Source: Alicyclobacillus sp. ALC3
Lineage (GTDB): Bacteria; Bacillota; Bacilli; Alicyclobacillales; Alicyclobacillaceae
Reading direction: 5' to 3'
Assembly (NCBI RefSeq): GCF_028751195.1
Contig: NZ_CP066784.1
Location: 3,906,001-3,970,000 of the forward strand
Length of the DNA: 64,000 nt
In this document: piece by piece, positions 1 to 64,000 of the stretch
Numbering within the stretch: position 1 is the stretch's first letter
Layout of the letters: every line of letters begins with the position of its first letter
Made by a program: the position numbers and the translations under genes
The notes under the pieces: model-generated
Seen by the model: the letters and a program-made list of their open reading frames with translations, nothing else
What the model was told of the DNA's origin: nothing
Databases searched by the model: none

Positions 1-796
1 CCCGACCCAAATGTTTAATCACACAAACCTTGTCGACCAGTTAGTTGCTCACCACATCTCGTGGAAGGGTTACATGGAAAGCATGCCGTCTGCGGGCTAC
101 ACAGGGTACTGGTACCCAAACAATGAGCCGGCAGGTACCGCTCCTTCGACAACGCCATCCAATGCGCTCTACGCGAAGAAGCACAACCCCTTTATGCTGA
201 TGACAGACATTGCGAACAATAAGGCGCGCGCGAAAAATGTCGTGCCGCTCACGCAGTTGCAGAAGGACTTGAAGAGCAATCACGTGCCTAACTTCTCGTT
301 CATCGCGCCGAACGTGATTAACGATATGCACGGACAACCCCCGTACACGATGACGAATGACCAGTTGATCGCAGCGGGCAACAAATTCATCCAGAACACG
401 GTACAAGAAATTATGTCGTCAAAGAGCTGGAAATCGAGCAAATCCGTGATCTACATCACCTGGGACGAAGCCGAGTATCCCACGTACGGTGTGACGCCGA
501 GTGCTTCTACGCTTGCCACGTTCACTGCCCCAGGTCCGGACGCGCCGATTGTACCTGCTGGCACGGTTGACGGATACAACTGGAGCGGTGGCGCTTACGG
601 CGGCGGCAAAGTGCCGATGATTATGATTGACAATGCTGCAAAGGGTCACTTTACCCTGAACACTTGGGCCGACCACTACTCTTTGCTGCGTACCATTGAA
701 CAGAACTGGAACATCGGATTCATCGGTTACGCGTCAGACGCGCAACAGGTCAAGACGCTCAATATTCCGGGTGAGCCTCAGTTGGGCGAGCGTTAA
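1..796 (+). CDS. Phosphoesterase-family protein (phospholipase C / acid phosphatase type), 3' part only
   Basis: The reading frame is open from the left edge of the window, so the N-terminus and the true start lie outside. The visible 264 or so residues match the C-terminal half of the phosphoesterase family (PF04185), which contains secreted phospholipases C and acid phosphatases. Family-like landmarks are SFIAPNVINDMHG, the acidic YITWDEAEYP stretch and the late segment DHYSLLRTIEQNWNIG. Members are usually exported metal-dependent hydrolases of phosphate esters; the signal peptide would lie in the missing part. The gene ends in a TAA followed by a strong hairpin shared with the convergent neighbour. 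The exact substrate cannot be told from this fragment. Confidence 0.8.
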   Translation, partial: PTQMFNHTNLVDQLVAHHISWKGYMESMPSAGYTGYWYPNNEPAGTAPSTTPSNALYAKKHNPFMLMTDIANNKARAKNVVPLTQLQKDLKSNHVPNFSFIAPNVINDMHGQPPYTMTNDQLIAAGNKFIQNTVQEIMSSKSWKSSKSVIYITWDEAEYPTYGVTPSASTLATFTAPGPDAPIVPAGTVDGYNWSGGAYGGGKVPMIMIDNAAKGHFTLNTWADHYSLLRTIEQNWNIGFIGYASDAQQVKTLNIPGEPQLGER

Positions 797-817
797 GCAG
801 TTCAGTGTGACAGGCAA

Positions 818-855
818 GGAGAAGCGGCCGTCTCGGTGAGACGGCCGCTTTCTCC
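818..855. terminator. Bidirectional terminator hairpin
   Basis: A perfect 12-bp stem (823-834 pairs with 838-849) encloses a 3-base loop and sits between two convergent genes. T-rich bases follow on both strands, so it can end transcription of both the phosphoesterase and the lactate-oxidase-like gene. Confidence 0.85.
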
Positions 856-873
856 GGAACTGCGCGAGCGTGA

Positions 874-2046
874 CTACCCGCGTACATCACGTATACAGGC
901 CCGGTCGATGTCTCGAACCGCACGCTGTCCGGCGAGCGCCAATTGTAAATCAAGTTCTGCTGTCCATTGGGTCAGGAGTTCGTCTACACCAGCCTGACCG
1001 CCAATCGCCAAAGCGTAGGCGTATGGGCGTCCAATCAGTACGGCGTTTGCTCCGAGCGCCAACGCCTTCACGACATCTGCTGCATGGCGGATTCCGCTGT
1101 CTAACAGCAACGGATAACTATCACCGACGATGGCGCGCGCATCGGCGAGGGCGTCCAGAGTGGTCACGGAACCGTCGACCTGTCTTCCACCGTGGTTGGA
1201 GAGAATGACGCCGTCTGCACCACGCCGCGCGGCCTCTTGGACGTCTTCGGGATGCGTGAGCCCTTTAACCAACAACGGTAGGTGAGTCTGAGCGCGGATT
1301 TTGGACAAGTCGTCCCAGGTAAAGGCCGGGTTCACGTAGATGGAGAGGAACTCCTGAATCGCTGCGGACAAGTTTTCTTCGGGCAGAGCACCCAGTCTGC
1401 GGCAAAATGCGGGATCGGACAGGAAATTTGCGATTCCTTGCCCCTGCAGGAACGGCAGATAAAGGTTCTTCAAGTCTTGTTCACGCCAGCCAAGCATCGT
1501 CGTGTCAACCGTAACGACGAGCGCGGAGTAACCTGCTGTTTCCGCTCTGTGGATAAAGCTCGAGACAACGTCGGCATCGCGACCCGGATAGAGTTGGAAC
1601 CACCGAACAGCGTCCGTCGTCTCGCGCGCAACTGTCTCGATATCAACTGAGGACACGGTACTAAGAATAAACGGGATATGGTGTTTGGCCGCAGCGCGGG
1701 CACTGGCAAGGTCCGCGTCTGGGTGAATGATGGATTGAACACCAATCGGAGCCAGCAGGAATGGCGTGGGAAAGGAGTGCCCAAAGAGGGTCACTGTGAG
1801 ATCGCGGTCCTCCACGTTGCGCAACAGGCGAGGGCGAATTTGCCAGCGTTCAAACGCTGCTCGATTGGCACGCATTGTGGACTCGTCACCCGCGCCGCCG
1901 TCCACATAGCCCCATGGGCCTGCTGCCAGTGTTGTTCGCGCCTGTGCTCGCCAGTCGTTCGCTGAGACAGGCCACTGCCACTCAGTCTGTCCCGTCAGCG
2001 AACGTGTGTACATGTTGAGTTGTGCCTCGAAACCGTGTTTGGTCAT
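874..2046 (-). CDS. FMN-dependent alpha-hydroxy acid oxidase, lactate 2-monooxygenase-like
   Basis: This 390-residue protein belongs to the FMN-dependent alpha-hydroxy acid dehydrogenase family (lactate oxidase, lactate monooxygenase, glycolate oxidase). The catalytic-base motif SNHGGRQ lies at about 283-289, with the His at 285. A flavin-contacting Lys is at about 261 (LVKGL). The FMN-phosphate region DSGIRHAADVVKALALGA begins near 316. The early WGYVDGGAGDE segment carries the family Tyr. The N-terminus (FEAQLNMYTRSLTGQ) and the total length resemble lactate 2-monooxygenases more than the shorter L-lactate dehydrogenases. It would oxidise L-lactate or a similar 2-hydroxy acid in the cytoplasm. 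ATG 2046 has only a weak ribosome site, but the family N-terminus supports it. The gene stands alone between hairpins. Confidence 0.85.
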   Translation of the reverse strand: MTKHGFEAQLNMYTRSLTGQTEWQWPVSANDWRAQARTTLAAGPWGYVDGGAGDESTMRANRAAFERWQIRPRLLRNVEDRDLTVTLFGHSFPTPFLLAPIGVQSIIHPDADLASARAAAKHHIPFILSTVSSVDIETVARETTDAVRWFQLYPGRDADVVSSFIHRAETAGYSALVVTVDTTMLGWREQDLKNLYLPFLQGQGIANFLSDPAFCRRLGALPEENLSAAIQEFLSIYVNPAFTWDDLSKIRAQTHLPLLVKGLTHPEDVQEAARRGADGVILSNHGGRQVDGSVTTLDALADARAIVGDSYPLLLDSGIRHAADVVKALALGANAVLIGRPYAYALAIGGQAGVDELLTQWTAELDLQLALAGQRAVRDIDRACIRDVRG

Positions 2047-2076
2047 TGGCGCTGATGCACTCTCCCGTCGCTATGA

Positions 2077-2128
2077 GCTTTGCTGGTTTTAGTATAGCAA
2101 AGCCCACGGCCGAAACGGCACGTGGGCT
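2077..2128 (-). terminator. Terminator hairpin of the acyltransferase gene, next to a second small inverted repeat
   Basis: 2101-2128 folds into a stem whose 7-8 bp outer arms are AGCCCACG and CGTGGGCT. On the minus strand it is followed by TTT, so it fits a terminator for the upstream acyltransferase gene. An overlapping 8-bp inverted repeat (GCTTTGCT at 2077-2084, AGCAAAGC at 2096-2103) lies on the side of the lactate-oxidase-like gene, where its promoter must be. Confidence 0.65.
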
Positions 2129-2147
2129 GATGTTCGTGCAAGAGGAC

Positions 2148-3335
2148 TTAGGCAGTGCGGGTTGTCACAGAGTTTGCTGCGTTTCGACGCGGCCAGTTGA
2201 CCTTTCGCCCTACGATGTAGGCAAGGATGGGAACCTTCCCAATCCAATGGGCGATGACCATAGAAGACAAGTACACAAACAGGATGCAAAACGGCCACAG
2301 ACTAAAGTGCAGCCAAGCAGGGTTTCCCGCTCGTTGCCAAGCGGAAATTGTATTTTCCATATAATGCAGCGGCAGCGGCTGAATCAGAAAGATGCCAAAC
2401 GACGCAGACGAGGCAACGGTCACAAACCACGAGAATGGCTTCCAGCCTGGCGTCAACCTTCGTCGCGACCACTGGACGCCGGCGTACCACATATTCGCGG
2501 TCACCAAGAGGCTGTACGGAATCATGATAGGTTGCAAGACGGTGTCGGCCATATGCTCAGGTTGATGGAGGACGAGGTGGTCGAACACATAATGAGCCCA
2601 CACAAAGAGGATGGCAAACACGAGCCAAGCTCGTAGGGCCAATCGGTGGCGATCGACAAAAGCAAGCACCTTGTCGTAGTGGCACGCCATAATGCCGCCT
2701 GCGATAAACCAGAATTGATAGGTGAGGACAAAGCGGTCTCGATAGAAGTAGACCTGGCGCAGTCCCCACGGGAGGTCTTGGCCTGGTATCTTGTTGAATT
2801 TGAACGCCCACATCATCACTAGTTGGAAGATAAAACTGCCAATGAGAATGTAGAGTTGATAGCGTTCAAACTTGCGCAGGCCTTTGAGCAGCAACGGGAA
2901 GACGATATACAGCTGCATAGATACGAGTACGTAGTACAAAAACCACTGATGGCCGGTTGCAACCGAGGTCCACCACGTGCGCCAAATGCCTGCCCAGGAC
3001 CAAGTCACGTTCGGAGCAAACAGATAGCCAGATAACACGTAGATAGCGTTGAATGCCAGATAGGGTACGACAATCAGCGTAAACCGTTTCTTCCAAAACT
3101 GCAAAGTACGAAACGGGCGATGATAGTAGGTAACGAACAGAACAAGGCCGGTGATAAAAAAGAAACCTTCGCGCGTGTAGTGCAGCGTCGTAATTAGCGC
3201 ACCCATGGAGACAAAAGGAAAAGTGTAGTCGAAGTTCATGGAATTGAAGAACGATGTAGTATGAACCGACAAAACACAGAGCATGATAAATGCCCGCATT
3301 AGGTCGATCTCGTATAAGTGTCTTCGTTCGGCCAA
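2148..3335 (-). CDS. Acyltransferase-3 family integral membrane protein
   Basis: This 395-residue polytopic membrane protein starts with the typical acyltransferase-3 (PF01757, OafA/WecH-like) signature: YEIDLMRAFIMLCVLSVHTT, in which an Arg in helix 1 is followed by a conserved His. About ten hydrophobic segments follow. The family transfers acetyl or other acyl groups from cytoplasmic CoA donors to cell-surface glycans or peptides. The start is a TTG at 3335 behind GAGAGGGG. It appears monocistronic, with its own hairpin downstream, so the context does not reveal the acceptor. Confidence 0.85.
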   Translation of the reverse strand: MAERRHLYEIDLMRAFIMLCVLSVHTTSFFNSMNFDYTFPFVSMGALITTLHYTREGFFFITGLVLFVTYYHRPFRTLQFWKKRFTLIVVPYLAFNAIYVLSGYLFAPNVTWSWAGIWRTWWTSVATGHQWFLYYVLVSMQLYIVFPLLLKGLRKFERYQLYILIGSFIFQLVMMWAFKFNKIPGQDLPWGLRQVYFYRDRFVLTYQFWFIAGGIMACHYDKVLAFVDRHRLALRAWLVFAILFVWAHYVFDHLVLHQPEHMADTVLQPIMIPYSLLVTANMWYAGVQWSRRRLTPGWKPFSWFVTVASSASFGIFLIQPLPLHYMENTISAWQRAGNPAWLHFSLWPFCILFVYLSSMVIAHWIGKVPILAYIVGRKVNWPRRNAANSVTTRTA

Positions 3336-3500
3336 AGCACGGTTCCCCTCTCAATTAACATGATGACAACAAAAATAAGATACCACGTTTTTGTTGAATC
3401 AGTATCGAAAACGTAGATCGGCATGTCTACACGTATGTCATCATATCTTGAAGCGTGGCGCGGGTCTACTCCAGTTACAGGGAGGGGAGGGGGGTACTTA

Positions 3501-4136
3501 GTGAACCGACTTCACAGCATCAAACGCGGTCTGCGGGTGGAGGTCTTATCACTCACGTGGCTTGTGGTGGAAGCCGGAGTCGCCCTATCTACTGGACTCT
3601 CTGCACATTCAGTAGCACTCACGTCGTTTGGAGCAGATTCTGTGATTGAATTCGTATCCGGGGCCGTGCTGTTGTGGCGTCTGTGGGTCGAGGCACGCGG
3701 GGCCGGGGCTCCAAAAAGCGAAGCTGCCGAACGCATTGCCTCCTGGGTCGTTGGCCTGTCCTTGATGGCACTTGCCATTTACATACTGCTTGCAGCTGGT
3801 CACGAGTTGCTAGCGCGTCAGACTCCCGGACACACGCCGCTTGGTTTGGCTCTGGCCCTTGCCTCCGGGCTGCTCATGCCGAACTTGGCAACGTTTAAAC
3901 GCAAGATTGGCAGTGATATCGGGAGTGCGGCTCTACTCGGTGACGCAGCCTGTACGGTGGTTTGTGCGTACATGGCCTGGACAGTCGTTGCCGGAGTCAT
4001 GCTGACGTCTTTGTTCGGTTGGTGGTGGGCTGATGGCGCGGCGTCACTGTTGCTTGTCTATTTTGTCTTCCAAGAAGGTTGGGAGGCGATTGAGGCTGCG
4101 CGTTCAGGTCAACACGCTCATATCCACGGGCACTGA
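3501..4136 (+). CDS. Cation-efflux (CDF) family membrane protein lacking the C-terminal domain
   Basis: A six-helix membrane domain resembles the cation diffusion facilitator superfamily. It begins with a basic stretch (RLHSIKRGLRVEVLSL), has a helix-2 motif SFGADSVIEFVSG and a later acidic motif LLGDAACTVVCAY, and so keeps polar or acidic residues where CDF proteins bind Zn, Fe or Mn. It is only about 211 residues long and stops after the last helix with a His-rich tail (HAHIHGH). The usual cytoplasmic ferredoxin-like dimerisation domain is absent. I chose GTG 3501 because a very strong purine-rich ribosome site (3481-3494) lies just before it. An in-frame ATG at 3423 has none. Probably a metal exporter; the substrate is unknown. 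Confidence 0.7.
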   Translation: MNRLHSIKRGLRVEVLSLTWLVVEAGVALSTGLSAHSVALTSFGADSVIEFVSGAVLLWRLWVEARGAGAPKSEAAERIASWVVGLSLMALAIYILLAAGHELLARQTPGHTPLGLALALASGLLMPNLATFKRKIGSDIGSAALLGDAACTVVCAYMAWTVVAGVMLTSLFGWWWADGAASLLLVYFVFQEGWEAIEAARSGQHAHIHGH

Positions 4137-4146
4137 AGCAGACCAA

Positions 4147-4179
4147 GTGTCTCAACAGGCTTGATGCCCGTTGAGACAC
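4147..4179. terminator. Hairpin between convergent genes
   Basis: A perfect 10-bp stem (GTGTCTCAAC at 4147-4156, GTTGAGACAC at 4170-4179) lies between the CDF-like gene and the thioredoxin-like gene. No long T run follows on either strand, so terminator function is likely but not certain. Confidence 0.55.
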
Positions 4180-4206
4180 CCACGTGTTCACCAGAAAGTA
4201 ACGCTC

Positions 4207-4656
4207 TCAACTGTCGAGCCCGAGGACCTCGCGAATTTTACCTTCGACCTTCGCAAACCCTTTGTCTCCCGCAGCGCGGAATGCGAGTTCACCGTTGGCG
4301 TTAAAAATGAAAAACGCCGGGACGTACTCGTTTTGAAAACGTTCTGCAATGACGCGGTCGTGGTCTAGGCCGACGGGTTGTGTCATGTTGAACTGGTCAA
4401 TGTCACGCTTGATTTTGTCGAGATCAATGTCTTCTTCCATGCGCGGCAGGTGAAACGCAAAGGTCTGAAGACCGTGTTCAATGTATCGATCTCGCATGGC
4501 AGACACGTCTGGCATGGTTTCATGACAGATATGACAAGAGACCGCCCAGAAGTGAACCAAGGTCACTGGCGCTGGCTCGACTTTTACGCCGCCAGTAGGC
4601 TGCAGCCACTGTGCACCTTCGAGACTCGGAATCGGAGTACCTAAACGCATTGGCAT
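4207..4656 (-). CDS. TlpA/ResA-like thioredoxin-fold protein
   Basis: This 149-residue protein has a thioredoxin fold of the AhpC-TSA/redoxin type. The redox motif Cys-His-Ile-Cys lies at about 41-44 (HFWAVSCHICHETMP), and the cis-Pro region EYVPAFFIFNANGEL comes later. No signal peptide or membrane anchor is seen, which suggests a cytoplasmic thiol-disulfide reductase rather than a cytochrome-c maturation protein. ATG 4656 is the start because GGAGGTG precedes it at good spacing; a GTG nine bases upstream falls inside that ribosome site. It lies just downstream of ahpC in the same direction but beyond a strong terminator, so it may share the oxidative-stress role only partly. Confidence 0.8.
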   Translation of the reverse strand: MPMRLGTPIPSLEGAQWLQPTGGVKVEPAPVTLVHFWAVSCHICHETMPDVSAMRDRYIEHGLQTFAFHLPRMEEDIDLDKIKRDIDQFNMTQPVGLDHDRVIAERFQNEYVPAFFIFNANGELAFRAAGDKGFAKVEGKIREVLGLDS

Positions 4657-4676
4657 AATATTCACCTCCGTGTATG

Positions 4677-4714
4677 GAAAAGCGGGTGGGCGACGGCTTG
4701 TCGTCCCACCCGCT
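4677..4714 (-). terminator. Rho-independent terminator of ahpC
   Basis: A long GC-rich stem (AGCGGGTGGG at 4681-4690 with CCCACCCGCT at 4705-4714) is followed on the minus strand by TTTT. It lies directly downstream of ahpC and separates it from the thioredoxin-like gene. Confidence 0.85.
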
Positions 4715-4725
4715 GACTGTGCGGC

Positions 4726-5268
4726 TTAGTGAGCGGTGAGGAGCTGTCCGCCGCGCTTCCAGTTTGCCGGGCACAGACCGCCGGCTTGCAGAGCTTCAAG
4801 CACACGCAACGTCTCATCGACGCTGCGGCCAATATCCATGTCATGTACGACCTGATAGCGCAGGATGCCTTCTGGGTCGATGATAAACAATCCGCGCAGT
4901 GCCTGACCGGATTCCTCTACGAGCACATCGTACTTGCGCGCGACTTCCTTCGTAAAATCTGCTGCGAGCGGGTAGTTGATCGAACCCAGGCCATCCTTGT
5001 CTTTCGGTGTGTTGATCCAGGCACGGTGGCTGTGCACGCTGTCTGTAGAGCACCCGAGCACTTCGCAGTCGAGGTCGTGGAACTCCTGCAGACGTTCATT
5101 CAGGGCCTGGATTTCCGTCGGGCAGACGAAAGTGAAGTCTGCCGGGTAGAAGAAGAACACCAACCACTTGCCACGGTAGTCAGACAGTTTGACTGGCTCG
5201 TCCAAGTTGTTCAGGTTTTTGGTCGACTTCATTTCAAAGTCCGGTGCTGGGTTTCCGACGAATGGCAT
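4726..5268 (-). CDS. ahpC: Peroxiredoxin AhpC (alkyl hydroperoxide reductase, 2-Cys type)
   Basis: This is a 180-residue typical 2-Cys peroxiredoxin. The peroxidatic Cys is at about 49 in FYPADFTFVCPTE. The resolving Cys is at about 166 in GGLCPANW, close to the C-terminus. It reduces hydrogen peroxide, organic peroxides and peroxynitrite in the cytoplasm. Its usual reductase AhpF is not in this window, so thioredoxin or another donor may serve. ATG 5268 is preceded by AAGGAGG at ideal spacing; an upstream in-frame TTG lies before that site. The promoter region carries an inverted repeat resembling a PerR box. The gene ends before a strong terminator. Confidence 0.95.
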   Translation of the reverse strand: MPFVGNPAPDFEMKSTKNLNNLDEPVKLSDYRGKWLVFFFYPADFTFVCPTEIQALNERLQEFHDLDCEVLGCSTDSVHSHRAWINTPKDKDGLGSINYPLAADFTKEVARKYDVLVEESGQALRGLFIIDPEGILRYQVVHDMDIGRSVDETLRVLEALQAGGLCPANWKRGGQLLTAH

Positions 5269-5341
5269 AGTCGTGTCCTCCTTCAAATCTGCAGGTGAAA
5301 TTTGGTCTGCGCTGCGTTCGCAGGCCTGTAGCTGCCTCGGC

Positions 5342-5372
5342 TATCGTATCATTTTAGAATCGTTCTAATCAA
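5342..5372 (-). promoter_or_regulatory. Candidate ahpC promoter with PerR-like box
   Basis: TTAGAATCGTTCTAA at 5354-5368 is a 7-1-7 near-palindrome that agrees with the Bacillus PerR consensus (TTATAATnATTATAA) at most positions. On the minus strand TTGATT (revcomp of 5367-5372) and TACGAT about 18 bases on can serve as -35 and -10, so the box fills the spacer, where a repressor would block RNA polymerase. Known biology: PerR represses ahpC until it is oxidised by peroxide. Confidence 0.7.
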
Positions 5373-5405
5373 GTTGAGGGAGTGCTCTGCTACAATTTCA
5401 CAAGC

Positions 5406-5441
5406 AAACGGCAACGATGGGAGGACCCAGCGTTGCCGTTT
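5406..5441 (-). terminator. Hairpin downstream of the small membrane protein gene
   Basis: A perfect 11-bp stem (AAACGGCAACG at 5406-5416, CGTTGCCGTTT at 5431-5441) lies between the 122-residue membrane-protein gene and the ahpC promoter. It would stop read-through into ahpC. Confidence 0.7.
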
Positions 5442-5486
5442 AGCCGACCGATAGCCTGCCTGAACTCCGTGTGGTCACGGTGTTAA

Positions 5487-5855
5487 CTACGCGGCGCCCG
5501 GCTGCCGACGCCGTTGCTGCGCCTGACGCGCGCCGAAGACTGTGGCAGCGCCGAGAATTAAAACGCCGAAGTCCCAGAACCACAGCATCAAGTCTTGGTA
5601 GATGAGCGCAACCAACACACCGATGATGAGGGTAATGGCGTACAGTGGCAGTGCTATGATGGCCTTCCACATGCCCGCAATACCTGCCGTTGCAAGCACC
5701 ACTGCAAACAGCAGAGCGCCACCGCCATCTCCTTCGAGCTGCGGGATTTGATTGGCAACCCCGGCCTGTGCAATGGCAATCGCCTGTGAGGCGGCGTACG
5801 TAGCAAAGACCACACTAACAATGCCGACTATAATTTTCCATCTCACAACAAACAT
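5487..5855 (-). CDS. Small integral membrane protein, unknown function
   Basis: This 122-residue protein has about four hydrophobic segments, with first residues MFVVRWKIIVGIVSVVFATYA. The C-terminus is basic and Gln/Arg-rich (QAQQRRRQPGAA). I do not recognise the family. The start ATG is preceded by AGAGGTGA. It is flanked downstream by a perfect hairpin and looks monocistronic. Possible roles such as membrane stress or small-molecule transport would be guesses. Confidence 0.6.
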   Translation of the reverse strand: MFVVRWKIIVGIVSVVFATYAASQAIAIAQAGVANQIPQLEGDGGGALLFAVVLATAGIAGMWKAIIALPLYAITLIIGVLVALIYQDLMLWFWDFGVLILGAATVFGARQAQQRRRQPGAA

Positions 5856-6192
5856 GCATTCACCTCTTCTCCCATTCCGAAAATCGGTTTGAGAAGTTGT
5901 GATCTATGTCTATGGGCTTGTCCCAGCCTTTATGACGGCGTGCCGACAGCTGAGGTGCAGGCACGTGAGCTGTTGGCAGTCAGGTGCGCCACCAGTACGA
6001 ACTGACGCTTGACTCCTTGGCCTAGGGTCTCATTGGTGGGAATTGCTTGTTTTGCACAGCTGTTCTGATCGAGTGGCGTTTTGGCGGTAAGTTCCTCATA
6101 ATAACAAGGTTGTTTGTGTTGTTCAGAGGCCGGTGTCATGCGGATGCGGTGAGAAACACCCTAGACTCAAGAACAGACAGGAGGGAAATGCG
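5856..6192. other. Gene-free stretch between divergent genes
   Basis: Roughly 340 bases separate the small membrane protein gene and the MFS gene, and I see no credible coding frame. It contains an imperfect 11-bp stem (TGCCGACAGCT at 5941-5951, AGCTGTTGGCA at 5968-5978) without a T tract. I could not identify a convincing promoter pair or riboswitch. It presumably holds both divergent promoters. Confidence 0.5.
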
Positions 6193-7401
6193 GTGTCGAA
6201 TCATGCCACAGGTGAAACCGCGGGTCCCGTTGCACGTGTGCGTCAGCCGTTGGTGAAGAGAGCCGTCTTTACATTCAGTGCATCCCACTTTCTCAATGAC
6301 TTGATGACGACAGGGTTGGTGCCTGCCCTGGTTGTGATGTATAAGCAGGCGTTTCATCTGAACTACGTACAGTCCACAAGTATTGTCCTGGTCTCTTACT
6401 TGACGTCTTCTGTAATGCAGCCAATTTTCGGCGTGCTGAGTGACCGCAAACCTCGTGTTTGGTGGTACATGATTGGTCTGTTCCTGTCTTGCTTAGGGCT
6501 GGCGCTGACTGGTGCTGTTCACACGCTGCCACTCTTGTTGCTGTGCGTGGCGATTTCCGGTTTTGGCTCCGGTGCTTTTCACCCGGAAGCCTCGCGGGGC
6601 ACGCACTACGCGTCCGGTGGCAAGAAGGGATTGGCTCAATCCATCTTTCAAGTGGGGGGTAACGCAGGGCAAGCATTCGGGCCTTTGATGATCCCGTTGT
6701 TTCTCTCGCGGACCGGCATCAGCGGCTTGCTCTGGTTCTTGCCGGTGGCGCTGCTTTCGCTCGGTCTGACCGGGCAAATCTTGGGTTGGCTTGGCGCGAA
6801 GGTAAAAGAGGGAAACGCAAAAGTTGCAGAGCGAGCGGGGGAGAACAATATCCCTGGCGTGGTCGTTCTACTGCTCGTGATTATTTTTCGGTCTTGGTGT
6901 CAGGTTGGAGTTGTGGTGTTTTTACCGTTTTACTTGCACCACTTATCGCTCCAACAGTCTGAGTTGCTGAACTTCGTGTTTGTCGGCTCCGGTGCGCTTG
7001 GCACGTTTCTCGGGGGTGTCTGGTCTGACCGCATCGGTCTGAAGAGACTGTTGGTTGGGTCGATGGTTGTAGCGACGCCTTTTGCGCTTTTGTTCCCGCA
7101 CGTACACGGGGTGTGGTCGGTTCTTGACCTAGTGTTCTTCGGTGCCAGTGTGTTGTCTTCGTTTGCTGTAACGGTGGTGTATATGCAAATGCTTCTGCCG
7201 CGCAACCTCGCGATGGCATCTGGCCTGTCGATCGGCTTTGGCGTTGGGGCCGGAGGTATCGGAGCGACACTGCTCGGCGGAGTTTCTGACGCTTTTGGCG
7301 TGCCAACGGTGTTTACCGTGCTCTCTGTACTGCCACTAGTCTGTGCGGTGGTTGCGTGGTTTTTGCCGTCCGACCGTGTGCGCAAGGCTGCTCTTTCGTG
7401 A
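6193..7401 (+). CDS. MFS transporter, fosmidomycin-resistance (Fsr) type
   Basis: This is a roughly 402-residue, 12-helix major facilitator. The N-terminal segment (FSASHFLNDLMTTGLVPAL) and the loop motif AFHPEASR are characteristic of the Fsr/fosmidomycin-resistance branch. The MFS motif between helices 2 and 3 is visible as FGVLSDRKPR. Such proteins export drugs or unknown metabolites with proton exchange. GTG 6193 is chosen because AGGAGGG ends eight bases upstream; the upstream in-frame ATG at 6133 has no ribosome site. Neighbours do not point to a substrate. Confidence 0.85.
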   Translation: MSNHATGETAGPVARVRQPLVKRAVFTFSASHFLNDLMTTGLVPALVVMYKQAFHLNYVQSTSIVLVSYLTSSVMQPIFGVLSDRKPRVWWYMIGLFLSCLGLALTGAVHTLPLLLLCVAISGFGSGAFHPEASRGTHYASGGKKGLAQSIFQVGGNAGQAFGPLMIPLFLSRTGISGLLWFLPVALLSLGLTGQILGWLGAKVKEGNAKVAERAGENNIPGVVVLLLVIIFRSWCQVGVVVFLPFYLHHLSLQQSELLNFVFVGSGALGTFLGGVWSDRIGLKRLLVGSMVVATPFALLFPHVHGVWSVLDLVFFGASVLSSFAVTVVYMQMLLPRNLAMASGLSIGFGVGAGGIGATLLGGVSDAFGVPTVFTVLSVLPLVCAVVAWFLPSDRVRKAALS

Positions 7402-7435
7402 GGTGACCCCTGCCGAGCTACTCACGACTCAGGCG

Positions 7436-7485
7436 AATAAAGGCCGCCCGTTCGGTCAGTAAGCACCTGCGGGACGGCCTGTTCT
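7436..7485. terminator. Bidirectional terminator between MFS gene and hemY
   Basis: AGGCCGCCCG at 7441-7450 pairs with CGGGACGGCCT at 7470-7480, with one bulge. On the minus strand it is followed by TTTATTC. It separates two convergent transcription units. Confidence 0.7.
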
Positions 7486-7502
7486 CCCCTTATGTTCGCT
7501 CA

Positions 7503-9011
7503 TCAGCGCACTGCCGCGCCCGTCAGATAGTCGAGCGCACTTGCCGCTACCTGTTCGCCGTGGCGAATGCAGTCTGGGACACCGATGCCGTAATATCCTG
7601 CTCCCGCGATGTATACGCCTGGCGCGGACTGTGCCAGTGCTTGCTCGGCCCGTTCCACCCGCTTGAGGTGTCCCACTTGATATTGCGGCATCGCGTGATT
7701 CCAACGCGTGACCAGCGTGTACTGCGGCTTGGCGTCGAGGTGGAGAAGGGATTTCAACTCAGCTCGCACCGCTTCGACGATGCCCGGGTCGTCGAGTTCC
7801 AGTCCGGATTGCTGCCCAGCCCGTCCGACATAACAGCGGATCACGATATGCCCGTCCGGTGTCGTATGTGGCCACTTGCTCGACAGCCACGTGCTAGCGG
7901 TGATGGCTCGATTCTCCGTGCGAGGCACAAGAAAGCCAGAGGCATCGAGCTCACCTGGCACTTGGTTCTCTCGGTAGACTAAGATCACGGTTGCCGTCGA
8001 AACGTATTCAATCTGAGCAATTTCCGCTGCTGCCTGAGGCGAAATTTGCTTCAGTATCTGTGCGGCGCTCATAGCCGGCGTTGCGCAAATAACCGTGTCC
8101 GCGTGCAGGGTTTCTTGGACACCTTCGCGTATCGTTGAAACACTGTAACTGCCGTCTGGTCGAGCACTCACATCGATCACCGGCGCAAGGGTACGCAGGT
8201 CGGCCCAATCGGCGAGTTCATCGTACAGCCGCTCGATTATGCTCTGCAATCCGTGTCGTACGGTCACAAATGTGCTGCGGCCTGCGGCTGCGCCGATCGG
8301 TGCACTATCGGTTGCGGCCCCACTCGAGGCGGACGCTTGTTTCGCCTTTTCCAGCCGTGCCAATAGGGCTTGGCGCTCGGTTCGCGATCCGATGATGATA
8401 CTGCGGTACTTTCGCTCGAGCTCGAGAAACTGCGGGAACGTCGTCTGGAGGCTGAGGTGGTCGATCGACCCTGCGTAAATTCCAGCTTGCAGAGGTTCAC
8501 AGATGCGTTCGACCACAGCATCGCCCAGTCGACGGCGCAAAAATGCTCCGACCGACTGATCTTTGTCCTGGTGACCTCGGGGCAAAACCATATCCATGAG
8601 CGCGCGGGCTTTCTCAGAACCAGAGAGGAGCTCGGTCTTCATGAACAAGCCGAGGTCTGCAGGGATACCCATATTTGTGCCTGCCGGCATCGGAGTCAGT
8701 TGGCCCCGATAGACCATGTACGTCTTCTGAGCCTTCGGGTTAGGATTTGTACCCACCATTTCGGACTCCAAACCGAGGTCGCGAATCAAGCGCGTCGCAG
8801 CTTCTTTGCGGGCTAGTAAAGAATCGGGTCCGCGTTCGAGAACAAAACCGTCTTGGCGATGGGTGAAAATCTTGCCGCCAAAACGGTCGCCTTGTTCAAG
8901 GACAGTACAGTGAATGGATATATCTCGTGCGTCAGCAAGCTGCTTCAATCGGTAGGCGGCTGTCAGCCCCGTAATCCCGCCGCCGACAATCACGACATCC
9001 TGGCTTTTCAT
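7503..9011 (-). CDS. hemY: Coproporphyrinogen III / protoporphyrinogen oxidase HemY (CgoX)
   Basis: This 502-residue FAD enzyme has the dinucleotide-binding GGGITGLTAAYRL near the N-terminus, followed by the EQGDRFGGKI ribose-binding part. The C-terminal FAD motif is PGVYIAGAGYYGIGVPDCIR. It performs the six-electron oxidation of the porphyrinogen. In Bacillota the physiological substrate is coproporphyrinogen III (coproporphyrin-dependent heme pathway). It is the last gene of the hemE-hemH-hemY operon, and its ATG overlaps the hemH stop (ATGA), which implies translational coupling. Confidence 0.95.
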   Translation of the reverse strand: MKSQDVVIVGGGITGLTAAYRLKQLADARDISIHCTVLEQGDRFGGKIFTHRQDGFVLERGPDSLLARKEAATRLIRDLGLESEMVGTNPNPKAQKTYMVYRGQLTPMPAGTNMGIPADLGLFMKTELLSGSEKARALMDMVLPRGHQDKDQSVGAFLRRRLGDAVVERICEPLQAGIYAGSIDHLSLQTTFPQFLELERKYRSIIIGSRTERQALLARLEKAKQASASSGAATDSAPIGAAAGRSTFVTVRHGLQSIIERLYDELADWADLRTLAPVIDVSARPDGSYSVSTIREGVQETLHADTVICATPAMSAAQILKQISPQAAAEIAQIEYVSTATVILVYRENQVPGELDASGFLVPRTENRAITASTWLSSKWPHTTPDGHIVIRCYVGRAGQQSGLELDDPGIVEAVRAELKSLLHLDAKPQYTLVTRWNHAMPQYQVGHLKRVERAEQALAQSAPGVYIAGAGYYGIGVPDCIRHGEQVAASALDYLTGAAVR

Positions 9012-9976
9012 CGTTCTGTCTCCGCAGCCGTCTCCCGAGACCGCACAACATCTCGCAATACGTCGATGAACGCGGGGTCTGCGTTCAAGTTTTCTGTGCG
9101 AGCCAGCTTGATGCCAAGCTCGTGCGCGAGGGCTTGGGCTTCGATATCGACGTCGTACAGCACTTCAAGGTGGTCTGAGACAAAACCGACGGGGCACAAG
9201 AGCACGTTCTTGCGGCCGTTTGCAGCTAGGTCGCGGAGCACATCAAGAATGTCTGGACCGAGCCATTTGTCCGCCGTCCGCCCAGCACTTTGCCACGCGA
9301 ACATGTACTGCTTGAGATTCAGAGCTTTAGCTACAGCATCGCCGGTGGCGTGCAACTGGTCTTGATATGGGTCGCCAGCTGCAAGGATTTTCTCTGGCAG
9401 GCTGTGAGCAGAGAAGACCACCATCACATCTTCTGCGTTGCCAAAGTCAGTCAAACGGGAGCGCACGCGGTTCGCAATCAACTGTAAAAACTTCACGTTG
9501 TCATACCAGAAGTCCACGTGATAGAGCGCTAAGTTTCCGGCTTCGCGCGCGGCGTCCGAAGCCGCTCGTTGGTATTCGGCCACGCTCCGGGTCGAGTAGT
9601 GTGGAGCGAGCACGAGCGTAACGGCTTCTGCGATACCGTCTTGCGCCATTTGCTGGACTATGTCGCCGATAAACGGGTGGGTGTGTTTCATCCCTAGATA
9701 AACACGAACCGGTCGACCGCCATCAGCGTTGAGAGCGGTCTCGAGTCCACGGGCCTCCGCTTCGGTAATGGCGTTGAGCGGAGACAGGCCGCCAATCGCC
9801 TGGTAACGCCGGAGCAAATCATCTAGAAGTTCCTTCGTCGGAGGGTGGCCGTGTCGAATGTGCGTGTAGTAGGCCTCGACTTCGTCGACTTGACGCGGGG
9901 TGCCGTACGCCATGAGTAAGATGCCAAGCGGTGCCTGTTCAAGTGGGGTATCGGTTGACGATGGTACTTGTGTCAA
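9008..9976 (-). CDS. hemH: Coproporphyrin ferrochelatase HemH (CpfC)
   Basis: This 322-residue ferrochelatase inserts Fe(II) into coproporphyrin III (or protoporphyrin). The catalytic-site landmarks are present: ILLMAYGTPRQVDEVEAYYTH near the N-terminus, FSAHSLPEKI with the metal-site His, and GFVSDHLEVLYD with the acidic partner. No C-terminal Fe-S cysteine cluster is seen, as is usual for the soluble Bacillus type. The start is a TTG (9976) behind AAGGAGG. It lies 21 bases after hemE and overlaps hemY by four bases. Confidence 0.95.
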   Translation of the reverse strand: MTQVPSSTDTPLEQAPLGILLMAYGTPRQVDEVEAYYTHIRHGHPPTKELLDDLLRRYQAIGGLSPLNAITEAEARGLETALNADGGRPVRVYLGMKHTHPFIGDIVQQMAQDGIAEAVTLVLAPHYSTRSVAEYQRAASDAAREAGNLALYHVDFWYDNVKFLQLIANRVRSRLTDFGNAEDVMVVFSAHSLPEKILAAGDPYQDQLHATGDAVAKALNLKQYMFAWQSAGRTADKWLGPDILDVLRDLAANGRKNVLLCPVGFVSDHLEVLYDVDIEAQALAHELGIKLARTENLNADPAFIDVLRDVVRSRETAAETER

Positions 9977-9997
9977 GCTAGTTCCTCCTTACCATGC

Positions 9998-11062
9998 CTA
10001 AAACTTGGCGACAGACTGCGCAATGCACTCGCTGCTGTAGGCGTGGACAAAGTCGGTTAATTGCCGCAATATAGCGGTCTCAATCGGCGGATTGTTGTGA
10101 ACAACCCCGTGACCGAGGTTGAAGATGAAACCCGGTGCCGCAAGTCCCGCATCGACGATGGCACGTGCTCTAGGTAGAATGGCTGACCAAGGGGCAAACA
10201 GCATCGCAGGGTCGAGATTGCCCTGGATCGCGATATTTGAACCGAGTCTCGCGCGCGCAGACTCGATTGGAACGCGCCAGTCAATGCTGACAACTGTCGC
10301 TCCAGTTTTAGCAATGAGAGGCAACAGTTCGCCTGTGACGACGCCAGAGTAAATGAGTGGAACACCGTGCGGCTCTAAAGCTGCGAATACGCGTTGAATC
10401 ACCGGCAGCACAAAAGTTTCGAAATCCTCAGGGGCGAGGCTGCCAACCCAACTGTCAAACAACTGCACGGCGCGCGCGCCAGCGTCGATTTGTGCTGTTA
10501 GATACGATATTGTCATATCCGCGAGCTTGTCCATCAGCGACTGCCAAACGTCGGGCTCACTCCACATCAGTTGCTTGGTGCGAACGTAATTTCGGGAAGG
10601 TCCACCTTCCACTAGGTAACTGGCCAGTGTGAAAGGCCCACCTGTAAAGCCGATCAGCGGCACCTTCAAATCCCGATGCAACATCTGAATGGTGTCAAAG
10701 ACATAGGGAAGTTCAGCAACGGGATCGTACAGATGTAAGCGGTCGACGTCGCTCTGTGACCGGATCGGTGACTCAATGACAGGGCCAACGGCCTCTTTGA
10801 TGTCAAATTGTACCCCGAGCGGCCCAACCGGAACCATGATGTCTGAGAACAGAATGGCAGCGTCCACGTTAAGCTGTTCGACAGGAAGCATGGTGACCTC
10901 TTTGCACACTTCTGGGTGACGGACAATATCCAGCAAGGAGTAACGCTCGCGAATCTTGCGGTATTCAGGCTGGTAGCGCCCAGCCTGGCGCATGTACCAG
11001 ACCGGCAGACGGTCGACAGGACGGCGCCAGCAGGCGTCGAGAAAACGCGTATTTTCCAGCAT
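9998..11062 (-). CDS. hemE: Uroporphyrinogen III decarboxylase HemE
   Basis: This roughly 354-residue enzyme converts uroporphyrinogen III to coproporphyrinogen III by four decarboxylations. The classic N-terminal signature (RLPVWYMRQAGRYQPEYR) is intact, as are the ILFSDIMVPVGPLGV and GHGVVHNNPP regions. ATG 11062 has GAGAGGG upstream and gives the usual family length; a longer in-frame start at 11125 would add 21 atypical residues. First gene of the heme operon. Confidence 0.95.
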   Translation of the reverse strand: MLENTRFLDACWRRPVDRLPVWYMRQAGRYQPEYRKIRERYSLLDIVRHPEVCKEVTMLPVEQLNVDAAILFSDIMVPVGPLGVQFDIKEAVGPVIESPIRSQSDVDRLHLYDPVAELPYVFDTIQMLHRDLKVPLIGFTGGPFTLASYLVEGGPSRNYVRTKQLMWSEPDVWQSLMDKLADMTISYLTAQIDAGARAVQLFDSWVGSLAPEDFETFVLPVIQRVFAALEPHGVPLIYSGVVTGELLPLIAKTGATVVSIDWRVPIESARARLGSNIAIQGNLDPAMLFAPWSAILPRARAIVDAGLAAPGFIFNLGHGVVHNNPPIETAILRQLTDFVHAYSSECIAQSVAKF

Positions 11063-11226
11063 GAACACCCTCTCTTCCGACAATGAGTCCAGGTTAGTTA
11101 TACCGTGCCAACGCGGGGGATGCAACCGCCTCCCAGATCTTGACCGTCAGGGGTATAATAGTACTGTCTGAACTCGGTTGTATCAGTCGGCTTCAGCCAA
11201 CTGACGACCACCAGGGGGGTATTTCC
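11063..11226. other. Divergent intergenic region hemE / bacilliredoxin
   Basis: A -10-like TATAAT lies on the plus strand at 11154-11159, and TATTAT can be read from the same bases on the minus strand. No well-spaced -35 was found for either. It should contain both divergent promoters; no riboswitch or clear operator was recognised. Confidence 0.4.
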
Positions 11227-11655
11227 ATGAGTCTTGAACTCGACTTCTACGCCATGATGATTCAACCCATGCGCGATGAACTCACTGAAATCGGCTTCCA
11301 AGAGTTGAAAAGCTCGGAAGCAGTCGACGAAGCACTTCAGAACAAGCCAGGTACGACACTCGTGTTTGTGAACTCCGTCTGCGGATGTGCTGGCGGCATC
11401 GCTCGTCCGGCTGCTGCGTTGGCACTTGATCACGACGTGCGTCCCGACCACTTGGTCACTGTGTTCGCTGGCCAGGATAAAGATGCAACGGCTCGCGCCC
11501 GCGAGTACTTTGAAGGCAACCCACCGTCTTCGCCGTCAGTTTGGCTGATGAAGGACGGCAAGCTCGTGTCGATGTTGCACCGCAGCGACATTGAAGGCAC
11601 CAACGCCCAGCACGTCGCTTCGCGTCTGCAAGAGATGTTTGACGAATACTGCTGA
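11227..11655 (+). CDS. Bacilliredoxin (BrxA/BrxB, YphP/YqiW family)
   Basis: This 142-residue thioredoxin-like protein has the diagnostic Cys-Gly-Cys redox motif at 52-54 (FVNSVCGCAGG). Bacilliredoxins remove bacillithiol from S-bacillithiolated proteins in low-GC Gram-positive bacteria, so the organism probably makes bacillithiol. The family-typical Pro-rich start (DFYAMMIQPMRDELT) and end (LQEMFDEYC) are present. The start ATG has AGGGGGG upstream. It is a single gene with its own terminator; the divergent hemE operon may share the control region. Confidence 0.93.
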   Translation: MSLELDFYAMMIQPMRDELTEIGFQELKSSEAVDEALQNKPGTTLVFVNSVCGCAGGIARPAAALALDHDVRPDHLVTVFAGQDKDATARAREYFEGNPPSSPSVWLMKDGKLVSMLHRSDIEGTNAQHVASRLQEMFDEYC

Positions 11656-11694
11656 GTATTTACTTTTAGAGCGAAGACTGTGACGCGATTTCGG

Positions 11695-11721
11695 AAGGGT
11701 GGCTGTCGGCCGCCCTTTTTT
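11695..11721 (+). terminator. Rho-independent terminator of the bacilliredoxin gene
   Basis: AAGGGTGGC pairs with GCCGCCCTT (one G-U pair) and is followed by six T residues. Confidence 0.85.
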
Positions 11722-11766
11722 GTTGAGGTGAGAAGACCGCATCCGTGAACCGTGAGCACCTGTTCG

Positions 11767-11798
11767 TTGCGCCCTATCTTGCGGTTAGTGTACACTAA
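11767..11798 (+). promoter_or_regulatory. Candidate promoter and 14-bp palindromic operator of the Nramp-like gene
   Basis: TTAGTGTACACTAA at 11785-11798 is a perfect palindrome. It overlaps a plausible -10 (TACACT, 11791-11796), with TTGCGC 18 bases upstream as -35. TTAG/CTAA arms are common in DtxR-family operators, and a DtxR-family gene lies 2.6 kb downstream. The link is inference. Confidence 0.5.
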
Positions 11799-11814
11799 TT
11801 CAGCGATTTAGCAC

Positions 11815-13125
11815 GTGAAGTTGGACTTGATGAGGCGAAGAGTCCAGCAAGGCGGGGTGACAAGCAGATTGGAAGCTTCGGATCAAATCGGTCTGCCAAC
11901 CACGCCGTTGCGACGGTTGTTGAGTGTCTTTGCTATCTTCGGACCCGGCATCATTGTGATGTTGGCGAACACAGACGCCGGGTGCATCATCACCGCTGCG
12001 CAGTCGGGGGCAGAGTGGGGCTACGCGATGGTGTTGCCGCAACTGCTTCTCATCCCGATTGTCTACGTGGTTCAGGAAATTACGGTCCGGCTTGGCATTG
12101 CGACCGGGAAGGGTCACGGCGATTTGATCCGTGACCGCTTCGGGACGAAGTGGGCGTATTTTTCGGTGACGACGCTGTTTCTTTCTGCCGTGGGCGCACT
12201 GGTCACGGAGTTTGCCGGCATCGCCGGTGTCGGGGAACTGTTCAACATCTCGCCGCGTTACAGTGTCTCACTCGCCACTGTCTTCTTGATTGCACTGGGT
12301 TTTACGGGCAGCTACAAGCGCGTCGAGCGTATCGGCATCGCACTTGGACTATTTGAGCTCTTGCTGATTCCGGGTGCCATTCTTGCTCACCCGAAAGGAC
12401 AAGCTGTGTGGGCAGGATTACAGACGATTCCGCTGCACAACGCATCTTACGTATACTTGCTTGCTGCCAACGTTGGCGCGGTGATTATGCCGTGGATGAT
12501 CTTCTACCAACAATCTGCTGTTGTTGACCGCGGACTGCAACGCAAAGACCTGCGGGCAGCTCGATTAGACACGGCAGTCGGTTCAGTCCTGACACAAGTG
12601 GTGATGATTGCGGTCGTGGTGATGATTGCGGCCACCGTAGGAACAGTGAACCCGAGCCAAGCGCTGAATAACGTGCCACAGATTGCGAACGGTCTGGTCC
12701 CTTTCCTGGGCCGGAGCGGAGCAAAGGTGATTTTCGGGCTCGGCATGCTCGGGGCGAGTTTCGTTGCGGCATTAGTGGTCTCGCTGGCAGGGGCGTGGGG
12801 CATTGGCGAAGTCGTTGGGTTTCAGCACAGCGTGAACAGCAGAGTTCGCGATGCCAAGTGGTTTTACCTCATCTACACTCTAGTCCACATCGGTGGCGCC
12901 GCCCTGGTGTTTAGTGGTATGAATCTGGTCAATTTGTCTGTCGATACAGAAGTCATGAACGCGCTTCTGCTTCCAGTTGTCCTCGGGTTCTTACTCCTGC
13001 TCGAGTCGAGGGTGCTGCCTGTCGAATGGAGAATGCGGGGTTTCAACAAAGCTCTCGTTTGGTCGCTCTCCTTCATCGTCATGGCCTTTGGCGGTTACAT
13101 GGCGTTTCGCTTGGTCGCTGCGTGA
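11815..13125 (+). CDS. Nramp-related divalent metal transporter with altered metal-site motifs
   Basis: This roughly 436-residue, 11-12 helix protein belongs to the SLC11/Nramp superfamily. The helix-1 metal site is ANTDAGC at about 51-57, where canonical Mn/Fe transporters have Asp-Pro-Gly-Asn: the Asp is kept, Pro becomes Ala and Asn becomes Cys. The helix-6 site reads Met-Pro-Trp at about 225-227, where the classical motif is Met-Pro-His. Such departures are seen in the Nramp-related Mg2+/Mn2+ transporter branch (NRMT). The start is uncertain (GTG 11815, ATG 11830); neither has a strong ribosome site. It sits behind a palindromic operator, so metal-responsive control is plausible. Confidence 0.8.
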   Translation: MKLDLMRRRVQQGGVTSRLEASDQIGLPTTPLRRLLSVFAIFGPGIIVMLANTDAGCIITAAQSGAEWGYAMVLPQLLLIPIVYVVQEITVRLGIATGKGHGDLIRDRFGTKWAYFSVTTLFLSAVGALVTEFAGIAGVGELFNISPRYSVSLATVFLIALGFTGSYKRVERIGIALGLFELLLIPGAILAHPKGQAVWAGLQTIPLHNASYVYLLAANVGAVIMPWMIFYQQSAVVDRGLQRKDLRAARLDTAVGSVLTQVVMIAVVVMIAATVGTVNPSQALNNVPQIANGLVPFLGRSGAKVIFGLGMLGASFVAALVVSLAGAWGIGEVVGFQHSVNSRVRDAKWFYLIYTLVHIGGAALVFSGMNLVNLSVDTEVMNALLLPVVLGFLLLLESRVLPVEWRMRGFNKALVWSLSFIVMAFGGYMAFRLVAA

Positions 13126-13170
13126 AGCAAGTGTGCGGGACATAGCCTGCTAGCCTCAGAGAATCAGCGA

Positions 13171-14346
13171 ATGTGTGCTTCACAGACTTTCCTATCGTTG
13201 TTCGGGAATACTTCTGCTATGTGGAGAACAGTCTGGGGCGCAATTGTGCGCGTAAGCTACATCTGGAAAGTTGCTCTGGCGGCTGGCCTGTCTTGGAACG
13301 TCGCAGAGTGGGGCGGCCTGAAACACCCGTATTTTGCGCCACTAGCGGCCATTTTGTGTCTGCAGGTGACGGTCACAGCGTCTGTGCGGCGCAGTGTTGA
13401 GCGGGTGGTAGGCATTGTCGGGGGCGTAATTTTGGCGGATGTCACGGCGAGCGCCCTTGGCCTGCACGGGTGGAGCATTGCGCTGTTGGTCTTGGCTGGG
13501 TTGACCGGGGCACGGCTGCTCCATCTTCAGCGAACCGCCGTACCGCAGGTCGCGGTGAGCGCGCTGATGGTGCTCTCGTCGGGGTCTCATCACCTTGGGT
13601 ACTCGTTCGATCGCGTGATCAACACATTCATCGGCGCCCTCATTGCGCTATTGGTGAGCCTGTTGATTTTGCCCCCGGACTATTCATCGCAGGCGACCCG
13701 TGCTGTGAAGACAGCGGGAGTAGCCCTAGCTCGCCGTTTTACGGACATCGCAGAGTGGTTACGGAGTGGAGCGTCGCTCACATCTGGACGCGAACTGCAA
13801 AGGGACACTCAAGCTTACCTCGAGACGTTGCACCAAGCCACGGCAGAAGGCGAACTGGCTCTCGCCGAGGTGTCTTACAGTTGGCTTGCCCGTCGCCGAC
13901 AGTCAAAGCTGGCGGGACTCCACACGGAACTGCTGCGGTTGCGTCAGGGACATGCGCACGCTGCCGGCGTTTTGCGCTCTTTGCTTGAATGGGAGGAGGC
14001 GACTGGAGGCATCGCAGGGCAAGTTCGCGAGCGCTGGGCAGAGCACTTCTGCGCTGCGAGTGATGCAGTCTTGACGTGGGCAAACACAGTCGTTGGTGCT
14101 TCGGGGACGGCTTCCACCGCAGTTGACTCGAGCGGCGACGGTTGCCAGGACGCCAACCCGCTAGAGAAGTTTGCTCAGCGTCACAGATGGCTTTTTGACC
14201 ATGACGCAAAGGACTTTGTGGCCTTCTATGAAGGAGCGCTTTGGAACGACCTTCGCCAACTGATGGAGGAACTGCGTCAGCCCACCGAACGAGGGAATGC
14301 CAGTGCTGCCAAGTCCGAATCTGTTTTTGGTGAACGTGGCCAATAG
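13171..14346 (+). CDS. FUSC / aromatic-acid-exporter-like membrane protein
   Basis: This 391-residue protein has an N-terminal block of about six hydrophobic segments (roughly residues 30-170) containing LKHPYFAPLAAILCLQVTV and ERVVGIVGGVILADV. Both are typical of FUSC-family proteins (PF13515 and relatives). A long soluble, probably helical C-terminal half follows. Family members are proposed exporters of aromatic acids or toxic metabolites. The start could instead be ATG 13219. It lies 45 bases after the Nramp-like gene and may be co-transcribed with it. Function is by similarity only. Confidence 0.65.
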   Translation: MCASQTFLSLFGNTSAMWRTVWGAIVRVSYIWKVALAAGLSWNVAEWGGLKHPYFAPLAAILCLQVTVTASVRRSVERVVGIVGGVILADVTASALGLHGWSIALLVLAGLTGARLLHLQRTAVPQVAVSALMVLSSGSHHLGYSFDRVINTFIGALIALLVSLLILPPDYSSQATRAVKTAGVALARRFTDIAEWLRSGASLTSGRELQRDTQAYLETLHQATAEGELALAEVSYSWLARRRQSKLAGLHTELLRLRQGHAHAAGVLRSLLEWEEATGGIAGQVRERWAEHFCAASDAVLTWANTVVGASGTASTAVDSSGDGCQDANPLEKFAQRHRWLFDHDAKDFVAFYEGALWNDLRQLMEELRQPTERGNASAAKSESVFGERGQ

Positions 14347-14411
14347 CGGCCTATGCTACAATAGATTGATGAGAGAGACCCGAGTGGCGGGCAGGAGAGG
14401 AGAACGCGGGT

Positions 14412-15077
14412 ATGCCGAGAACACACGGCATAGATGAGTACCTGGAGGCCATCTATGTTCTGGATGCCGAAGGAGATGTCGTATTGCCGTCACGGTTGGC
14501 AGACTATCTGGATGTTGCGCGACCGACTGTAACGCAGACGGTGCAGCGGATGACGGCATCCGGCTTTGTTGGCACTGGCGAAGGCCGTTCTATCGTGCTG
14601 ACCGACGAAGGCCGTCGCAAAGCTGAACAGATGGTGCGCAGACACCGCCTGTTGGAGCGCTGGCTGACCGACGAACTTGGGCTCGACTGGGCAGACGCAC
14701 ACGTTGAAGCTGGGAGACTTGAACACGCCATCTCTCCAGAGGTGGAGGAGCGCCTAGCTGAACGGCTCGGGTATCCGACAACTTGTCCGCACGGCAACGT
14801 CATTCCAGGTTCAGGGGCCAAGCAAGTCTCCGGCCGCCCGCTGTCTGGCATGGAAGGCGGGCAGTCTGTGACGGTCGTTCGAATCGTCGAACAGGCCGAA
14901 GAGGACCTCGATTTCCTCCGCTTTCTGCATACTGCAGGCATTGTTCCAGGTGCCAAAGTTGTTCTTTCGAAACCTGCAAGTCCATATGAAGCAGGTGTGC
15001 CGATTGAGGTGGACGGAGCATCCTACTCGCTGGACGAGTCGGTTGCAAAGCGCATTCTGGTGACCCCAAACGCCTGA
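14412..15077 (+). CDS. DtxR-family metal-dependent transcriptional regulator (three-domain)
   Basis: This 221-residue regulator has an N-terminal winged helix (about 1-65), a metal-binding/dimerisation region (about 66-130) and a C-terminal SH3/FeoA-like domain (about 150-221). It is therefore longer than Bacillus MntR (about 142 residues). Likely metal ligands are Glu12, His78, Glu104 and His105. The residue equivalent to MntR Glu99 or DtxR Cys102 appears to be Gly101 (EAGRLEH), which could change metal preference. GAGAGGAG precedes the ATG. Its targets are probably nearby metal transporters, notably the Nramp-like gene upstream, but no operator copy was seen in front of itself. Confidence 0.88.
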   Translation: MPRTHGIDEYLEAIYVLDAEGDVVLPSRLADYLDVARPTVTQTVQRMTASGFVGTGEGRSIVLTDEGRRKAEQMVRRHRLLERWLTDELGLDWADAHVEAGRLEHAISPEVEERLAERLGYPTTCPHGNVIPGSGAKQVSGRPLSGMEGGQSVTVVRIVEQAEEDLDFLRFLHTAGIVPGAKVVLSKPASPYEAGVPIEVDGASYSLDESVAKRILVTPNA

Positions 15078-15200
15078 CCACGCTCGCTCGACGTACATAC
15101 GCTTGGCCTGTTTGGAACACCCTTTTCAGGAATCCTGTGGTCTTGTCTCGTTCGTTACCGGACGTGCGGCCCAGGCCTGCTGAAGGGAGTGTTGTATGGC

Positions 15201-16082
15201 ATGGTTCGGTTTCTTACCGCGGCATGTACGCAGCTCGTGCGAAGTGGACGGTACAGACTCAGCCTTGCTTTGGTCGGGGTGGTGGTCACATTCTCCTGCG
15301 CAGCCCCGGTTTACGCTGATTCTAACGCCCCGAAACGCGTGTTTATCAATGCCAAGTCAGCGATTGTCCTCGACGCCAACACTGGCAAAATCCTCTACGC
15401 GAAAAATGCGGACAAACTTACGTACCCTGCGAGTACGACGAAACTGATGACTGCCATCTTGCTCGTCACCTACCTTCATCCCGACGATCCAGTCTATGTC
15501 AGCACGGCTGCTAGCCGTCAGCCGCGTGTTCGCCTCGGGATTAAGCCAGACACAACCATTCCTGCGGACAAGGCACTGCATGCGCTTCTGATGAAGAGTT
15601 CAAACGACGTAGCGTACGCTATCGCACAGACGATTGGCGGATCGCAGGAAGGTTTTGCACGGATGATGAATATCAAGGCGCGCCTCATTGGCTGCACGGG
15701 CACGAACTTTGTTACGCCCAACGGACTGCATGACGATGACCACCAGTCGACCGCCCACGACATCGCACTGATTTTGGCAACCGCTGTGAAGTACCCGCGC
15801 ATCGTTGAGACGATGCATACGATGAACGACATGGTAGCTGGCAAAGCCATTCACAACACGAACCGTTTCATGTATCTCAGGAACAGCACATTCGGCGAGG
15901 TCATCGGTGGGAAAACAGGATACACATCAAAGGCGATGTTCTGCTTAGCTTTTGCCGTGAAGCAGAATGGCCACGTGATGGTATCCGTGGTCCTTGGCGC
16001 ACCGAATAAGACGGCGATGTACGGAGAAACTCGAGAACTCCTCACTTACGCGCAACAAGGACGACGTGTGCAGATTGTCTAG
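15201..16082 (+). CDS. D-alanyl-D-alanine carboxypeptidase (DacF/PBP5 family)
   Basis: This is a serine D,D-peptidase of the S11 family with all three active-site motifs: Ser-Thr-Thr-Lys at about 78-81, Ser-Ser-Asn at about 133-135 and Lys-Thr-Gly (GGKTGYT). A signal peptide occupies the N-terminus, with a hydrophobic core LSLALVGVVVTF and likely cleavage after PVYA. It trims the terminal D-Ala of peptidoglycan stem peptides outside the membrane. At under 300 residues it lacks the full C-terminal membrane-anchor domain of PBP5, so it may be secreted or loosely bound. ATG 15201 lies 12 bases after AAGGGA; GTG 15189 and TTG 15192 are too close to that site. Confidence 0.9.
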   Translation: MVRFLTAACTQLVRSGRYRLSLALVGVVVTFSCAAPVYADSNAPKRVFINAKSAIVLDANTGKILYAKNADKLTYPASTTKLMTAILLVTYLHPDDPVYVSTAASRQPRVRLGIKPDTTIPADKALHALLMKSSNDVAYAIAQTIGGSQEGFARMMNIKARLIGCTGTNFVTPNGLHDDDHQSTAHDIALILATAVKYPRIVETMHTMNDMVAGKAIHNTNRFMYLRNSTFGEVIGGKTGYTSKAMFCLAFAVKQNGHVMVSVVLGAPNKTAMYGETRELLTYAQQGRRVQIV

Positions 16083-16138
16083 CTGATGGGCGTCTAATTG
16101 AACATTTTGCGACATGGAGACATGCCGTCCTGTCATAT

Positions 16139-16155
16139 GCTGTGAACATCACAGC
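16139..16155 (+). promoter_or_regulatory. Perfect 7-3-7 inverted repeat upstream of the TM2 gene
   Basis: GCTGTGA, ACA, TCACAGC forms an exact inverted repeat 20 bases before the TM2-protein start. It could be an operator or a small hairpin in the leader; there is no T tract. Confidence 0.35.
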
Positions 16156-16175
16156 CGGCGGCAGGGGGAATGAAC

Positions 16176-16400
16176 ATGGGGCGTTCCGTCGCACTGGCGT
16201 ATGTACTCTGGTTTTTTTTAGGGTCGCTCGGAATTCACCGCATGTACTGCGGGCGCATCGGCAGTGGTGTCACGATGTTGGCCATGACCCTGATTGGCGG
16301 TCTCACGTTTCCCATCATGATTGGGCATGTGTTGTTGTTCATCGTCGGCATTTGGTGGCTCCTGGATTTATTCTTGACCGCAGGCATGGCACAGTACTGA
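16176..16400 (+). CDS. TM2-domain small membrane protein
   Basis: This 74-residue protein consists of one TM2 domain (PF05154). It has two hydrophobic helices joined by a short turn, with the typical opening WFFLGSLGIHRMYCGR (the G-x-H-R-x-Y pattern) and the closing WWLLDLFL. The function of these proteins in bacteria is not established. The inner ATG at 16176 is the better start because AGGGGGA lies seven bases before it; the ATG at 16170 is too close. A terminator follows at once, so it is monocistronic. Confidence 0.8.
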   Translation: MGRSVALAYVLWFFLGSLGIHRMYCGRIGSGVTMLAMTLIGGLTFPIMIGHVLLFIVGIWWLLDLFLTAGMAQY

Positions 16401-16402
16401 CT

Positions 16403-16431
16403 GGCAGGCAGGCAAATCGCCTGCCTTCTTT
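16403..16431 (+). terminator. Terminator of the TM2-protein gene
   Basis: GGCAGGC at 16407-16413 pairs with GCCTGCC at 16419-16425 around a 5-base loop and is followed by TTCTTTG. Confidence 0.75.
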
Positions 16432-16440
16432 GATCTCGAG

Positions 16441-16446
16441 TATAAT
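16441..16446 (+). promoter_or_regulatory. Consensus -10 element of the dioxygenase-like gene
   Basis: A perfect TATAAT lies 42 bases upstream of the GTG start. The matching -35 is weak or absent. Confidence 0.4.
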
Positions 16447-16487
16447 AAGATAAAAGTGGACAAGTGTTGTCCGGGTGGGGGTGCTAC

Positions 16488-17318
16488 GTGTCCGATTCAA
16501 GCTGCTGCAATCCGTTCGTGTTTGCCTGTATCACTCCACACGGCGGAGAAGTTATTCCTGAACTTGCGCCGGATCGCGTTTCTTTGATGGCGACTACGCG
16601 TGAGAGCATGCGTGCACTTGGCCAGAAAATGGCTGAGGCTAACCCGGATGTGATTATCGTCGTCACACCTCATGGCATTCGATTGGATGGATTTTTCGCA
16701 ATTTCGGACTGTGAGCGGATGACTGGCGAGGTCGATGAAGGAGGACCGTCGGTTACTCTGGAGCGGCAGGTCTGTCGGACATTGGCCCGCGGCATCGTCG
16801 ACGCAGCACAGGCCCGTGATTTGCCGGTGGCTGCGGTGAACTACGCGACTGCGGCTGGCCCGCTGTCGTGCCTTCCGCTTGACTGGGGTGCAATCGTCCC
16901 GCTGTGGTTCATGCCGAAGACAGAGATTGTCGTGCTCTCACCGTCTCGAACGCTCTCCATGGAGCAGCACATTGCCTTTGGGGCGGCCTTGGCTGACGCT
17001 GTTCACGGTTACGAGGGACGAGTTGGCCTCATTGCGAGCTGTGACTGGGCACATGCGCACGCACAAGACGGCCCTTACGGGTTCAACGAAGCCGCAAGGC
17101 AACTCGACGACGAGGTGATTGCGCGAGTAGAGAGTGGACAACTTGAGGACCTCGCGTACTTCGACGCGGACTTTATCGAAGCCGCCAAACCCGACGGTAT
17201 TTGGCAGGCGCTAATTCTGGCAGGAGCGATACCGCCAGAAGAGCGGCAGGTCAAGTTGTTGTCGTACGAAGTCCCAACGTACTTCGGACTGTTGTGTGCT
17301 GAAGTCACACCAGGGTAA
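16488..17318 (+). CDS. LigB-type (class III) extradiol dioxygenase-like protein
   Basis: This roughly 276-residue protein of the LigB fold (PF02900) groups with class III extradiol dioxygenases and MEMO-like proteins. His-containing motifs that could bind Fe(II) are ACITPHGGE near the start, VVTPHG about 45 residues later and CDWAHAHAQDGPYGF in the C-terminal half. True ring-cleaving members open catechols; MEMO-like ones have other or unknown roles, and this sequence alone does not decide. GTG 16488 has GGGTGGGGG upstream. An aromatic pathway is present in the window (paaABCD), but it does not need this enzyme. Confidence 0.7.
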   Translation: MSDSSCCNPFVFACITPHGGEVIPELAPDRVSLMATTRESMRALGQKMAEANPDVIIVVTPHGIRLDGFFAISDCERMTGEVDEGGPSVTLERQVCRTLARGIVDAAQARDLPVAAVNYATAAGPLSCLPLDWGAIVPLWFMPKTEIVVLSPSRTLSMEQHIAFGAALADAVHGYEGRVGLIASCDWAHAHAQDGPYGFNEAARQLDDEVIARVESGQLEDLAYFDADFIEAAKPDGIWQALILAGAIPPEERQVKLLSYEVPTYFGLLCAEVTPG

Positions 17319-17378
17319 AGACTGCTGAGCGAGTTGCACTGGAATCATTTGTTTCTTGCAGTAAATCAAATAAAGTCA

Positions 17379-17412
17379 CGAACCGCCGGTGAAAACCCGG
17401 CGGTTCGTTGCT
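17379..17412. terminator. Bidirectional terminator hairpin
   Basis: A perfect 11-bp stem (CGAACCGCCGG at 17379-17389, CCGGCGGTTCG at 17397-17407) sits between convergent genes. Confidence 0.85.
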
Positions 17413-17431
17413 TCGTCAGCTTTGTCAACGG

Positions 17432-18673
17432 CTATCGCAGTTCGTCTGTGTTGACGCCTTTGGTCTCACGACCTAGTATCCAAACCAGAATGAATCCGAC
17501 CAGCGTGACGATGAAGAACAGGCCGAAAATGGCAGGGTAGCCGACGGCGCCTGCAATCATGGCACCGACAATGTAAGGTCCGATGATCCCGCCAATGCGC
17601 CCAAATCCGGCTGCCCAACCCATCCCAGACCCACGGACGAAGACTGGGAACTGCTCGACTGTAAAGATGTAGGTGGCGCCAAATGCGGCGAGCATAAAAA
17701 ACGACAGCAACAGTCCGAAAATGATCAACTGCGCTGTGCTGTGCGCGAAGCCGAAGCCAAGTGCGGACAGCGCAGCGAGCAGCATGGCTGGTAACAACGT
17801 CCGTTTACGACCCCACTTCTCGACCAGCCAGGCGGCCATGAGATAGCCTGGGATCTCGGCGATTGTCATAATCAGCGTATAGCCGATGCTGTGGACAAGG
17901 TTGTAGCCCTTGTCTGCGAGTACGGACGGAAGCCATAGAAACATACCGTAGTACGCAAAATTCATAACAAACCACAAAATCCAGGTGGCGGCCGTCGCGC
18001 GGCGCAATTCAGGGCGCCAGAGCGCGCGAAACGCCTGGCCGATGGTGGCGCGCCGTGATCCTAAAGAGCGAAACTTTGGTGATTCGGGTAACGAGAAGCG
18101 CAGTACAAGCGTGTAGAGAGCAGGGACCGCGCCGATGAGGAAGGCAATCCGCCAGCCAAGGCTTGGGATGACGAAAAACGACAGGATTGCCGCGACCAAA
18201 CTCCCGACTGCCCAGAAGGCCTCTAGGAAGACCACGCGGCGCCCGCGCTGCTCTTGTGGTGAGGACTCAAGCACGTACGTGGTGGCGACCGGGAGTTCTC
18301 CACCTAACCCAAACCCGACGATGAAACGCAACACGATGAAAATGCCGACTCCAGTGGCGAGCGAAGACAGGCCTGTGGCAACGCTGTAGATTAAGAGCGT
18401 CCACAGGAATGTCGACCTGCGCCCGAAGCGGTCTGACATCAGACCCGCGAGTGCGGACCCGACGGCCATGCCGACTAAACCAATGCTCCCGACTAGACCG
18501 GTCATCGTCGCAGTCAAGTGCCACTGTTTCGTGAGCGAGACGAGAACGAATGACAAGAGTGCGACATCCATCGAGTCAAACAAGAGGCCGAGACCGGAGA
18601 CCACGAGAATCCGGGTCTGCGACACCGCTGGCGGCGTCGACGTATCAGCCACTGCGTACGATTGTCCGCTCAT
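17432..18673 (-). CDS. MFS transporter, NiaP/sugar-porter type (possible nicotinate or aromatic-acid uptake)
   Basis: This is a 413-residue, 12-helix major facilitator. The N-terminal part (GLGLLFDSMDVALLSFVL), the loop motif GLMSDRFGRRSTF and VGFGLGGELPVATTYV strongly resemble Bacillus NiaP (YceI), a proton-driven nicotinate importer. Related aromatic-acid:H+ symporters cannot be excluded. ATG 18673 follows a long purine-rich ribosome site (AGGAGGGG). It is a single gene with a terminator downstream; upstream lies the wreck of a dehydrogenase gene. No NiaR site was recognised. Confidence 0.8.
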   Translation of the reverse strand: MSGQSYAVADTSTPPAVSQTRILVVSGLGLLFDSMDVALLSFVLVSLTKQWHLTATMTGLVGSIGLVGMAVGSALAGLMSDRFGRRSTFLWTLLIYSVATGLSSLATGVGIFIVLRFIVGFGLGGELPVATTYVLESSPQEQRGRRVVFLEAFWAVGSLVAAILSFFVIPSLGWRIAFLIGAVPALYTLVLRFSLPESPKFRSLGSRRATIGQAFRALWRPELRRATAATWILWFVMNFAYYGMFLWLPSVLADKGYNLVHSIGYTLIMTIAEIPGYLMAAWLVEKWGRKRTLLPAMLLAALSALGFGFAHSTAQLIIFGLLLSFFMLAAFGATYIFTVEQFPVFVRGSGMGWAAGFGRIGGIIGPYIVGAMIAGAVGYPAIFGLFFIVTLVGFILVWILGRETKGVNTDELR

Positions 18674-18770
18674 CCCCCTACCCCTCCTAAAAACTCAACC
18701 TTTACACCGACGATATGCCTAGTGCGAAGGTTGTGTGAGGGGGAGACAAAAGTGTGTGGCGACAAACCGA

Positions 18771-18792
18771 CGGAATATGATGGAACATTCCG
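18771..18792. repeat. Inverted repeat upstream of the NiaP-like gene
   Basis: CGGAAT at 18771-18776 and ATTCCG at 18787-18792 form a 6-10-6 inverted repeat about 100 bases upstream of the MFS start. It is a possible operator; no regulator is assigned. Confidence 0.3.
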
Positions 18793-18839
18793 ATACGTGG
18801 AACTGACCTTCAGGTCGCAGTGTTTGTCAGTGGGGTGTC

Positions 18840-19246
18840 TTAGACGAGCCGCATCCGCTCGATCTCGGTCCACGGCGTGGCGATGTAAGTCTGGACAAAT
18901 TCGCCGACAGGCTGATTCATCATTGTCCCGACTGGGTACCGCACTGTCGGGGCGTCGGAGACGACGATGTCACGAATGAGTTTGACGACCTCCATCGGGT
19001 CAGCAGAGTGCCTCCGTCATACCCTTCCAGTGCAAATTTTGACGCAGAGTAGGGACCTGCGCCAGGCGAAGCGATTCGACCACCGATGCTGCCGACGTTG
19101 ACAATGATGCCTCAACAGCGGGATCACATGTGCGGTAGTACGGGTTTGATACAGCTCAGGGCTCCAAAGAAGTCTGTCTCAAACGTACGCCTCCACTCGA
19201 CGTTCCGGTGATAAAGACGACTTTCGGTCTGTGTCTTGCACAGTCT
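18840..19246 (-). pseudogene. Short-chain dehydrogenase/reductase pseudogene
   Basis: On the minus strand pieces of one SDR survive in different frames. A ribosome site (CCAGGAGG) and a GTG at 19241 precede KVVFITGTSSG, the NAD(P)-binding start. This runs directly into FETDFFGALSCIKPVLPHM, which normally lies about 80 residues later. Two in-frame stop codons then interrupt the path to IVNVGSIGGRIASP and the active site YSASK, and a further frameshift leads to a C-terminal remnant ending at 18840. The gene has therefore lost an internal part and acquired stops and frameshifts. Assembly error cannot explain so many separate lesions. The original product was a classical SDR of unknown substrate. 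Confidence 0.8.
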
Positions 19247-19267
19247 GTCCTCCTGGCGCGGCCGTGG

Positions 19268-19558
19268 TCATTTGGACACGGCCCCCTTTAGTTTCACAGC
19301 GACGTTCTCGCACTCTTCGAGCGGGAAGCAGTAGGTCATGTCCTCGCCAAACCATGTTTCAAACACCTTGTACACGCGTTCACCTAATGCCCCAACACTA
19401 AGCGACGTATCGCCGACGAAAGCAACGATCTCACTGACTTCTGGGTCGTACTCGTCTACCGGGGCGAAGGCGCCGGGGTGGAGGCCAACCGGATCCCATT
19501 CGTTGATGACTTCGCGCACGGCCGCGAAGCTTTGGTGAATCAGTTCTTCTTGACTCAT
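19268..19558 (-). CDS. DUF1871 (YugE-like) small protein
   Basis: This 96-residue soluble acidic protein of the DUF1871 family (Bacillus YugE) carries the typical VINEWDPVGLHPG and DEYDPEVSEIV segments. The family has no established function. GATAGGAGG precedes the ATG with good spacing. It lies just upstream of the SDR pseudogene in the same direction and may once have shared its transcript. Confidence 0.8.
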   Translation of the reverse strand: MSQEELIHQSFAAVREVINEWDPVGLHPGAFAPVDEYDPEVSEIVAFVGDTSLSVGALGERVYKVFETWFGEDMTYCFPLEECENVAVKLKGAVSK

Positions 19559-19704
19559 CGGGACTTGCCTCCTATCGATTCATCAATCTCTGCTCGTCAG
19601 TACTTATACAGGTACTGCTCGAACTCCTTCCTCATTACCTCTCACGGTTGCTCTCAACTCACTGCCATCCGACCGGAAGGTTTCGTTTGAGAAGATAGGA
19701 GACC

Positions 19705-19720
19705 TCGGCATGCATGCCGA
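19705..19720. promoter_or_regulatory. 16-bp perfect palindrome upstream of the repair operon
   Basis: TCGGCATGCATGCCGA reads the same on both strands and lies about 37 bases before the yhaO-like start. It could be an operator or a small hairpin of the leader. Confidence 0.35.
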
Positions 19721-19756
19721 ATAGAGAGGTACGAACATGTGATCGGGGGTGACACG

Positions 19757-21094
19757 ATGCGGCGTTTTCGCTTTCTGCACACCGCGGACTTGCACATGGG
19801 AAGTCCGTTTCAAGGTTTGCAATCGCGACTACCGGATTTGTGGTCCGCGCGTGTCCGACAAGCTGCAGACGAGGTGTTTCGTCGCATTGTCGACATTGCT
19901 ATTGAAGAGCGCGTAGACTTCGTGACAATCGCTGGGGACGTCTTTGACGCTCCGTCTGTCCCCATGCACGTTTGGTTCGAACTGCAGCGTGGCATGCAGA
20001 AACTGTGTGATGCGGGCATCCGTGTCTTCCTGAGCCACGGCAACCACGACCCTTTGACGGGCCCGACACCGGTTGCGTGGCCAGAAAATGTCTACGTGTT
20101 TCCAGCGGTGTCGGTAGAACCAACCGAAGCCCTCGCACCGGCCTGGCTTGAGTTGGCGCCCGACACCCGAATCCAAATTTGTGGCTTCAGCTACTCGCGA
20201 GCAGCGATGACAGCGTCTTGTGCGAACGCTTTTGTGCGACATCGCGATGCGGATTTCGCCATTGGTCTCTATCACGGCAGTGTCGGAGCTGTGGCGAGTG
20301 CCGACCACGCGACGTACTGCCCAACGAGCGTACAGGAACTGTCTACGCGCGGGTTCGACGTCTTTGCCCTTGGCCACATCCACCAGCAGGTGGTGTTGTC
20401 GCAAACGCGTCCGCTTGTGTTCTATCCTGGCGTCCCGCAAGGTCGTCACATCCGCGAACCCGGTGTCCACGGCGTTGCCATCGTCGAGGTCGATGAGCAA
20501 GGGCGCACCGCCGTGACTTGGCGTCGCACGGCAGCTGTCACTTTTGCACCCGTGGAAGTGTCGCTGGACGAAGAGGACAGTTTGAGCCTGGTGCCTAAGC
20601 GGGTCGCCGCAGTCGTAAGGAGTGTCTCTTCGGGTGGGCCTGCTTCACAAGTACAGCAAATACAGGCCAAGGATTCCGACCTGCTGCCGACGATTGTTCG
20701 CTTGTACCTCACTGGCGTGACGCCGCTCGCTTCGGCGTTGCAGCCGTCTGAAGACTTGCATTCGACTTTGATGGGAGAGTTGCAAGTTCTTGGGTTGCCA
20801 GCGTGGATTGAGGACATCCGTTCAGAACTGGTACCGCCGCTTGACCGCGCCGCGCTCATGCACAGTGCAGAGTTCGTTGGTGAGTTGTTGCGGTTGGTGG
20901 AAGAGTGTCGGAGCGACCTCGAGCTTGCCCGAACTTTGCTCGCTCCGGTTCTGGAAGCCGTCTTCCACGACGGAGGTGACCTGACTCTAGTCGAACCGGG
21001 AGAAAATGAATGGCGGTTCGTCCTCGATGCGGCCGAGCGGCAGGTCTTGACGTGGTATGCAGCAGCCGGTTCTGCTGAGGGGGCGAATCGATGA
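19757..21094 (+). CDS. yhaO: DNA-repair metallophosphoesterase, YhaO/SbcD-like
   Basis: This roughly 445-residue protein has an N-terminal calcineurin-like nuclease domain: FLHTADLHMGSPF, ITIAGDVFDAP, LSHGNHDP and FALGHIHQQ give the full set of metal-binding Asp/His/Asn motifs of Mre11/SbcD/YhaO. A C-terminal regulatory part follows. It probably pairs with the ATPase encoded next to form a nuclease that processes DNA ends. ATG 19757 follows GGGGGTGA; the in-frame codon at 19739 has no ribosome site. Its stop overlaps the yhaN start (ATGA), the first link in a four-gene operon with addB and addA. Confidence 0.88.
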   Translation: MRRFRFLHTADLHMGSPFQGLQSRLPDLWSARVRQAADEVFRRIVDIAIEERVDFVTIAGDVFDAPSVPMHVWFELQRGMQKLCDAGIRVFLSHGNHDPLTGPTPVAWPENVYVFPAVSVEPTEALAPAWLELAPDTRIQICGFSYSRAAMTASCANAFVRHRDADFAIGLYHGSVGAVASADHATYCPTSVQELSTRGFDVFALGHIHQQVVLSQTRPLVFYPGVPQGRHIREPGVHGVAIVEVDEQGRTAVTWRRTAAVTFAPVEVSLDEEDSLSLVPKRVAAVVRSVSSGGPASQVQQIQAKDSDLLPTIVRLYLTGVTPLASALQPSEDLHSTLMGELQVLGLPAWIEDIRSELVPPLDRAALMHSAEFVGELLRLVEECRSDLELARTLLAPVLEAVFHDGGDLTLVEPGENEWRFVLDAAERQVLTWYAAAGSAEGANR

Positions 21095-24000
21095 AGTTGC
21101 GACGATTGGAAATTGAGCGGGTCGGCGCTCATCGACAACTCGTTCTGCCCGACCTCGTGGACGGTCTCACGGTGCTCTACGGTCCCAATGAGACCGGCAA
21201 GAGCACGCTGTTGGCCAGCCTCCGCGGCTTGTTGTTTGGACGCCCGGACATGGAGGAGGGCCGTCCGGCCATCACATCTGAGTCGCGAGTCGCGGCAATG
21301 GTGGAGCGGGACTGCGCCCTCTGGCGGTTAGAGCGAGGGCTAAGCAGTCGTCGGCTGAAACCGGTCCTGCTGACACCGACCGGTGACCGCCTTACAGGTG
21401 ACGAAGCGGTCAAGGATGCTTTACCGGACCTGCGCATGGTCGAGGCATCCTTGTACCAGTCAGTTTTCACGTTCCAGTTGGCGGAGTTGCAGGACTTGAA
21501 GGAAGAGACGGGGGTCGCTGACAAGCTTTACGCAGTTGGCAGTCCGGGGGGACTGTCACCGTACGAACTAGAGCGACGCCTCAGCGAGGCAGGCAAGGCC
21601 ATTTACAACGCAGACGCACGCGCCAGAAACGCGGTACTGCTACAGAAGAACCGCGAGGTCGCTCGTCTGCGAACTGAACTGGAAGCCACCCAGGATACAC
21701 CAGCAGCGTACTTACGCAAACGTGACGAACTGGTGCAGGCGAGAGTGACTCTAGAGGAATTGGAACAACACCTGCAAGACGCGGTCGAAGAACGCCGGCA
21801 AGCCCAGGTACTCACCGACGTGTGGCCGCACTACTGCCAGCGCAACGAGTGGAAGGCGAAAAGTGGTGCGGATGGCAAGGCTGACCCACCGTGGTTGCGC
21901 CTAAGTGGTGAAGTAGCTTCAGCTGCGGCACAGGCTCAGACGGCGACCGTGCAATTGCGGCAAATGCAGGAGTCTCTTCAAGATGCGGCTGAGCTAAGCG
22001 AGGAGTCGGCCCAAATTGCAGCGAGTCTGAGTGCTCCGTGGAAGACACCGCTCTGGGACGGTCAACTTGCGCTCCAGGCAGCGTCGGTGGATACCGCTGC
22101 GGTGGAACAGGCGCGCCTCCACGCAGCGAGGCTAGAGCACTGCCTTCGCAGTGTGGATGGTCTCGCCAACACTGTCTCTGGTAGCCGGGACATCGCCCAG
22201 CAGAGATTTGCAGAACTTGTCTCTGTTGGCGGTACAGGGGATGAAACTTCCGCCCAGTGGCTGACGCTACGCCAGCGACTTTCCGTCATGGCCAGTCGGT
22301 TGCAGGACGACACGGCGACGATTGACCGTGCGGAATCGCTGTGGAACACGTGTGAAACGCATTTGAACGACTTGGCGTCGGCAGCACAGGCACTGGCGCA
22401 GAGTGCAGAGCAGAGACGTGCACAACAACGTCGGCGTTCGTCCTTTGCAGCAATCTTCGCTGTCATCGTCGCGGCGCTGTTCGGGGCGTATCTGTGGTAC
22501 GCGGGACAAACGATTGCCGGGGTCGTCGCCCTGCTGCTCGGCGTCGCTGTGGCTACGGGCTGGCTGCGGCGCGACAGCGGGGGTGCCAAGGGTGCGTCGA
22601 GACGAGAAAGTAGTCTTGACGTGACCCGGCTGGAGGCGAACGTAAAGAGCGGGTGGCAGGCAGTACGGGAGTCAATCGCACAACTACAAACGGCTGACCG
22701 ACATCCGGCTGGCGCTACGGATGTGCAACGGGTGTTCGGAGAGAGTCTCCCGGACGATTACACTGCGGTCCGCCACGCCTTTCAGACTTTGCGACAGGCG
22801 GTTCGCCAGAGTCGACTGTCGCTAGATTTGGAAGTGGCAGGGCTAGAGGAAGGGCGCAATGCATGGGAGCGCTGGCAAGACGCACAGCGTCAGTTGCTTG
22901 ACGAAGAGGCCAGGCAACGAGCGGCGAAAGAGGAACTCCGAATTGCGGAAGCTGCGTGGGTGGCAGAATTGGCGTCGTTCGGGATAAAGGAGTACCTGTC
23001 CCCAACTGCTTTTGTCGCGGAAGCTGCACGTGTGGCCCGACTGCGTAGTGCCGAGGCACAGGCCGCAAAAAGGAGTATAAGCGCGCTTGAAACCGGTCGT
23101 AGGCTGTCGCAGTTCGGACGCACAGCGGCCGCGATTCTGGAACAGGTACGCAGGGAAGTGCCAGACGGTGCGATGACCGTGCGTTCTGTCACTGTGACAG
23201 AACGTGAGACAGCCGCGACGAGTGGACGGACGGGGGACTTTGCTCACCCCAGTTTCGACGGACGCGAGGACGAGGATGGTCCCACAGTGGCACGTCGGCT
23301 TGAGTCAGTCCTGCACGCGCTGCGGTCACACCTTGAAGCAGCGAAGGCTCGGCTAGACGAGTGGGCGGCTGAAGCAAGGGTGGCGCGCGAGTCCTATGTA
23401 CACGCTGTTGCCACCGCAGGGGGCGAGAGCGCATACGAAGCTGTCGTGTCGAAGCTCGCCTTGTTGACCGAGGAAGATGTGAGCGCGCAGGTCCAAGCTG
23501 CAACTTCGCAGGTCGCGCAGGCACGCCTTGCGGCAGAAGAACAGCGCCGGTTGGTCTGGGCGATTGAACAGGAACTTGCACAGTGGTCGGACCGCAAAAC
23601 AGCACTGGACACTGCGTGGCAGTTGGCGCAGGTATCGGCGGAGCGTCTGCAGGCAGCGCGAAAGTGGGGTGTGTATGCTGCTGCGGGTGCGCTGGTAAAG
23701 GAGGCGCGGCGGCGGTATGAACGTGATCGCCAGCCAACTGCGCTCAATGCGGCCAGTGAGGTGTTTGCGCGAGTGACCAACGGGCGCTACGTGGAATTGC
23801 GGGCCACAGCTACGGTGGACAACAAGAGCGGAGTGGATGTGCCGGTATTGGTCGCAGTCGATGGTGCGGGCCAGGCATGGGCGGTCGACCAGTTGTCGCG
23901 CGGTGCCCGCGAACAGGTTTATCTCGCGCTGAGGTTGGCGTTGTTGAGGGATTATTCAGCTCGGGGCGTGATTCTCCCAGTGGTGCTCGACGACCCGCTG

Positions 24001-24165
24001 GTGAATTTTGACCGGGCGCGTTTTGACGCTGTGTTTGCTATTCTGAGAGAAGAGGCAGAGGGCGGACAGTTCTTGTACTTGACTTGTCACGACGACGTCG
24101 CCGCGCTGGCAGTGGATGCAGGCGTTCGGGTCGTCGACTTGACGGAGGCTGCACAAGGGGAGTAA
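21091..24165 (+). CDS. yhaN: SMC-like AAA ATPase, YhaN (SbcC-like partner of YhaO)
   Basis: This 1024-residue protein has a Walker A near residue 31 (YGPNETGKSTLL), long coiled-coil-rich flanks and a C-terminal ABC signature (QLSRGAREQVYLALR) with Walker B VVLDDPLVNFD and the following TCHDD. In the middle (about 445-490) two hydrophobic helices are seen (FAAIFAVIVAALFGAYLWY and TIAGVVALLLGVAVATGWL). This is a YhaN feature that suggests membrane association and is absent from SbcC. It should work with the YhaO-type nuclease, to which it is translationally coupled. It ends four bases before addB starts. Confidence 0.88.
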   Translation: MKLRRLEIERVGAHRQLVLPDLVDGLTVLYGPNETGKSTLLASLRGLLFGRPDMEEGRPAITSESRVAAMVERDCALWRLERGLSSRRLKPVLLTPTGDRLTGDEAVKDALPDLRMVEASLYQSVFTFQLAELQDLKEETGVADKLYAVGSPGGLSPYELERRLSEAGKAIYNADARARNAVLLQKNREVARLRTELEATQDTPAAYLRKRDELVQARVTLEELEQHLQDAVEERRQAQVLTDVWPHYCQRNEWKAKSGADGKADPPWLRLSGEVASAAAQAQTATVQLRQMQESLQDAAELSEESAQIAASLSAPWKTPLWDGQLALQAASVDTAAVEQARLHAARLEHCLRSVDGLANTVSGSRDIAQQRFAELVSVGGTGDETSAQWLTLRQRLSVMASRLQDDTATIDRAESLWNTCETHLNDLASAAQALAQSAEQRRAQQRRRSSFAAIFAVIVAALFGAYLWYAGQTIAGVVALLLGVAVATGWLRRDSGGAKGASRRESSLDVTRLEANVKSGWQAVRESIAQLQTADRHPAGATDVQRVFGESLPDDYTAVRHAFQTLRQAVRQSRLSLDLEVAGLEEGRNAWERWQDAQRQLLDEEARQRAAKEELRIAEAAWVAELASFGIKEYLSPTAFVAEAARVARLRSAEAQAAKRSISALETGRRLSQFGRTAAAILEQVRREVPDGAMTVRSVTVTERETAATSGRTGDFAHPSFDGREDEDGPTVARRLESVLHALRSHLEAAKARLDEWAAEARVARESYVHAVATAGGESAYEAVVSKLALLTEEDVSAQVQAATSQVAQARLAAEEQRRLVWAIEQELAQWSDRKTALDTAWQLAQVSAERLQAARKWGVYAAAGALVKEARRRYERDRQPTALNAASEVFARVTNGRYVELRATATVDNKSGVDVPVLVAVDGAGQAWAVDQLSRGAREQVYLALRLALLRDYSARGVILPVVLDDPLVNFDRARFDAVFAILREEAEGGQFLYLTCHDDVAALAVDAGVRVVDLTEAAQGE

Positions 24166-24169
24166 TGGC

Positions 24170-27100
24170 ATGGGACAAGTGGAGGTTAGACTCGGACGAG
24201 CCGGGTCAGGGAAGTCGACGCGTATCGCGCAGACAATCGCAGCAGAATTGCGGCAAGCACCTTTTGGACCGCGCATTTTCTGGATAGTGCCAAGTGATGC
24301 CTCGTACGCGACGGAACGGTTGCTCTTAGAGCACGTTCCGGCGTCTGTGCGGGCCGAGGTACTCAACCTGCAACGCCTCGCACAGCGTGCGCATCAGGAG
24401 ACAGGGCAAGGTGAGCAGCCAATCTTGCAAACAGGCCGGCGGTTGTTGCTCGCGAGCATTTATCAGCGGCGCGCAGGTGACCTGCGGGTGTTACACCGCA
24501 CTGCGCCATCGCTCGACTTCCTCGACGGCATTTTGAACGTGTTCGGCGAGTTCTCGCACCACCTGGTCAGCTTGGACCAAGTCGAGGCCATGCTTGAGAC
24601 CGCCGCCGCGGCCGTGCTGGAAACCTCTCCACGGCGGGTTGTTAGTGCGTCGCAGCGCCTCCTTGGCAAGTTGCGCGAGCTGTGTCTTCTGTATGCGGAC
24701 TACGCGCGAGCTCTGTCTGAGCGTGACCTGTACGACCCAGACCAGCTGCTCGCGCTGACACAACCACGTCTGTCCGACTATCCAGACTTGGCGGGTGCGA
24801 CGCTGTACGTGGATGGTTTCTTTGACCTGCTGCCAGACGAGCGGGAGTTTCTCTTGGCAGCGGCGCGGGTGGCAGACCGGACCGTCCTCACTTTTCCGGT
24901 CCATCCCGATGCCTTACAAAGTCACGCGATCACAGCGGATGGCGTGTTTGCGCCGCAGGCCCTGCGCGCGTGTCATGAATGGCTCGCCCGTTGTGCAGAG
25001 GTGGGCGTCTCTGCGACCGTCGTCCCGGAACGGAGGCAGCCTGGGGAGGCGCGCTTTGGACGCGCACCGGACTTGGCGCGGGTCGAGGCTCTGCTGTTCG
25101 CGCAGGGACCCGCCAGAGGCGGCAAAGCGCCGCACGTACACCTTGCAGCTGCGCAAAATCCGCGCGCTGAGGCGGACGGTGCTGCCGAAGCGGTCGCCCG
25201 GCTCGTGCGGCAGGAGGGACTGTCATACGGAGATATCGCCATCCTCGTACCGCAGCTTGCTGACTACGCTCCGCTCTTGGCGGACAGTCTGGCGCGCCGC
25301 GAAGTCCCGGCCTACATTGATGTGTTCCCGTCGTTCGCCACACACCCACTCGCGACGCTGGTGTTAGCTGCGATCGACGCCGTCGAGTCAAAGCTTGCGC
25401 AACCGGCGCTCATTCGCTTGCTGAAGTGCGACCTGTGCGGACTCGCCCGTGACGAAGCGGACTGGCTCGAGACCTATCTGCGCACTTACGAGATTGAGGG
25501 ACAAGCAGCACTGGCCGACGACAAACCTTGGACATATGCATCAGCCGCGACGGATGGTGGGCCGGGATCCGAAACCGCGCAGCGCGACGACGAGCGTGGA
25601 GATGAACTGCGCCGCAAGTTAGCAGACGTGATGCTGCCGCTGTTCGCTGATGTCGGAGGTGCCGAGTGTACTCCCACAGCGCTGGCTGAGGCGCTGTGGG
25701 CCTTGCTTGGGCGCGTTCAGGCGAAGCGCAGCGCAGCCACGTGGATGGTCAACGAGTCTGCTGCAGAGCAACCTGCCGAAGCGAGCCTGCATGAGCAGGC
25801 GTGGGTACGACTGCTCGCCGTCTTGAATGACCTCGCACAGACCGACAGTGGCGAGGCACTGCAACGGTCATTTTTGTTCCGGTTGGTCCGCGATGACATC
25901 GTCGGTCAGTCGCTTTCTTCCATTCCGGCTGGTGTGGACGAAGTGCTCGTCACCCAAGTCACGCACGCCTCTGCTTGGGAGGCCAAAGCTGTGCTCATCC
26001 TAGGTGCTCTGGACGGCGCATTGCCACGACGAATCCGCCCGACGGGACTGTTGCAAGACGATGAGCGCGAGCAGTTCGCGCATTTGTTTGGCGTTCGCAT
26101 TGCCGATACCTCAGCACAGCGGCAGTTGGCAGAGCGCTCAGTTGTGTACGGCGCGCTGACCCGCGCCACAGAACAACTCTACTTGTCCTATCCGCTAGCC
26201 GGGATGGATGGCAAGGCGGCACAGCCGTCGCTGCTTATCGCACAGTTGCGCACACTGTTCGATGACGACGCCATCTCCGAACAGCTGTGGCTTCACGATA
26301 CACTGCACCGCGCCGGAGCAGACATCCCCGACGTGACTGCGCTGACGCCCGCGATTGCACTGATGTGGATCGCGGCTGCGCTGCGCGACGTAAAGTCTGC
26401 GGGTACACTGCGCACACATGCGGTGTACGACGCGATTCTCGACTGGTTCGAGCAGGACGATGTGCGCAAACAGACCCTCGAGCGGGCACTGCGCGGCGTC
26501 CAGCACAAAACCGCAGCGCAGCCGCTTGGAGCGCAACTCGCCAGATTCATCTACCCGGACCCACTGGTTGTGAACGTCCATCAGTTGGAGGCCTACGCGA
26601 GTTGTCATTACCGTCACTTCGCGACGCATGCACTGCACCTTGCGGAACGCCCGCAAGTTGGGATTAGCCCTGCGCTGCGCGGGAATCTTCTGCACGACAC
26701 ACTACTCCGATTTGTCGAAGACAATCGCGTGGACATGGCGCGCTGGCGCGACATGACCGACGAGGAGGCCGTGGCTGCGATGCAGCGTGCGTTTACAGCC
26801 GTTCTCGCAGCGCCAGGTGCAGCGCCGTGGCGCCGCTCCGCTCTGCGTTCAGCCCGTGCTGCCGAGGCGGCAAGCGTGCTTGACGTCGCAGCGGTCGTCC
26901 TGACCCGTCACGCCCGGCGCGGACTGTTCGCACCGATGGCGATGGAACTCTCGTTTGGCCTGGCTGCGAATGACCGTCTGCCTGCTCTCGAAATCGAGGT
27001 GGAGCCGGGCGTGACAGTTCTTCTGCGCGGTCGCATCGACCGCGTCGATGTGGCGGAAATCGACGGTGAGTTTGCGTTTCGCATCGTGGACTACAAGAGC

Positions 27101-27724
27101 AGCCAGAAAAAGCTGGACTGGAACCAAATCGAACAGGGTCTACAGTTGCAGTTGCCGGTGTACGCAACCGTCGTGGAAGAGAGGGCTGACGCCTTGTTCG
27201 GCCGGTCTGCTGTGCCAGCGGCGATGCTCTACATTCCGCTGCGCCAGAAACCGGAAACCAAAGATGTACCGGATACGCTGGAAGGCGCTCGCGAAGAAGC
27301 TGTAAAAGGGATGCGGGCGAATGGGCTCGTCGTGGACAAGCCAGAGTTCGTCAAAGCGATGGACGACAAGCTCGCGACAGGTGGAAGTGAGCTGTTTGGG
27401 CAGGTGTACAAAAAGGATGGCGGACTAGCAAAGTCGGCGCCTGCGCTGAGTGAGACGGAGTGGCGAGCGATGCAGCACCGGGTCTGGCAACACGTGCGAG
27501 GGCAGGCTGCACGCATGCTCAGCGGGGACATCGCCGTGGCGCCATTTCAGCTCGACAGTCAGACCGCGTGCGACTACTGTGCTTTCTCAGCGATGTGCCA
27601 GATTGACCCGCGCTGGGACCGCGCTCCGTTCCGGCGGCTGCAAAAGCGAAACCGCGACGACCTAACAGCAGCCTGGACACAAGCGTATCTAGCCGCTAAT
27701 GAGACGCAGAGGGAGGAGGCATAA
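24170..27724 (+). CDS. addB: AddB, helicase-nuclease AddAB subunit B
   Basis: This 1184-residue protein has an N-terminal Walker A (GRAGSGKSTRIAQTI). The C-terminal RecB-type nuclease domain carries GRIDRVDV and IVDYKSSQKKLDW. The Fe-S cluster cysteines of AddB are present: one in YASCHYRHFA, three in the late ACDYCAFSAMCQ. AddAB resects double-strand breaks until it meets Chi and loads RecA. GGGGAG precedes the ATG. It sits between yhaN (4 bases) and addA (2 bases), so all four genes are surely one transcript. Confidence 0.95.
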   Translation: MGQVEVRLGRAGSGKSTRIAQTIAAELRQAPFGPRIFWIVPSDASYATERLLLEHVPASVRAEVLNLQRLAQRAHQETGQGEQPILQTGRRLLLASIYQRRAGDLRVLHRTAPSLDFLDGILNVFGEFSHHLVSLDQVEAMLETAAAAVLETSPRRVVSASQRLLGKLRELCLLYADYARALSERDLYDPDQLLALTQPRLSDYPDLAGATLYVDGFFDLLPDEREFLLAAARVADRTVLTFPVHPDALQSHAITADGVFAPQALRACHEWLARCAEVGVSATVVPERRQPGEARFGRAPDLARVEALLFAQGPARGGKAPHVHLAAAQNPRAEADGAAEAVARLVRQEGLSYGDIAILVPQLADYAPLLADSLARREVPAYIDVFPSFATHPLATLVLAAIDAVESKLAQPALIRLLKCDLCGLARDEADWLETYLRTYEIEGQAALADDKPWTYASAATDGGPGSETAQRDDERGDELRRKLADVMLPLFADVGGAECTPTALAEALWALLGRVQAKRSAATWMVNESAAEQPAEASLHEQAWVRLLAVLNDLAQTDSGEALQRSFLFRLVRDDIVGQSLSSIPAGVDEVLVTQVTHASAWEAKAVLILGALDGALPRRIRPTGLLQDDEREQFAHLFGVRIADTSAQRQLAERSVVYGALTRATEQLYLSYPLAGMDGKAAQPSLLIAQLRTLFDDDAISEQLWLHDTLHRAGADIPDVTALTPAIALMWIAAALRDVKSAGTLRTHAVYDAILDWFEQDDVRKQTLERALRGVQHKTAAQPLGAQLARFIYPDPLVVNVHQLEAYASCHYRHFATHALHLAERPQVGISPALRGNLLHDTLLRFVEDNRVDMARWRDMTDEEAVAAMQRAFTAVLAAPGAAPWRRSALRSARAAEAASVLDVAAVVLTRHARRGLFAPMAMELSFGLAANDRLPALEIEVEPGVTVLLRGRIDRVDVAEIDGEFAFRIVDYKSSQKKLDWNQIEQGLQLQLPVYATVVEERADALFGRSAVPAAMLYIPLRQKPETKDVPDTLEGAREEAVKGMRANGLVVDKPEFVKAMDDKLATGGSELFGQVYKKDGGLAKSAPALSETEWRAMQHRVWQHVRGQAARMLSGDIAVAPFQLDSQTACDYCAFSAMCQIDPRWDRAPFRRLQKRNRDDLTAAWTQAYLAANETQREEA

Positions 27725-27726
27725 CT

Positions 27727-30700
27727 GTGTACACCTACGACCGGTCATGGTCCCCGACTCAGAAGAGCGCGATTGAGTCGCGGGGGGAAAACGTCGTCGT
27801 CTCCGCAGGCGCTGGTTCGGGAAAGACGTCCGTACTCGTAGAACGCGTAGTTCTGTGCGTGGCAGGGGAAAACCCCGTTGACCTCCCAGCCCTCCTGATT
27901 GTGACTTTCACCGAAGCAGCCGCAGCGGAGATGCGCCAGCGCATCCGCAGTCGTCTACACGGTCTGCACGCGAAAGCGGCACAAGACGCAGACGCGCAGC
28001 TTCGCACGCAACTCGCGCGGCAGTTGATGCTGCTCGACCAAGCGCAGATCTCGACATTGCACAGCTTCTGCCTCGACGTCGTACGGCGCAACTTCCTGCC
28101 GCTCGGTCTTGACCCGAACTTCCGGATTCTCGGCGAGGACGAGCTGGTGGTGCTTCGCGACCGCGTGTTGCAACAACTGCTCGACGAGCGTTTGGCAGAT
28201 GCCGCCACAACCTCGGCCGTGGAGCACATGTTGTCAAGATTCGGTGCAACGAACCCACTCGCCATCGCACAGACGGTTTTTCGACTCGACGACTTTGCGC
28301 GCAGTCAGCCGCATCCGACGCAGTGGTTACAGGAAATGGCGGCGCGGTTTGCAGAGGCATCGACGAAGGAGTTCCGCGACTTGCCGTGGACGCCTGCATT
28401 TTCTGCCTTCCTCGACCGCGAACTCGCTGAGGCAGATGAACAACTGGCTCAGGCAGAAACGATTGCACAGTTGTACGAAGAACTGCACAGCTACGCAGTC
28501 AACGTCTCCGCCATCCGCGACGCGCTCGCGCAGACCGACCTTCTGCGTGGGGCGAACGAGCAATACGCTGCCTGGTGCGGGGTAATCGAGGCAGCCATCA
28601 AAGGTAGTCCCCGTGCCGGTGACCACGAGTGGAAGAAAGCTGTTCAAGACCTGCGCGCGGCCGCGATTAAGCAACTTCGACGCATTCTCGCGGTTTGTGG
28701 TCGTGGGGAGGCTGGGCTGCAACAAGACATGATTGACCTCGCGCCGGACATCGCCACATTGGCAGCGTTTGTGCAGGACTTCCAAGACCGCATGGCAGGT
28801 GAGAAACGGGCGCTTGGTGGGCTTGACTTCAGCGACCTCGAACACTTTGCCCTGCGAGCCCTCGAAGACGTGGAGACGGGGGAGGCGGAGCGGCTGCAGG
28901 CCGAGTTCGCAGAGGTGTTCATCGACGAATACCAGGACACAAGCCCGATTCAGGACGCAATCGTCGGCTGCATCGCCAGACCACAAGGAAATGTGTTTGT
29001 TGTCGGTGACGTCAAGCAGAGCATCTACCGCTTCCGCATGGCGGAGCCGAACATCTTTCTTGAACGCTATCGCCGTGGTGACGGGCGCGTTGTAGACTTA
29101 CCTGACAACTACCGCAGCCGCAGTGAAGTCGTCGGCGCCGTGAACTTTCTGTTCCAGCAGCTGTTTTCCGAAGACTTCGGCTCCATTCCGTACGACGACC
29201 GCGCCCAGATGCGCGCAGGTGCCGAGTATCCTATCCCACCGGGAGATGTAGTTGCACCCCTTCTTTCCGGCCCAGTGGAACTGCACCTCATCGAGCGTCA
29301 GTCGCGCGATGAGGATGAGGAATCTGATCCCGATGTGCTGGCGGACGCCGACGTGGCGGACGAAGCGGACGCGACTGGCTTCGCCAGCGGCAAAGCTTTG
29401 CGCCGACCCGCTGATTCAGACAGCGACTTGCCCGCTCCTGAGGACTTGTCCGCGATCGAAAAAGAGGCGTTCGTCATTGCCACGCGCATCCGCGAGTTGA
29501 TGGGGCTCTCACCGGGCACTGTGCGGGCCGTCGTCTGGGACAAGGAAGACAAGTGTTATCGGCCGCTCACCTATCGCGATATCGCGGTGCTCATGCGCTC
29601 CGTCGCCGGACGGATGAACGCTGTGCTGGAAGTGTTTCGTCGAGCGGGCATCCCAGCGTACGGACAGACTTCAAGTGGCTTTTACGGTTCGCTCGAGGTT
29701 AAGTGGCTGCTAGCGCTCCTGTCCGCGATCGACAACCCACAAAGCGATATTGACCTAGCCGCTCTGCTTCGTTCGCCGATTGCCGAATTTACGGACCGCG
29801 AACTGGCACTGTTGCGCGCTGGGCAACGGGGCAGTTTGTACGACTCTCTCCGTCGCGCAGCTAGGCGGTCGCGCCAAAAAGGTGACTCGCCATGGCCGGG
29901 ACCAGAAGCACTCGCAGAGAGTGCGGCGCAAGCAGACGTGAAAGCGGCTCGGTTCCTGACTCGCCTCGACCGCTGGCGCACCTTTGCACGGCGCAACCCT
30001 GCTGAACCGACCATTCGTGCCGTACTTGAGGAGACGGGGCTGTCGCAGTACCTGGCTGGTATGCCAGGTGGAGACATCCGGTCTGCCAACCTGGACGCCT
30101 TGCTTGACATCGCCCGGTCGTTTGACCGCTCGTCAGTGGAAGGTGTTCACGGATTTATCACGATGGTTCGCGAGACGACGGGTCTCGACGTCGATGCAGG
30201 CGAAGCGCGTACGCTTGGTGAGAACGAAGACGTGGTGCGTATTACGACGATTCACCGGAGCAAAGGACTGGAGTATCCGGTCGTGTTCGTCGCAGACCTC
30301 GGGAAGCAATTCTATCGGGGGACGGAGGAACGGAGTCTGCCGTTGCACCGCACGCTCGGTTTTGGACCGCAGATGGTCGATGCCGCCACGCAGCGCCGCT
30401 GGCGCACACTGGCGTCGTTCGCGCTCGAAGAGGCGGAGCGAACGGAGTTTCTTGCAGAGGAAGCGCGAGTCCTCTACGTTGCGCTGACGCGGGCGCGTGA
30501 GCGACTCATTTTGGTCGGGTCCGCCAGCAATGTGCCAGCGTTGTTGGCCCGAGCATCCGACCGCATAGCAGAGTGCGACGTGCAGCAGGCGCCTTTGTCG
30601 CCTCGCATTCTGCTCGGTGGTAAGACCTACCTAGATTGGCTAATCCCGGCGCTGTTGAGGCACCCACATGGTGTTCGGACACTGCAACAGGAAGTCGTGC

Positions 30701-31701
30701 AGGGTCTAGCGTTGCCTGCAAGTGAACTGCGGGACTTCTCTTCAGCCTATACATGGACACTGTGGAATCTACCTGGCGGACGCGAATTACGGCAGGTGTT
30801 CGAGTCGTTGATAGCGGGCGATGTAGCTTCGACGGATGGTGGGGAGCAAGTGGGTGACGAGGCACAAGCCGTCGCTACAGGGACACCGATGAATCGGGAC
30901 GAGGTGCGTGATGGCGTGATGCAGGCGCTCTCCTGGCAAGACCAGAGCGCGGTGCTGCGCAGTGTGCCCGGGAAGGTGTCGGCCACCGAGTTGCGGCGAT
31001 TGTGGGTGGCAGCAAAGGGGCGTTCGGGGGCGGTGCGCCATCAGCACAGAGCGGCGGCAGAACGACTGCTTGACGACCCAGTCTTTGTCCAGTCTCACGA
31101 AGGGCCATCGGGACGAAAGCGCGGGACGGCGTTCCACGCCGTGATGCAACACATCGATTTTCAGGTTACGCCAACACTCCCGATCGTCTTAGAACAATTG
31201 GCAGATGTGGCGCGCCGCAAGCTCGTAGACGAGGAATTGCTCGCTGCACTGAATCCACAGGACATCGTGGACTTTCTCACTTCCGATGTCGGATGTCGCC
31301 TGCGCGACGCGAAACGCGTCTGGCGCGAGCAACCTTTTATCAGTCGAATTGACCTGACGACGGGGCAAGTGGTGCGCGTGTCTGGCGAGGAGAACGCAGT
31401 GTCTCCCGGGCGGCCTGTTGAGAAGGGAAGGTATGTGGTTGTCCAGGGTGTGATCGACGTGCTCGTCGAGGAGCAGGATGGCTGGCTCATTGTGGACTAT
31501 AAGACAGACCGCGTCTCCGCCCAAAATGTGGCCGAGCAGGCGACGGAGTACACTGCACAGTTGGCTACCTACATGGCGGCGGTGAAAGCATTGGTAGGCA
31601 GTGACAGAGTGGATGCATACACTTTCTTTGTGGAAGCGCACGTCGCAGTGTCGATGCAGGCTGTCGATGTGGCTGAGGTGTTTCGAGGGGGTGCAAAGTA
31701 G
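27727..31701 (+). CDS. addA: AddA, helicase-nuclease AddAB subunit A
   Basis: This 1324-residue UvrD/Rep-type helicase is fused to a RecB-like nuclease. Motifs in order: Walker A VSAGAGSGKTSVLVERV near residue 27, VDEYQDTSPIQD (motif II), GDVKQSIYRFRMAEP (motif III), TIHRSKGLEYPVVFV (motif V), YVALTRARERL (motif VI), and the nuclease motif GWLIVDYKTDR near the C-terminus. It is the motor and one of the two nucleases of AddAB. An acidic, low-complexity insert (SRDEDEESDPDVLADADVAD) lies around residue 525. GTG start behind AGGGAGGAGG. The convergent C39-type gene begins to overlap its transcript 21 bases on, with no clear terminator between. Confidence 0.95.
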   Translation: MYTYDRSWSPTQKSAIESRGENVVVSAGAGSGKTSVLVERVVLCVAGENPVDLPALLIVTFTEAAAAEMRQRIRSRLHGLHAKAAQDADAQLRTQLARQLMLLDQAQISTLHSFCLDVVRRNFLPLGLDPNFRILGEDELVVLRDRVLQQLLDERLADAATTSAVEHMLSRFGATNPLAIAQTVFRLDDFARSQPHPTQWLQEMAARFAEASTKEFRDLPWTPAFSAFLDRELAEADEQLAQAETIAQLYEELHSYAVNVSAIRDALAQTDLLRGANEQYAAWCGVIEAAIKGSPRAGDHEWKKAVQDLRAAAIKQLRRILAVCGRGEAGLQQDMIDLAPDIATLAAFVQDFQDRMAGEKRALGGLDFSDLEHFALRALEDVETGEAERLQAEFAEVFIDEYQDTSPIQDAIVGCIARPQGNVFVVGDVKQSIYRFRMAEPNIFLERYRRGDGRVVDLPDNYRSRSEVVGAVNFLFQQLFSEDFGSIPYDDRAQMRAGAEYPIPPGDVVAPLLSGPVELHLIERQSRDEDEESDPDVLADADVADEADATGFASGKALRRPADSDSDLPAPEDLSAIEKEAFVIATRIRELMGLSPGTVRAVVWDKEDKCYRPLTYRDIAVLMRSVAGRMNAVLEVFRRAGIPAYGQTSSGFYGSLEVKWLLALLSAIDNPQSDIDLAALLRSPIAEFTDRELALLRAGQRGSLYDSLRRAARRSRQKGDSPWPGPEALAESAAQADVKAARFLTRLDRWRTFARRNPAEPTIRAVLEETGLSQYLAGMPGGDIRSANLDALLDIARSFDRSSVEGVHGFITMVRETTGLDVDAGEARTLGENEDVVRITTIHRSKGLEYPVVFVADLGKQFYRGTEERSLPLHRTLGFGPQMVDAATQRRWRTLASFALEEAERTEFLAEEARVLYVALTRARERLILVGSASNVPALLARASDRIAECDVQQAPLSPRILLGGKTYLDWLIPALLRHPHGVRTLQQEVVQGLALPASELRDFSSAYTWTLWNLPGGRELRQVFESLIAGDVASTDGGEQVGDEAQAVATGTPMNRDEVRDGVMQALSWQDQSAVLRSVPGKVSATELRRLWVAAKGRSGAVRHQHRAAAERLLDDPVFVQSHEGPSGRKRGTAFHAVMQHIDFQVTPTLPIVLEQLADVARRKLVDEELLAALNPQDIVDFLTSDVGCRLRDAKRVWREQPFISRIDLTTGQVVRVSGEENAVSPGRPVEKGRYVVVQGVIDVLVEEQDGWLIVDYKTDRVSAQNVAEQATEYTAQLATYMAAVKALVGSDRVDAYTFFVEAHVAVSMQAVDVAEVFRGGAK

Positions 31702-31722
31702 ACTCTGTAATCGACGTCTGAG

Positions 31723-32730
31723 TTACGGTGCGGTCGACTGGGTATCCGTGGTCGTAGGCGCGTTTGCAATCGTGACGGCTTGCGACCCCATCTGTTTCCA
31801 GGACGCAATGAATTGCTGACGATTGACGGCTTGACTCTGAATGCCTCCTAATGGGTTGTCGATGTAAATGTGTTCTGCATCGTAACCTACAACTAGCACA
31901 ACGTGTTCGTAGAATGTCGTGTGGACGGGGCCGGTTGGGCTTTGCCAGGTGATGAATGCGGTCTCTGGCAACGGTGTAAAGTATTGATTTGTCCACACTT
32001 CAACCGGAGTGCCAGCAGCCACGGTGCGCAAGATGGTGTCGAAGGACTGGCCGGTCAAATCCACAGCGCGGTTCGGAAGAATTTGGTTGATCAGTGCTGC
32101 AATCGGACCATGGTACACGCCAAATCCAATCTTTGCCATATTCCCGACGAATCCGACGTTCGGGTTTCCCCACTCGATGATTGTTCCTGATGAATTCTTC
32201 ACCAATGGCGTCGGGTCCTTCGCGATTTCGTCGGCCAGTGTGAATCGACTGACGGGATGTCCGACTGCAGTGAATAGCATCGACAAGCTGGTGACCTCGC
32301 AGCCGTTCGGAAGCTGCGGGAGTTGATTCTGGGCAGGAACTTGCAACATGGTGCTCGCAGGCAACGGTGACGAGGTGTCCGTTGGAGGCGGCGTCGTCTG
32401 GTTTGAAGGCGCCGTCTGATTGCTAGAAGGCGTAGAATTGCCCGTGGAATTGGCTGTGGAATCGCCAGTAGAATTCTCCGTTGGACTGACTGTATTGTTG
32501 CCGGCAGTGGCGGCGTTGTTTGGCACAGACGTTTTCCGTTGTGGGACTTTTGTGGTGGGGGAGGCGGTGTTTGATGGCACAACAGGTGCCGGCGGTGCGT
32601 ACCCATTTATCGCACCGGCGCGGAAAAAACCGACGGTAGCTCCACCCGCTACGCCTACGAAGGCCGCGAGTACGATTGCCGCTACCCGCCATCCCGTGTT
32701 GTTTGTTCGCCTGCGTTGGTGTTTCTGCAT
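31723..32730 (-). CDS. C39-like cysteine peptidase, membrane-anchored surface protein
   Basis: This 335-residue protein has a basic N-terminus and one hydrophobic helix (about 15-35). An Asn/Ser/Thr/Pro-rich linker (about 50-125) contains the repeating unit Asn-Ser-Thr-Gly/Asp. A peptidase_C39_2 domain (PF13529) follows. Active-site residues are Cys143 (PNGCEVTSLSML), a His near 280 (YEHVVLVVGYD) and the following IDNPLGG. Such proteins are usually exported and either cleave peptides or act as papain-like domains on the cell surface. The substrate is unknown. ATG 32730 follows GAGGGGAG. It is transcribed divergently from the TetR gene of the paa operon. Confidence 0.82.
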   Translation of the reverse strand: MQKHQRRRTNNTGWRVAAIVLAAFVGVAGGATVGFFRAGAINGYAPPAPVVPSNTASPTTKVPQRKTSVPNNAATAGNNTVSPTENSTGDSTANSTGNSTPSSNQTAPSNQTTPPPTDTSSPLPASTMLQVPAQNQLPQLPNGCEVTSLSMLFTAVGHPVSRFTLADEIAKDPTPLVKNSSGTIIEWGNPNVGFVGNMAKIGFGVYHGPIAALINQILPNRAVDLTGQSFDTILRTVAAGTPVEVWTNQYFTPLPETAFITWQSPTGPVHTTFYEHVVLVVGYDAEHIYIDNPLGGIQSQAVNRQQFIASWKQMGSQAVTIANAPTTTDTQSTAP

Positions 32731-32854
32731 CAAACCACTCCCCTCGTTATTCTATATGAATGTGACGGTGTGTGGTATAGCTGAGTGACAGAGCAAGGAA
32801 GTATCACGTTGTTATGAATTTTCGGTTAAACATGACAAATCAGCTCTACACTCA

Positions 32855-32906
32855 TTGACAGCCTTCTGTACGCGGGACTACACTAGCAACAAGCAAGCGC
32901 TTGTTG
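32855..32906 (+). promoter_or_regulatory. Promoter and operator of the TetR-paa operon
   Basis: TTGACA at 32855-32860 and TACACT at 32879-32884 form a -35/-10 pair (18-base spacer). Directly downstream, CAACAAGC at 32887-32894 and GCTTGTTG at 32899-32906 form an 8-4-8 inverted repeat over the expected transcription start. A repressor bound there would block initiation, so the adjacent TetR protein is the obvious candidate. Confidence 0.7.
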
Positions 32907-32943
32907 GTGAGTGTAGCCATCACCCACAGTTGGAGGGCCATTC

Positions 32944-33561
32944 ATGGGAGATAAGGGTCGGCGCGAAGACATCATTCATTCGGCGCGTGTGCTGTTTAGT
33001 GAACGGGGCTATCACGGCACGACGATTCGCGACATCGCACAGATGAGTGGGATTCTCTCTGGCAGTCTGTACGCTCACATTCGGACCAAGGAAGACTTGT
33101 TGTACGAGATTGTCGATTCGGTCGCAGATCAGTTCCTCGAGTCCCTAGCGGCCGTTGTCTCGCGGCAGCTTTCTGCAGAGGAGAAGTTTCGTGAAGCACT
33201 AGCGGCACACATTGGTGTAGTGGCGCGCAATCTCGACGCAGCGACAGTCTTTTCGCACGAGTGGCGCGCGCTCGAAGGTGAGCGGCGAGCTCTGATTCAA
33301 GACAAACGGGACAAATATGAACATCTGTGGCAAGAAGTGATTCAATATGGGGTGGCAGAAGGAACGTTCGTGATGTCGAATCAGAGATTCAGCCGCATCG
33401 TGAGTCTTTCCGTTGCAAATTGGCTGTATCAATGGTACGACCCTGCGGGAGAACTGAGCGCCAAAGCCGTGGCCGACCGCTTAGCTGACGTCCTGTTGTA
33501 CGGGGTCAATCGACGTAGTGCAGACGTCGGACCAAGACCGAGAGCAATCAAGGAAGTGTGA
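32944..33561 (+). CDS. TetR-family repressor, probable regulator of phenylacetate catabolism (PaaR-like)
   Basis: This 205-residue regulator has an N-terminal TetR helix-turn-helix (about 8-55: IIHSARVLFSERGYHGTT, then IRDIAQMSGILSGSLYAH). A ligand-binding C-terminal domain follows, of the kind found in FadR/PaaR-like acyl-CoA sensors (C-terminal TetR domain with WxxQWYDPxG). It is the first gene before paaA, separated by only 34 bases, so it is likely autoregulated with paaABCD and released by phenylacetyl-CoA or a related thioester. GGAGGG precedes the ATG. Confidence 0.85.
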   Translation: MGDKGRREDIIHSARVLFSERGYHGTTIRDIAQMSGILSGSLYAHIRTKEDLLYEIVDSVADQFLESLAAVVSRQLSAEEKFREALAAHIGVVARNLDAATVFSHEWRALEGERRALIQDKRDKYEHLWQEVIQYGVAEGTFVMSNQRFSRIVSLSVANWLYQWYDPAGELSAKAVADRLADVLLYGVNRRSADVGPRPRAIKEV

Positions 33562-33595
33562 GTTGAAGAAAGCTAGCAGTGAGGAGGCCCACGCG

Positions 33596-34558
33596 GTGGT
33601 AACGTCTACTGAAGATATGCGTGTAACGCAGTTTATGGCGCGGATTGAGCGCGGTGAGAAGATTGAAGCAACGGACTGGATGCCGGATGACTACCGGATG
33701 GTCCTCGTAAAGTTCATACAAATGCACGGTGTGAGTGAAATCATGGGGGCCTATCCAGAAAAGGAATGGGTACCGAAGGCGCCGTCCCTGCGCCGAAAAC
33801 TCGGGATTATGTCGAAGGTGCAGGATGAGATTGGTCACGGACAGCTGCTGCTGCGGATTGCAGAAGAACTGGCTGCACCGCTTGGAGCGACGCGTGAGTC
33901 CATGATAGAAGACATCTACACGGGCCGGATTAAATTTCACAACGTGTTTCACATGCCTGCGCCGAGTTGGGCAGATGCTGGCGTCATTGGCTGGCTGGTA
34001 GACGGAGCTGCAATCATCTCTCAGGCGGCGCTCCTTGATACGTCCTACGCGCCGTATGCGCGCGTACTCAAACGCATCTGTGCTGAAGAGAGCTTTCATA
34101 TGCAACATGGAGAATCGATCATTCTTTCGCTAGCCGAAGGTACGTCAGAGCAACGCCAGATGTTGCAGGACGCGGTTGACCGCTGGTGGGAGTCTCTGAT
34201 GTTCTTCTTTGGCCCGCCTGAGATTTCCGACTCAGCGCGTGTCATGCTGAAATACCGAATTCGCGAGCGCACCAATGAGGAACTGCGCCAGAAGTTTCTC
34301 ACTCGCTACGTGCCGCGTATCCGCTCGATTGGCCTGACAATTCCCGATGAAATACTGCATTACGACGGGATCAAAAAACAGTGGACATACACTCAGCCAG
34401 ATTGGCAGAAGTTTGGCGAGATTGTTCGGAAGAACTCAGGGCCGATGTCGCAAGCACGCATTGCCCTACGCAAGGCCGCGCACACCGAGCAGGCGTGGGT
34501 GCGTGAAGCGATGAAGCGCACTGCCGACAGTGCACACGTCAGCGTGTTGGGAAAGTGA
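33596..34558 (+). CDS. paaA: Phenylacetyl-CoA epoxidase subunit PaaA
   Basis: This 320-residue di-iron oxygenase large subunit contains ferritin-like iron-binding motifs: DEIGHGQLL (E-x-x-H) and later CAEESFHMQHGE (second E-x-x-H). PaaA epoxidises the ring of phenylacetyl-CoA, the first ring-activating step of aerobic phenylacetate degradation. It acts in a complex with PaaB and PaaC. GTG 33596 has GAGGAGG eight bases upstream; the longer in-frame start at 33518 overlaps the TetR gene and has none. First structural gene of paaABCD. Confidence 0.93.
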   Translation: MVTSTEDMRVTQFMARIERGEKIEATDWMPDDYRMVLVKFIQMHGVSEIMGAYPEKEWVPKAPSLRRKLGIMSKVQDEIGHGQLLLRIAEELAAPLGATRESMIEDIYTGRIKFHNVFHMPAPSWADAGVIGWLVDGAAIISQAALLDTSYAPYARVLKRICAEESFHMQHGESIILSLAEGTSEQRQMLQDAVDRWWESLMFFFGPPEISDSARVMLKYRIRERTNEELRQKFLTRYVPRIRSIGLTIPDEILHYDGIKKQWTYTQPDWQKFGEIVRKNSGPMSQARIALRKAAHTEQAWVREAMKRTADSAHVSVLGK

Positions 34559-34568
34559 GGCGGCAGGC

Positions 34569-35003
34569 ATGACAACAGCTAGCGGAAACAGTGGCGGACT
34601 GTACGAGGCATACGAGGTGTTTGTCCAATACGACGTACTTGAGCCACATCAGTACGTCGGCAGTGTGTTGGCGTCATCGACAGATATGGCGCTGATCGTC
34701 GCGCGCGAGAACTTCCTGCGCCGCGACAAGGCCCACAGCCTATGGGTTGTGCCGAAGCGATTCATTGCAGTCAAGACATCCGAAGACGTGGACTTCTTTG
34801 CCGTTGAGTTCGACCGGGACTACCGCCGCGTCGATGGATACGCTGACAATGCCAGACGCTGGAAGGCATTTAAACTGCGTGCGATGGAGATTGACGAAGT
34901 TGTGGAAGATGTGAAACACGCGGGCAGTGGCAATCCCGAAGACCAAGTCACGTCAGGCGATGGACTTGCCACTGAATCTGCCCCAACACAGAGAGGTCGG
35001 TGA
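34569..35003 (+). CDS. paaB: Phenylacetyl-CoA epoxidase subunit PaaB
   Basis: This 144-residue PaaB family protein has the segment YEVFVQYDVLEPHQYVGSVL followed by ARENFLRRDKAHSLWVVP. PaaB bridges PaaAC heterodimers in the epoxidase complex. The C-terminal 40 residues or so are a low-complexity tail not needed for family membership. ATG 34569 follows GAGGCGGCAGG. Its stop overlaps the paaC start. Confidence 0.92.
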   Translation: MTTASGNSGGLYEAYEVFVQYDVLEPHQYVGSVLASSTDMALIVARENFLRRDKAHSLWVVPKRFIAVKTSEDVDFFAVEFDRDYRRVDGYADNARRWKAFKLRAMEIDEVVEDVKHAGSGNPEDQVTSGDGLATESAPTQRGR

Positions 35004-35815
35004 CGAGGTCTGTGACATACGCACAATTTGTTGCGAAGACAACCGATGACAGGTACATTGCAGCACTCACTTCGTTCCTGTGTCAGGCGGCAGACGACGA
35101 ACTTGTGATGGGCCACCGGGAATCGGAGTGGCTGGGAATGGCGCCCGAAATTGAAGAAGACGTTGCGTTTGGGTCCATCAGTCAGGATGAAGTCGGGCAC
35201 GCCGTTTACTACTACAACCTCGTATCCGGTTTGACGGGAGAGCCCGTGGAGTTGCTCGCCTACGAACGACCACACGATGTCCGACGGAACGCCGTTTTGG
35301 TTGAACGAGGCAATGGTGATTGGGCTTATACTGTGGTGCGCCACTTTTTTTACGACGAATTTGACCACCTGCGGTTAACCGCGTTGACACACAGTTCGTA
35401 CGAACCGCTGCGGCAAGGTGCCGCAAAGATGCTGCGTGAAGAGTACTACCATCGGTTGCACGCCCAGACATGGTTTACTCGACTGGCACAGGCTGGCGGT
35501 GAAGCGAAGGAGCGCATTGAGCGTGCCATTGCGACCCAATGGCCGGACTTGCCGGAACTGTTCATGTTCGGTGAAGCGGAACAGGACTTGTTGGCAAACG
35601 GCATTATCAGTTTGAGCGGCCGCGAGGTCCGGGAAGCTTGGTTCGAAAACGTGTCGAGGGTGATGCGGGGAGCAGGACTGATTGTCCCGCCAGCGCCTTG
35701 GCTAGGTGAGCAGAACGGCGGTAGCGAGGCGCGTGCGGTGCACACTGATGCGCTCAAGGAACTGCTCGGAACGCTCTCGGAAGTGTACGACCTTGACAAA
35801 ACTGCCGTGTGGTAA
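35000..35815 (+). CDS. paaC: Phenylacetyl-CoA epoxidase subunit PaaC
   Basis: This 271-residue ferritin-like structural partner of PaaA shows FGSISQDEVGHAVYYYN, RHFFYDEFDHLRL and LREEYYHRLHAQTWF. It retains helices resembling the iron site but acts as the non-catalytic subunit. GTG start coupled to the paaB stop (GTGA). Confidence 0.93.
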   Translation: MTRSVTYAQFVAKTTDDRYIAALTSFLCQAADDELVMGHRESEWLGMAPEIEEDVAFGSISQDEVGHAVYYYNLVSGLTGEPVELLAYERPHDVRRNAVLVERGNGDWAYTVVRHFFYDEFDHLRLTALTHSSYEPLRQGAAKMLREEYYHRLHAQTWFTRLAQAGGEAKERIERAIATQWPDLPELFMFGEAEQDLLANGIISLSGREVREAWFENVSRVMRGAGLIVPPAPWLGEQNGGSEARAVHTDALKELLGTLSEVYDLDKTAVW

Positions 35816-35831
35816 CAAGGGGGGTGGCAAC

Positions 35832-36326
35832 ATGATGAAGCGCGTGCAGGAGGAGGCGTTGGCTCCGGAGGTGGAACGAGCTCTTTACGACGTATTTGAT
35901 CCAGAAATCCCGGCACTCAGCATCATGGACCTCGGCATGGTGCGGAGCGTGACGAGCGCCGATGGACACGCCTTGGTGCAACTCATGCCGACTTTTATGG
36001 GGTGTCCTGCGCTATCGATCATTCGCCGCAACGTCATCGACCGTGTGCTCGCCGTAGAAGGTGTCACATCTGCTGACGTGGAGTTCGTGTACGATGAACC
36101 TTGGACAACCGAGCGAATGACGGAAACGGCGAAGGTTCGCTTACGCGAGTTCGGAATTGCTCCGCCGGCCTGCGGCCTACTCCAGATGAACTCTTTAACC
36201 GCCGAGTGCCCGTACTGTCGATCGTCGCACACGCGCCTCGATAGTCTGTTTGGACCAACCGCCTGTCGGTCGGTGTTTTACTGCGAGGATTGCCATCAGC
36301 CGTTTGAAGCGATGAAGCCCGTCTAA
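35832..36326 (+). CDS. paaD: PaaD, phenylacetyl-CoA epoxidase maturation protein (MIP18/DUF59 family)
   Basis: This 164-residue protein has an N-terminal MIP18/DUF59 domain (VFDPEIPALSIMDLGMV, FMGCPA). The C-terminal zinc-ribbon-like Cys set is CPYC, then CEDC. PaaD is thought to help metal or cluster insertion into the epoxidase. AAGGGGGGTGG lies before two adjacent ATGs (35832, 35835). No paaE reductase follows: the next gene is on the opposite strand. Confidence 0.92.
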   Translation: MMKRVQEEALAPEVERALYDVFDPEIPALSIMDLGMVRSVTSADGHALVQLMPTFMGCPALSIIRRNVIDRVLAVEGVTSADVEFVYDEPWTTERMTETAKVRLREFGIAPPACGLLQMNSLTAECPYCRSSHTRLDSLFGPTACRSVFYCEDCHQPFEAMKPV

Positions 36327-36370
36327 GAGGTTCTGCAGGGTCTGCCTCTCGCGCACACGGCTAATTGTAG

Positions 36371-37660
36371 TTAATCCTGCTGGTGAAACAGGTGGTAGTA
36401 TATCGCTACGTGCAGAAACAGGCGGGCGACCGGGTCGTCCAGGTCGACTGAGAGAAGTTGCTGCAACTGTTCCAGTCGATGGTAGAGCGTTTGACGGTGA
36501 ATGAACAGGGCATCTGCTGTTTGCTGTTTAGAACGGTCACAGTCAAGGAACGCTTTGAGGGTATCTAGTAGGCTGGTGTGGTGCCTCCTGTCAAAGTCGA
36601 GCACGGGTGCAAGTGTGCGCTGTACGCTGTAACTCGCTTCAGTATGCAGCGAGAGCATCGCCACCCATTGGTAGATCCCGGTCTCTTCCGAGGACATCCA
36701 GCCGGTCCCGTGTACTTGTTCACAGATTGCAAGCGTCGTCTTCGCATCGGTATAACTGCGTGGCACGTCGATCAGTTCACAGACCTCACTGCCAACGCCC
36801 ATGCAGGGTGCATTGTTCCAGCCGGAGCGCTGTAAACCCCGTGTCAACGATTCGAACGCAGGATTCACTTGGTCCAACCAGTCGGACGGTGTGGGCCCCT
36901 CAACTCGTCTTACATCGCGCTCTAAAATCGCCACAATTAGGTCAGCTCGGACGGACAAGTAAGAGCGAATGCCGTGCTGCGCAAACGCGTTCTTGACGGC
37001 CAGTGACAGTTCCGTCCGGCGGTTAAACCAGTCTGTTGCCACATCGAACGGCAGTCCCGCCGGGCTCGGACCGACCAATGCGTCGTCGATTTTCAGTACA
37101 GCGACTCGATAGACTTTGGTGGAGTTTGCTGTTTTGCGCTCGAGTCGCGGCGCAATTGGCAAGGCTTGACGTTGTTCGTATTCGTCCCGCACTGGCAGGT
37201 TGCCGCCACTTTGGCGCAACCACTGCTCGACCCAGTCTTGTTCGAAGAACGCTTGGCGTTCTTGCATCAAGATCAGTTTATGTACGTCCTGCGTGATGTC
37301 CACAAAGCGCACCTTACGGCGAAACACAATGAGGGGGAATCCTGACGACTCGGCGAGGTCGCGGACCGCATCTGGAATTTCTCGAACACTTGTGCCAAGT
37401 TCAATACATAGCCCTGCGGCTCGGCCGGCCACAAGCTGCTCAACAAAGGAACAAAAGCGCGTGACCTCGCCGCCAAATCCAAGACCAGTCGTGAGAATCA
37501 ATTCTCCACCGCGAATGTGGTCAAGTGGTTCAGAGATATCAAGTATATGGACCCAACGCACAACTCGCTCTAACCCGGATTCGCCCGCGACCAAGTCAGC
37601 GGCTTCAAACACAGGTCGATTTAATACGTCGCAGACTCGCAGAAACGGCTGCACGTGCAC
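36371..37660 (-). CDS. PucR-family transcriptional regulator of the pyrimidine locus
   Basis: This protein of about 430 residues has an N-terminal PucR ligand-sensing domain (VCDVLNRPVFEAADLVAGESG through LILTTGLGF). A central GGDEF-like region follows, then a C-terminal helix-turn-helix (LLDTLKAFLDCDRSKQQTADALFIHRQTLYHRL). PucR-type proteins control purine, pyrimidine, proline or GABA catabolism. Divergent placement next to the aminotransferase-preTA locus indicates control of pyrimidine degradation. The start is uncertain: GTG 37660 has GCGAGG nearby, and the frame is open to 37747. Inverted repeats at 37742 and 39230 are candidate binding sites. Confidence 0.85.
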   Translation of the reverse strand: MHVQPFLRVCDVLNRPVFEAADLVAGESGLERVVRWVHILDISEPLDHIRGGELILTTGLGFGGEVTRFCSFVEQLVAGRAAGLCIELGTSVREIPDAVRDLAESSGFPLIVFRRKVRFVDITQDVHKLILMQERQAFFEQDWVEQWLRQSGGNLPVRDEYEQRQALPIAPRLERKTANSTKVYRVAVLKIDDALVGPSPAGLPFDVATDWFNRRTELSLAVKNAFAQHGIRSYLSVRADLIVAILERDVRRVEGPTPSDWLDQVNPAFESLTRGLQRSGWNNAPCMGVGSEVCELIDVPRSYTDAKTTLAICEQVHGTGWMSSEETGIYQWVAMLSLHTEASYSVQRTLAPVLDFDRRHHTSLLDTLKAFLDCDRSKQQTADALFIHRQTLYHRLEQLQQLLSVDLDDPVARLFLHVAIYYHLFHQQD

Positions 37661-37741
37661 CACGTCCTCGCCACAGCAGTACAAAACTCCTGATCTATAA
37701 AACTTGCCTGTAAACCTGTCACGACTTTCCGCAACAGCGTC

Positions 37742-37773
37742 ATACAAATTGTATCATGTCGGGGTGCAACCCC
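37742..37773. promoter_or_regulatory. Candidate PucR operator and hairpin in the divergent promoter region
   Basis: ATACAA-A-TTGTAT at 37742-37754 is a perfect 6-1-6 inverted repeat between pucR and the aminotransferase gene. A near copy occurs before preT (39230-39242). A second repeat, GGGGT-GCA-ACCCC, lies at 37761-37773. Confidence 0.55.
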
Positions 37774-37854
37774 TGTGCTACCCTATGGGCAACTTCAGTC
37801 TACCATGCTGCCTGCCGAGGCGCGAAGACTGGCGGCAGCTCGAAAAGGGGCCAG

Positions 37855-39189
37855 ATGATGGGGAACTCAGGGGTGTCACAAGAGGCGGGGGAGCTCGCCA
37901 ATCGGCAACGCCGCGTACTAGCTCCAGGCGTTGCGACCTACTACGCAGAGCCGATTGAACTACATCACGGCGACGGATGTTACCTCTTTGACAAGAGTGG
38001 TCAACGCTACCTCGACTTTTTCGGTGGCATTCTCACGGTCAGCGTGGGGCACGCCAACCCGCGAGTGAACGCTGCTGTCGTGGACCAAATTCAGAAACTC
38101 ACACATGTTTCCACTCTCTACATCACTGCTCCGATGGTAGACCTCGCGGAGCGACTCGCACAGATGACGCCGGGAGACCTCGAAGTCAGCTTCTTTACGT
38201 CGAGCGGCACAGAGGCGAATGAAACGGCGGTTGCGATGGCGCGCACGGCCACCGGCGCATACGACGTGATAGCGCTTCGGCACAGCTACAGTGGGCGCTC
38301 GGCGCTTGCGATGACGTTGACAGGGCAAGCCAACTGGAAAATTGGACTCTCTGGTACACCGGGTGTCGTACACGCCATGAACGCCTACTGCTATCGTTGC
38401 CCATTTGGCAAGACGCCGGACCGTTGTGGCCTCGAGTGCGCCAAGGACATGGAAGACACAATCAGAACTTCAACGTCCGGGCGCATCGCGGCCGTCATCG
38501 CCGAACCGATTCAAGGTGTGGGTGGGTTCATCACGCCGCCAGACGAGTACTTTCAAGAGATTGCCGACATTGTCCGCAAGTACGGCGGGTTGTTCATTGC
38601 CGACGAAGTGCAGACGGGTTTCGGGCGCACAGGGAAAGCGTTCGGGATTGAACACAGCGGTGTGGACCCGGACTTGATGACCTTCGCCAAGGGACTCGGC
38701 AACGGGCACCCAATTGGCGCCACGATTGCGACTCAAGCAGTCGCAGGTCAGTACACTGGGCCAACCATCTCGACATTTGGAGGAAATCCGGTGTCGATGC
38801 GGGCTGCCTTGGCCACGCTCGATGTCATTGACGAAGACAGTTTGACGGAGAATGCGCGGGACCAAGGGGCTGTGCTGCGAGCGGGGCTCGAAGAACTACA
38901 ACAGCGCTACCCGATGATCGGTGACGTGCGAGGGAAGGGACTGATGCAGGGGATGGAGTTCGTCCGCTCCGACAAGGAACCAGCTCCTGACCTCGTCAAC
39001 CGATTTTTCGAATACACCAAAGCCGAGGGCCTGCTCATTGGGAAAGGCGGGCTGTACGGAAATACTGTTCGCATTGCGCCAGCATTGAACGTCAGCCGGC
39101 AACAAGTAGATGACGCACTGTCACTGATGGAGGGCGCTTTGGCGCGAATGGTGAGGGAGGAGTCAGGGCTCGCACAACTCACTCCCTAG
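37855..39189 (+). CDS. Class III PLP aminotransferase, probable beta-alanine/3-aminoisobutyrate transaminase
   Basis: This 444-residue fold-type I aminotransferase of the AGXT2/omega-amino-acid group has SSGTEANETAVAMAR (phosphate site), IAEPIQGVGGF, FIADEVQTGFGRTG (PLP Asp) and TFAKGLGNG with the Schiff-base Lys. In this locus the natural substrate is the beta-amino acid released by uracil or thymine degradation, giving malonate or methylmalonate semialdehyde. ATG 37855 follows AAAAGGGG. An unusual four-Cys stretch (CYRCPFGKTPDRCGLEC) lies near residue 180. The first gene of the catabolic series. Confidence 0.88.
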   Translation: MMGNSGVSQEAGELANRQRRVLAPGVATYYAEPIELHHGDGCYLFDKSGQRYLDFFGGILTVSVGHANPRVNAAVVDQIQKLTHVSTLYITAPMVDLAERLAQMTPGDLEVSFFTSSGTEANETAVAMARTATGAYDVIALRHSYSGRSALAMTLTGQANWKIGLSGTPGVVHAMNAYCYRCPFGKTPDRCGLECAKDMEDTIRTSTSGRIAAVIAEPIQGVGGFITPPDEYFQEIADIVRKYGGLFIADEVQTGFGRTGKAFGIEHSGVDPDLMTFAKGLGNGHPIGATIATQAVAGQYTGPTISTFGGNPVSMRAALATLDVIDEDSLTENARDQGAVLRAGLEELQQRYPMIGDVRGKGLMQGMEFVRSDKEPAPDLVNRFFEYTKAEGLLIGKGGLYGNTVRIAPALNVSRQQVDDALSLMEGALARMVREESGLAQLTP

Positions 39190-39229
39190 GGCCGTCGGTG
39201 AAATTAGTCGTCATCCGGCACTGAATTTC

Positions 39230-39242
39230 ATACAACTTGTCA
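39230..39242 (+). promoter_or_regulatory. Second candidate PucR operator, upstream of preT
   Basis: ATACAA-C-TTGTCA repeats the site at 37742-37754 with differences only at the centre and the last two bases. It lies in the 163-base gap between the aminotransferase and preT genes, where a second promoter would be expected. Confidence 0.5.
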
Positions 39243-39352
39243 CTCATGAACTAGATAAGTCCTCCCTATGATCTTATACGCACAATAGCCTGTCGATTAC
39301 GAATGTTCGACATGCGTTGCCGGACTGGATACCGGAAGGAGAGCGAGCGAAC

Positions 39353-40759
39353 TTGACAAGAGGGTCTGTCAATGAACTTGTAGCCCACCGGTTGGATGAG
39401 AGCCTTGAGGACCCTCTCACACGACCGGAAGCGCTTCGAGAAGCCAACCGTTGCCTGTTTTGTTACGACGCACCGTGTACGAAAGCCTGTCCCACCCACA
39501 TCGATATCCCAAGTTTCATTCAAAAGATCGCGACTGACAACCTGCTTGGCAGCGCACGTGTGATTATGGACGCGAATCCCGTCGGAGCAAGTTGCGCTCG
39601 CGTTTGTCCGACAGAGGACCTGTGTGAGGGAGCCTGCGTCCTTGGGCGCGACGAGTCTCCCATTCGCATTGGTGACTTGCAGCGGTATGCCACCGACTGG
39701 GCGAAAGACTGTGATGTCACCTTGTTTCAAGCAGGTCCATCCACTGGCAAGAGCGTCGCTGTGGTTGGCAGCGGACCAGCGGGACTCGCGGCTGCGCGGG
39801 ACCTTCGGCGTCACGGTCATGCTGTCACCATCTTTGAGGCGAAGGCACAGCTCGGCGGACTTGACACGTACGGCATCGTTCCGTTTCGACTTCCAGCAGA
39901 AGCTTCGCTTTGGGAAGCGGAGCAAGTGACCCGGATGGGCGTTGATGTCCGGACAAACACGGCCGTCGGCGTCGACATCTCTGTGGATGAGCTATTCGAC
40001 GACTTTGATGCGGTCATCGTGGCCTGTGGCATGGGGTACGTACCGCCACTCAACATACCCGGTGAAAACCAGGACGGCGTCTGGGACGCCATCGACTTCA
40101 TTGAACGGGCGAAAACTGGGGATGTTTTGCCGACTGTCGGGCGACGTGTGGCCGTCATTGGGGCGGGTAACACAGCGATTGACGCAGCCACTTGTTCGCG
40201 CCGGCTCGGGGCTGACGAAGTGATGATTTGTTATCGGCGCACGGAGCGCGAAATGACGGCTTACCCGTTCGAGTATGACTTTGCGAAACTTGAAGGGGTC
40301 TCCTTCCACTGGCGCTGCGCTCCGGTGCGGGTCGTGGGCGAAGCTGGCCGGGTCGTTGGCCTTGAACTCGTTGAGACGGAACTGCGCATGGATGAGTCTG
40401 GCCGTGTCACTCCGGTCGCTGTCCAAGGTTCTGAATTTGTTGTGCCTGTGGACACCGTGATTCGGGCGATTGGTCAGGAGCGCAGAACAGCTCTGCTCGA
40501 TTCGTTTGGCATTGAGCACCGTGGGGGCGTTGCCTCGGTGCAGGACGGCATGTGCACCAATCTTCCGAACGTGTTTGTCGCGGGCGACTGTACGTTCGCT
40601 AAAGGCGGCCGTGAAGCGATGGTCGTTGAAGCTGCGGAACAAGGCAAAAGCGCCGCTGCGAGTGCGCACGCATTCTTGACCAGTCGAGCGACCGGACGGA
40701 CGGCGGCAACCGACCTCGGTTTGGACGAGGCGGGCGCGCAAGGCGAAGGAGGAATGTGA
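39353..40759 (+). CDS. preT: PreT, NAD-dependent dihydropyrimidine dehydrogenase subunit
   Basis: This 468-residue flavoprotein resembles the small subunit of glutamate synthase and the N-terminal half of mammalian dihydropyrimidine dehydrogenase. N-terminal Fe-S cysteines are in CLFCYDAPCTKACP and CARVCPTEDLCEGAC. The FAD motif is VVGSGPAGLAAARDL, the NAD(P) motif VIGAGNTAIDAA, and the second FAD part NVFVAGDCTFAKGG. It passes electrons from NAD(P)H to PreA, which reduces uracil or thymine. TTG 39353 is chosen because AAGGAGAG lies nine bases before it. Coupled to preA. Confidence 0.92.
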   Translation: MTRGSVNELVAHRLDESLEDPLTRPEALREANRCLFCYDAPCTKACPTHIDIPSFIQKIATDNLLGSARVIMDANPVGASCARVCPTEDLCEGACVLGRDESPIRIGDLQRYATDWAKDCDVTLFQAGPSTGKSVAVVGSGPAGLAAARDLRRHGHAVTIFEAKAQLGGLDTYGIVPFRLPAEASLWEAEQVTRMGVDVRTNTAVGVDISVDELFDDFDAVIVACGMGYVPPLNIPGENQDGVWDAIDFIERAKTGDVLPTVGRRVAVIGAGNTAIDAATCSRRLGADEVMICYRRTEREMTAYPFEYDFAKLEGVSFHWRCAPVRVVGEAGRVVGLELVETELRMDESGRVTPVAVQGSEFVVPVDTVIRAIGQERRTALLDSFGIEHRGGVASVQDGMCTNLPNVFVAGDCTFAKGGREAMVVEAAEQGKSAAASAHAFLTSRATGRTAATDLGLDEAGAQGEGGM

Positions 40760-40760
40760 G

Positions 40761-42014
40761 ATGGCAGACTTGCGCTCGAACCTGGCCGGGATTGTTAGCC
40801 CCAACCCATTCTGGCTGGCGTCAGCGCCCCCCACCAACAGCGGCTACCAGGTGATGCGGGCGTTCGAAGCCGGTTGGGGTGGAGCCGTGTGGAAGACCTT
40901 GACGGACGACCCGGTCACGAATGTCACTTCTCGGTTCTCTGGACTTTCGTGGAAGGGTCAGAAGATGGTTGGGATGAACAACATTGAGCTCATCTCCGAC
41001 CGACCTCTTGAGGACAACTTGCGCGAGATAAGTGAGGTCAAGCGCGCGTTTCCGGACCGCACTGTCATCGCGTCCTTAATGATCGCGCCAGTGCGCGAAC
41101 TCTGGCACGAAGTAGTCAAACGCGTGCAGGACGTTGGTGTCGATGGATTTGAACTAAACTTCGGCTGTCCGCACGGCATGTCCGAGCGTGGCATGGGTTC
41201 AGCCGTTGGGCAAGTTCCAGAGCTTGTTCGGCAGAACACGGAGTGGGTCGCAGAAGTGGCTGAGGTTCCGGTCATCGTGAAACTGACGCCGAACATCACA
41301 GACGTGCGGCACACGGCGCGCGCTGCCTGTCAGGGCGGGGCGAGCGCAGTTAGCATGATCAACACCATCAACAGCCTGATGGGTGTCGACCTCGACACCT
41401 GGAACCCAATTCCGCAAGTGGACGGACGTGGCGCGCACGGGGGTTACTGTGGGCCAGCGGTGAAGCCGATTGCCTTGCACATGGTCGGAGACTGCGCGCG
41501 CGACCCCGAAGTGACGGTGCCCATTTCCGGCATTGGCGGAGTCGCCTCGTGGCAGGACGCAGTCGAGTACCTGTTGATGGGCGCGAGCAACGTCCAGGTT
41601 TGTACTGCTGCCATGTACCACGGCTTTCGAATTGTCGAGGACATGCAGGACGGGCTCAACAACTACCTCGATGCGAAGGGAATCGCCAGTGTGCAACAAC
41701 TGGTTGGGCAGTCGGTTGGGAAGTACGGCGACTGGAACGACCTCAATCTGTCGTACAAACTGGTCGCCCGTATCAATCAGGACCTCTGCATCCACTGCAA
41801 CAAGTGCCACATCGCCTGTGAAGACGCTGCGCACCAGTGCATCGACCGCCTGCCGCAAACGGGCGGCGAGACAATGCTCGTCGTTGACGAGTCGGAGTGT
41901 GTCGGCTGCAATCTGTGTTCCATGGTCTGCCCGGTCGAAGACTGCATCACGATGGTTGAGGTGGACACGGGGCGTGCCGCACAGACGTGGCGTGAGCGTG
42001 AGTTCCAACATTAA
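40761..42014 (+). CDS. preA: PreA, NAD-dependent dihydropyrimidine dehydrogenase catalytic subunit
   Basis: This 417-residue protein has a dihydroorotate-dehydrogenase-like FMN barrel (start NPFWLASAPPTNSG; loop FELNFGCPHGMSERGMG with the catalytic Cys). A two-cluster ferredoxin domain follows (CIHCNKCHIAC and CVGCNLCSMVCPVEDC). It reduces uracil and thymine to the 5,6-dihydro forms together with PreT, which precedes it by one base. First step of the reductive pyrimidine route. Confidence 0.94.
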   Translation: MADLRSNLAGIVSPNPFWLASAPPTNSGYQVMRAFEAGWGGAVWKTLTDDPVTNVTSRFSGLSWKGQKMVGMNNIELISDRPLEDNLREISEVKRAFPDRTVIASLMIAPVRELWHEVVKRVQDVGVDGFELNFGCPHGMSERGMGSAVGQVPELVRQNTEWVAEVAEVPVIVKLTPNITDVRHTARAACQGGASAVSMINTINSLMGVDLDTWNPIPQVDGRGAHGGYCGPAVKPIALHMVGDCARDPEVTVPISGIGGVASWQDAVEYLLMGASNVQVCTAAMYHGFRIVEDMQDGLNNYLDAKGIASVQQLVGQSVGKYGDWNDLNLSYKLVARINQDLCIHCNKCHIACEDAAHQCIDRLPQTGGETMLVVDESECVGCNLCSMVCPVEDCITMVEVDTGRAAQTWREREFQH

Positions 42015-42036
42015 CACACGAAGTGAGGTGGTAGGA

Positions 42037-43428
42037 ATGGGAACGGTCATTCGAGGTGGCACCGTAATCACGGCGTCTGACATTCAGCGTGCAGACGTGC
42101 TGATTGAAGGGGAGGTCGTGGTGGCTGTCGCCAAGCACGTCCCAGCGGCAGACCACAAGCTGATTGACGCGACCGGGTGTTACGTAATTCCTGGTGGAAT
42201 CGACCCGCACACACATCTTGACATGCCCTTTGGCGGCACCGTGACAGCGGACGACTGGCGGACCGGCACGACGGCCGCGGCGTACGGCGGCACGACGTCG
42301 ATTGTCGACTTCGCCCTCCACACAAAGGGCGACACGCTGGCGAGCGCGATTATGGAGTGGCACGGCAAGGCGGACGACAAGGCAGTGATTGATTATTCCT
42401 TTCACGTGATGGTCGGAGACATGAACGAGCAGGTGATGAACGAGATCCCGCACATCGTGGAAGACGAAGGAGTCGCGTCCTTCAAAGTCTTCATGGCGTA
42501 TAAAAACAACCTCCAGGTTGACGATGAGACGCTGTTCCGCACGCTGCGCCTCGCTTCCGACAGTGGCGCGCTGGTGCAGGTGCATGCCGAGAACGGGGAC
42601 GTCATTGATGTGCTCGTCAAAGAGGCGCTGGCACAGGGCCACGTCGAGCCGAAGTACCACGCGCTGACGCGCCCGCCAGAGGCCGAGGGAGAGGCGACGG
42701 CCCGGGCGATTCGGCTCGCGGAGATTGCCCGTGCGCCACTCTACGTTGTCCACGTGACCTGCGCCGAGGCTGCCGAAGCGATCAGCGACGCGCGGCGGCG
42801 CGGCCTGCCAGTGTTTGGCGAGACCTGTCCGCAGTACCTGGTCTGCGACTACACCGACTACGAGCGCCCGGGCTTTGAAGCCGCCAAATACGTCATGTCG
42901 CCGCCTCTGCGCGACAAGTCAAACCAGACCGTACTGTGGAACAAGCTGCGCAGCGGCGAGTTGTCCGCGTTTGGCTCCGACCAGTGTTCCTTTAACCTGA
43001 AGGGTCAGAAGGAACTGGGTCTGCGGGACTTTTCGAAGATCCCGAACGGTTCACCAACGATTGAACACCGGATGATGCTGCTTTATCACCATGGCGTGAA
43101 CGAGGGTCGCATTTCGCTCAACCGCTTCGTCGCGCTGACGTCGACGAACAACGCCAAGTTGTTTGGTCTCTTCCCAAGGAAGGGTACTGTGGCAGTTGGG
43201 AGTGACGCCGACATCGTGATTTGGGACCCGAACCAGGAACTGACGATTTCCGCAGAGACACACCATATGAACGTCGACAACAACATTTTTGAAGGCATGA
43301 AAGTCAACGGTGTCCCGCGGACGGTCCTGTTGCGCGGAGAGGTCATTGTGGACAAAGGTGAGTTCTATGGAACACCTGGGTCTGGGAAGTTCCTTCGTGC
43401 GGGCAAGATTGGGCGAAACGCACTGTAG
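42037..43428 (+). CDS. Dihydropyrimidinase (D-hydantoinase type)
   Basis: This 463-residue amidohydrolase shows GGIDPHTHLDMPF (metal His pair), FKVFMAYKNN with the carboxylated bridging Lys, VHAENGD, APLYVVHVTC, and the metal Asp in FGSDQC. It opens the ring of dihydrouracil or dihydrothymine to the N-carbamoyl-beta-amino acid; related enzymes hydrolyse hydantoins. ATG 42037 follows GAGGTGGTAGGA. Second step of the pathway, between preA and the ureidopropionase. Confidence 0.93.
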   Translation: MGTVIRGGTVITASDIQRADVLIEGEVVVAVAKHVPAADHKLIDATGCYVIPGGIDPHTHLDMPFGGTVTADDWRTGTTAAAYGGTTSIVDFALHTKGDTLASAIMEWHGKADDKAVIDYSFHVMVGDMNEQVMNEIPHIVEDEGVASFKVFMAYKNNLQVDDETLFRTLRLASDSGALVQVHAENGDVIDVLVKEALAQGHVEPKYHALTRPPEAEGEATARAIRLAEIARAPLYVVHVTCAEAAEAISDARRRGLPVFGETCPQYLVCDYTDYERPGFEAAKYVMSPPLRDKSNQTVLWNKLRSGELSAFGSDQCSFNLKGQKELGLRDFSKIPNGSPTIEHRMMLLYHHGVNEGRISLNRFVALTSTNNAKLFGLFPRKGTVAVGSDADIVIWDPNQELTISAETHHMNVDNNIFEGMKVNGVPRTVLLRGEVIVDKGEFYGTPGSGKFLRAGKIGRNAL

Positions 43429-43456
43429 CACGCGATGTACTAAGGAGGCAGAGCAA

Positions 43457-44347
43457 ATGACATCCAAAGTCACTGTTGGACTCATCCAGGCACACCACGA
43501 CACAGACGGTTCTCGTCCGGTGGAAGAACACAAACAGGCGGCGATTGAAAAGCACTTGAAACTGATTCATCAAGCGGCAGAACAAGGCGCACAAATCATT
43601 TGCCTTCAAGAGCTGTTCTACGGTCCCTATTTCTGCACAGAGCAGACAGCCAAATGGTATGATGCGGCAGAGAGGGTACCTGACGGGCCCACTATACAGC
43701 TGATGCAGGGGGTGGCAAAGGAACTAGGGGTCGTCCTCGTTGTGCCTGTCTATGAAGAGGAGATTCCTGGCGTGTATTACAACACGGCAGCAGTAATCGA
43801 CGCAAACGGCAGTTACCTCGGCAAGTACCGGAAGCACCATCTGCCCCAGGTCCAGGCAGGACCGGAAGGATGTGGTTTCTGGGAGAAGTACTACTTCAAA
43901 CCGGGCAACGGTGGTTATCCGGTGTTTGACACGAAGTTTGCGCGCATTGGGGTGTACATTTGCTATGACCGCCACTTCCCCGAAGGAGCACGTCTGCTCG
44001 GGTTAAATGGGGCGGAAATCGTGTTCAATCCATCTGCAACGGTTGCCGGACTGTCAGAGTATCTGTGGAAGCTTGAACAGCCCGCGCACGCCGTCGCCAA
44101 CGGCTACTACCTTGGAGCCATCAACCGTGTTGGCCATGAGACTCCGTGGAACATGGGGGAGTTTTACGGGCAGAGCTACCTGGTAGACCCGCGAGGTGAG
44201 TTTGTCGCGATGGGCAGCCGCGACCAAGACGAGGTGGTCATTGGCGTGGCAGATCGTGATGTCATCAAACAGGTCCGTGACACCTGGCAGTTCTACCGCG
44301 ACAGGCGGCCGGAAACCTATCAGGATATGGTAGAGTTACTGCCGTAA
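43457..44347 (+). CDS. Beta-ureidopropionase (N-carbamoyl-beta-alanine amidohydrolase), nitrilase superfamily
   Basis: This 296-residue C-N hydrolase has a complete catalytic triad: Glu in ICLQELFYGPYF, Lys in KYRKHHLP and Cys in VYICYDRHFPEG. It removes the carbamoyl group from the dihydropyrimidinase product, releasing beta-alanine (or 3-aminoisobutyrate), ammonia and CO2. AAGGAGG precedes the ATG. Substrate assignment rests on similarity and on its place in the operon; a D-carbamoylase role is less likely here. Confidence 0.92.
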   Translation: MTSKVTVGLIQAHHDTDGSRPVEEHKQAAIEKHLKLIHQAAEQGAQIICLQELFYGPYFCTEQTAKWYDAAERVPDGPTIQLMQGVAKELGVVLVVPVYEEEIPGVYYNTAAVIDANGSYLGKYRKHHLPQVQAGPEGCGFWEKYYFKPGNGGYPVFDTKFARIGVYICYDRHFPEGARLLGLNGAEIVFNPSATVAGLSEYLWKLEQPAHAVANGYYLGAINRVGHETPWNMGEFYGQSYLVDPRGEFVAMGSRDQDEVVIGVADRDVIKQVRDTWQFYRDRRPETYQDMVELLP

Positions 44348-44388
44348 CTGAGGAAAAATAAACAGTTGTCTCGAAAGGAGGCGGGGTC

Positions 44389-45915
44389 ATGGCTACGCAG
44401 GTTCAGCAAGGCGATGTGTTGGTGTTGACGGAGGAGGCTGTGCGTTCGGTCGAAAGAAATCATTCCCTTTGGAACACAGACTTGCGGCCGAGTACGCGCG
44501 ACGAGCACTCGTGGTCTGGCATGAAGTTCGCGTCGCTGTGGATCGGCATGTGCATCTGTCTGCCGACCTACTCGATGGCGAGCGGCTTCATTGCACTGGG
44601 CATGAACTGGTGGGAGTCTGTCATCACGGTATTGGTCGGCAGTGTCATCGTGCTCATCCCAATTCTCCTAGTTTCCCACGCAGGCACGAAATTCGGTATT
44701 CCGTATCCGGTCTTTGCGCGGCTGTGGTTTGGCAAGTGGGGCGCGCATATTCCAGCGCTTGCGCGCGCCATCATTGCGACCGGGTGGTTCGGCATCAACT
44801 CGTGGTTCGGCGGACAGGCGTTAGATGCCATTCTCACCCGTGTAATTCACGGTTGGTCGTCATTCGGTTTTCATATGGGTGTGTCGTTTCTCATCTTCTG
44901 GGCCATCAACGTCGCCATTGCCATGCGCGGCCCGCAGGCGATTGGTAAGTTGGCCGTGTTTGCGGCGCCGACGCTGGCTTTGGGCGCAGTCATTTTGCTC
45001 ATCTGGGCTGCTGACAAGGCAGGCGGTTTTGGCCCGATGCTGGCTGCACCCGCCACAATCCACGGAGCGAAGTTCTGGGCAGCGTTTTATCCATCCGTGA
45101 TTAGTGTCATTGCCTTCTGGGCGACGATGGCGCTCAACATCCCGGACTACACCCGTTACGCCAAGACGCAGAAGGGACAAGTACGGGGGCAAATCTGGTC
45201 GATGCCGCTGACCATGGCTGCGTTCGCATTCATCGGCATCGCTGTCACCTCTGCAACAGTCATTCTCTATCACCAGGCGATGTGGGACCCGGTCAGCCTG
45301 ATTGCGAAGTTCCCGACCCTCCTCGTGATTATCTCTGGCATCGTCGTCATTCTAGCGTCTGTCACGATTAACGTTGGCGCAAACGTCATGGCGCCCGCTC
45401 GCGCATTCGAAAACTTGTGGCCGCGCCGTATCACATTTGCCATCGGCGCTGTCATCACGGGACTTCTCGCTTTTGGTATGCAACCGTGGTACGTACTCTC
45501 TGAGTTCAGCAATTACATCTTTAACTGGCTCGGGACATACGGCACTTTGCTTGGCCCGTTTGATGGCATTGCGATCGCTGACTACTGGCTGGTCCGCAGG
45601 CAGCGCTTGGACCTCGTGGCCTTGTACTCGACGAACAGCCGCTACGACTACGCCCGAGGGTTCAACTTGCAGGCCGTTTGGGCGCTCGTCATCGGTTGGC
45701 TGATCGCAGTCATTGGGCTCATCGTCCCAGCTCTACACTTTTTGTGGAGCGGCGGCTGGCTGTTTAGCTTGCTTGGTGGCATGATCGCATACGTGCTTTT
45801 GATGCGCGGCGACCGTTCCATTCTCTCTGATGCCGAATACGAGCGCATCACGCTGGTTCAACCGGCTGGGCACCTCGCAGGTGGACTTGCGAACGGGATG
45901 TCAGCGTCCAAGTAG
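44389..45915 (+). CDS. NCS1-family nucleobase/hydantoin permease
   Basis: This 508-residue, 12-helix transporter of the nucleobase:cation symporter-1 family has NHSLWNTDLRPSTRDEHSW at the N-terminus, then MASGFIALGMNWW, and the helix containing ATGWFGINSWFGGQAL. NCS1 proteins import cytosine, uracil, allantoin or hydantoins with H+ or Na+. Within this operon uracil, thymine or the dihydro compounds are expected. AAAGGAGGCGG precedes the ATG. Confidence 0.9.
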   Translation: MATQVQQGDVLVLTEEAVRSVERNHSLWNTDLRPSTRDEHSWSGMKFASLWIGMCICLPTYSMASGFIALGMNWWESVITVLVGSVIVLIPILLVSHAGTKFGIPYPVFARLWFGKWGAHIPALARAIIATGWFGINSWFGGQALDAILTRVIHGWSSFGFHMGVSFLIFWAINVAIAMRGPQAIGKLAVFAAPTLALGAVILLIWAADKAGGFGPMLAAPATIHGAKFWAAFYPSVISVIAFWATMALNIPDYTRYAKTQKGQVRGQIWSMPLTMAAFAFIGIAVTSATVILYHQAMWDPVSLIAKFPTLLVIISGIVVILASVTINVGANVMAPARAFENLWPRRITFAIGAVITGLLAFGMQPWYVLSEFSNYIFNWLGTYGTLLGPFDGIAIADYWLVRRQRLDLVALYSTNSRYDYARGFNLQAVWALVIGWLIAVIGLIVPALHFLWSGGWLFSLLGGMIAYVLLMRGDRSILSDAEYERITLVQPAGHLAGGLANGMSASK

Positions 45916-46122
45916 GCGGATTTGAAAGTCGGTCAGTTAACCTGAGTGACGGGATTGCTGGGGCTGCCTCTGTAGGCGATTCACACGCCTGCCGGGACAG
46001 CTCCGTTTTCGTGACTGTGGGAGCAAGGGGAACGGACTTCTTGGCGCAATTGTGAGGTAGTAGGGTAAAATATAGCTTTGGAATGCATGCGCGCATCACT
46101 ATCCAAGGAGGCGAGAACCGGT

Positions 46123-47478
46123 TTGAACACTTCCAGGGAAACTTCTCCGAGTAAAGCGGTTTTGGCCTTGGCGACGATCCAGTGGATTGCGTTTACACTC
46201 GCGAACGTCATTACCGTTCCGATTGTCCTCGGCCATGCCTTCGGACTGTCGCCGCATAATACAGGTCTTTACCTAGACCAGACACTAATCGCTTGTGGCG
46301 CGGTGGGGATTCTGCAAGTCCTGCTTGGCCATCGCTACCCAATCATTGAGGGTCCTGCCGGTACTTGGTGGGGAGTTACATTGGTACTGATTCAAATGAC
46401 GAAAGAGACAGGTGGTTCGCTCCCGGACCTTCTGCGTCAACTTGAACTTGGCCTCATCGTAGCGGGTCTGGTGGCCGTATTACTCGCGGCGTTTGGTCTA
46501 CTTGGATTTTTGCGGCGATTGTTTACGCCAATTGTCACTGGCACGTTTATGTTGTTGCTCTCGCTGCAACTTTCCCGCAGTATGGTCGCTGGCATACTGG
46601 GTCTCGACAGCGGTGGGAACGTCGTTCATGTGCGTATCGCAATCCTGGCAGTCTTGCTCATCGCGTTTACCGTCATCTTGATGGTCAAGGGTCCAGGCAT
46701 GGTCAAGAGTCTCGCTGTCCTCATCGGCTTGGCGGTTGGTTGGGGCGTGTTTGCCATATTTGGTTTATCACCGGGAGCACCTGGGCATGCAGGCCCTGCT
46801 TTTGCACTGCCGCAGGTCTTTCCGTGGGGTACTCCACAGGCGCAGTCAGGAATCCTCATCACTTGCGCCATCACGATGGTCGTACTCATGTCCAACCTCA
46901 TCACGAGCATCCAAGTGATGGGGAGAGCAAACCGTGAACGGCCTGATGGAGCAAGCTTTGTCCGAGGAACTTTCATGACCGGGTTCGGCACTGCGATTGC
47001 GGGCGCAGTGGGTGCTGTCGGCAACATTCCACTGTCTGTTTCGGCGAGCCTTGTGGACTTGACCGGAATTGGCGAACGGCTGCCGTTTTTGATTTCGTCG
47101 GTGGTCATCTTGGTGCTTGGAATGCTGCCAGCCGTAGGTCACTTTGCTGCGGGCTTACCGGCACCAGTCGGTTACGCAGTCTTGTTTGCGATTTATGGCC
47201 AATTGTTAGGTTTTGCTCTGCGAGATTTCAAGGGGTTGGCGCTCAATCAGAGAGACTTGTTCATCATTGGCATCGCGGTGCTGTCCGGAGTGGGGATATT
47301 TTTTGTACCGAGTACGGCGTGGAGGACTTTGCCGCCGATGGCAGCGTATCTTCTAGACAACGGCCTCATCGTTGGTGTGGTTTTAGTGCTCATCCTCGAG
47401 CACCTGGTGTTTCGCAAAGGCGCTTCACCCTCACCTTCACCCTCACCTTCACCTTCAACAGCCAGACCTGACTCGTAG
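46123..47478 (+). CDS. NCS2-family uracil/xanthine permease
   Basis: This roughly 451-residue protein with 12-14 helices belongs to the NCS2 (NAT) family: GPAGTWWGVTLVLIQM in an early helix, a helix-8-like region VVLMSNLITSIQVMG and the NAT-like GFGTAIAGAVGAVGNIPLS. These proteins take up uracil or oxidised purines. TTG 46123 lies eleven bases after AAGGAGG; a longer frame to 46078 would place that ribosome site inside the gene. The C-terminus ends in a Ser-Pro repeat encoded by a 6-base tandem repeat. A 207-base gap separates it from the NCS1 gene, so it may have its own promoter. Confidence 0.88.
   Translation: MNTSRETSPSKAVLALATIQWIAFTLANVITVPIVLGHAFGLSPHNTGLYLDQTLIACGAVGILQVLLGHRYPIIEGPAGTWWGVTLVLIQMTKETGGSLPDLLRQLELGLIVAGLVAVLLAAFGLLGFLRRLFTPIVTGTFMLLLSLQLSRSMVAGILGLDSGGNVVHVRIAILAVLLIAFTVILMVKGPGMVKSLAVLIGLAVGWGVFAIFGLSPGAPGHAGPAFALPQVFPWGTPQAQSGILITCAITMVVLMSNLITSIQVMGRANRERPDGASFVRGTFMTGFGTAIAGAVGAVGNIPLSVSASLVDLTGIGERLPFLISSVVILVLGMLPAVGHFAAGLPAPVGYAVLFAIYGQLLGFALRDFKGLALNQRDLFIIGIAVLSGVGIFFVPSTAWRTLPPMAAYLLDNGLIVGVVLVLILEHLVFRKGASPSPSPSPSPSTARPDS
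47425..47456 (+). repeat. Hexanucleotide tandem repeat at the 3' end of the NCS2 permease gene
   Basis: About five copies of TCACCC/T encode Ser-Pro dipeptides just before the stop codon. Such short repeats can change length by slippage; a change here would alter only the C-terminal tail. Confidence 0.75.
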
Positions 47479-47485
47479 TCTTCGA

Positions 47486-47523
47486 CTATGGGCGCAAGGG
47501 GGACTAAAGCCCTGCGCCCATAG
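47486..47523. terminator. Bidirectional terminator between NCS2 permease and manC
   Basis: CTATGGGCGCA at 47486-47496 pairs with TGCGCCCATAG at 47513-47523, extended by GGG/CCC. Convergent genes on both sides. Confidence 0.8.
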
Positions 47524-47531
47524 CCACAGAT

Positions 47532-48596
47532 TCACTGCGTCTGCTGTCCGACTCCCTCGGTGGTTCTGTCCTGAAATACCTCGGGTTTGTCAGTCAGTTT
47601 CGGCAGCCACTGTTTCATGTCGCTGCTCTTCTCTTTATTGGCGACGAGTACCTGGTTATCGTGGCAGACAATAAGCAGGTTTGCCACATCGTATAAGTAG
47701 ACTTCGTGCTTTGGCGCAAACACAATAGAGTTCTGTGCATCGAGTGACTTGACTTGTCCAAATGTGTGATTGCCGTTCTCGTCTTGGTTTAGCACGCGCT
47801 CGAGCGCAGACCAAGAGCCCAAGTCGTTCCAGGGGAAGAAGGCAGGGACTACAGCCAGATACTCATGAATGTTTTCCATCAGACCATAGTCGATCGACAC
47901 CTTCGGCAGTGCTTCAAACACCGTCTCAGTGACCTGTGCAAAGCCGCGTTCAATCAAATCATAGTGTTGTGGCAGGTGCTCACGAAACGCGTTCACACCG
48001 ACGTCACAGGGAATCGTGAAGATTCCGCAGTTCCACAGGTACCTGCCGGACCGAACCATCCGCAGCGCGACTTGCCGGGACGGTTTTTCGTGAAAACGCA
48101 CAACGTTACAGACAGGACTGTCCGCTCGGTCGTACTCGATGTACCCGTACCCTGTCTCAGGGTAGTTTGGCACGATTCCGAACAGGGTGATGGCGCGGTG
48201 AGTCACGGCGTGATCGAGCGCGGTGTTGACCGCAGAACTCCACTCCACGCCGTCTTCAATGTGGTGGTCAGCGGGGCAAAACAGCAGAACATCAAACGTA
48301 TCTTTCAGCTTGGACAGACACAGCGCTATGGCTCCCGCAGTGTCCCGTCGAGCAGGTTCGAGGACGATCTGCTCGCCTGTCACGTTCGGTAGTTGACTGA
48401 GGACAAGGTCCTGAAACGCCGCCTGCGTGACGATGAAAATTTGGTCACAGGTAAAGTGCCTGCGCAACCTAGCGTAGGTCTCTTGCAGCATGGATCGGTT
48501 TCCAATGAGGGGCAGAAACTGCTTGGGCAGTGAAGCGCTGGAGTATGGAAACAGCCGTTCCCCAGAACCGCCAGCCAGAATCACAGCACCGTTCAT
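47532..48596 (-). CDS. manC: Mannose-1-phosphate guanylyltransferase
   Basis: This 354-residue nucleotidyltransferase makes GDP-mannose. The sugar-nucleotide signature is VILAGGSGERLFPYSSASLPKQF (first 20 or so residues, with the GTP-binding G-x-G-x-R and catalytic Lys). LFCPADHHIED carries the metal Asp, and FHEKP the sugar-binding region. It lacks the fused phosphomannose isomerase domain. AAGGAG precedes the ATG. It lies downstream of galU on the same strand and probably supplies surface polysaccharide synthesis. Confidence 0.9.
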   Translation of the reverse strand: MNGAVILAGGSGERLFPYSSASLPKQFLPLIGNRSMLQETYARLRRHFTCDQIFIVTQAAFQDLVLSQLPNVTGEQIVLEPARRDTAGAIALCLSKLKDTFDVLLFCPADHHIEDGVEWSSAVNTALDHAVTHRAITLFGIVPNYPETGYGYIEYDRADSPVCNVVRFHEKPSRQVALRMVRSGRYLWNCGIFTIPCDVGVNAFREHLPQHYDLIERGFAQVTETVFEALPKVSIDYGLMENIHEYLAVVPAFFPWNDLGSWSALERVLNQDENGNHTFGQVKSLDAQNSIVFAPKHEVYLYDVANLLIVCHDNQVLVANKEKSSDMKQWLPKLTDKPEVFQDRTTEGVGQQTQ

Positions 48597-48692
48597 ATCG
48601 TTCGTCTCCTTCAGGGCACAATTTCACGAGGCGAAATGGCTTGTCACACCGCACAAGTGACGAAGGTCTCGCTCTCTTGGCTGATTTTCCGA

Positions 48693-49601
48693 TCAAGTAC
48701 CTAGGGACTGCTGCTCCAGGGTCGCCGAACGCTCGGCGCTTTGAACCTGGGCCAAGACAGACGCCGCGAGCGCAGGGTTGGACATTGCGAATGAAATGTT
48801 CGCACGCAACCACCCTTCAAGTTGCCCAATGTCATGGCGGACGCCGTCGAACTGATACGCGAGAGCGCGACCGGACAACGCCAAGTTGCGAATCGCATCC
48901 GTTAACTGAAGCTCGCCGCCGTGACCCAAGGGGGTCTGTTCGAGCGCCTCGAAGATGGAGGCAGGCAGAATGTATCGGCCAAGCACAGCGAGATTCGATG
49001 GCGCAGCTTTCATGGACGGCTTTTCAAACACACTATGGACCGGAATGAGTCGATGCGGTGCATCGTCAGCATTGCCGACCGGATCGATTATACCGTATTT
49101 AGAAACATCACTAGCGGGTACGCGTTGTACCCCGAGCAAGACCGTTTCCGGATCATCGTAGACTTCCATCAACTGCTGAGTGACGGGGCATTCCGACTGA
49201 ATGATGTCGTCGCCAAGCAGGACAGCAAAGGGTTCGTTTCCAACAAACGATTTTGCGCACAGAACAGCGTGGCCTAGGCCAAGCGGTGTCTTCTGGCGCA
49301 CGTAGTGGATGTCGACTAGGTCAGAAATGGCCTTGACCTCAGTCAGCATGCTTGACTTTCGACTTTGTTCTAGGTGCAGTTCGAGCTCGGGAGAACGATC
49401 AAAGTGGTCTTCGATCGCTTTCTTCGTACGTCCGGTGATAATGAGTATCTCCTCAATGCCGGCGTACACAGCCTCTTCGACTATGTACTGAATGCAGGGC
49501 TTGTTGAGGATGGGCAGCATCTCTTTCGGAACTGCCTTTGTGGCAGGGAGCATTCTTGTCCCAAAGCCTGCCGCAGGAATCACGGCCTTACGGACTTTCA
49601 T
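48693..49601 (-). CDS. galU: UTP-glucose-1-phosphate uridylyltransferase GalU
   Basis: This 302-residue enzyme makes UDP-glucose. RKAVIPAAGFGTRMLPATKAV carries the nucleotide-binding loop. AVLLGDDIIQSE holds the metal Asp, and the FEKPSMKAAPSNLAVLGRYIL region follows. UDP-glucose feeds wall glycans and exopolysaccharide. ATG 49601 has GAGGTGACGG upstream; the longer frame to 49631 lacks support. A TATAAT on the minus strand (49685-49690) may be its -10. Confidence 0.93.
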   Translation of the reverse strand: MKVRKAVIPAAGFGTRMLPATKAVPKEMLPILNKPCIQYIVEEAVYAGIEEILIITGRTKKAIEDHFDRSPELELHLEQSRKSSMLTEVKAISDLVDIHYVRQKTPLGLGHAVLCAKSFVGNEPFAVLLGDDIIQSECPVTQQLMEVYDDPETVLLGVQRVPASDVSKYGIIDPVGNADDAPHRLIPVHSVFEKPSMKAAPSNLAVLGRYILPASIFEALEQTPLGHGGELQLTDAIRNLALSGRALAYQFDGVRHDIGQLEGWLRANISFAMSNPALAASVLAQVQSAERSATLEQQSLGT

Positions 49602-49822
49602 CTCCGTCACCTCAAATCTCTGTCGAAACACACGGCTCGTTAGACGCAGAGTCGGACTGCGTAACGTTTACACAAATCACCTCTATTATACACGCTTTAA
49701 TCAATCTGGAAGAGCATCAGCGGCTACCAATTCTGGGGGAGGCATTCTGAGCATTCCTTCGGACTCCGAAAAGATGTAGAATAACGCTACCGCACAAGTT
49801 GCCTTTTCTCGGAGGGGTCGTC

Positions 49823-51049
49823 ATGCCGCTATGGAAGCGAAATCTCTGGTTGCTCTGGTTTGGTTCACTTGTGACCAGTGCAAGTTACTCCATGGTAGTC
49901 CCATTTCTTCCCCTGTTTCTGCTCAAGATCGGCGTTCATCACCACACGTCGATGTGGTCCGGACTCATTTTCAGCAGTGCCTTTTTGACCGGAGCTCTGT
50001 CATCTCCGTTTTGGGGTTCAGTGGCAGACAAGTACGGGCGTAAGCCGATGATTATTCGCTCCGGGTTCGCGCTTTGCTTCGTTTACCTACTGACCGCGTT
50101 TGTTCAGCACCCGTGGGAACTGTTGGCTCTGCGCGGCGTTCAGGGTCTGCTCGCTGGGTTCATTCCGGGCGCCATCGCGCTGGTTGGCACCTCTACGCCG
50201 AAGCAAGACGTTGGCTATGCGCTGGCTCTGATGTCCACCGCCACGGCGACCGGGAGCATCCTTGGACCGCTCGTCGGCGGAGCGGTCGCAAGCTGGCTAG
50301 GCAATCGAGCCGCCTTTGCAGCGGCAGGTGTCCTTGTGCTCCTTGGAACACTGCTTGTTCTTGTCTGGGTCAAGGAGTACAACTTTGTCCCGGCGAAAAC
50401 GCGCAGTTCAGTGATGGGCGCCATGAAGACGGCCGTACACAACCGTCCGCTGTTGGTGACTCTGATGATCACGATGCTGACTGCGTTCTCAATCATGACG
50501 ATTGAACCCGTATTGCCGCTCTACATAGCGCAACTGGGTTCACATTGGCACGACATTTCTCTGCTTGCCGGCATCATCTTCTCACTTTCAGGCATCGCCA
50601 GTGTCATATTTGCCGCGCGCTGGGGACGGTTTGCCGATCGCGTTGGTTTTCGCAAGGTTCTGTTGATCGGGCTGATCGGCGGTGGCGTCGGAAATTTGGC
50701 GCAGTTGCCGTTTCATCAAATTTGGGGTTTTGCGACTGTTCGCTTTGTGTACGGGGCGTTTTTCTGTGCTGTGTTCCCGGCTATCAATGCGCTCGTTGTT
50801 CAGTCCACAGAACCGGAGTTTCGTGGACGTGCTTTTGGTCTTAACCAGACTGCCAATCAAATCGGCACGCTGTTTGGACCGCTCGTGGGCGGAGCACTCG
50901 CTGGGGCATTCTCGGTTCACAGCGTGTTCTGGGTTACAGGTCTCCTGCTCTTGGTCACGACGACACTGACTTACGTGACAGGACGACCGCAGCGTGGAGT
51001 TGGACGAGCTGCGGTCGCTGGTGATGTGCCGCCAAACCACGCAGGCTAG
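49823..51049 (+). CDS. MFS multidrug-type exporter
   Basis: This is a 408-residue, 12-helix major facilitator. The opening is LWFGSLVTSASYSMVVPFLP, motif A is GSVADKYGRKPMIIRSG, and the helix-5 motif STATATGSILGPLVGG is typical of the 12-TMS drug:H+ antiporter branch (MdtG/YttB-like). ATG 49823 follows GGAGGGGTC. It is monocistronic and convergent with the DUF309 gene. The substrate is unknown. Confidence 0.85.
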   Translation: MPLWKRNLWLLWFGSLVTSASYSMVVPFLPLFLLKIGVHHHTSMWSGLIFSSAFLTGALSSPFWGSVADKYGRKPMIIRSGFALCFVYLLTAFVQHPWELLALRGVQGLLAGFIPGAIALVGTSTPKQDVGYALALMSTATATGSILGPLVGGAVASWLGNRAAFAAAGVLVLLGTLLVLVWVKEYNFVPAKTRSSVMGAMKTAVHNRPLLVTLMITMLTAFSIMTIEPVLPLYIAQLGSHWHDISLLAGIIFSLSGIASVIFAARWGRFADRVGFRKVLLIGLIGGGVGNLAQLPFHQIWGFATVRFVYGAFFCAVFPAINALVVQSTEPEFRGRAFGLNQTANQIGTLFGPLVGGALAGAFSVHSVFWVTGLLLLVTTTLTYVTGRPQRGVGRAAVAGDVPPNHAG

Positions 51050-51066
51050 CGCCTCCACAGCAGTAT

Positions 51067-51510
51067 TCAGTCCGGTTCGTCGAGCGACGTCGGTTGCCAT
51101 GTTTCTACAGTGCTGGCGAGGTCCGGGTCTACGATGGAGATGTAAACGTCCGGAAGATTCATGGCGTTCATCTCGGCCACAGACACGTGCTGGTCGTAGA
51201 ACTGAGTCGGTACCTGGCCGTACACCCTGTCAATGTCTCGAATCAACTGGCTCAAGTCAATCCCCGCGTACACCGGTAAGTGCGGGAGCAAGTAACTTTT
51301 CGCCCGCTGCCACATGCGGTAACCGCCGCGTACATTGCCACTGTGTAAGTGGTAGAGGCAGACAGCCGCCTGAATGAGTCCTTTGAGCAGTTGCGGACGG
51401 CCGCTGTCAAGCCATAGTGACTCTCCGTACTCGTGGCATGTGAAGTAATCTTGGGTCACGTTAAAGCAGTAGAGGTAGGATATGAGTCGGTCATCGGGCA
51501 AGTGCTGCAC
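51067..51510 (-). CDS. DUF309-domain protein
   Basis: This 147-residue soluble protein of the DUF309 family has the pattern FNVTQDYFTCHEYGESLW, then LLKGLIQAAVCLYHLHSGNVRGG. The family has no proven function; structures of relatives show a small helical bundle. GTG 51510 follows AGAGGAGGTGA. It is transcribed divergently from the nucleoside hydrolase gene, with a 16-bp palindrome between. Confidence 0.8.
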   Translation of the reverse strand: MQHLPDDRLISYLYCFNVTQDYFTCHEYGESLWLDSGRPQLLKGLIQAAVCLYHLHSGNVRGGYRMWQRAKSYLLPHLPVYAGIDLSQLIRDIDRVYGQVPTQFYDQHVSVAEMNAMNLPDVYISIVDPDLASTVETWQPTSLDEPD

Positions 51511-51533
51511 AGGCTCACCTCCTCTGCTTTTCA

Positions 51534-51549
51534 CTCATGATATCATGAG
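51534..51549. promoter_or_regulatory. 16-bp perfect palindrome in a divergent intergenic region
   Basis: CTCATGATATCATGAG is identical on both strands and lies between the DUF309 and nucleoside hydrolase genes, where both promoters must be. A shared operator is plausible. Its regulator is unknown. Confidence 0.45.
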
Positions 51550-51612
51550 CGTAGTGCGGCCCTTAGCGGGACAATCGCAAACTCGAACGTAAAGTGAGGT
51601 CGAATCTAGACA

Positions 51613-52563
51613 ATGGAGTCTCGACACAAAGTCATCCTCGACGTGGACACAGGCGTGGATGACGCCCTAGCGATTCTGTGTGCGGTACGGTCACCTCAGC
51701 TTGACGTCATCGGCATCACGACTTGCTTTGGCAATGTAGATGTAGAGACAGCAACGCACAACACTCTGGCTGTCCTCGAGTACGCTGAACGGACTGATAT
51801 TCCCGTCTATGTCGGGGCGGAGAAGCCTCTGTTGCGGGAGTGGGGCGGACCGGTGCCGTGGATTCACGGTGACAACGGCCTCGGCGACGCTGAACTGCCA
51901 CCTCTTCGCCGCTTGGCACAAGATGAGTCCGCTACAACATTCATTCACCGTATGGTCACGGAACACCCTGGCGAAGTTACGCTCATCCCTGTGGCGCGGA
52001 TGACGAATATCGCCAACGTGTTGCAATTTGATCCGACCATTGCCAGAAAGCTGAAACGCATCGTCATGATGGGGGGCGCAGCGTTTTGCCCCGGAAATGT
52101 TGGGCCTTTCGCGGAGGCGAACATCTGGGGTGACCCCGAAGCGGCCCACATCGTGTTTCACTCAGGAGCTCCCATCACGATGGTCGGTCTTGACGTGACG
52201 ATGCAGGCGCGCTTGACTTCCAAACAATTGGCTACCCTGAGTGAGAGTCGTTATTCCGAGTTCCTGAAAGAGGCAGTGTCGTTTTACATCAACGCTTACG
52301 AGCGGACGCAGGCACAGGGCGGTGACGACAGTTGGTGCGCGTTGCACGACCCGCTGGCTGTTGCGATGGTGGACGACCCGACTCTGTGCGAAGTCAAAGA
52401 CTACTACGTCGACGTTGAGACACACGGCTTGTTGACGGCGGGGATGACGGTTGTCGACGCGCGCGCCGTGCCTGAGCACAGGCCGAATGCGTCCGTATGT
52501 GTCGGTGTTGACGCGCCGCGTTTCTTACAGTGGTGTGCCGAACGGCTCGGTTTTGAAGTGTAA
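51613..52563 (+). CDS. Nucleoside hydrolase (inosine-uridine preferring family)
   Basis: This 316-residue protein has the diagnostic Ca2+-binding N-terminal cluster (VILDVDTGVDDALAI). VIGITTCFGNVDVETATHNT, VMMGGA and the late DPLAVAMVDDP stretch follow. It hydrolyses the N-glycosidic bond of ribonucleosides to a free base and ribose, feeding salvage or, for uridine, the pyrimidine-degradation locus 4 kb upstream. It is followed by pcp on the same strand after 59 bases. Confidence 0.92.
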   Translation: MESRHKVILDVDTGVDDALAILCAVRSPQLDVIGITTCFGNVDVETATHNTLAVLEYAERTDIPVYVGAEKPLLREWGGPVPWIHGDNGLGDAELPPLRRLAQDESATTFIHRMVTEHPGEVTLIPVARMTNIANVLQFDPTIARKLKRIVMMGGAAFCPGNVGPFAEANIWGDPEAAHIVFHSGAPITMVGLDVTMQARLTSKQLATLSESRYSEFLKEAVSFYINAYERTQAQGGDDSWCALHDPLAVAMVDDPTLCEVKDYYVDVETHGLLTAGMTVVDARAVPEHRPNASVCVGVDAPRFLQWCAERLGFEV

Positions 52564-52622
52564 GCGGGGGTCTGCCAACGTGGCGAGCGGTCGAGTCTTG
52601 CACACGCGAGGGAGGGAAAGCG

Positions 52623-53303
52623 ATGACTACAGTACTCGTGACGGGGTTTGAGCCGTTTGCGGGGGAACCGGTAAACGCTGCATGGGAGGCAGTTAGTGCG
52701 CTCCTCAGTCAGGACCGAGCAGACACCGTAGACATTTCCAATCCTGTAGCCACCCGCTCCGGTGTACAAATTTATGTACGGCAGTTGCCGACTGCGTTCG
52801 GTCAGGCACGCGATATCCTGACGAAAGCGATTGAGCAGGTTCGACCTCAGGTCGTCGTCTGCTTTGGTGAAGCAGGCGGGCGTAGCGCCATCTCGGTGGA
52901 GCGAGTCGGCGTAAACCTCGACCACGCCCGAATTGCGGACAATGCCGGCAATCAGCCCGTAGAGACAAAGAGCGTAGAGGGTGCGCCGGACGCTTATTTT
53001 AGTCGGCTGCCGGTAGGAGATTTAATCGCTCACCTCCGAGGGGCTGGGCTTCCGGCGGAGGAATCCTGGTCGGCGGGGACCTTTGTGTGCAACCACGTCC
53101 TGTACGGACTTATGCATCTGCTGCAGACAAAGCCTTGGTCTGACGAGTGTGTGGCGGCTGGTTTTGTTCACGTGCCGTATTTGCCAGAGCAGGCAGCGCG
53201 GCACGAAGGACAGCCATCGCTTGGTCGCGAAGAGTGCGCACGCGCTGTAGGCAGCATCGTTGACTACCTGGTGGAGTGGGTACAGAGGAGCGTGCAACCG
53301 TGA
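52623..53303 (+). CDS. pcp: Pyroglutamyl peptidase (pyrrolidone-carboxylate peptidase)
   Basis: This 226-residue C15 cysteine peptidase has the complete triad: Glu in VVVCFGEAGGR, Cys in AGTFVCNHVLYGL and His in AGFVHVPYLPEQ. It removes N-terminal pyroglutamate from peptides in the cytoplasm. The N-terminal VLVTGFEPFAGEPVNAAWE is typical. GAGGGAAAGCG precedes the ATG. Its stop overlaps the start of the following small gene. Confidence 0.95.
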   Translation: MTTVLVTGFEPFAGEPVNAAWEAVSALLSQDRADTVDISNPVATRSGVQIYVRQLPTAFGQARDILTKAIEQVRPQVVVCFGEAGGRSAISVERVGVNLDHARIADNAGNQPVETKSVEGAPDAYFSRLPVGDLIAHLRGAGLPAEESWSAGTFVCNHVLYGLMHLLQTKPWSDECVAAGFVHVPYLPEQAARHEGQPSLGREECARAVGSIVDYLVEWVQRSVQP

Positions 53304-53620
53304 GTGAATGGACTTGGTTACACGCCGTCTTTCCGCTCGCCGATGTCGAACTGACAAAACCGCCGCTTGAACCCCAAGCTGCGAATGTACTCGTGCGTAC
53401 GGTCCGTCGAGTGCCAGAGAGTGAATTCACCGAGGAAATGACCGGAACAGAGGTATACGAACTGCGTGTGGCCCCTCACAACGTCGCCCCGTTTCGTGGG
53501 GGTCCCTGGCGGCGAAGATTTGTGAGAGAAGAGTTGGAGACGCCGGGTGCAGCTCTGTCGGACTTTCGAGAGCGCCTCGCCGAGGCTGTGGAAACAGCGA
53601 GGTCCGAATCTAGGCAGTGA
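53300..53620 (+). CDS. Small unknown protein translationally coupled to pcp
   Basis: This 106-residue soluble protein is encoded from a GTG (53300) that overlaps the pcp stop (GTGA), with AGAGGAG upstream. It is Glu/Arg-rich, begins with SEWTWLHAVFPLADVEL and has a likely helical C-terminus. I do not recognise a family. The coupling argues that it is a real gene. It could serve peptide turnover with Pcp or simply be carried along. Confidence 0.6.
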   Translation: MSEWTWLHAVFPLADVELTKPPLEPQAANVLVRTVRRVPESEFTEEMTGTEVYELRVAPHNVAPFRGGPWRRRFVREELETPGAALSDFRERLAEAVETARSESRQ

Positions 53621-53702
53621 ACAACGCCTCACACTCGTCCCTGCCAGCCGAGTCGTCCGTCGCATAAGATGGGACGAACTAGGCCGGAAAGGGGCGATTC
53701 TT

Positions 53703-54536
53703 ATGACCACAGCAAGGCGTCTAGCCACACATCGTGCCAACCGCCGCAAACCGGAACTTGGCAAGTACCTGCTCTACTTGCACTTCGCGAAGGATGCAAA
53801 AATCCGCAAATACTTGCCGGAGACGAGCCGGTATTCGGTCAACACTTTGAAGAACTACATGAACCGTTTCACGTCGGTGTATGTGAAGCCGTCCGGGGGA
53901 AGTCGCGGACAAGGCGTGTTAAAGGTTTGGAAATCGGACAGAGCGGTGTTTGTACAACACACAAACCGGCCGCCGAGGAAGTTTCCGGGCGTCGATGCTG
54001 CCGCGCGGTTTGTTGACCGGCAACGCGCAGGCCGCGCGTATGTGGTCCAACATGGAATCGCGCTGGCACGTGTGCAAGGTTCTCCGTTTGACATCCGCGT
54101 GATGATGCAAAAAGAAGTCCCCGGTGGTAAATGGCTGTATTCAGGCATGGCGGCAAAAGTTGCAGGGAAGGGTAGTGTCGTAACCAACGTAGCGCTCAGT
54201 CACGGTCGGGTGATTCCTGTCGCCGTTGCGCTGAGGCAGAGTTTTGGCTGGTCAGAGGAACGGATTAAACGCTGCATCGATGAGATGGTTTCGCTTGGCC
54301 TGCGCGTAGCCCGTCACTTTGACACCTATCAACCGTACCGTGAAATTGGTCTCGACGTAGCCGTGGACACGAGCGGCCGGGTGTGGTTAATAGAAGAGAA
54401 CACTGCCCCGAGTCACCCGCTATTCAAGAAGATGACTGACGACCTTGTGCCGTATCGGCGAATCCAATACCGTTGGGGGCGATATCAACGGGGACTCCAC
54501 AAGAGGACCACGTCGTCTCAAAAAGTCCACAAATAG
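53703..54536 (+). CDS. YheC/YheD-family endospore coat-associated ATP-grasp protein
   Basis: This 277-residue protein contains the YheC/D ATP-grasp domain (PF14398): VYVKPSGGSRGQGVLKV, FDIRVMMQKEVPGGKW, and the metal-binding end IGLDVAVDTSGRVWLIEEN. Family members are spore-coat-associated in Bacillus, so the organism is probably a spore former. It is shorter than YheC/YheD (about 360-450 residues) and lacks their N-terminal extension. ATG 53703 follows GGAAAGGGG. Its 3' end contains the first of two repeat elements that lead into the pckA promoter. Confidence 0.85.
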   Translation: MTTARRLATHRANRRKPELGKYLLYLHFAKDAKIRKYLPETSRYSVNTLKNYMNRFTSVYVKPSGGSRGQGVLKVWKSDRAVFVQHTNRPPRKFPGVDAAARFVDRQRAGRAYVVQHGIALARVQGSPFDIRVMMQKEVPGGKWLYSGMAAKVAGKGSVVTNVALSHGRVIPVAVALRQSFGWSEERIKRCIDEMVSLGLRVARHFDTYQPYREIGLDVAVDTSGRVWLIEENTAPSHPLFKKMTDDLVPYRRIQYRWGRYQRGLHKRTTSSQKVHK

Positions 54537-54574
54537 TGTGTCGAAATCCCTCCAAAGACCATAAATAGTATGTC
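54531..54574 (+). repeat. Direct repeat upstream of pckA
   Basis: AAATAGTGTGTC (54531-54542) and AAATAGTATGTC (54563-54574) differ by one base and start 32 bases apart, about three helical turns. The second lies against a -10-like TACAAT (54579-54584) of pckA. Tandem regulator sites are plausible. Confidence 0.5.
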
Positions 54575-54615
54575 ATAATACAATCCATTAGGACTGCACA
54601 ATGGAGGGTGATCCA

Positions 54616-56115
54616 GTGGTTCAAGAGACATGGCAGCGTCTGACGCCTGCACAACTGATTGAGACGTCGATCCGCCGCAACGAAGGCATGTTGCTCAGCA
54701 ACGGCGCATTTTGCGCACAAACTGGGAAGTTCACCGGGCGCTCCCCTAAGGATAAATTTTTCGTCGCCTACGAGGGTTGCCCACTTCCACAGGAGCGTCA
54801 TCAGTGGTTGACGGAGGCTCAGTTTGACCGGTTGTTTGCAAAGGTTCAGGCGCATCTACAAGCCACTGGCGGCTTTGTTTTTGACGGAGCGGTGAATCAC
54901 ACCGAGGAGCACCGCGTACCCGTGCGCTTTTACACGGAGTTGGCATGGCACAACTTGTTCGTTCAGCAATTGTTCCTGAACGGCGATTCGACTGTGACGC
55001 CAGAATACACAGTGTACGGGGCCCCGACGCTAACGGCATCTCCGGAAGCAGACGGCACGCGCACGGACACGTTCATCGTGATCCATTTGAAACGAGGCAT
55101 TGTTCTCATCGGCGGCACAGAGTACGCCGGCGAGTTGAAAAAATCGATTTTCACATTGATGCATCACCACTTGGCAGAACGCGACATATTGCCGATGCAC
55201 TGCTCCGCGTCTGTTGGCGATGCGGGCGACGTCGCGCTCTTCTTCGGTCTCTCCGGTACTGGCAAGACGACCTTGTCTGCCGACCCAGCGCGCAGGTTAA
55301 TCGGCGACGATGAGCACGGTTGGGCGGACGATGGGGTATTTAATATGGAGAACGGTTGCTATGCCAAGTGTATTGACCTTTCGCGCGAGAAGGAACCGGA
55401 CATTTACGATGCCATTCATTATGGAGCGGTGCTGGAAAACGTGGTGTGCGACGACAAGCGGGAACCAATCTACTCCGACCGCTCTTTGACGGAGAACACG
55501 CGTGCAGCGTACCCGCTCAGCTTTATCCGCAACATCGAACCGAGTGGTCGCGGGGACCACCCCCATGTCATTGTGTTTTTGTCTGCTGACGCCTCCGGTG
55601 TCCTCCCGGCAGTCGCTCGTTTGACACCGGAAGACGCTCGTCGCCACTACCTGCTTGGGTACACCAGCAAACTAGCGGGTACTGAGCGTGACGTCGTTCA
55701 GCCCGAAGGGACTTTCTCCGCTTGCTTTGGCTCGCCGTTTCTGACGGACCGGCCTGTTCGCTACGCCGATATGTTGATGGAGAGAATCGCTCGCTACGAT
55801 GTACCTGTGTACCTGCTGAACACCGGGTGGGTCGGAGGCGTCTACGGAGAGGTTGACCGAGTCCCGCTCAAGTTGACGCGCGACCTGGTTCACCGCATCA
55901 TTCGCGGCGAACTCGACAATGTGAAGACTGAGCGCAGCGAAGACTTGTTTCTGTCTGTTCCGGTTGCCGTGGCAGGGGTGCCGGACGTATTCTTGCATCC
56001 CGAGCACGACGAGAAGCATCAGCAAAGCTACGGGCAACGACGACAGGAACTGGCGGCGTCGTTTGCGGATGTACTGGCCGGATACTTGGAGATGTCCGGT
56101 TCAGCGCGGCGATAA
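54616..56115 (+). CDS. pckA: Phosphoenolpyruvate carboxykinase (ATP)
   Basis: This 499-residue enzyme converts oxaloacetate and ATP to PEP for gluconeogenesis. The P-loop (FFGLSGTGKTTLSADP), the metal/substrate loop GDDEHGWADDGVFNMENGCYAK and the specific substrate site RFYTELAWHNLF are intact. It is slightly shorter than E. coli PckA. GTG 54616 is preferred because GGAGGGTGAT directly precedes it; an ATG at 54601 overlaps that ribosome site. A strong terminator follows. Gluconeogenic growth fits the catabolic loci in this window, which yield C2-C4 acids. Confidence 0.95.
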   Translation: MVQETWQRLTPAQLIETSIRRNEGMLLSNGAFCAQTGKFTGRSPKDKFFVAYEGCPLPQERHQWLTEAQFDRLFAKVQAHLQATGGFVFDGAVNHTEEHRVPVRFYTELAWHNLFVQQLFLNGDSTVTPEYTVYGAPTLTASPEADGTRTDTFIVIHLKRGIVLIGGTEYAGELKKSIFTLMHHHLAERDILPMHCSASVGDAGDVALFFGLSGTGKTTLSADPARRLIGDDEHGWADDGVFNMENGCYAKCIDLSREKEPDIYDAIHYGAVLENVVCDDKREPIYSDRSLTENTRAAYPLSFIRNIEPSGRGDHPHVIVFLSADASGVLPAVARLTPEDARRHYLLGYTSKLAGTERDVVQPEGTFSACFGSPFLTDRPVRYADMLMERIARYDVPVYLLNTGWVGGVYGEVDRVPLKLTRDLVHRIIRGELDNVKTERSEDLFLSVPVAVAGVPDVFLHPEHDEKHQQSYGQRRQELAASFADVLAGYLEMSGSARR

Positions 56116-56136
56116 CACAAGTGTGGATGGATGTGA

Positions 56137-56185
56137 GACCGTTTAGCGAGTCCGCTCGGTGGGGCCGCTAAACGGTCGATTTTCA
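56137..56185. terminator. Terminator between pckA and the ABM-domain gene
   Basis: GACCGTTTAGCG at 56137-56148 pairs perfectly with CGCTAAACGGTC at 56166-56177 and is followed by GATTTTCATTT. Confidence 0.88.
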
Positions 56186-56479
56186 TTTCGGCTGAATCGC
56201 TGAGTACAGAGTCCGTTCACGCTTCTCGAGCAGTGGCACAATGGTGCCCAGAACCAGCCGCTGAAAGTACGCTGTCTCCGAATGCTGCGCAAGGGCGGAT
56301 TCGTCTTGGTACTGCTCAAATAGGAGAAATGCGTCCTTGTCCGCTTGGCCGCGGTTTGCCAAGTAGTGAACGCAACCGGGTTCGTTGTCTTTGACCAGCT
56401 TCATCATTTCCAACAGTGCCGTCTCGACTTGGTCGCCCATACCGGTTTTACACTGATACTGCGCTGTGAGTACTACCAT
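56183..56479 (-). CDS. ABM-domain (antibiotic biosynthesis monooxygenase-like) protein
   Basis: This 98-residue single-domain dimeric alpha/beta-barrel protein of PF03992 has MVVLTAQYQCKTGMGDQVE at the N-terminus, EPGCVHYLANRGQ, and FLLFEQYQDESALAQHSET with the family His. Members act as cofactor-free quinol oxygenases or unknown small oxygenases. ATG 56479 follows GAGGAGG. It is divergent from the lactonase-like gene. Confidence 0.85.
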   Translation of the reverse strand: MVVLTAQYQCKTGMGDQVETALLEMMKLVKDNEPGCVHYLANRGQADKDAFLLFEQYQDESALAQHSETAYFQRLVLGTIVPLLEKRERTLYSAIQPK

Positions 56480-56587
56480 GTACACTCCTCCTCTCGCTCG
56501 TCATTCGCTCTCTGTACGTACATTCCCTTTCGACTGCGGTACAATTCAAGCGATACGTTGAAGCTTACTTGCGGAGGTGCACTGAGT

Positions 56588-57370
56588 ATGGCGGTGAAGT
56601 CTTTGTCAATTCTTCCGGTTGGCCACTGCGGCGTGGCGAACTGGATGCTCGACACCCGGTTGCACGGAACGGAGGCTGGGAAGACAATCGTTGAGTTGCC
56701 CGTCTGGGTGTACCTGATTGAGACGACAGATGGCCCCATTCTGATTGACTCTGGGATGCCTGACGAATGTATCGACAGGCCCGATTTGCTAGCCGACCCC
56801 GACCACAGAGAGCAAGCGCCCGAAATTGTCCCGCAGATGGCGGCAGGCGACAGCGTGTTGTCGGCGCTGGCGCGAGCGAATCTCGGGCCAAGCGACCTGC
56901 TGTGTGTCGTCAGCACGCACTGGCACTTTGATCACGCTGGCGGCAATCGCCACTTTCCGACGACCAAGGTGGTCGTGCAGCGCGCCGAATACGAGGCGTT
57001 TTTCTCTCTGCCCGCAAAGGAACAGGCAGAGGCATTCTGGATTGCACCCAATTTGCAGTACGACCTCGTCGACGGGGATGTGGAACTGGTGCCGGGTGTG
57101 CGCCTCATCTCCACGCCCGGGCACAGCCCTGGCCATCAGTCTGTATTGGTGCGCACACCGCAAAGCGGCAGTATTCTGTTGACGATTGACGCGGCATACA
57201 CGCAAGCGAATTTCGAGGAGAACGTTCCCTTCACCGTGGCTGACGAAGCCAAGAAGCAAGTGTCAATACAAAAGTTGAAAGACCTGGCCAAGGACGAACA
57301 TGCCTTCGTCTTCTACGGACACGACACTGTCCAAGCAAAGTCAGTTCGACCATTCCCTGCACACTACTGA
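56588..57370 (+). CDS. Metallo-beta-lactamase-fold lactonase, N-acyl homoserine lactonase type
   Basis: This 260-residue protein has the metal-binding motif STHWHFDHAGGN (His-x-His-x-Asp-His), TPGHSPGHQSV and ILLTIDAAY, plus a final YGHD. All are arranged as in AiiA-type quorum-quenching lactonases. Such enzymes hydrolyse homoserine lactones outside or inside the cell and are known from Alicyclobacillus. Other lactone substrates are possible. GGAGGTG lies before the ATG. The next gene starts 13 bases after its stop, so the two are probably one transcript. Confidence 0.85.
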   Translation: MAVKSLSILPVGHCGVANWMLDTRLHGTEAGKTIVELPVWVYLIETTDGPILIDSGMPDECIDRPDLLADPDHREQAPEIVPQMAAGDSVLSALARANLGPSDLLCVVSTHWHFDHAGGNRHFPTTKVVVQRAEYEAFFSLPAKEQAEAFWIAPNLQYDLVDGDVELVPGVRLISTPGHSPGHQSVLVRTPQSGSILLTIDAAYTQANFEENVPFTVADEAKKQVSIQKLKDLAKDEHAFVFYGHDTVQAKSVRPFPAHY

Positions 57371-57383
57371 GGAGGTGCACGTG

Positions 57384-58232
57384 GTGAAAATTTTCATCAG
57401 TGCGGATATGGAAGGTATCAGTGGAGTCGCGACAAACATGCAACTGTCCAAGGATTCCGAGTACCAGCGGTTTCGGAAACTGATGACGCAGGACGTCAAT
57501 GCTGCCATCGCAGGAGCATTTGACGGTGGGGCAACGGATGTTGTCGTTGCGGACGGGCACGGCAACATGTCCAACATTTTGATTGAAGACCTCGACGAGC
57601 GCGCTACGTTGATCAGCGGGAACAATCGGGTGATGTGTCAGCTCGAAGGACTGGATGATAGTTACAGCGGCGTGTTCTTCGTTGGTCATCACGGACGTGA
57701 AGGCGGCGACGAGCGAGCCGTCATCAACCACACCTTGGCTGGCGTTTGTGTCAGCGAGCTTCGCGTCAATGGACAAGTTGTCGGCGAAACCCAGTTGAAC
57801 GCCAGGGTAGCTGGGCAATTTGGTGTGCCGGCCTTGTTTGTTGCGGGTGACGACGCGTACGTCAGGGAGGTGCAGCAGGACTTGCCGCATGTCGTCGGTG
57901 CAGTTGTAAAGCGGGGCATCGACCGCTACGCGGCCGAGTTGCTGCCACCACGCAAGGCGCAACAGGTCATTCGTGCTCAGGCGGCTGAGGCAATGAAGCT
58001 TGTCGGTCATGTGCCGCCGCTGGTCGTAACTGGTCCTGTGACGTTTGAGGTAGAGTACAAGACCACTGCACAGGCGCACATGACGACCACCATTCCGCTG
58101 GTCGAGCAGGTCGGCCCGAAGACCATCCGGTTTACCAGCCCGGACATGGTCACGGCCTACAAACTGTTTTGGGGCTGCGTAATCATCGGTATGACAGCGA
58201 CAACTGGTGTGCTCGGAGCAGTCAATGCCTAA
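57384..58232 (+). CDS. DppA-type M55 D-aminopeptidase
   Basis: This roughly 282-residue protein matches the zinc-dependent D-aminopeptidase DppA of Bacillus: VKIFISADMEGISGV with the metal Asp and Glu, VVADGHGNM, VFFVGHHGREG, and GHVPPLVVTGP. It cleaves N-terminal D-amino acids from small peptides, such as D-Ala-D-Ala from wall turnover. GTG 57384 follows GGAGGTG; a GTG at 57381 is the alternative. It lies downstream of the lactonase-like gene without the dpp transport genes of Bacillus. Confidence 0.9.
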   Translation: MKIFISADMEGISGVATNMQLSKDSEYQRFRKLMTQDVNAAIAGAFDGGATDVVVADGHGNMSNILIEDLDERATLISGNNRVMCQLEGLDDSYSGVFFVGHHGREGGDERAVINHTLAGVCVSELRVNGQVVGETQLNARVAGQFGVPALFVAGDDAYVREVQQDLPHVVGAVVKRGIDRYAAELLPPRKAQQVIRAQAAEAMKLVGHVPPLVVTGPVTFEVEYKTTAQAHMTTTIPLVEQVGPKTIRFTSPDMVTAYKLFWGCVIIGMTATTGVLGAVNA

Positions 58233-58261
58233 GCGTGGCAGGTAGGCGTCAGCGTGAAAAT

Positions 58262-58294
58262 GCGGATGGACGGTCAACGCGCCCGTCCATCCGC
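58262..58294. terminator. Strong hairpin downstream of the D-aminopeptidase gene
   Basis: A perfect 12-bp stem (GCGGATGGACGG at 58262-58273, CCGTCCATCCGC at 58283-58294) lies between convergent genes; no T run follows. Confidence 0.7.
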
Positions 58295-58365
58295 TGTGTG
58301 CGCTGTCGACACTTTGAAACCGCCGTGTGTCCGCTCCCGCTCGGACTCCTCGCTGCCGAACGGCA

Positions 58366-58845
58366 TTACGACCACGGCGGAGGAGTCGGACCGCTGTCAA
58401 CTGCCGACCCCGATGCTGGCCGAGTACCGGACCTCGGACCATACCCAGGTCCATACCCAGGACCGTAGCCACCGGAACCAGGGCCGTAGTTGTAACCGGG
58501 GCCATAGTACCCGTATCCAGGTCCGTACGGAGGATAGCCATACCCATAGTACGGCGGACGGGCCAGGTTGGCCGCGGCGACGCCGGTCAGAACTGCGAAT
58601 GGCAAGAAGAAGAATGGAAAGAACACATGGGAAACGCTTAGTTCCTCTGGACTACCGACTGCCGGTGCAATGTCATTTGCTTTCGACGTCGCAGATACTT
58701 GGTTGAACACACAGCAGTTTGCGAGGTAGATGCCTGCCTTGGAGACCGAGTGCAGTGTACCATGATAGACGACACCTTCCACGTGATACACAAGGACGTT
58801 CCGCCCGATTAACGATTCTGCATGGCTGCGCAGTGAACTCGACAT
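58366..58845 (-). CDS. Gly/Tyr/Pro-rich small membrane protein, unknown function
   Basis: This 159-residue protein has three parts. An N-terminal beta-rich segment (SLIGRNVLVYHVEGVVYHG, about 9-50) looks like a small SH3/LSM-type barrel. One hydrophobic helix follows (FFPFFFLPFAVLTGVAAA, about 80-97). The tail is low-complexity with repeating Gly-Pro-Gly-Tyr units. Proteins of this shape occur in spore formers as surface or coat components, but I cannot name a family. ATG 58845 has AAAGGAGG upstream, which argues for a real gene. It is divergent from the GntR-ABC operon. Confidence 0.65.
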   Translation of the reverse strand: MSSSLRSHAESLIGRNVLVYHVEGVVYHGTLHSVSKAGIYLANCCVFNQVSATSKANDIAPAVGSPEELSVSHVFFPFFFLPFAVLTGVAAANLARPPYYGYGYPPYGPGYGYYGPGYNYGPGSGGYGPGYGPGYGPRSGTRPASGSAVDSGPTPPPWS

Positions 58846-58933
58846 CTGACAGCCTCCTTTCGCCCATTTCCCTACACCGTACGCGCGACATTCGCCCGCC
58901 GTCCCGGACAATCGCCCGGTTCTCCTTCGACCC

Positions 58934-58989
58934 TTGACTCCGCCTGAGAAAAGTCGTATTTTAAACGTGTACCAGATGTACTGGTACAC
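58934..58989 (+). promoter_or_regulatory. Promoter and perfect inverted-repeat operator of the GntR-ABC operon
   Basis: TTGACT (58934-58939), a 17-base spacer and TATTTT (58957-58962) form a promoter. At the expected start site lies a 9-5-9 perfect inverted repeat: GTGTACCAG at 58967-58975 and CTGGTACAC at 58981-58989. The adjacent GntR protein is the natural ligand; YtrA-type repressors bind such sites in front of their own operons. Confidence 0.8.
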
Positions 58990-59025
58990 ACATGACAAAT
59001 AGTATGCCGTGAGGAGGCCAGGGCG

Positions 59026-59466
59026 ATGTGGCTCCACGTGGATCCACGGTCGTCAGTCCCTGTTTACCTCCAAGTGGTAAACGGGGTGAAGGCGGCGGTG
59101 GCCAAGGGAATGCTCTCACCGGGCGATAGGCTTCCGTCCGTACGTGAACTGGCGACAGAGCTGACGATCAATCACAACACGATTGCCAAGGCGTATCAGG
59201 AGCTTGAACGCGAGCGGATTATTGAGGTCGTGCGCGGACGCGGCACGTTCATCACACTTCAGCCTGCGATACCGAACCGGGATGAGCGGTTGGCAGAAAT
59301 GCGGGATCAGATGCGCCAACTGCTCGTCGAAGCACACCACCTGCACCTTCGCGATGAGGACGTGCTGGATGTCTTTCGACAGGTGATTGAGGCCTGGCGA
59401 TTGGAGACTGGGGGAGGAACTGATGTCGACAGTAGTAGAGACGGTCAATCTAACCAAACAATTTGA
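59026..59466 (+). CDS. GntR-family regulator, YtrA subfamily
   Basis: This 146-residue protein has an N-terminal winged helix (VPVYLQVVNGVKAAVAKGML, PSVRELATELTINHNTIAKAY, VRGRGTFI; about 12-75). A short helical C-terminal part of about 70 residues lacks the large effector domain of other GntR types, which is the mark of YtrA regulators. These repress ABC operons induced by cell-wall stress or related signals. GAGGAGG precedes the ATG. Its end overlaps the ABC ATPase start by 44 bases. Confidence 0.92.
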   Translation: MWLHVDPRSSVPVYLQVVNGVKAAVAKGMLSPGDRLPSVRELATELTINHNTIAKAYQELERERIIEVVRGRGTFITLQPAIPNRDERLAEMRDQMRQLLVEAHHLHLRDEDVLDVFRQVIEAWRLETGGGTDVDSSRDGQSNQTI

Positions 59467-60340
59467 CGACCGCGTCGCCGTCGACAACGTGAGTCTGAGT
59501 GTGCCAGCCGGTTCAATTTACGGCGTTGTCGGCGCGAACGGGGCTGGCAAGAGCACATTGTTGCGGCTTTTACTCGGTGTGATGTGGCCGAGTCGAGGGG
59601 AAGTGCGCTTGTTTGGAGAAGTGCTCCCGCGGGAGGCTGCACCACTGCGGCAGCGCGTGCACTACGTAGGAGGAGATGCCGAACCGTTTCGGTCGTTTCG
59701 CGTTCACGAACTCATTCGTTACTCAAGCATGCTCTACGAGCGGTGGGACCAGTCCCGGTGCACTCGCCTTCTCGAAGCCCTTGAGCTTCCGACCGGGCGG
59801 GCGATTCGCAACCTGTCAACGGGGATGAAGATGCAACTGCGACTCGCCATCGCGTTGTCTACTCATCCGGATTTGCTCATCCTCGACGAACCGACGAATG
59901 GGCTCGACCCGGTGGTGAAGCGTCAGTTCTTGCAGCTTCTGGTTCAAGAAGCGGCAAGCGAAGGCACGACCGTCGTGCTTGCGACACACCTGCTCGACGA
60001 TGTCGAGCGCATTGCGGACGGCATCGCGGTGATGTACCAGGGACGTGCCATCGCAAGCGGCGTGATCGACGACTTAAAAGACCATGTGCACCGGCTTCAA
60101 GCGGCGCTGCCGACAGGATTGCCCCCCGCCATTGAAGACCACCCTGCGGTGGCGCGTGTGGACCGTCAAGGGCAGGTCTTCACCATCACGGTAGAGGGGG
60201 CCGGGGCCGTGGGAATTCAGGAACGTTTGTGGGCCGCCGGTGCCACGTTCGTCGAACCGATTGGGCTGGAACTGTCCGATTTGTTCCGCTACTTGATGGA
60301 GAAAGAGGGTTACACGCGTGACGCGGTCCTACTTTCCTAG
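59423..60340 (+). CDS. ABC transporter ATP-binding protein
   Basis: This 305-residue ATPase has Walker A GANGAGKSTLL, the signature NLSTGMKMQLRLA (a Thr replaces the second Gly-like position of LSGG), Walker B LLILDEPTNGLDP and the switch His in ATHLL. The sequence groups with YtrB/CcmA-type drug or unknown-function exporters. GGGGGAGGAAC precedes ATG 59423. It is the only ATPase in the visible operon and must serve the several membrane proteins that follow. Confidence 0.93.
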   Translation: MSTVVETVNLTKQFDDRVAVDNVSLSVPAGSIYGVVGANGAGKSTLLRLLLGVMWPSRGEVRLFGEVLPREAAPLRQRVHYVGGDAEPFRSFRVHELIRYSSMLYERWDQSRCTRLLEALELPTGRAIRNLSTGMKMQLRLAIALSTHPDLLILDEPTNGLDPVVKRQFLQLLVQEAASEGTTVVLATHLLDDVERIADGIAVMYQGRAIASGVIDDLKDHVHRLQAALPTGLPPAIEDHPAVARVDRQGQVFTITVEGAGAVGIQERLWAAGATFVEPIGLELSDLFRYLMEKEGYTRDAVLLS

Positions 60341-61361
60341 CGTGGACACTGCGACCGATGAATCCAGTCCACGTTCTGGCGCAGCAGACTCGGTGCGCCG
60401 CCGTCTTGAACGGTGGTTTCCCAGAGCGCTTGTGTACCGGGAGTGGCGGCTAAACCGCCTACTGTACGGCGCGACCTGGCTGATGATGAGCTATCCCATC
60501 GTGCACGGTGGTGGGGATTCGTTTGTGTCGCTTGACATTAGCCTTAGCAACCTGACCGTGTACTGGGTTGCGGTTGTCGTCGGTCTGGGAACGCTTGCGA
60601 TGCGCGCAGATCGGGCAGGGATCGCCTACGTTCTCTTGGGAGGCGCCCGGCGGCGTGACGTACTGCGGGTCAAGGCAGGTTTCGGCGTCGCAGTCTTGTC
60701 GCTGACCTTCTTCTTGCCGTGGTTGCTATATGCTTCGACAGACAGCGGGCCCAACGGTGTATGGCAACCGGGCGTAATGGCTGTCGGTGCGTGCACCCAC
60801 TTGCTCGCGCTGTCGGCGATTTATCTGACAGCCCTGGCAGCAGCGTGTACCGTCGGTAACCCGCTATTGGCAGCCGCGGGGGCGGTGCTAGCGGCTGCAG
60901 TGCCGGCTTTTGTGAGCGTGGTCTTGTCGTTTTTCTTCACCCGCTCGTACGTCTTGGCAACGGGTATTGGTTTTACTCACTGGTTTGCCCAGTTGACGAC
61001 GTATCTGCAGTTCATGTCACCGCTGGCCGCGTTCACGTTCGGCCGCAGTGGACCTATTGTCGGTCCATACCTCCTGTGGTTTGCGACGTGGTGCATCGCG
61101 TTTTGGAAACTGGGGGGCCGTTTGTGGGAGCAGGTGCCAGTGGAGAGGATGACCGAGACTTACTGGTACCCGAAGTTGCGCTACGTTGCGCAGGCTGGGG
61201 CCGCGTCCGTGATCGCCTTCATAATCGCTCGGCGGATCGACGGTGCGGGACCGAGGCACGCATGGATTCTGGTGTTTCTGGTCGTCTTTGCTGTCGTGTG
61301 GTGGATGATTCGGCGCGTCACCCGTTGGACAGAAGGGCGAAGGGTCGGTGAACGGGCGTGA
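60318..61361 (+). CDS. ABC-type permease-like membrane protein 1
   Basis: This 347-residue protein has about eight hydrophobic segments after a soluble, basic N-terminus. A conserved motif RWFPRALVYREWRLNR occurs at about 32-47, just before helix 1. It overlaps the ATPase gene by 23 bases. No catalytic motif is seen, so it should be a membrane subunit of the exporter. The 47 bases encoding the motif are identical in the next gene. Confidence 0.8.
   Translation: MTRSYFPSVDTATDESSPRSGAADSVRRRLERWFPRALVYREWRLNRLLYGATWLMMSYPIVHGGGDSFVSLDISLSNLTVYWVAVVVGLGTLAMRADRAGIAYVLLGGARRRDVLRVKAGFGVAVLSLTFFLPWLLYASTDSGPNGVWQPGVMAVGACTHLLALSAIYLTALAAACTVGNPLLAAAGAVLAAAVPAFVSVVLSFFFTRSYVLATGIGFTHWFAQLTTYLQFMSPLAAFTFGRSGPIVGPYLLWFATWCIAFWKLGGRLWEQVPVERMTETYWYPKLRYVAQAGAASVIAFIIARRIDGAGPRHAWILVFLVVFAVVWWMIRRVTRWTEGRRVGERA
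60411..60457 (+). repeat. 47-bp direct repeat, copy 1
   Basis: Identical to 61466-61512; encodes the pre-helix motif of permease 1. Confidence 0.95.
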
Positions 61362-62497
61362 TCGACAACATGGATTCGTCCAAGAACAACGGTACAGCGA
61401 CGAATGCGTCGAGTACATCCGACATCCCAAGTCGGACGGAAGGTGAATTTACGTCGCTCCTGCAGCGGTGGTTTCCCAGAGCGCTTGTGTACCGGGAGTG
61501 GCGGCTAAACCGGACGAAGTATCTGTTGGCTGGATTTCTACTCGTCGCTGCTATGGTTGGTCAGATGTTGTTGCAGTTGACTACGCCGCCCTACCTGTCC
61601 GAAGTAATGCGTCCTGACGTGGTGGCGGTCGCGGCAGGCAACCTCAGCACCAGCCATGTGGTGCTTGCTTCGGTCGCGGCAGTGTTACTTGGTGTGCTTG
61701 TTCTGCAAGGAGACACAGGGAAAGGTGCGGTTTTCTTTACGCTCTCCGGCCCGGTCAAGCGCAAAGACCTGATGCGAGTCAAAGCCGGCTTAGGCCTTAC
61801 CGTGATTGCCGTCGCGTATGTGGTGAATTGGGCGATTCTCACTTGTTTGGCCATGCAGTATCCGACACCACAGGCACAGCCGGTCCTTGGCGTGATGGGC
61901 AGTGTATCATTTGCGCACGCGCTCATCAGCGGCGCCCTGTTTCTCACTGGGCTGGCTGCGGCTGCAACCTGCAGTAACTTGGTTCTCGCAGCAGGCGGCG
62001 CCTTTCTCGCGGCCGCGGTACCGTTGTTTGTATCAAACATGCTTTATTTCTTCAACTCAACGCCGTTTAACGGGATGTCGCTTGGTACGCCGTACGCTCA
62101 CTGGTTCAACGTACTTACATCCATCATCAGCCAAGCTTCACCGCTCGATAACTTTCATGTGATGGCAGTGCGGACGGATTCGTTCACGAGCCTCGCCGGG
62201 GTTGTCTACGCGCTGTGGTTCGTGGCGTGGTCCTACGGATTCTGGCGTCTTGGCGCACACTTGTTTGAAGCGGCGTCGGTCGAGCGGATGTCCGACACGT
62301 TCTTTTACCCCGCGTTGTGGTACGTGGTCCTCGCGGGAATGTGCTTCATCATCGCCAATGTGTTTGGCCATGTATTTACCGATATGCAAAACGGTTACAT
62401 TTTCATGGTCTGGTTCGTCTTATTCTATGGACTCTCTTGGTTTGTCATCAGGCGGCTGGTGCGAACTGCAGGCAGCAGAATGGAGGGCCGGTCATGA
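61358..62497 (+). CDS. ABC-type permease-like membrane protein 2
   Basis: This 379-residue paralogue of the preceding protein has the same pre-helix motif (RWFPRALVYREWRLNR) and a similar set of about eight hydrophobic segments. It contains FFTLSGPVKRKDLMRVKAG, which corresponds to YVLLGGARRRDVLRVKAG in permease 1. GTG 61358 overlaps the previous stop; ATG 61370 is a possible alternative. Confidence 0.8.
   Translation: MIDNMDSSKNNGTATNASSTSDIPSRTEGEFTSLLQRWFPRALVYREWRLNRTKYLLAGFLLVAAMVGQMLLQLTTPPYLSEVMRPDVVAVAAGNLSTSHVVLASVAAVLLGVLVLQGDTGKGAVFFTLSGPVKRKDLMRVKAGLGLTVIAVAYVVNWAILTCLAMQYPTPQAQPVLGVMGSVSFAHALISGALFLTGLAAAATCSNLVLAAGGAFLAAAVPLFVSNMLYFFNSTPFNGMSLGTPYAHWFNVLTSIISQASPLDNFHVMAVRTDSFTSLAGVVYALWFVAWSYGFWRLGAHLFEAASVERMSDTFFYPALWYVVLAGMCFIIANVFGHVFTDMQNGYIFMVWFVLFYGLSWFVIRRLVRTAGSRMEGRS
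61466..61512 (+). repeat. 47-bp direct repeat, copy 2
   Basis: Identical to 60411-60457, 1055 bases downstream of it. Confidence 0.95.
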
Positions 62498-63735
62498 CAT
62501 TGGACGAGGGCAGCGTAGTGACAGGCGTGCAAGGCGTGCACGGCCCATCATGGTGGCGCGCAGAGGCGTGGCGGCTGTGGCGCACCTGGCGTGTCCCGGC
62601 GGTGGTTGTGTGGTTCGTCATGCTCATTGGCACCATTGGCGAATCGTACAGGGCGATGGGTACGTCGGCCGCTTCCCAGGTCCGTGTGTTCCGGCAAGTC
62701 CTGCTGCCGGAAGTATTTCATCTTCATCTCAGTCCAGGGTCCGTGACACTGCAGTTGCCGCTTCACATGTACGGGACACCTGCAATCAGCAGTATTACTG
62801 TTTTGGTCACGATGGTCTTCGCCTGTGTGGTTGTGGCGTTCGACCGTGGCCGAGGTTCTGCACAGTTCGCTCTGTCCGGCCCCACCAGTCGATGGGGGCT
62901 GTGGCGCGTGCAAACCGTCGCGGTACTAGCGATTCCCACTGTGGGCTGGACCGTGAAGGCTTTGATTGTCCTGTGGGTCGACGCTGCTGCTCACTGGGTC
63001 CTCCCACCACACTTCGTCGCGGTTTGGTGGGGGATCAACGTCCTTGTCATCTGCGCCGTCGCAGCAGCCTCATTGTTTGCTGTTGCCGGTGTCGGTCACG
63101 TGTTCTTCGCCGTTGTCGTGAGCGCCGGTGTATCAGCAGTCTCGGCCGTAGTTGGTTGGGTGTTAGAGGGCGTTGGCGGGAGACTATTTGGTTCCGGAAA
63201 CAGTGTAGCACTCAGCACATCAGGAGCTCTTCCTCGTCAGACTTGGCTCTCAGGTAGCCCGGGGGTCGTACGCGTGGGGCACTTCCTTGTCGGACTCTCA
63301 CCACTCGGGAACATAGGCATGGGTGTGAGCCCGGCCTGGGGAAGCAGTGGACTGCCACAGGGTTCTGCGTCAGCGAGTGACCCGCTGCCAGTGCACGTGT
63401 TGACCATCGACACGAATGTCTACCTGACGTGGGGGCTGGTCATCTGGTTCCTGGTCTGGACTGTCTTCCTTCTCTATCTGTCGTGGCGGGTGAGCAAGGT
63501 GAGCCTGATAGAGCGTTGGCAGAGCGTGTTTATCTTGCCGAGTCTTGTTCTGCCGACCCTCTGGTTCGGTGCTTGCGTTCTCGCGCTTTTGCTTGCAAAT
63601 GGGTTAGCACTCAGGGCCGGGATGAACTTTCTGTGGGTATTTGTGACGGCGTTTGTCGTTCTTGGTGGCGGGTATCAATGGCGCTGGACGCGACACGTCG
63701 CAAACCTCCGTAATTTGAACGGTGGGAGGCGATGA
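62494..63735 (+). CDS. ABC-type permease-like membrane protein 3
   Basis: This 413-residue protein has about seven or eight hydrophobic segments. The pre-helix motif is WRAEAWRLWRTWRV (related in position, not identical, to that of permeases 1 and 2), and the cytoplasmic-loop motif is AQFALSGPTSRWGLWRVQ. A long extracytoplasmic Gly/Ser-rich loop lies in the middle (about 225-300). ATG 62494 overlaps the previous stop (ATGA) and has GGAGGG upstream. Confidence 0.8.
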   Translation: MTLDEGSVVTGVQGVHGPSWWRAEAWRLWRTWRVPAVVVWFVMLIGTIGESYRAMGTSAASQVRVFRQVLLPEVFHLHLSPGSVTLQLPLHMYGTPAISSITVLVTMVFACVVVAFDRGRGSAQFALSGPTSRWGLWRVQTVAVLAIPTVGWTVKALIVLWVDAAAHWVLPPHFVAVWWGINVLVICAVAAASLFAVAGVGHVFFAVVVSAGVSAVSAVVGWVLEGVGGRLFGSGNSVALSTSGALPRQTWLSGSPGVVRVGHFLVGLSPLGNIGMGVSPAWGSSGLPQGSASASDPLPVHVLTIDTNVYLTWGLVIWFLVWTVFLLYLSWRVSKVSLIERWQSVFILPSLVLPTLWFGACVLALLLANGLALRAGMNFLWVFVTAFVVLGGGYQWRWTRHVANLRNLNGGRR

Positions 63736-63737
63736 GC

Positions 63738-64000
63738 ATGTCGATCGCGGTCGACGGGTCTGACCTTGCATCGCCTCGGCCGTGGCGCGCTGAGGCGTGG
63801 CGTCTGTGGCGCACGTGGCGCTGGCTTATCGCAGGGGCCTTTGTGTTTATGCTCGCAGGTGTAGCTCTTGCGGCTCTCCCGGCGATAGCGGGCAGCGGAC
63901 CACATGCTGCCAAAATTGTAGAGGGTGTGCTGTTTCCACAACTCTATCACCGCACCCTCCAATCTCCGTCGTTTCAGGTGCATGCACCGGTCAAAGTCAC
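63738..64000 (+). CDS. ABC-type permease-like membrane protein 4, 5' part only
   Basis: The frame is open to the right edge: 87 codons are visible. It starts three bases after the previous stop behind GGGAGG (ATG 63732 overlapping that stop is an alternative). It carries the same pre-helix motif as permease 3 (WRAEAWRLWRTWRW) and one clear hydrophobic helix (LIAGAFVFMLAGVALAALPA). Confidence 0.75.
   Translation, partial: MSIAVDGSDLASPRPWRAEAWRLWRTWRWLIAGAFVFMLAGVALAALPAIAGSGPHAAKIVEGVLFPQLYHRTLQSPSFQVHAPVKV

Follow-up and report, generated by a model that had tools for sequence, protein, structure and literature searches.

Several described members of the SLC11 superfamily can be set beside the transporter analysed here. 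The NRMTs, represented by the Mg2+/Mn2+ transporter EleNRMT (7qia), share with it a D-A-G at the start of TM1, a Trp after the TM6 Pro and a Glu in TM3, whereas they carry Gly in place of its Cys/Ser in TM1 and Thr/Ala in place of its Ala/Met in TM6, and form a separate clade. With the canonical Nramp/MntH proteins (DraNramp, ScaDMT, BfraNramp) it has the TM6 AxxM, the TM3 Glu and the fold in common, but it lacks their DPGN, the His of MPH and the Asp in TM3 that belongs to the proton path. A further likeness, drawn from its published description, is to YcsG/MntG of B. subtilis, which is Nramp-related, lies outside the canonical groups and is controlled by the DtxR-family regulator MntR. Nramp-related groups besides the NRMT-like and MntG groups are termed ‘entirely uncharacterized’ in a figure legend of PMC12873925. 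Among the chains listed by an hmmsearch none was named YcsG; a YCSG model was listed by the fold comparison.

On the side of the regulators, DtxR and IdeR bind metal at a primary site (Met10, Cys102, Glu105, His106) and at an ancillary site composed of His79, Glu83, His98 and a pair of residues from the SH3 domain (Glu and Gln in IdeR). The MntR of Bacillus uses Asp8, Glu11, His77, Glu99, Glu102 and His103 and has no FeoA domain. The streptococcal Mn regulators MtsR, ScaR and SloR have His76, Glu80, Cys123 and His125 at site 1; in MtsR site 2 is reworked and site 1 was called the primary sensing site (PMC9253540, in excerpt). For IdeR, TTAGGTTAGSCTAACCTAA is given as a site for two dimers and the 14-bp TTAGGNNNNCCTAA as a site for one dimer (PMC8464063, in excerpt).

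The stretch of DNA analysed here, referred to as the window, comprises 64,000 nucleotides (contig C1, positions 3906001–3970000), and by the transporter the nearest named relatives are Alicyclobacillus species. A palindrome, the transporter gene, a gene of the ArAE/FUSC family and the regulator gene follow each other in this order, all three genes on the plus strand (Table 1). The gene in the middle was overlooked by the earlier note on this DNA; a FUSC-family neighbour is found beside the regulator in two other genomes. Nearby heme genes were discarded as a functional hint, being present at 0/40 relative loci. The listed GTG start of the transporter is uncertain and an internal start, e.g. 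at codon 15, is possible. The palindrome had been said to overlap the promoter of the transporter. This was overstated: a sigma-70 consensus promoter was looked for at the operator and not found, and the overlap is inferred from the palindrome lying 16 bp ahead of the listed GTG.

Table 1. Position of the features of the locus within the window.
Feature	Position	Strand	Basis
Operator TTAGTGTACACTAA, single-dimer IdeR-like site	11785..11798	.	Exact match; conservation upstream of orthologs and of FTR1 genes
Possible degenerate second site, TTAG 23 bp downstream of operator (suggestive only)	11808..11821	+	Spacing as in relatives
SLC11 (Nramp-related) transporter ORF	11815..13125	+	PF01566, orthologs, model
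TM1 metal-site motif D54-A-G-C57	11974..11985	+	Sequence, ortholog alignment
TM6 metal-site motif A222-V-I-M225-P-W227	12478..12495	+	Sequence, ortholog alignment
ArAE/FUSC-family membrane protein, between transporter and regulator genes	13171..14346	+	Domain search, neighbourhoods in relatives
DtxR/IdeR-like metalloregulator with C-terminal FeoA domain	14412..15077	+	Domains, alignment
Gly101 codon (position of DtxR Cys102 / MntR Glu99)	14712..14714	+	Alignment

Membership of the transporter in the SLC11/Nramp superfamily is supported by a PF01566 score of 223.7 bits (cut-off 29.8) and by the match of its model to SLC11 structures at Z 34–47. The AlphaFold model has a mean pLDDT of 89.8 and shows TM1 broken at residues 53–54 and TM6 at 224–225; EleNRMT and DraNramp are tied as its top structural matches. 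By sequence, EleNRMT is the closest protein of solved structure (2.1e-52) and DraNramp matches much less well. Both unusual motifs pointed out earlier, D-A-G-C in TM1 and Met-Pro-Trp in TM6, were found as described. The transporter thus has DAGC/AVIM: the AxxM of the canonical Nramp signature (DxxN in TM1, A/CxxM in TM6) is present with DxxC replacing DxxN, and the NRMT signature (DxxG, TxxA/T) is absent. In an alignment of 38 relatives, which includes the window's protein and one sequence truncated by the end of its contig, the TM1 motif is D-A-G-C, D-A-G-S or, in two sequences, D-V-G-S; TM6 reads A-V-I-M-P-W, or A-V-I-M-P-F in the two D-V-G-S sequences, and Glu132 of TM3 is invariant. Other site types in the order are DPGN/ATIMPH (canonical), DAGG/TT[I/V]APW (NRMT signature), DAGG/NA[I/V]APW and DAPS/AT[V/I]TPW. 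The window's genome itself also encodes a canonical MntH and a separate protein with the NRMT signature (DAGG/TTVA). Judged by these motifs, the transporter is the only Nramp-related type seen here that keeps the soft Met, and it is another paralog to which a Mg reading applies.

In a tree of 40 SLC11 proteins, 17 members of the group cluster together with 100/100 support, and neither EleNRMT nor either of two canonical Nramps falls within their clade. Records of this clade come from Bacillota, Actinomycetota, Pseudomonadota, Bacteroidota, Verrucomicrobiota and others. We further collected 80 GTDB species loci, which partly overlap the Alicyclobacillus relatives counted in our genome set. Together with the window they give 81 rows, of which 80 have Ser or Cys at the fourth TM1 position and AV[I/V]MPWM in TM6, one row being unreadable at TM1; the peptide patterns used for the search partly fixed both motifs. 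The phylogeny places the transporter in a widespread, fully supported and uncharacterised SLC11 clade. Among the papers listed by our searches of an open-access library, none dealt with this clade or with control of an Nramp-related transporter by IdeR.

The regulator contains PF01325 (Fe_dep_repress) and PF02742 (Fe_dep_repr_C) above cut-off as well as a FeoA domain, which places it in the DtxR family, and IdeR is its nearest relative by sequence. It resembles IdeR/DtxR in domain order, in the DNA-contact residues Pro38, Thr39 and Gln42 (IdeR Pro39, Thr40, Gln43; invariant in 32/32 regulators) and in the ancillary ligands, which are present as His78, Glu82, His97, Glu160 and Glu163 with the SH3 Gln changed to Glu. 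Unlike IdeR/DtxR, it lacks Met10 and Cys102, having Glu9, Gly101, Glu104 and His105 at the primary site. The Gly noted earlier is thus confirmed and aligns with Cys102; it also occupies position 99 of Bacillus-type MntR, from which the regulator further differs by its FeoA domain. Across the 32 regulators position 9 is E, Q, A, S, H or R, position 101 is G, A, D, E or T, and His105 is kept in 27. On the other hand His78, Glu82, His97, Glu104, Cys125, His127, Glu160 and Glu163 are all invariant. Of these, His78, Glu82, Cys125 and His127 correspond to the His, Glu, Cys and His of MtsR/ScaR/SloR site 1, an equivalence read from a constant offset of 2. Taken by itself the Gly is therefore no sign of a changed metal, since its position varies and the second metal site is invariant. 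From the alignment, the Gly-bearing site is eroding, and the fixed site appears to consist of the DtxR-ancillary ligands joined by the Cys and His found in site 1 of MtsR. Since site 1 binds Mn in MtsR, iron and manganese cannot be told apart by these ligands alone. The window's genome encodes in addition two FUR-family proteins and a separate MntR of 153 aa, in which the Glu/Glu/His set is the usual one.

The 14-bp palindrome is exact and single at its position. Its size alone is unremarkable, as the window holds three perfect 14-bp palindromes, and the operator pattern with up to 3 mismatches was observed once compared to 0.96 times in shuffles. What makes it significant is its conservation before orthologs, not its perfection alone. 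Where the genome has a regulator ortholog, 24 of 32 transporter loci show an exact TTAGN6CTAA in the 300 bp upstream; where no regulator was detected, 2 of 7 do (Fisher p 0.03; two loci with missing upstream sequence were left out). Control windows of the same loci contained the exact site in 8 of 1904 cases. The eight loci without it belong to G040, G025, G004, G019, G029, G015, G017 and, for one of two loci, G044. In most of the family's genomes the regulator gene is not linked to the transporter gene, and we therefore rejected synteny as general evidence for the pair. In four sister-family genomes the two genes are divergent neighbours with sites in the intergenic region. Together with the operator conservation and the higher frequency of exact sites in genomes with the regulator, this supports the earlier proposal that transporter, regulator and palindrome form a functional set.

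We then considered which other genes carry the operator. FTR1/EfeU iron permease loci have an exact site upstream in 28/30 cases and a site with at most 1 mismatch in 30/30. In a congener (G002) only five genomic sites exist, four of which stand before the transporter gene, FTR1, a FecE-like ATPase accompanied by a siderophore-type binding protein (a siderophore ABC operon with operator) and an extra mntH. Canonical mntH has the exact site in 3/30 loci, all three in genomes with a second mntH. The eight feoAB loci of the family, one with the exact site, five with one mismatch and two with none, are weak evidence, some being near-copies from one genus. In the window's genome (G000) the other eight exact sites adjoin no gene linkable to iron. 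G036 contains 23 exact sites (context of 11 viewed) and G024 six (context of 4 viewed), and across these three genomes several exact sites fall inside ORFs.

The operator fits the 14-bp IdeR operator TTAGGN4CCTAA; the outer TTAG/CTAA, which is all that it needs, is kept and the inner G/C often differ. A site with at most 1 mismatch from TTAGGN4CCTAA was found near the starts of 32/80 GTDB loci compared to 0/2734 background windows. The 19-bp IdeR box with up to 4 mismatches occurs in 16/80, is exact in one Acidimicrobiaceae ortholog, and IdeR-box-like sites precede some actinobacterial orthologs. A second, weaker site is often spaced by 23 bp, in 11/16 close pairs at the transporter and 21/35 at FTR1 (a pair in which both sites are exact counts twice), whereas IdeR/DtxR sites overlap by a 5-bp shift. 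The common spacing at both promoters argues for both genes being tied to one regulator. Downstream of the window's operator, at +23, there is a lone TTAG.

On balance we favour, as the somewhat more probable reading, that the transporter, a member of a so far uncharacterised clade of SLC11, imports Fe(II) and is repressed by iron through the IdeR-like regulator; the identity of the metal is inferred from the target genes and motifs. The transporter would import most likely ferrous iron and probably Mn2+ too, through a metal site formed by Asp54, Cys57 (most relatives have Ser here), the backbone of Ala222, Met225 and possibly Glu132. The TM6 His and TM3 Asp of proton-coupled Nramps are absent, which suggests transport without tight proton coupling. 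When cell iron is adequate the regulator would bind metal, chiefly at the invariant site 1, and its metal-loaded dimer on the 14-bp operator would shut the transporter gene; in many relatives two dimers may bind 23 bp apart. This reading is supported by the operator before most orthologs, at FTR1/EfeU and at the siderophore ABC operon, its rarity at canonical mntH, the 23-bp spacing common to both promoters, the IdeR boxes among the GTDB loci, the lack of overlap with FeoB in the order (see below), the invariant IdeR contacts and site 1, the retained AxxM, the NRMT signature in another paralog and the separate MntR. Against it count the site-1 ligands, which are those of Mn sensors, the extra mntH copies with operator, which are compatible with Mn too, the 8/32 loci without exact site, the weak match of feoAB promoters and the lack of an iron link for the other eight sites of its own genome.

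The main rival is a Mn or mixed Mn/Fe system, in which a MtsR/ScaR-like Mn sensor would control a further Mn importer. The site-1 match, which in MtsR concerns the main Mn-sensing site, and the operator at three extra mntH copies speak for it, as does the excerpted report that YcsG/MntG is a Mn2+ importer under MntR (PMC10448178). The regulator is nearer to IdeR than to MtsR/ScaR/SloR, however, and its recognisable targets are mostly iron genes. Since the operator is common to FTR1 and a siderophore operon and is missing from 27/30 canonical mntH loci, since full IdeR-type boxes precede some actinobacterial orthologs, and since the genome has a textbook MntR of its own, we regard a manganese system as unlikely. 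The target genes favour iron over manganese.

The earlier note had proposed a Mg-responsive pair. An NRMT-like transporter with a Mg-responsive regulator would agree with EleNRMT, a Mg transporter, being the nearest solved structure, and with the loss of the TM1 Asn and the change of TM6 His to Trp as in NRMTs. However, Met225 is kept, the DxxG/TxxA signature sits in a separate paralog and the recognisable operator targets are mostly iron-uptake genes. The original NrmT group features an upstream M-box; no Rfam match reached the gathering score in 10000–17000, hence no M-box or other Mg riboswitch was found there. On motif, paralog, riboswitch and operator targets we rejected this very improbable reading; the pair and its site are real, and the metal is most likely iron and probably not magnesium. 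It is also improbable, though less so, that the operator is bound by some factor other than the DtxR-like protein encoded nearby. The lack of linkage in most relatives, the exact site in 2/7 loci of genomes without a detected regulator and the two FUR-family proteins would fit such a factor, while the operator's length and outer bases are those of the IdeR single-dimer site, the DNA-contact residues are conserved and four genomes show divergent adjacency with intergenic sites.

In the order (59 genomes) 43 genomes carry the transporter clade, including three with fragments only (G008, G046, G051), eight carry FeoB above cut-off, none carries both and eight carry neither. The chance of zero overlap is about 6e-6 if genomes are treated as independent, which they are not. 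The regulator tree suggests that FeoB may have one origin in the order, so that the exclusion may be a single event, and at the threshold used no other close Nramp-related paralog is present in the FeoB genomes either, so that the pattern is not clade-specific. Outside the order FeoB is found in 7/37 transporter-bearing genomes (6 above cut-off; the 37 are among the 80 named GTDB loci). We therefore rejected FeoB exclusion as a general rule: FeoB replacement is a local pattern in the order, where the transporter would take the role played by FeoB in those few members that have retained it. The co-occurrence outside and the possible single origin inside the order count against the favoured reading.

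Extended to the whole clade (DAG[C/S] or DVGS with AV[I/V]MP), the iron reading becomes tentative: it is possible, though we lean slightly against it, that this multi-phylum group represents a dedicated, iron-box-controlled Fe(II) importer standing in for FeoB, with a mixed NRMT/canonical site and Cys/Ser for Asn, and that the IdeR-like sensor detects iron without DtxR Cys102 by a combined DtxR-ancillary and MtsR-type site 1. If true, one widespread Nramp-related group gains a testable substrate and regulator. The natural site, with Met kept and Asn changed to Cys/Ser, would then bear on the question of which SLC11 residues make the difference between Fe/Mn and Mg. Ferrous iron uptake by FeoB-less Bacillota of this kind would become easier to understand as well.

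Paired TTAGN6CTAA operators, the putative sites of the DtxR/IdeR-like regulator, were found at a spacing of exactly 23 bp in promoters of the iron permease gene FTR1, including the relatives' loci L300, L301 and L298, and the same exact spacing was observed at loci L034, L069 and L073. In the two-dimer IdeR box the sites overlap, whereas these pairs lie 23 bp apart and may represent a distinct cooperative arrangement. Sites or site pairs were also detected upstream of three further genes, which are possible additional regulon members (table).

The feoA promoters of L238, L239 and L241 have in common a block resembling ACAAAAACA...ATCAACTTTT, accompanied by a TATAAT-like hexamer. Both elements are located between the TTAG-like site and feoA and may constitute a promoter plus the site of a different regulator.

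On its upstream side the SLC11 transporter gene is adjoined by heme genes (table); the amine-oxidase-family protein is likely a protoporphyrinogen oxidase. This neighbourhood occurs at none of the 40 relative loci compared.

Positions of neighbouring genes and of candidate regulon sites
Feature	Locus	Position	Strand	Location
Ferrochelatase, uroporphyrinogen decarboxylase, amine-oxidase-family protein	window	7503-11125	-	
Disulphide-isomerase-family gene	window	11140-11655		between the preceding gene group and the transporter
Site(s) upstream of DoxX-family gene	L229	near 5075		
Site(s) upstream of DUF2292 gene	L226	near 4048		
Site(s) upstream of unnamed 143-aa ORF	L057	near 950		

An SLC11 clade carrying DAPS on TM1 and ATVT or ATIT on TM6 (L327, L329, L330, L332 and L342) is another unusual metal-site type within the order of the window genome, Alicyclobacillales.
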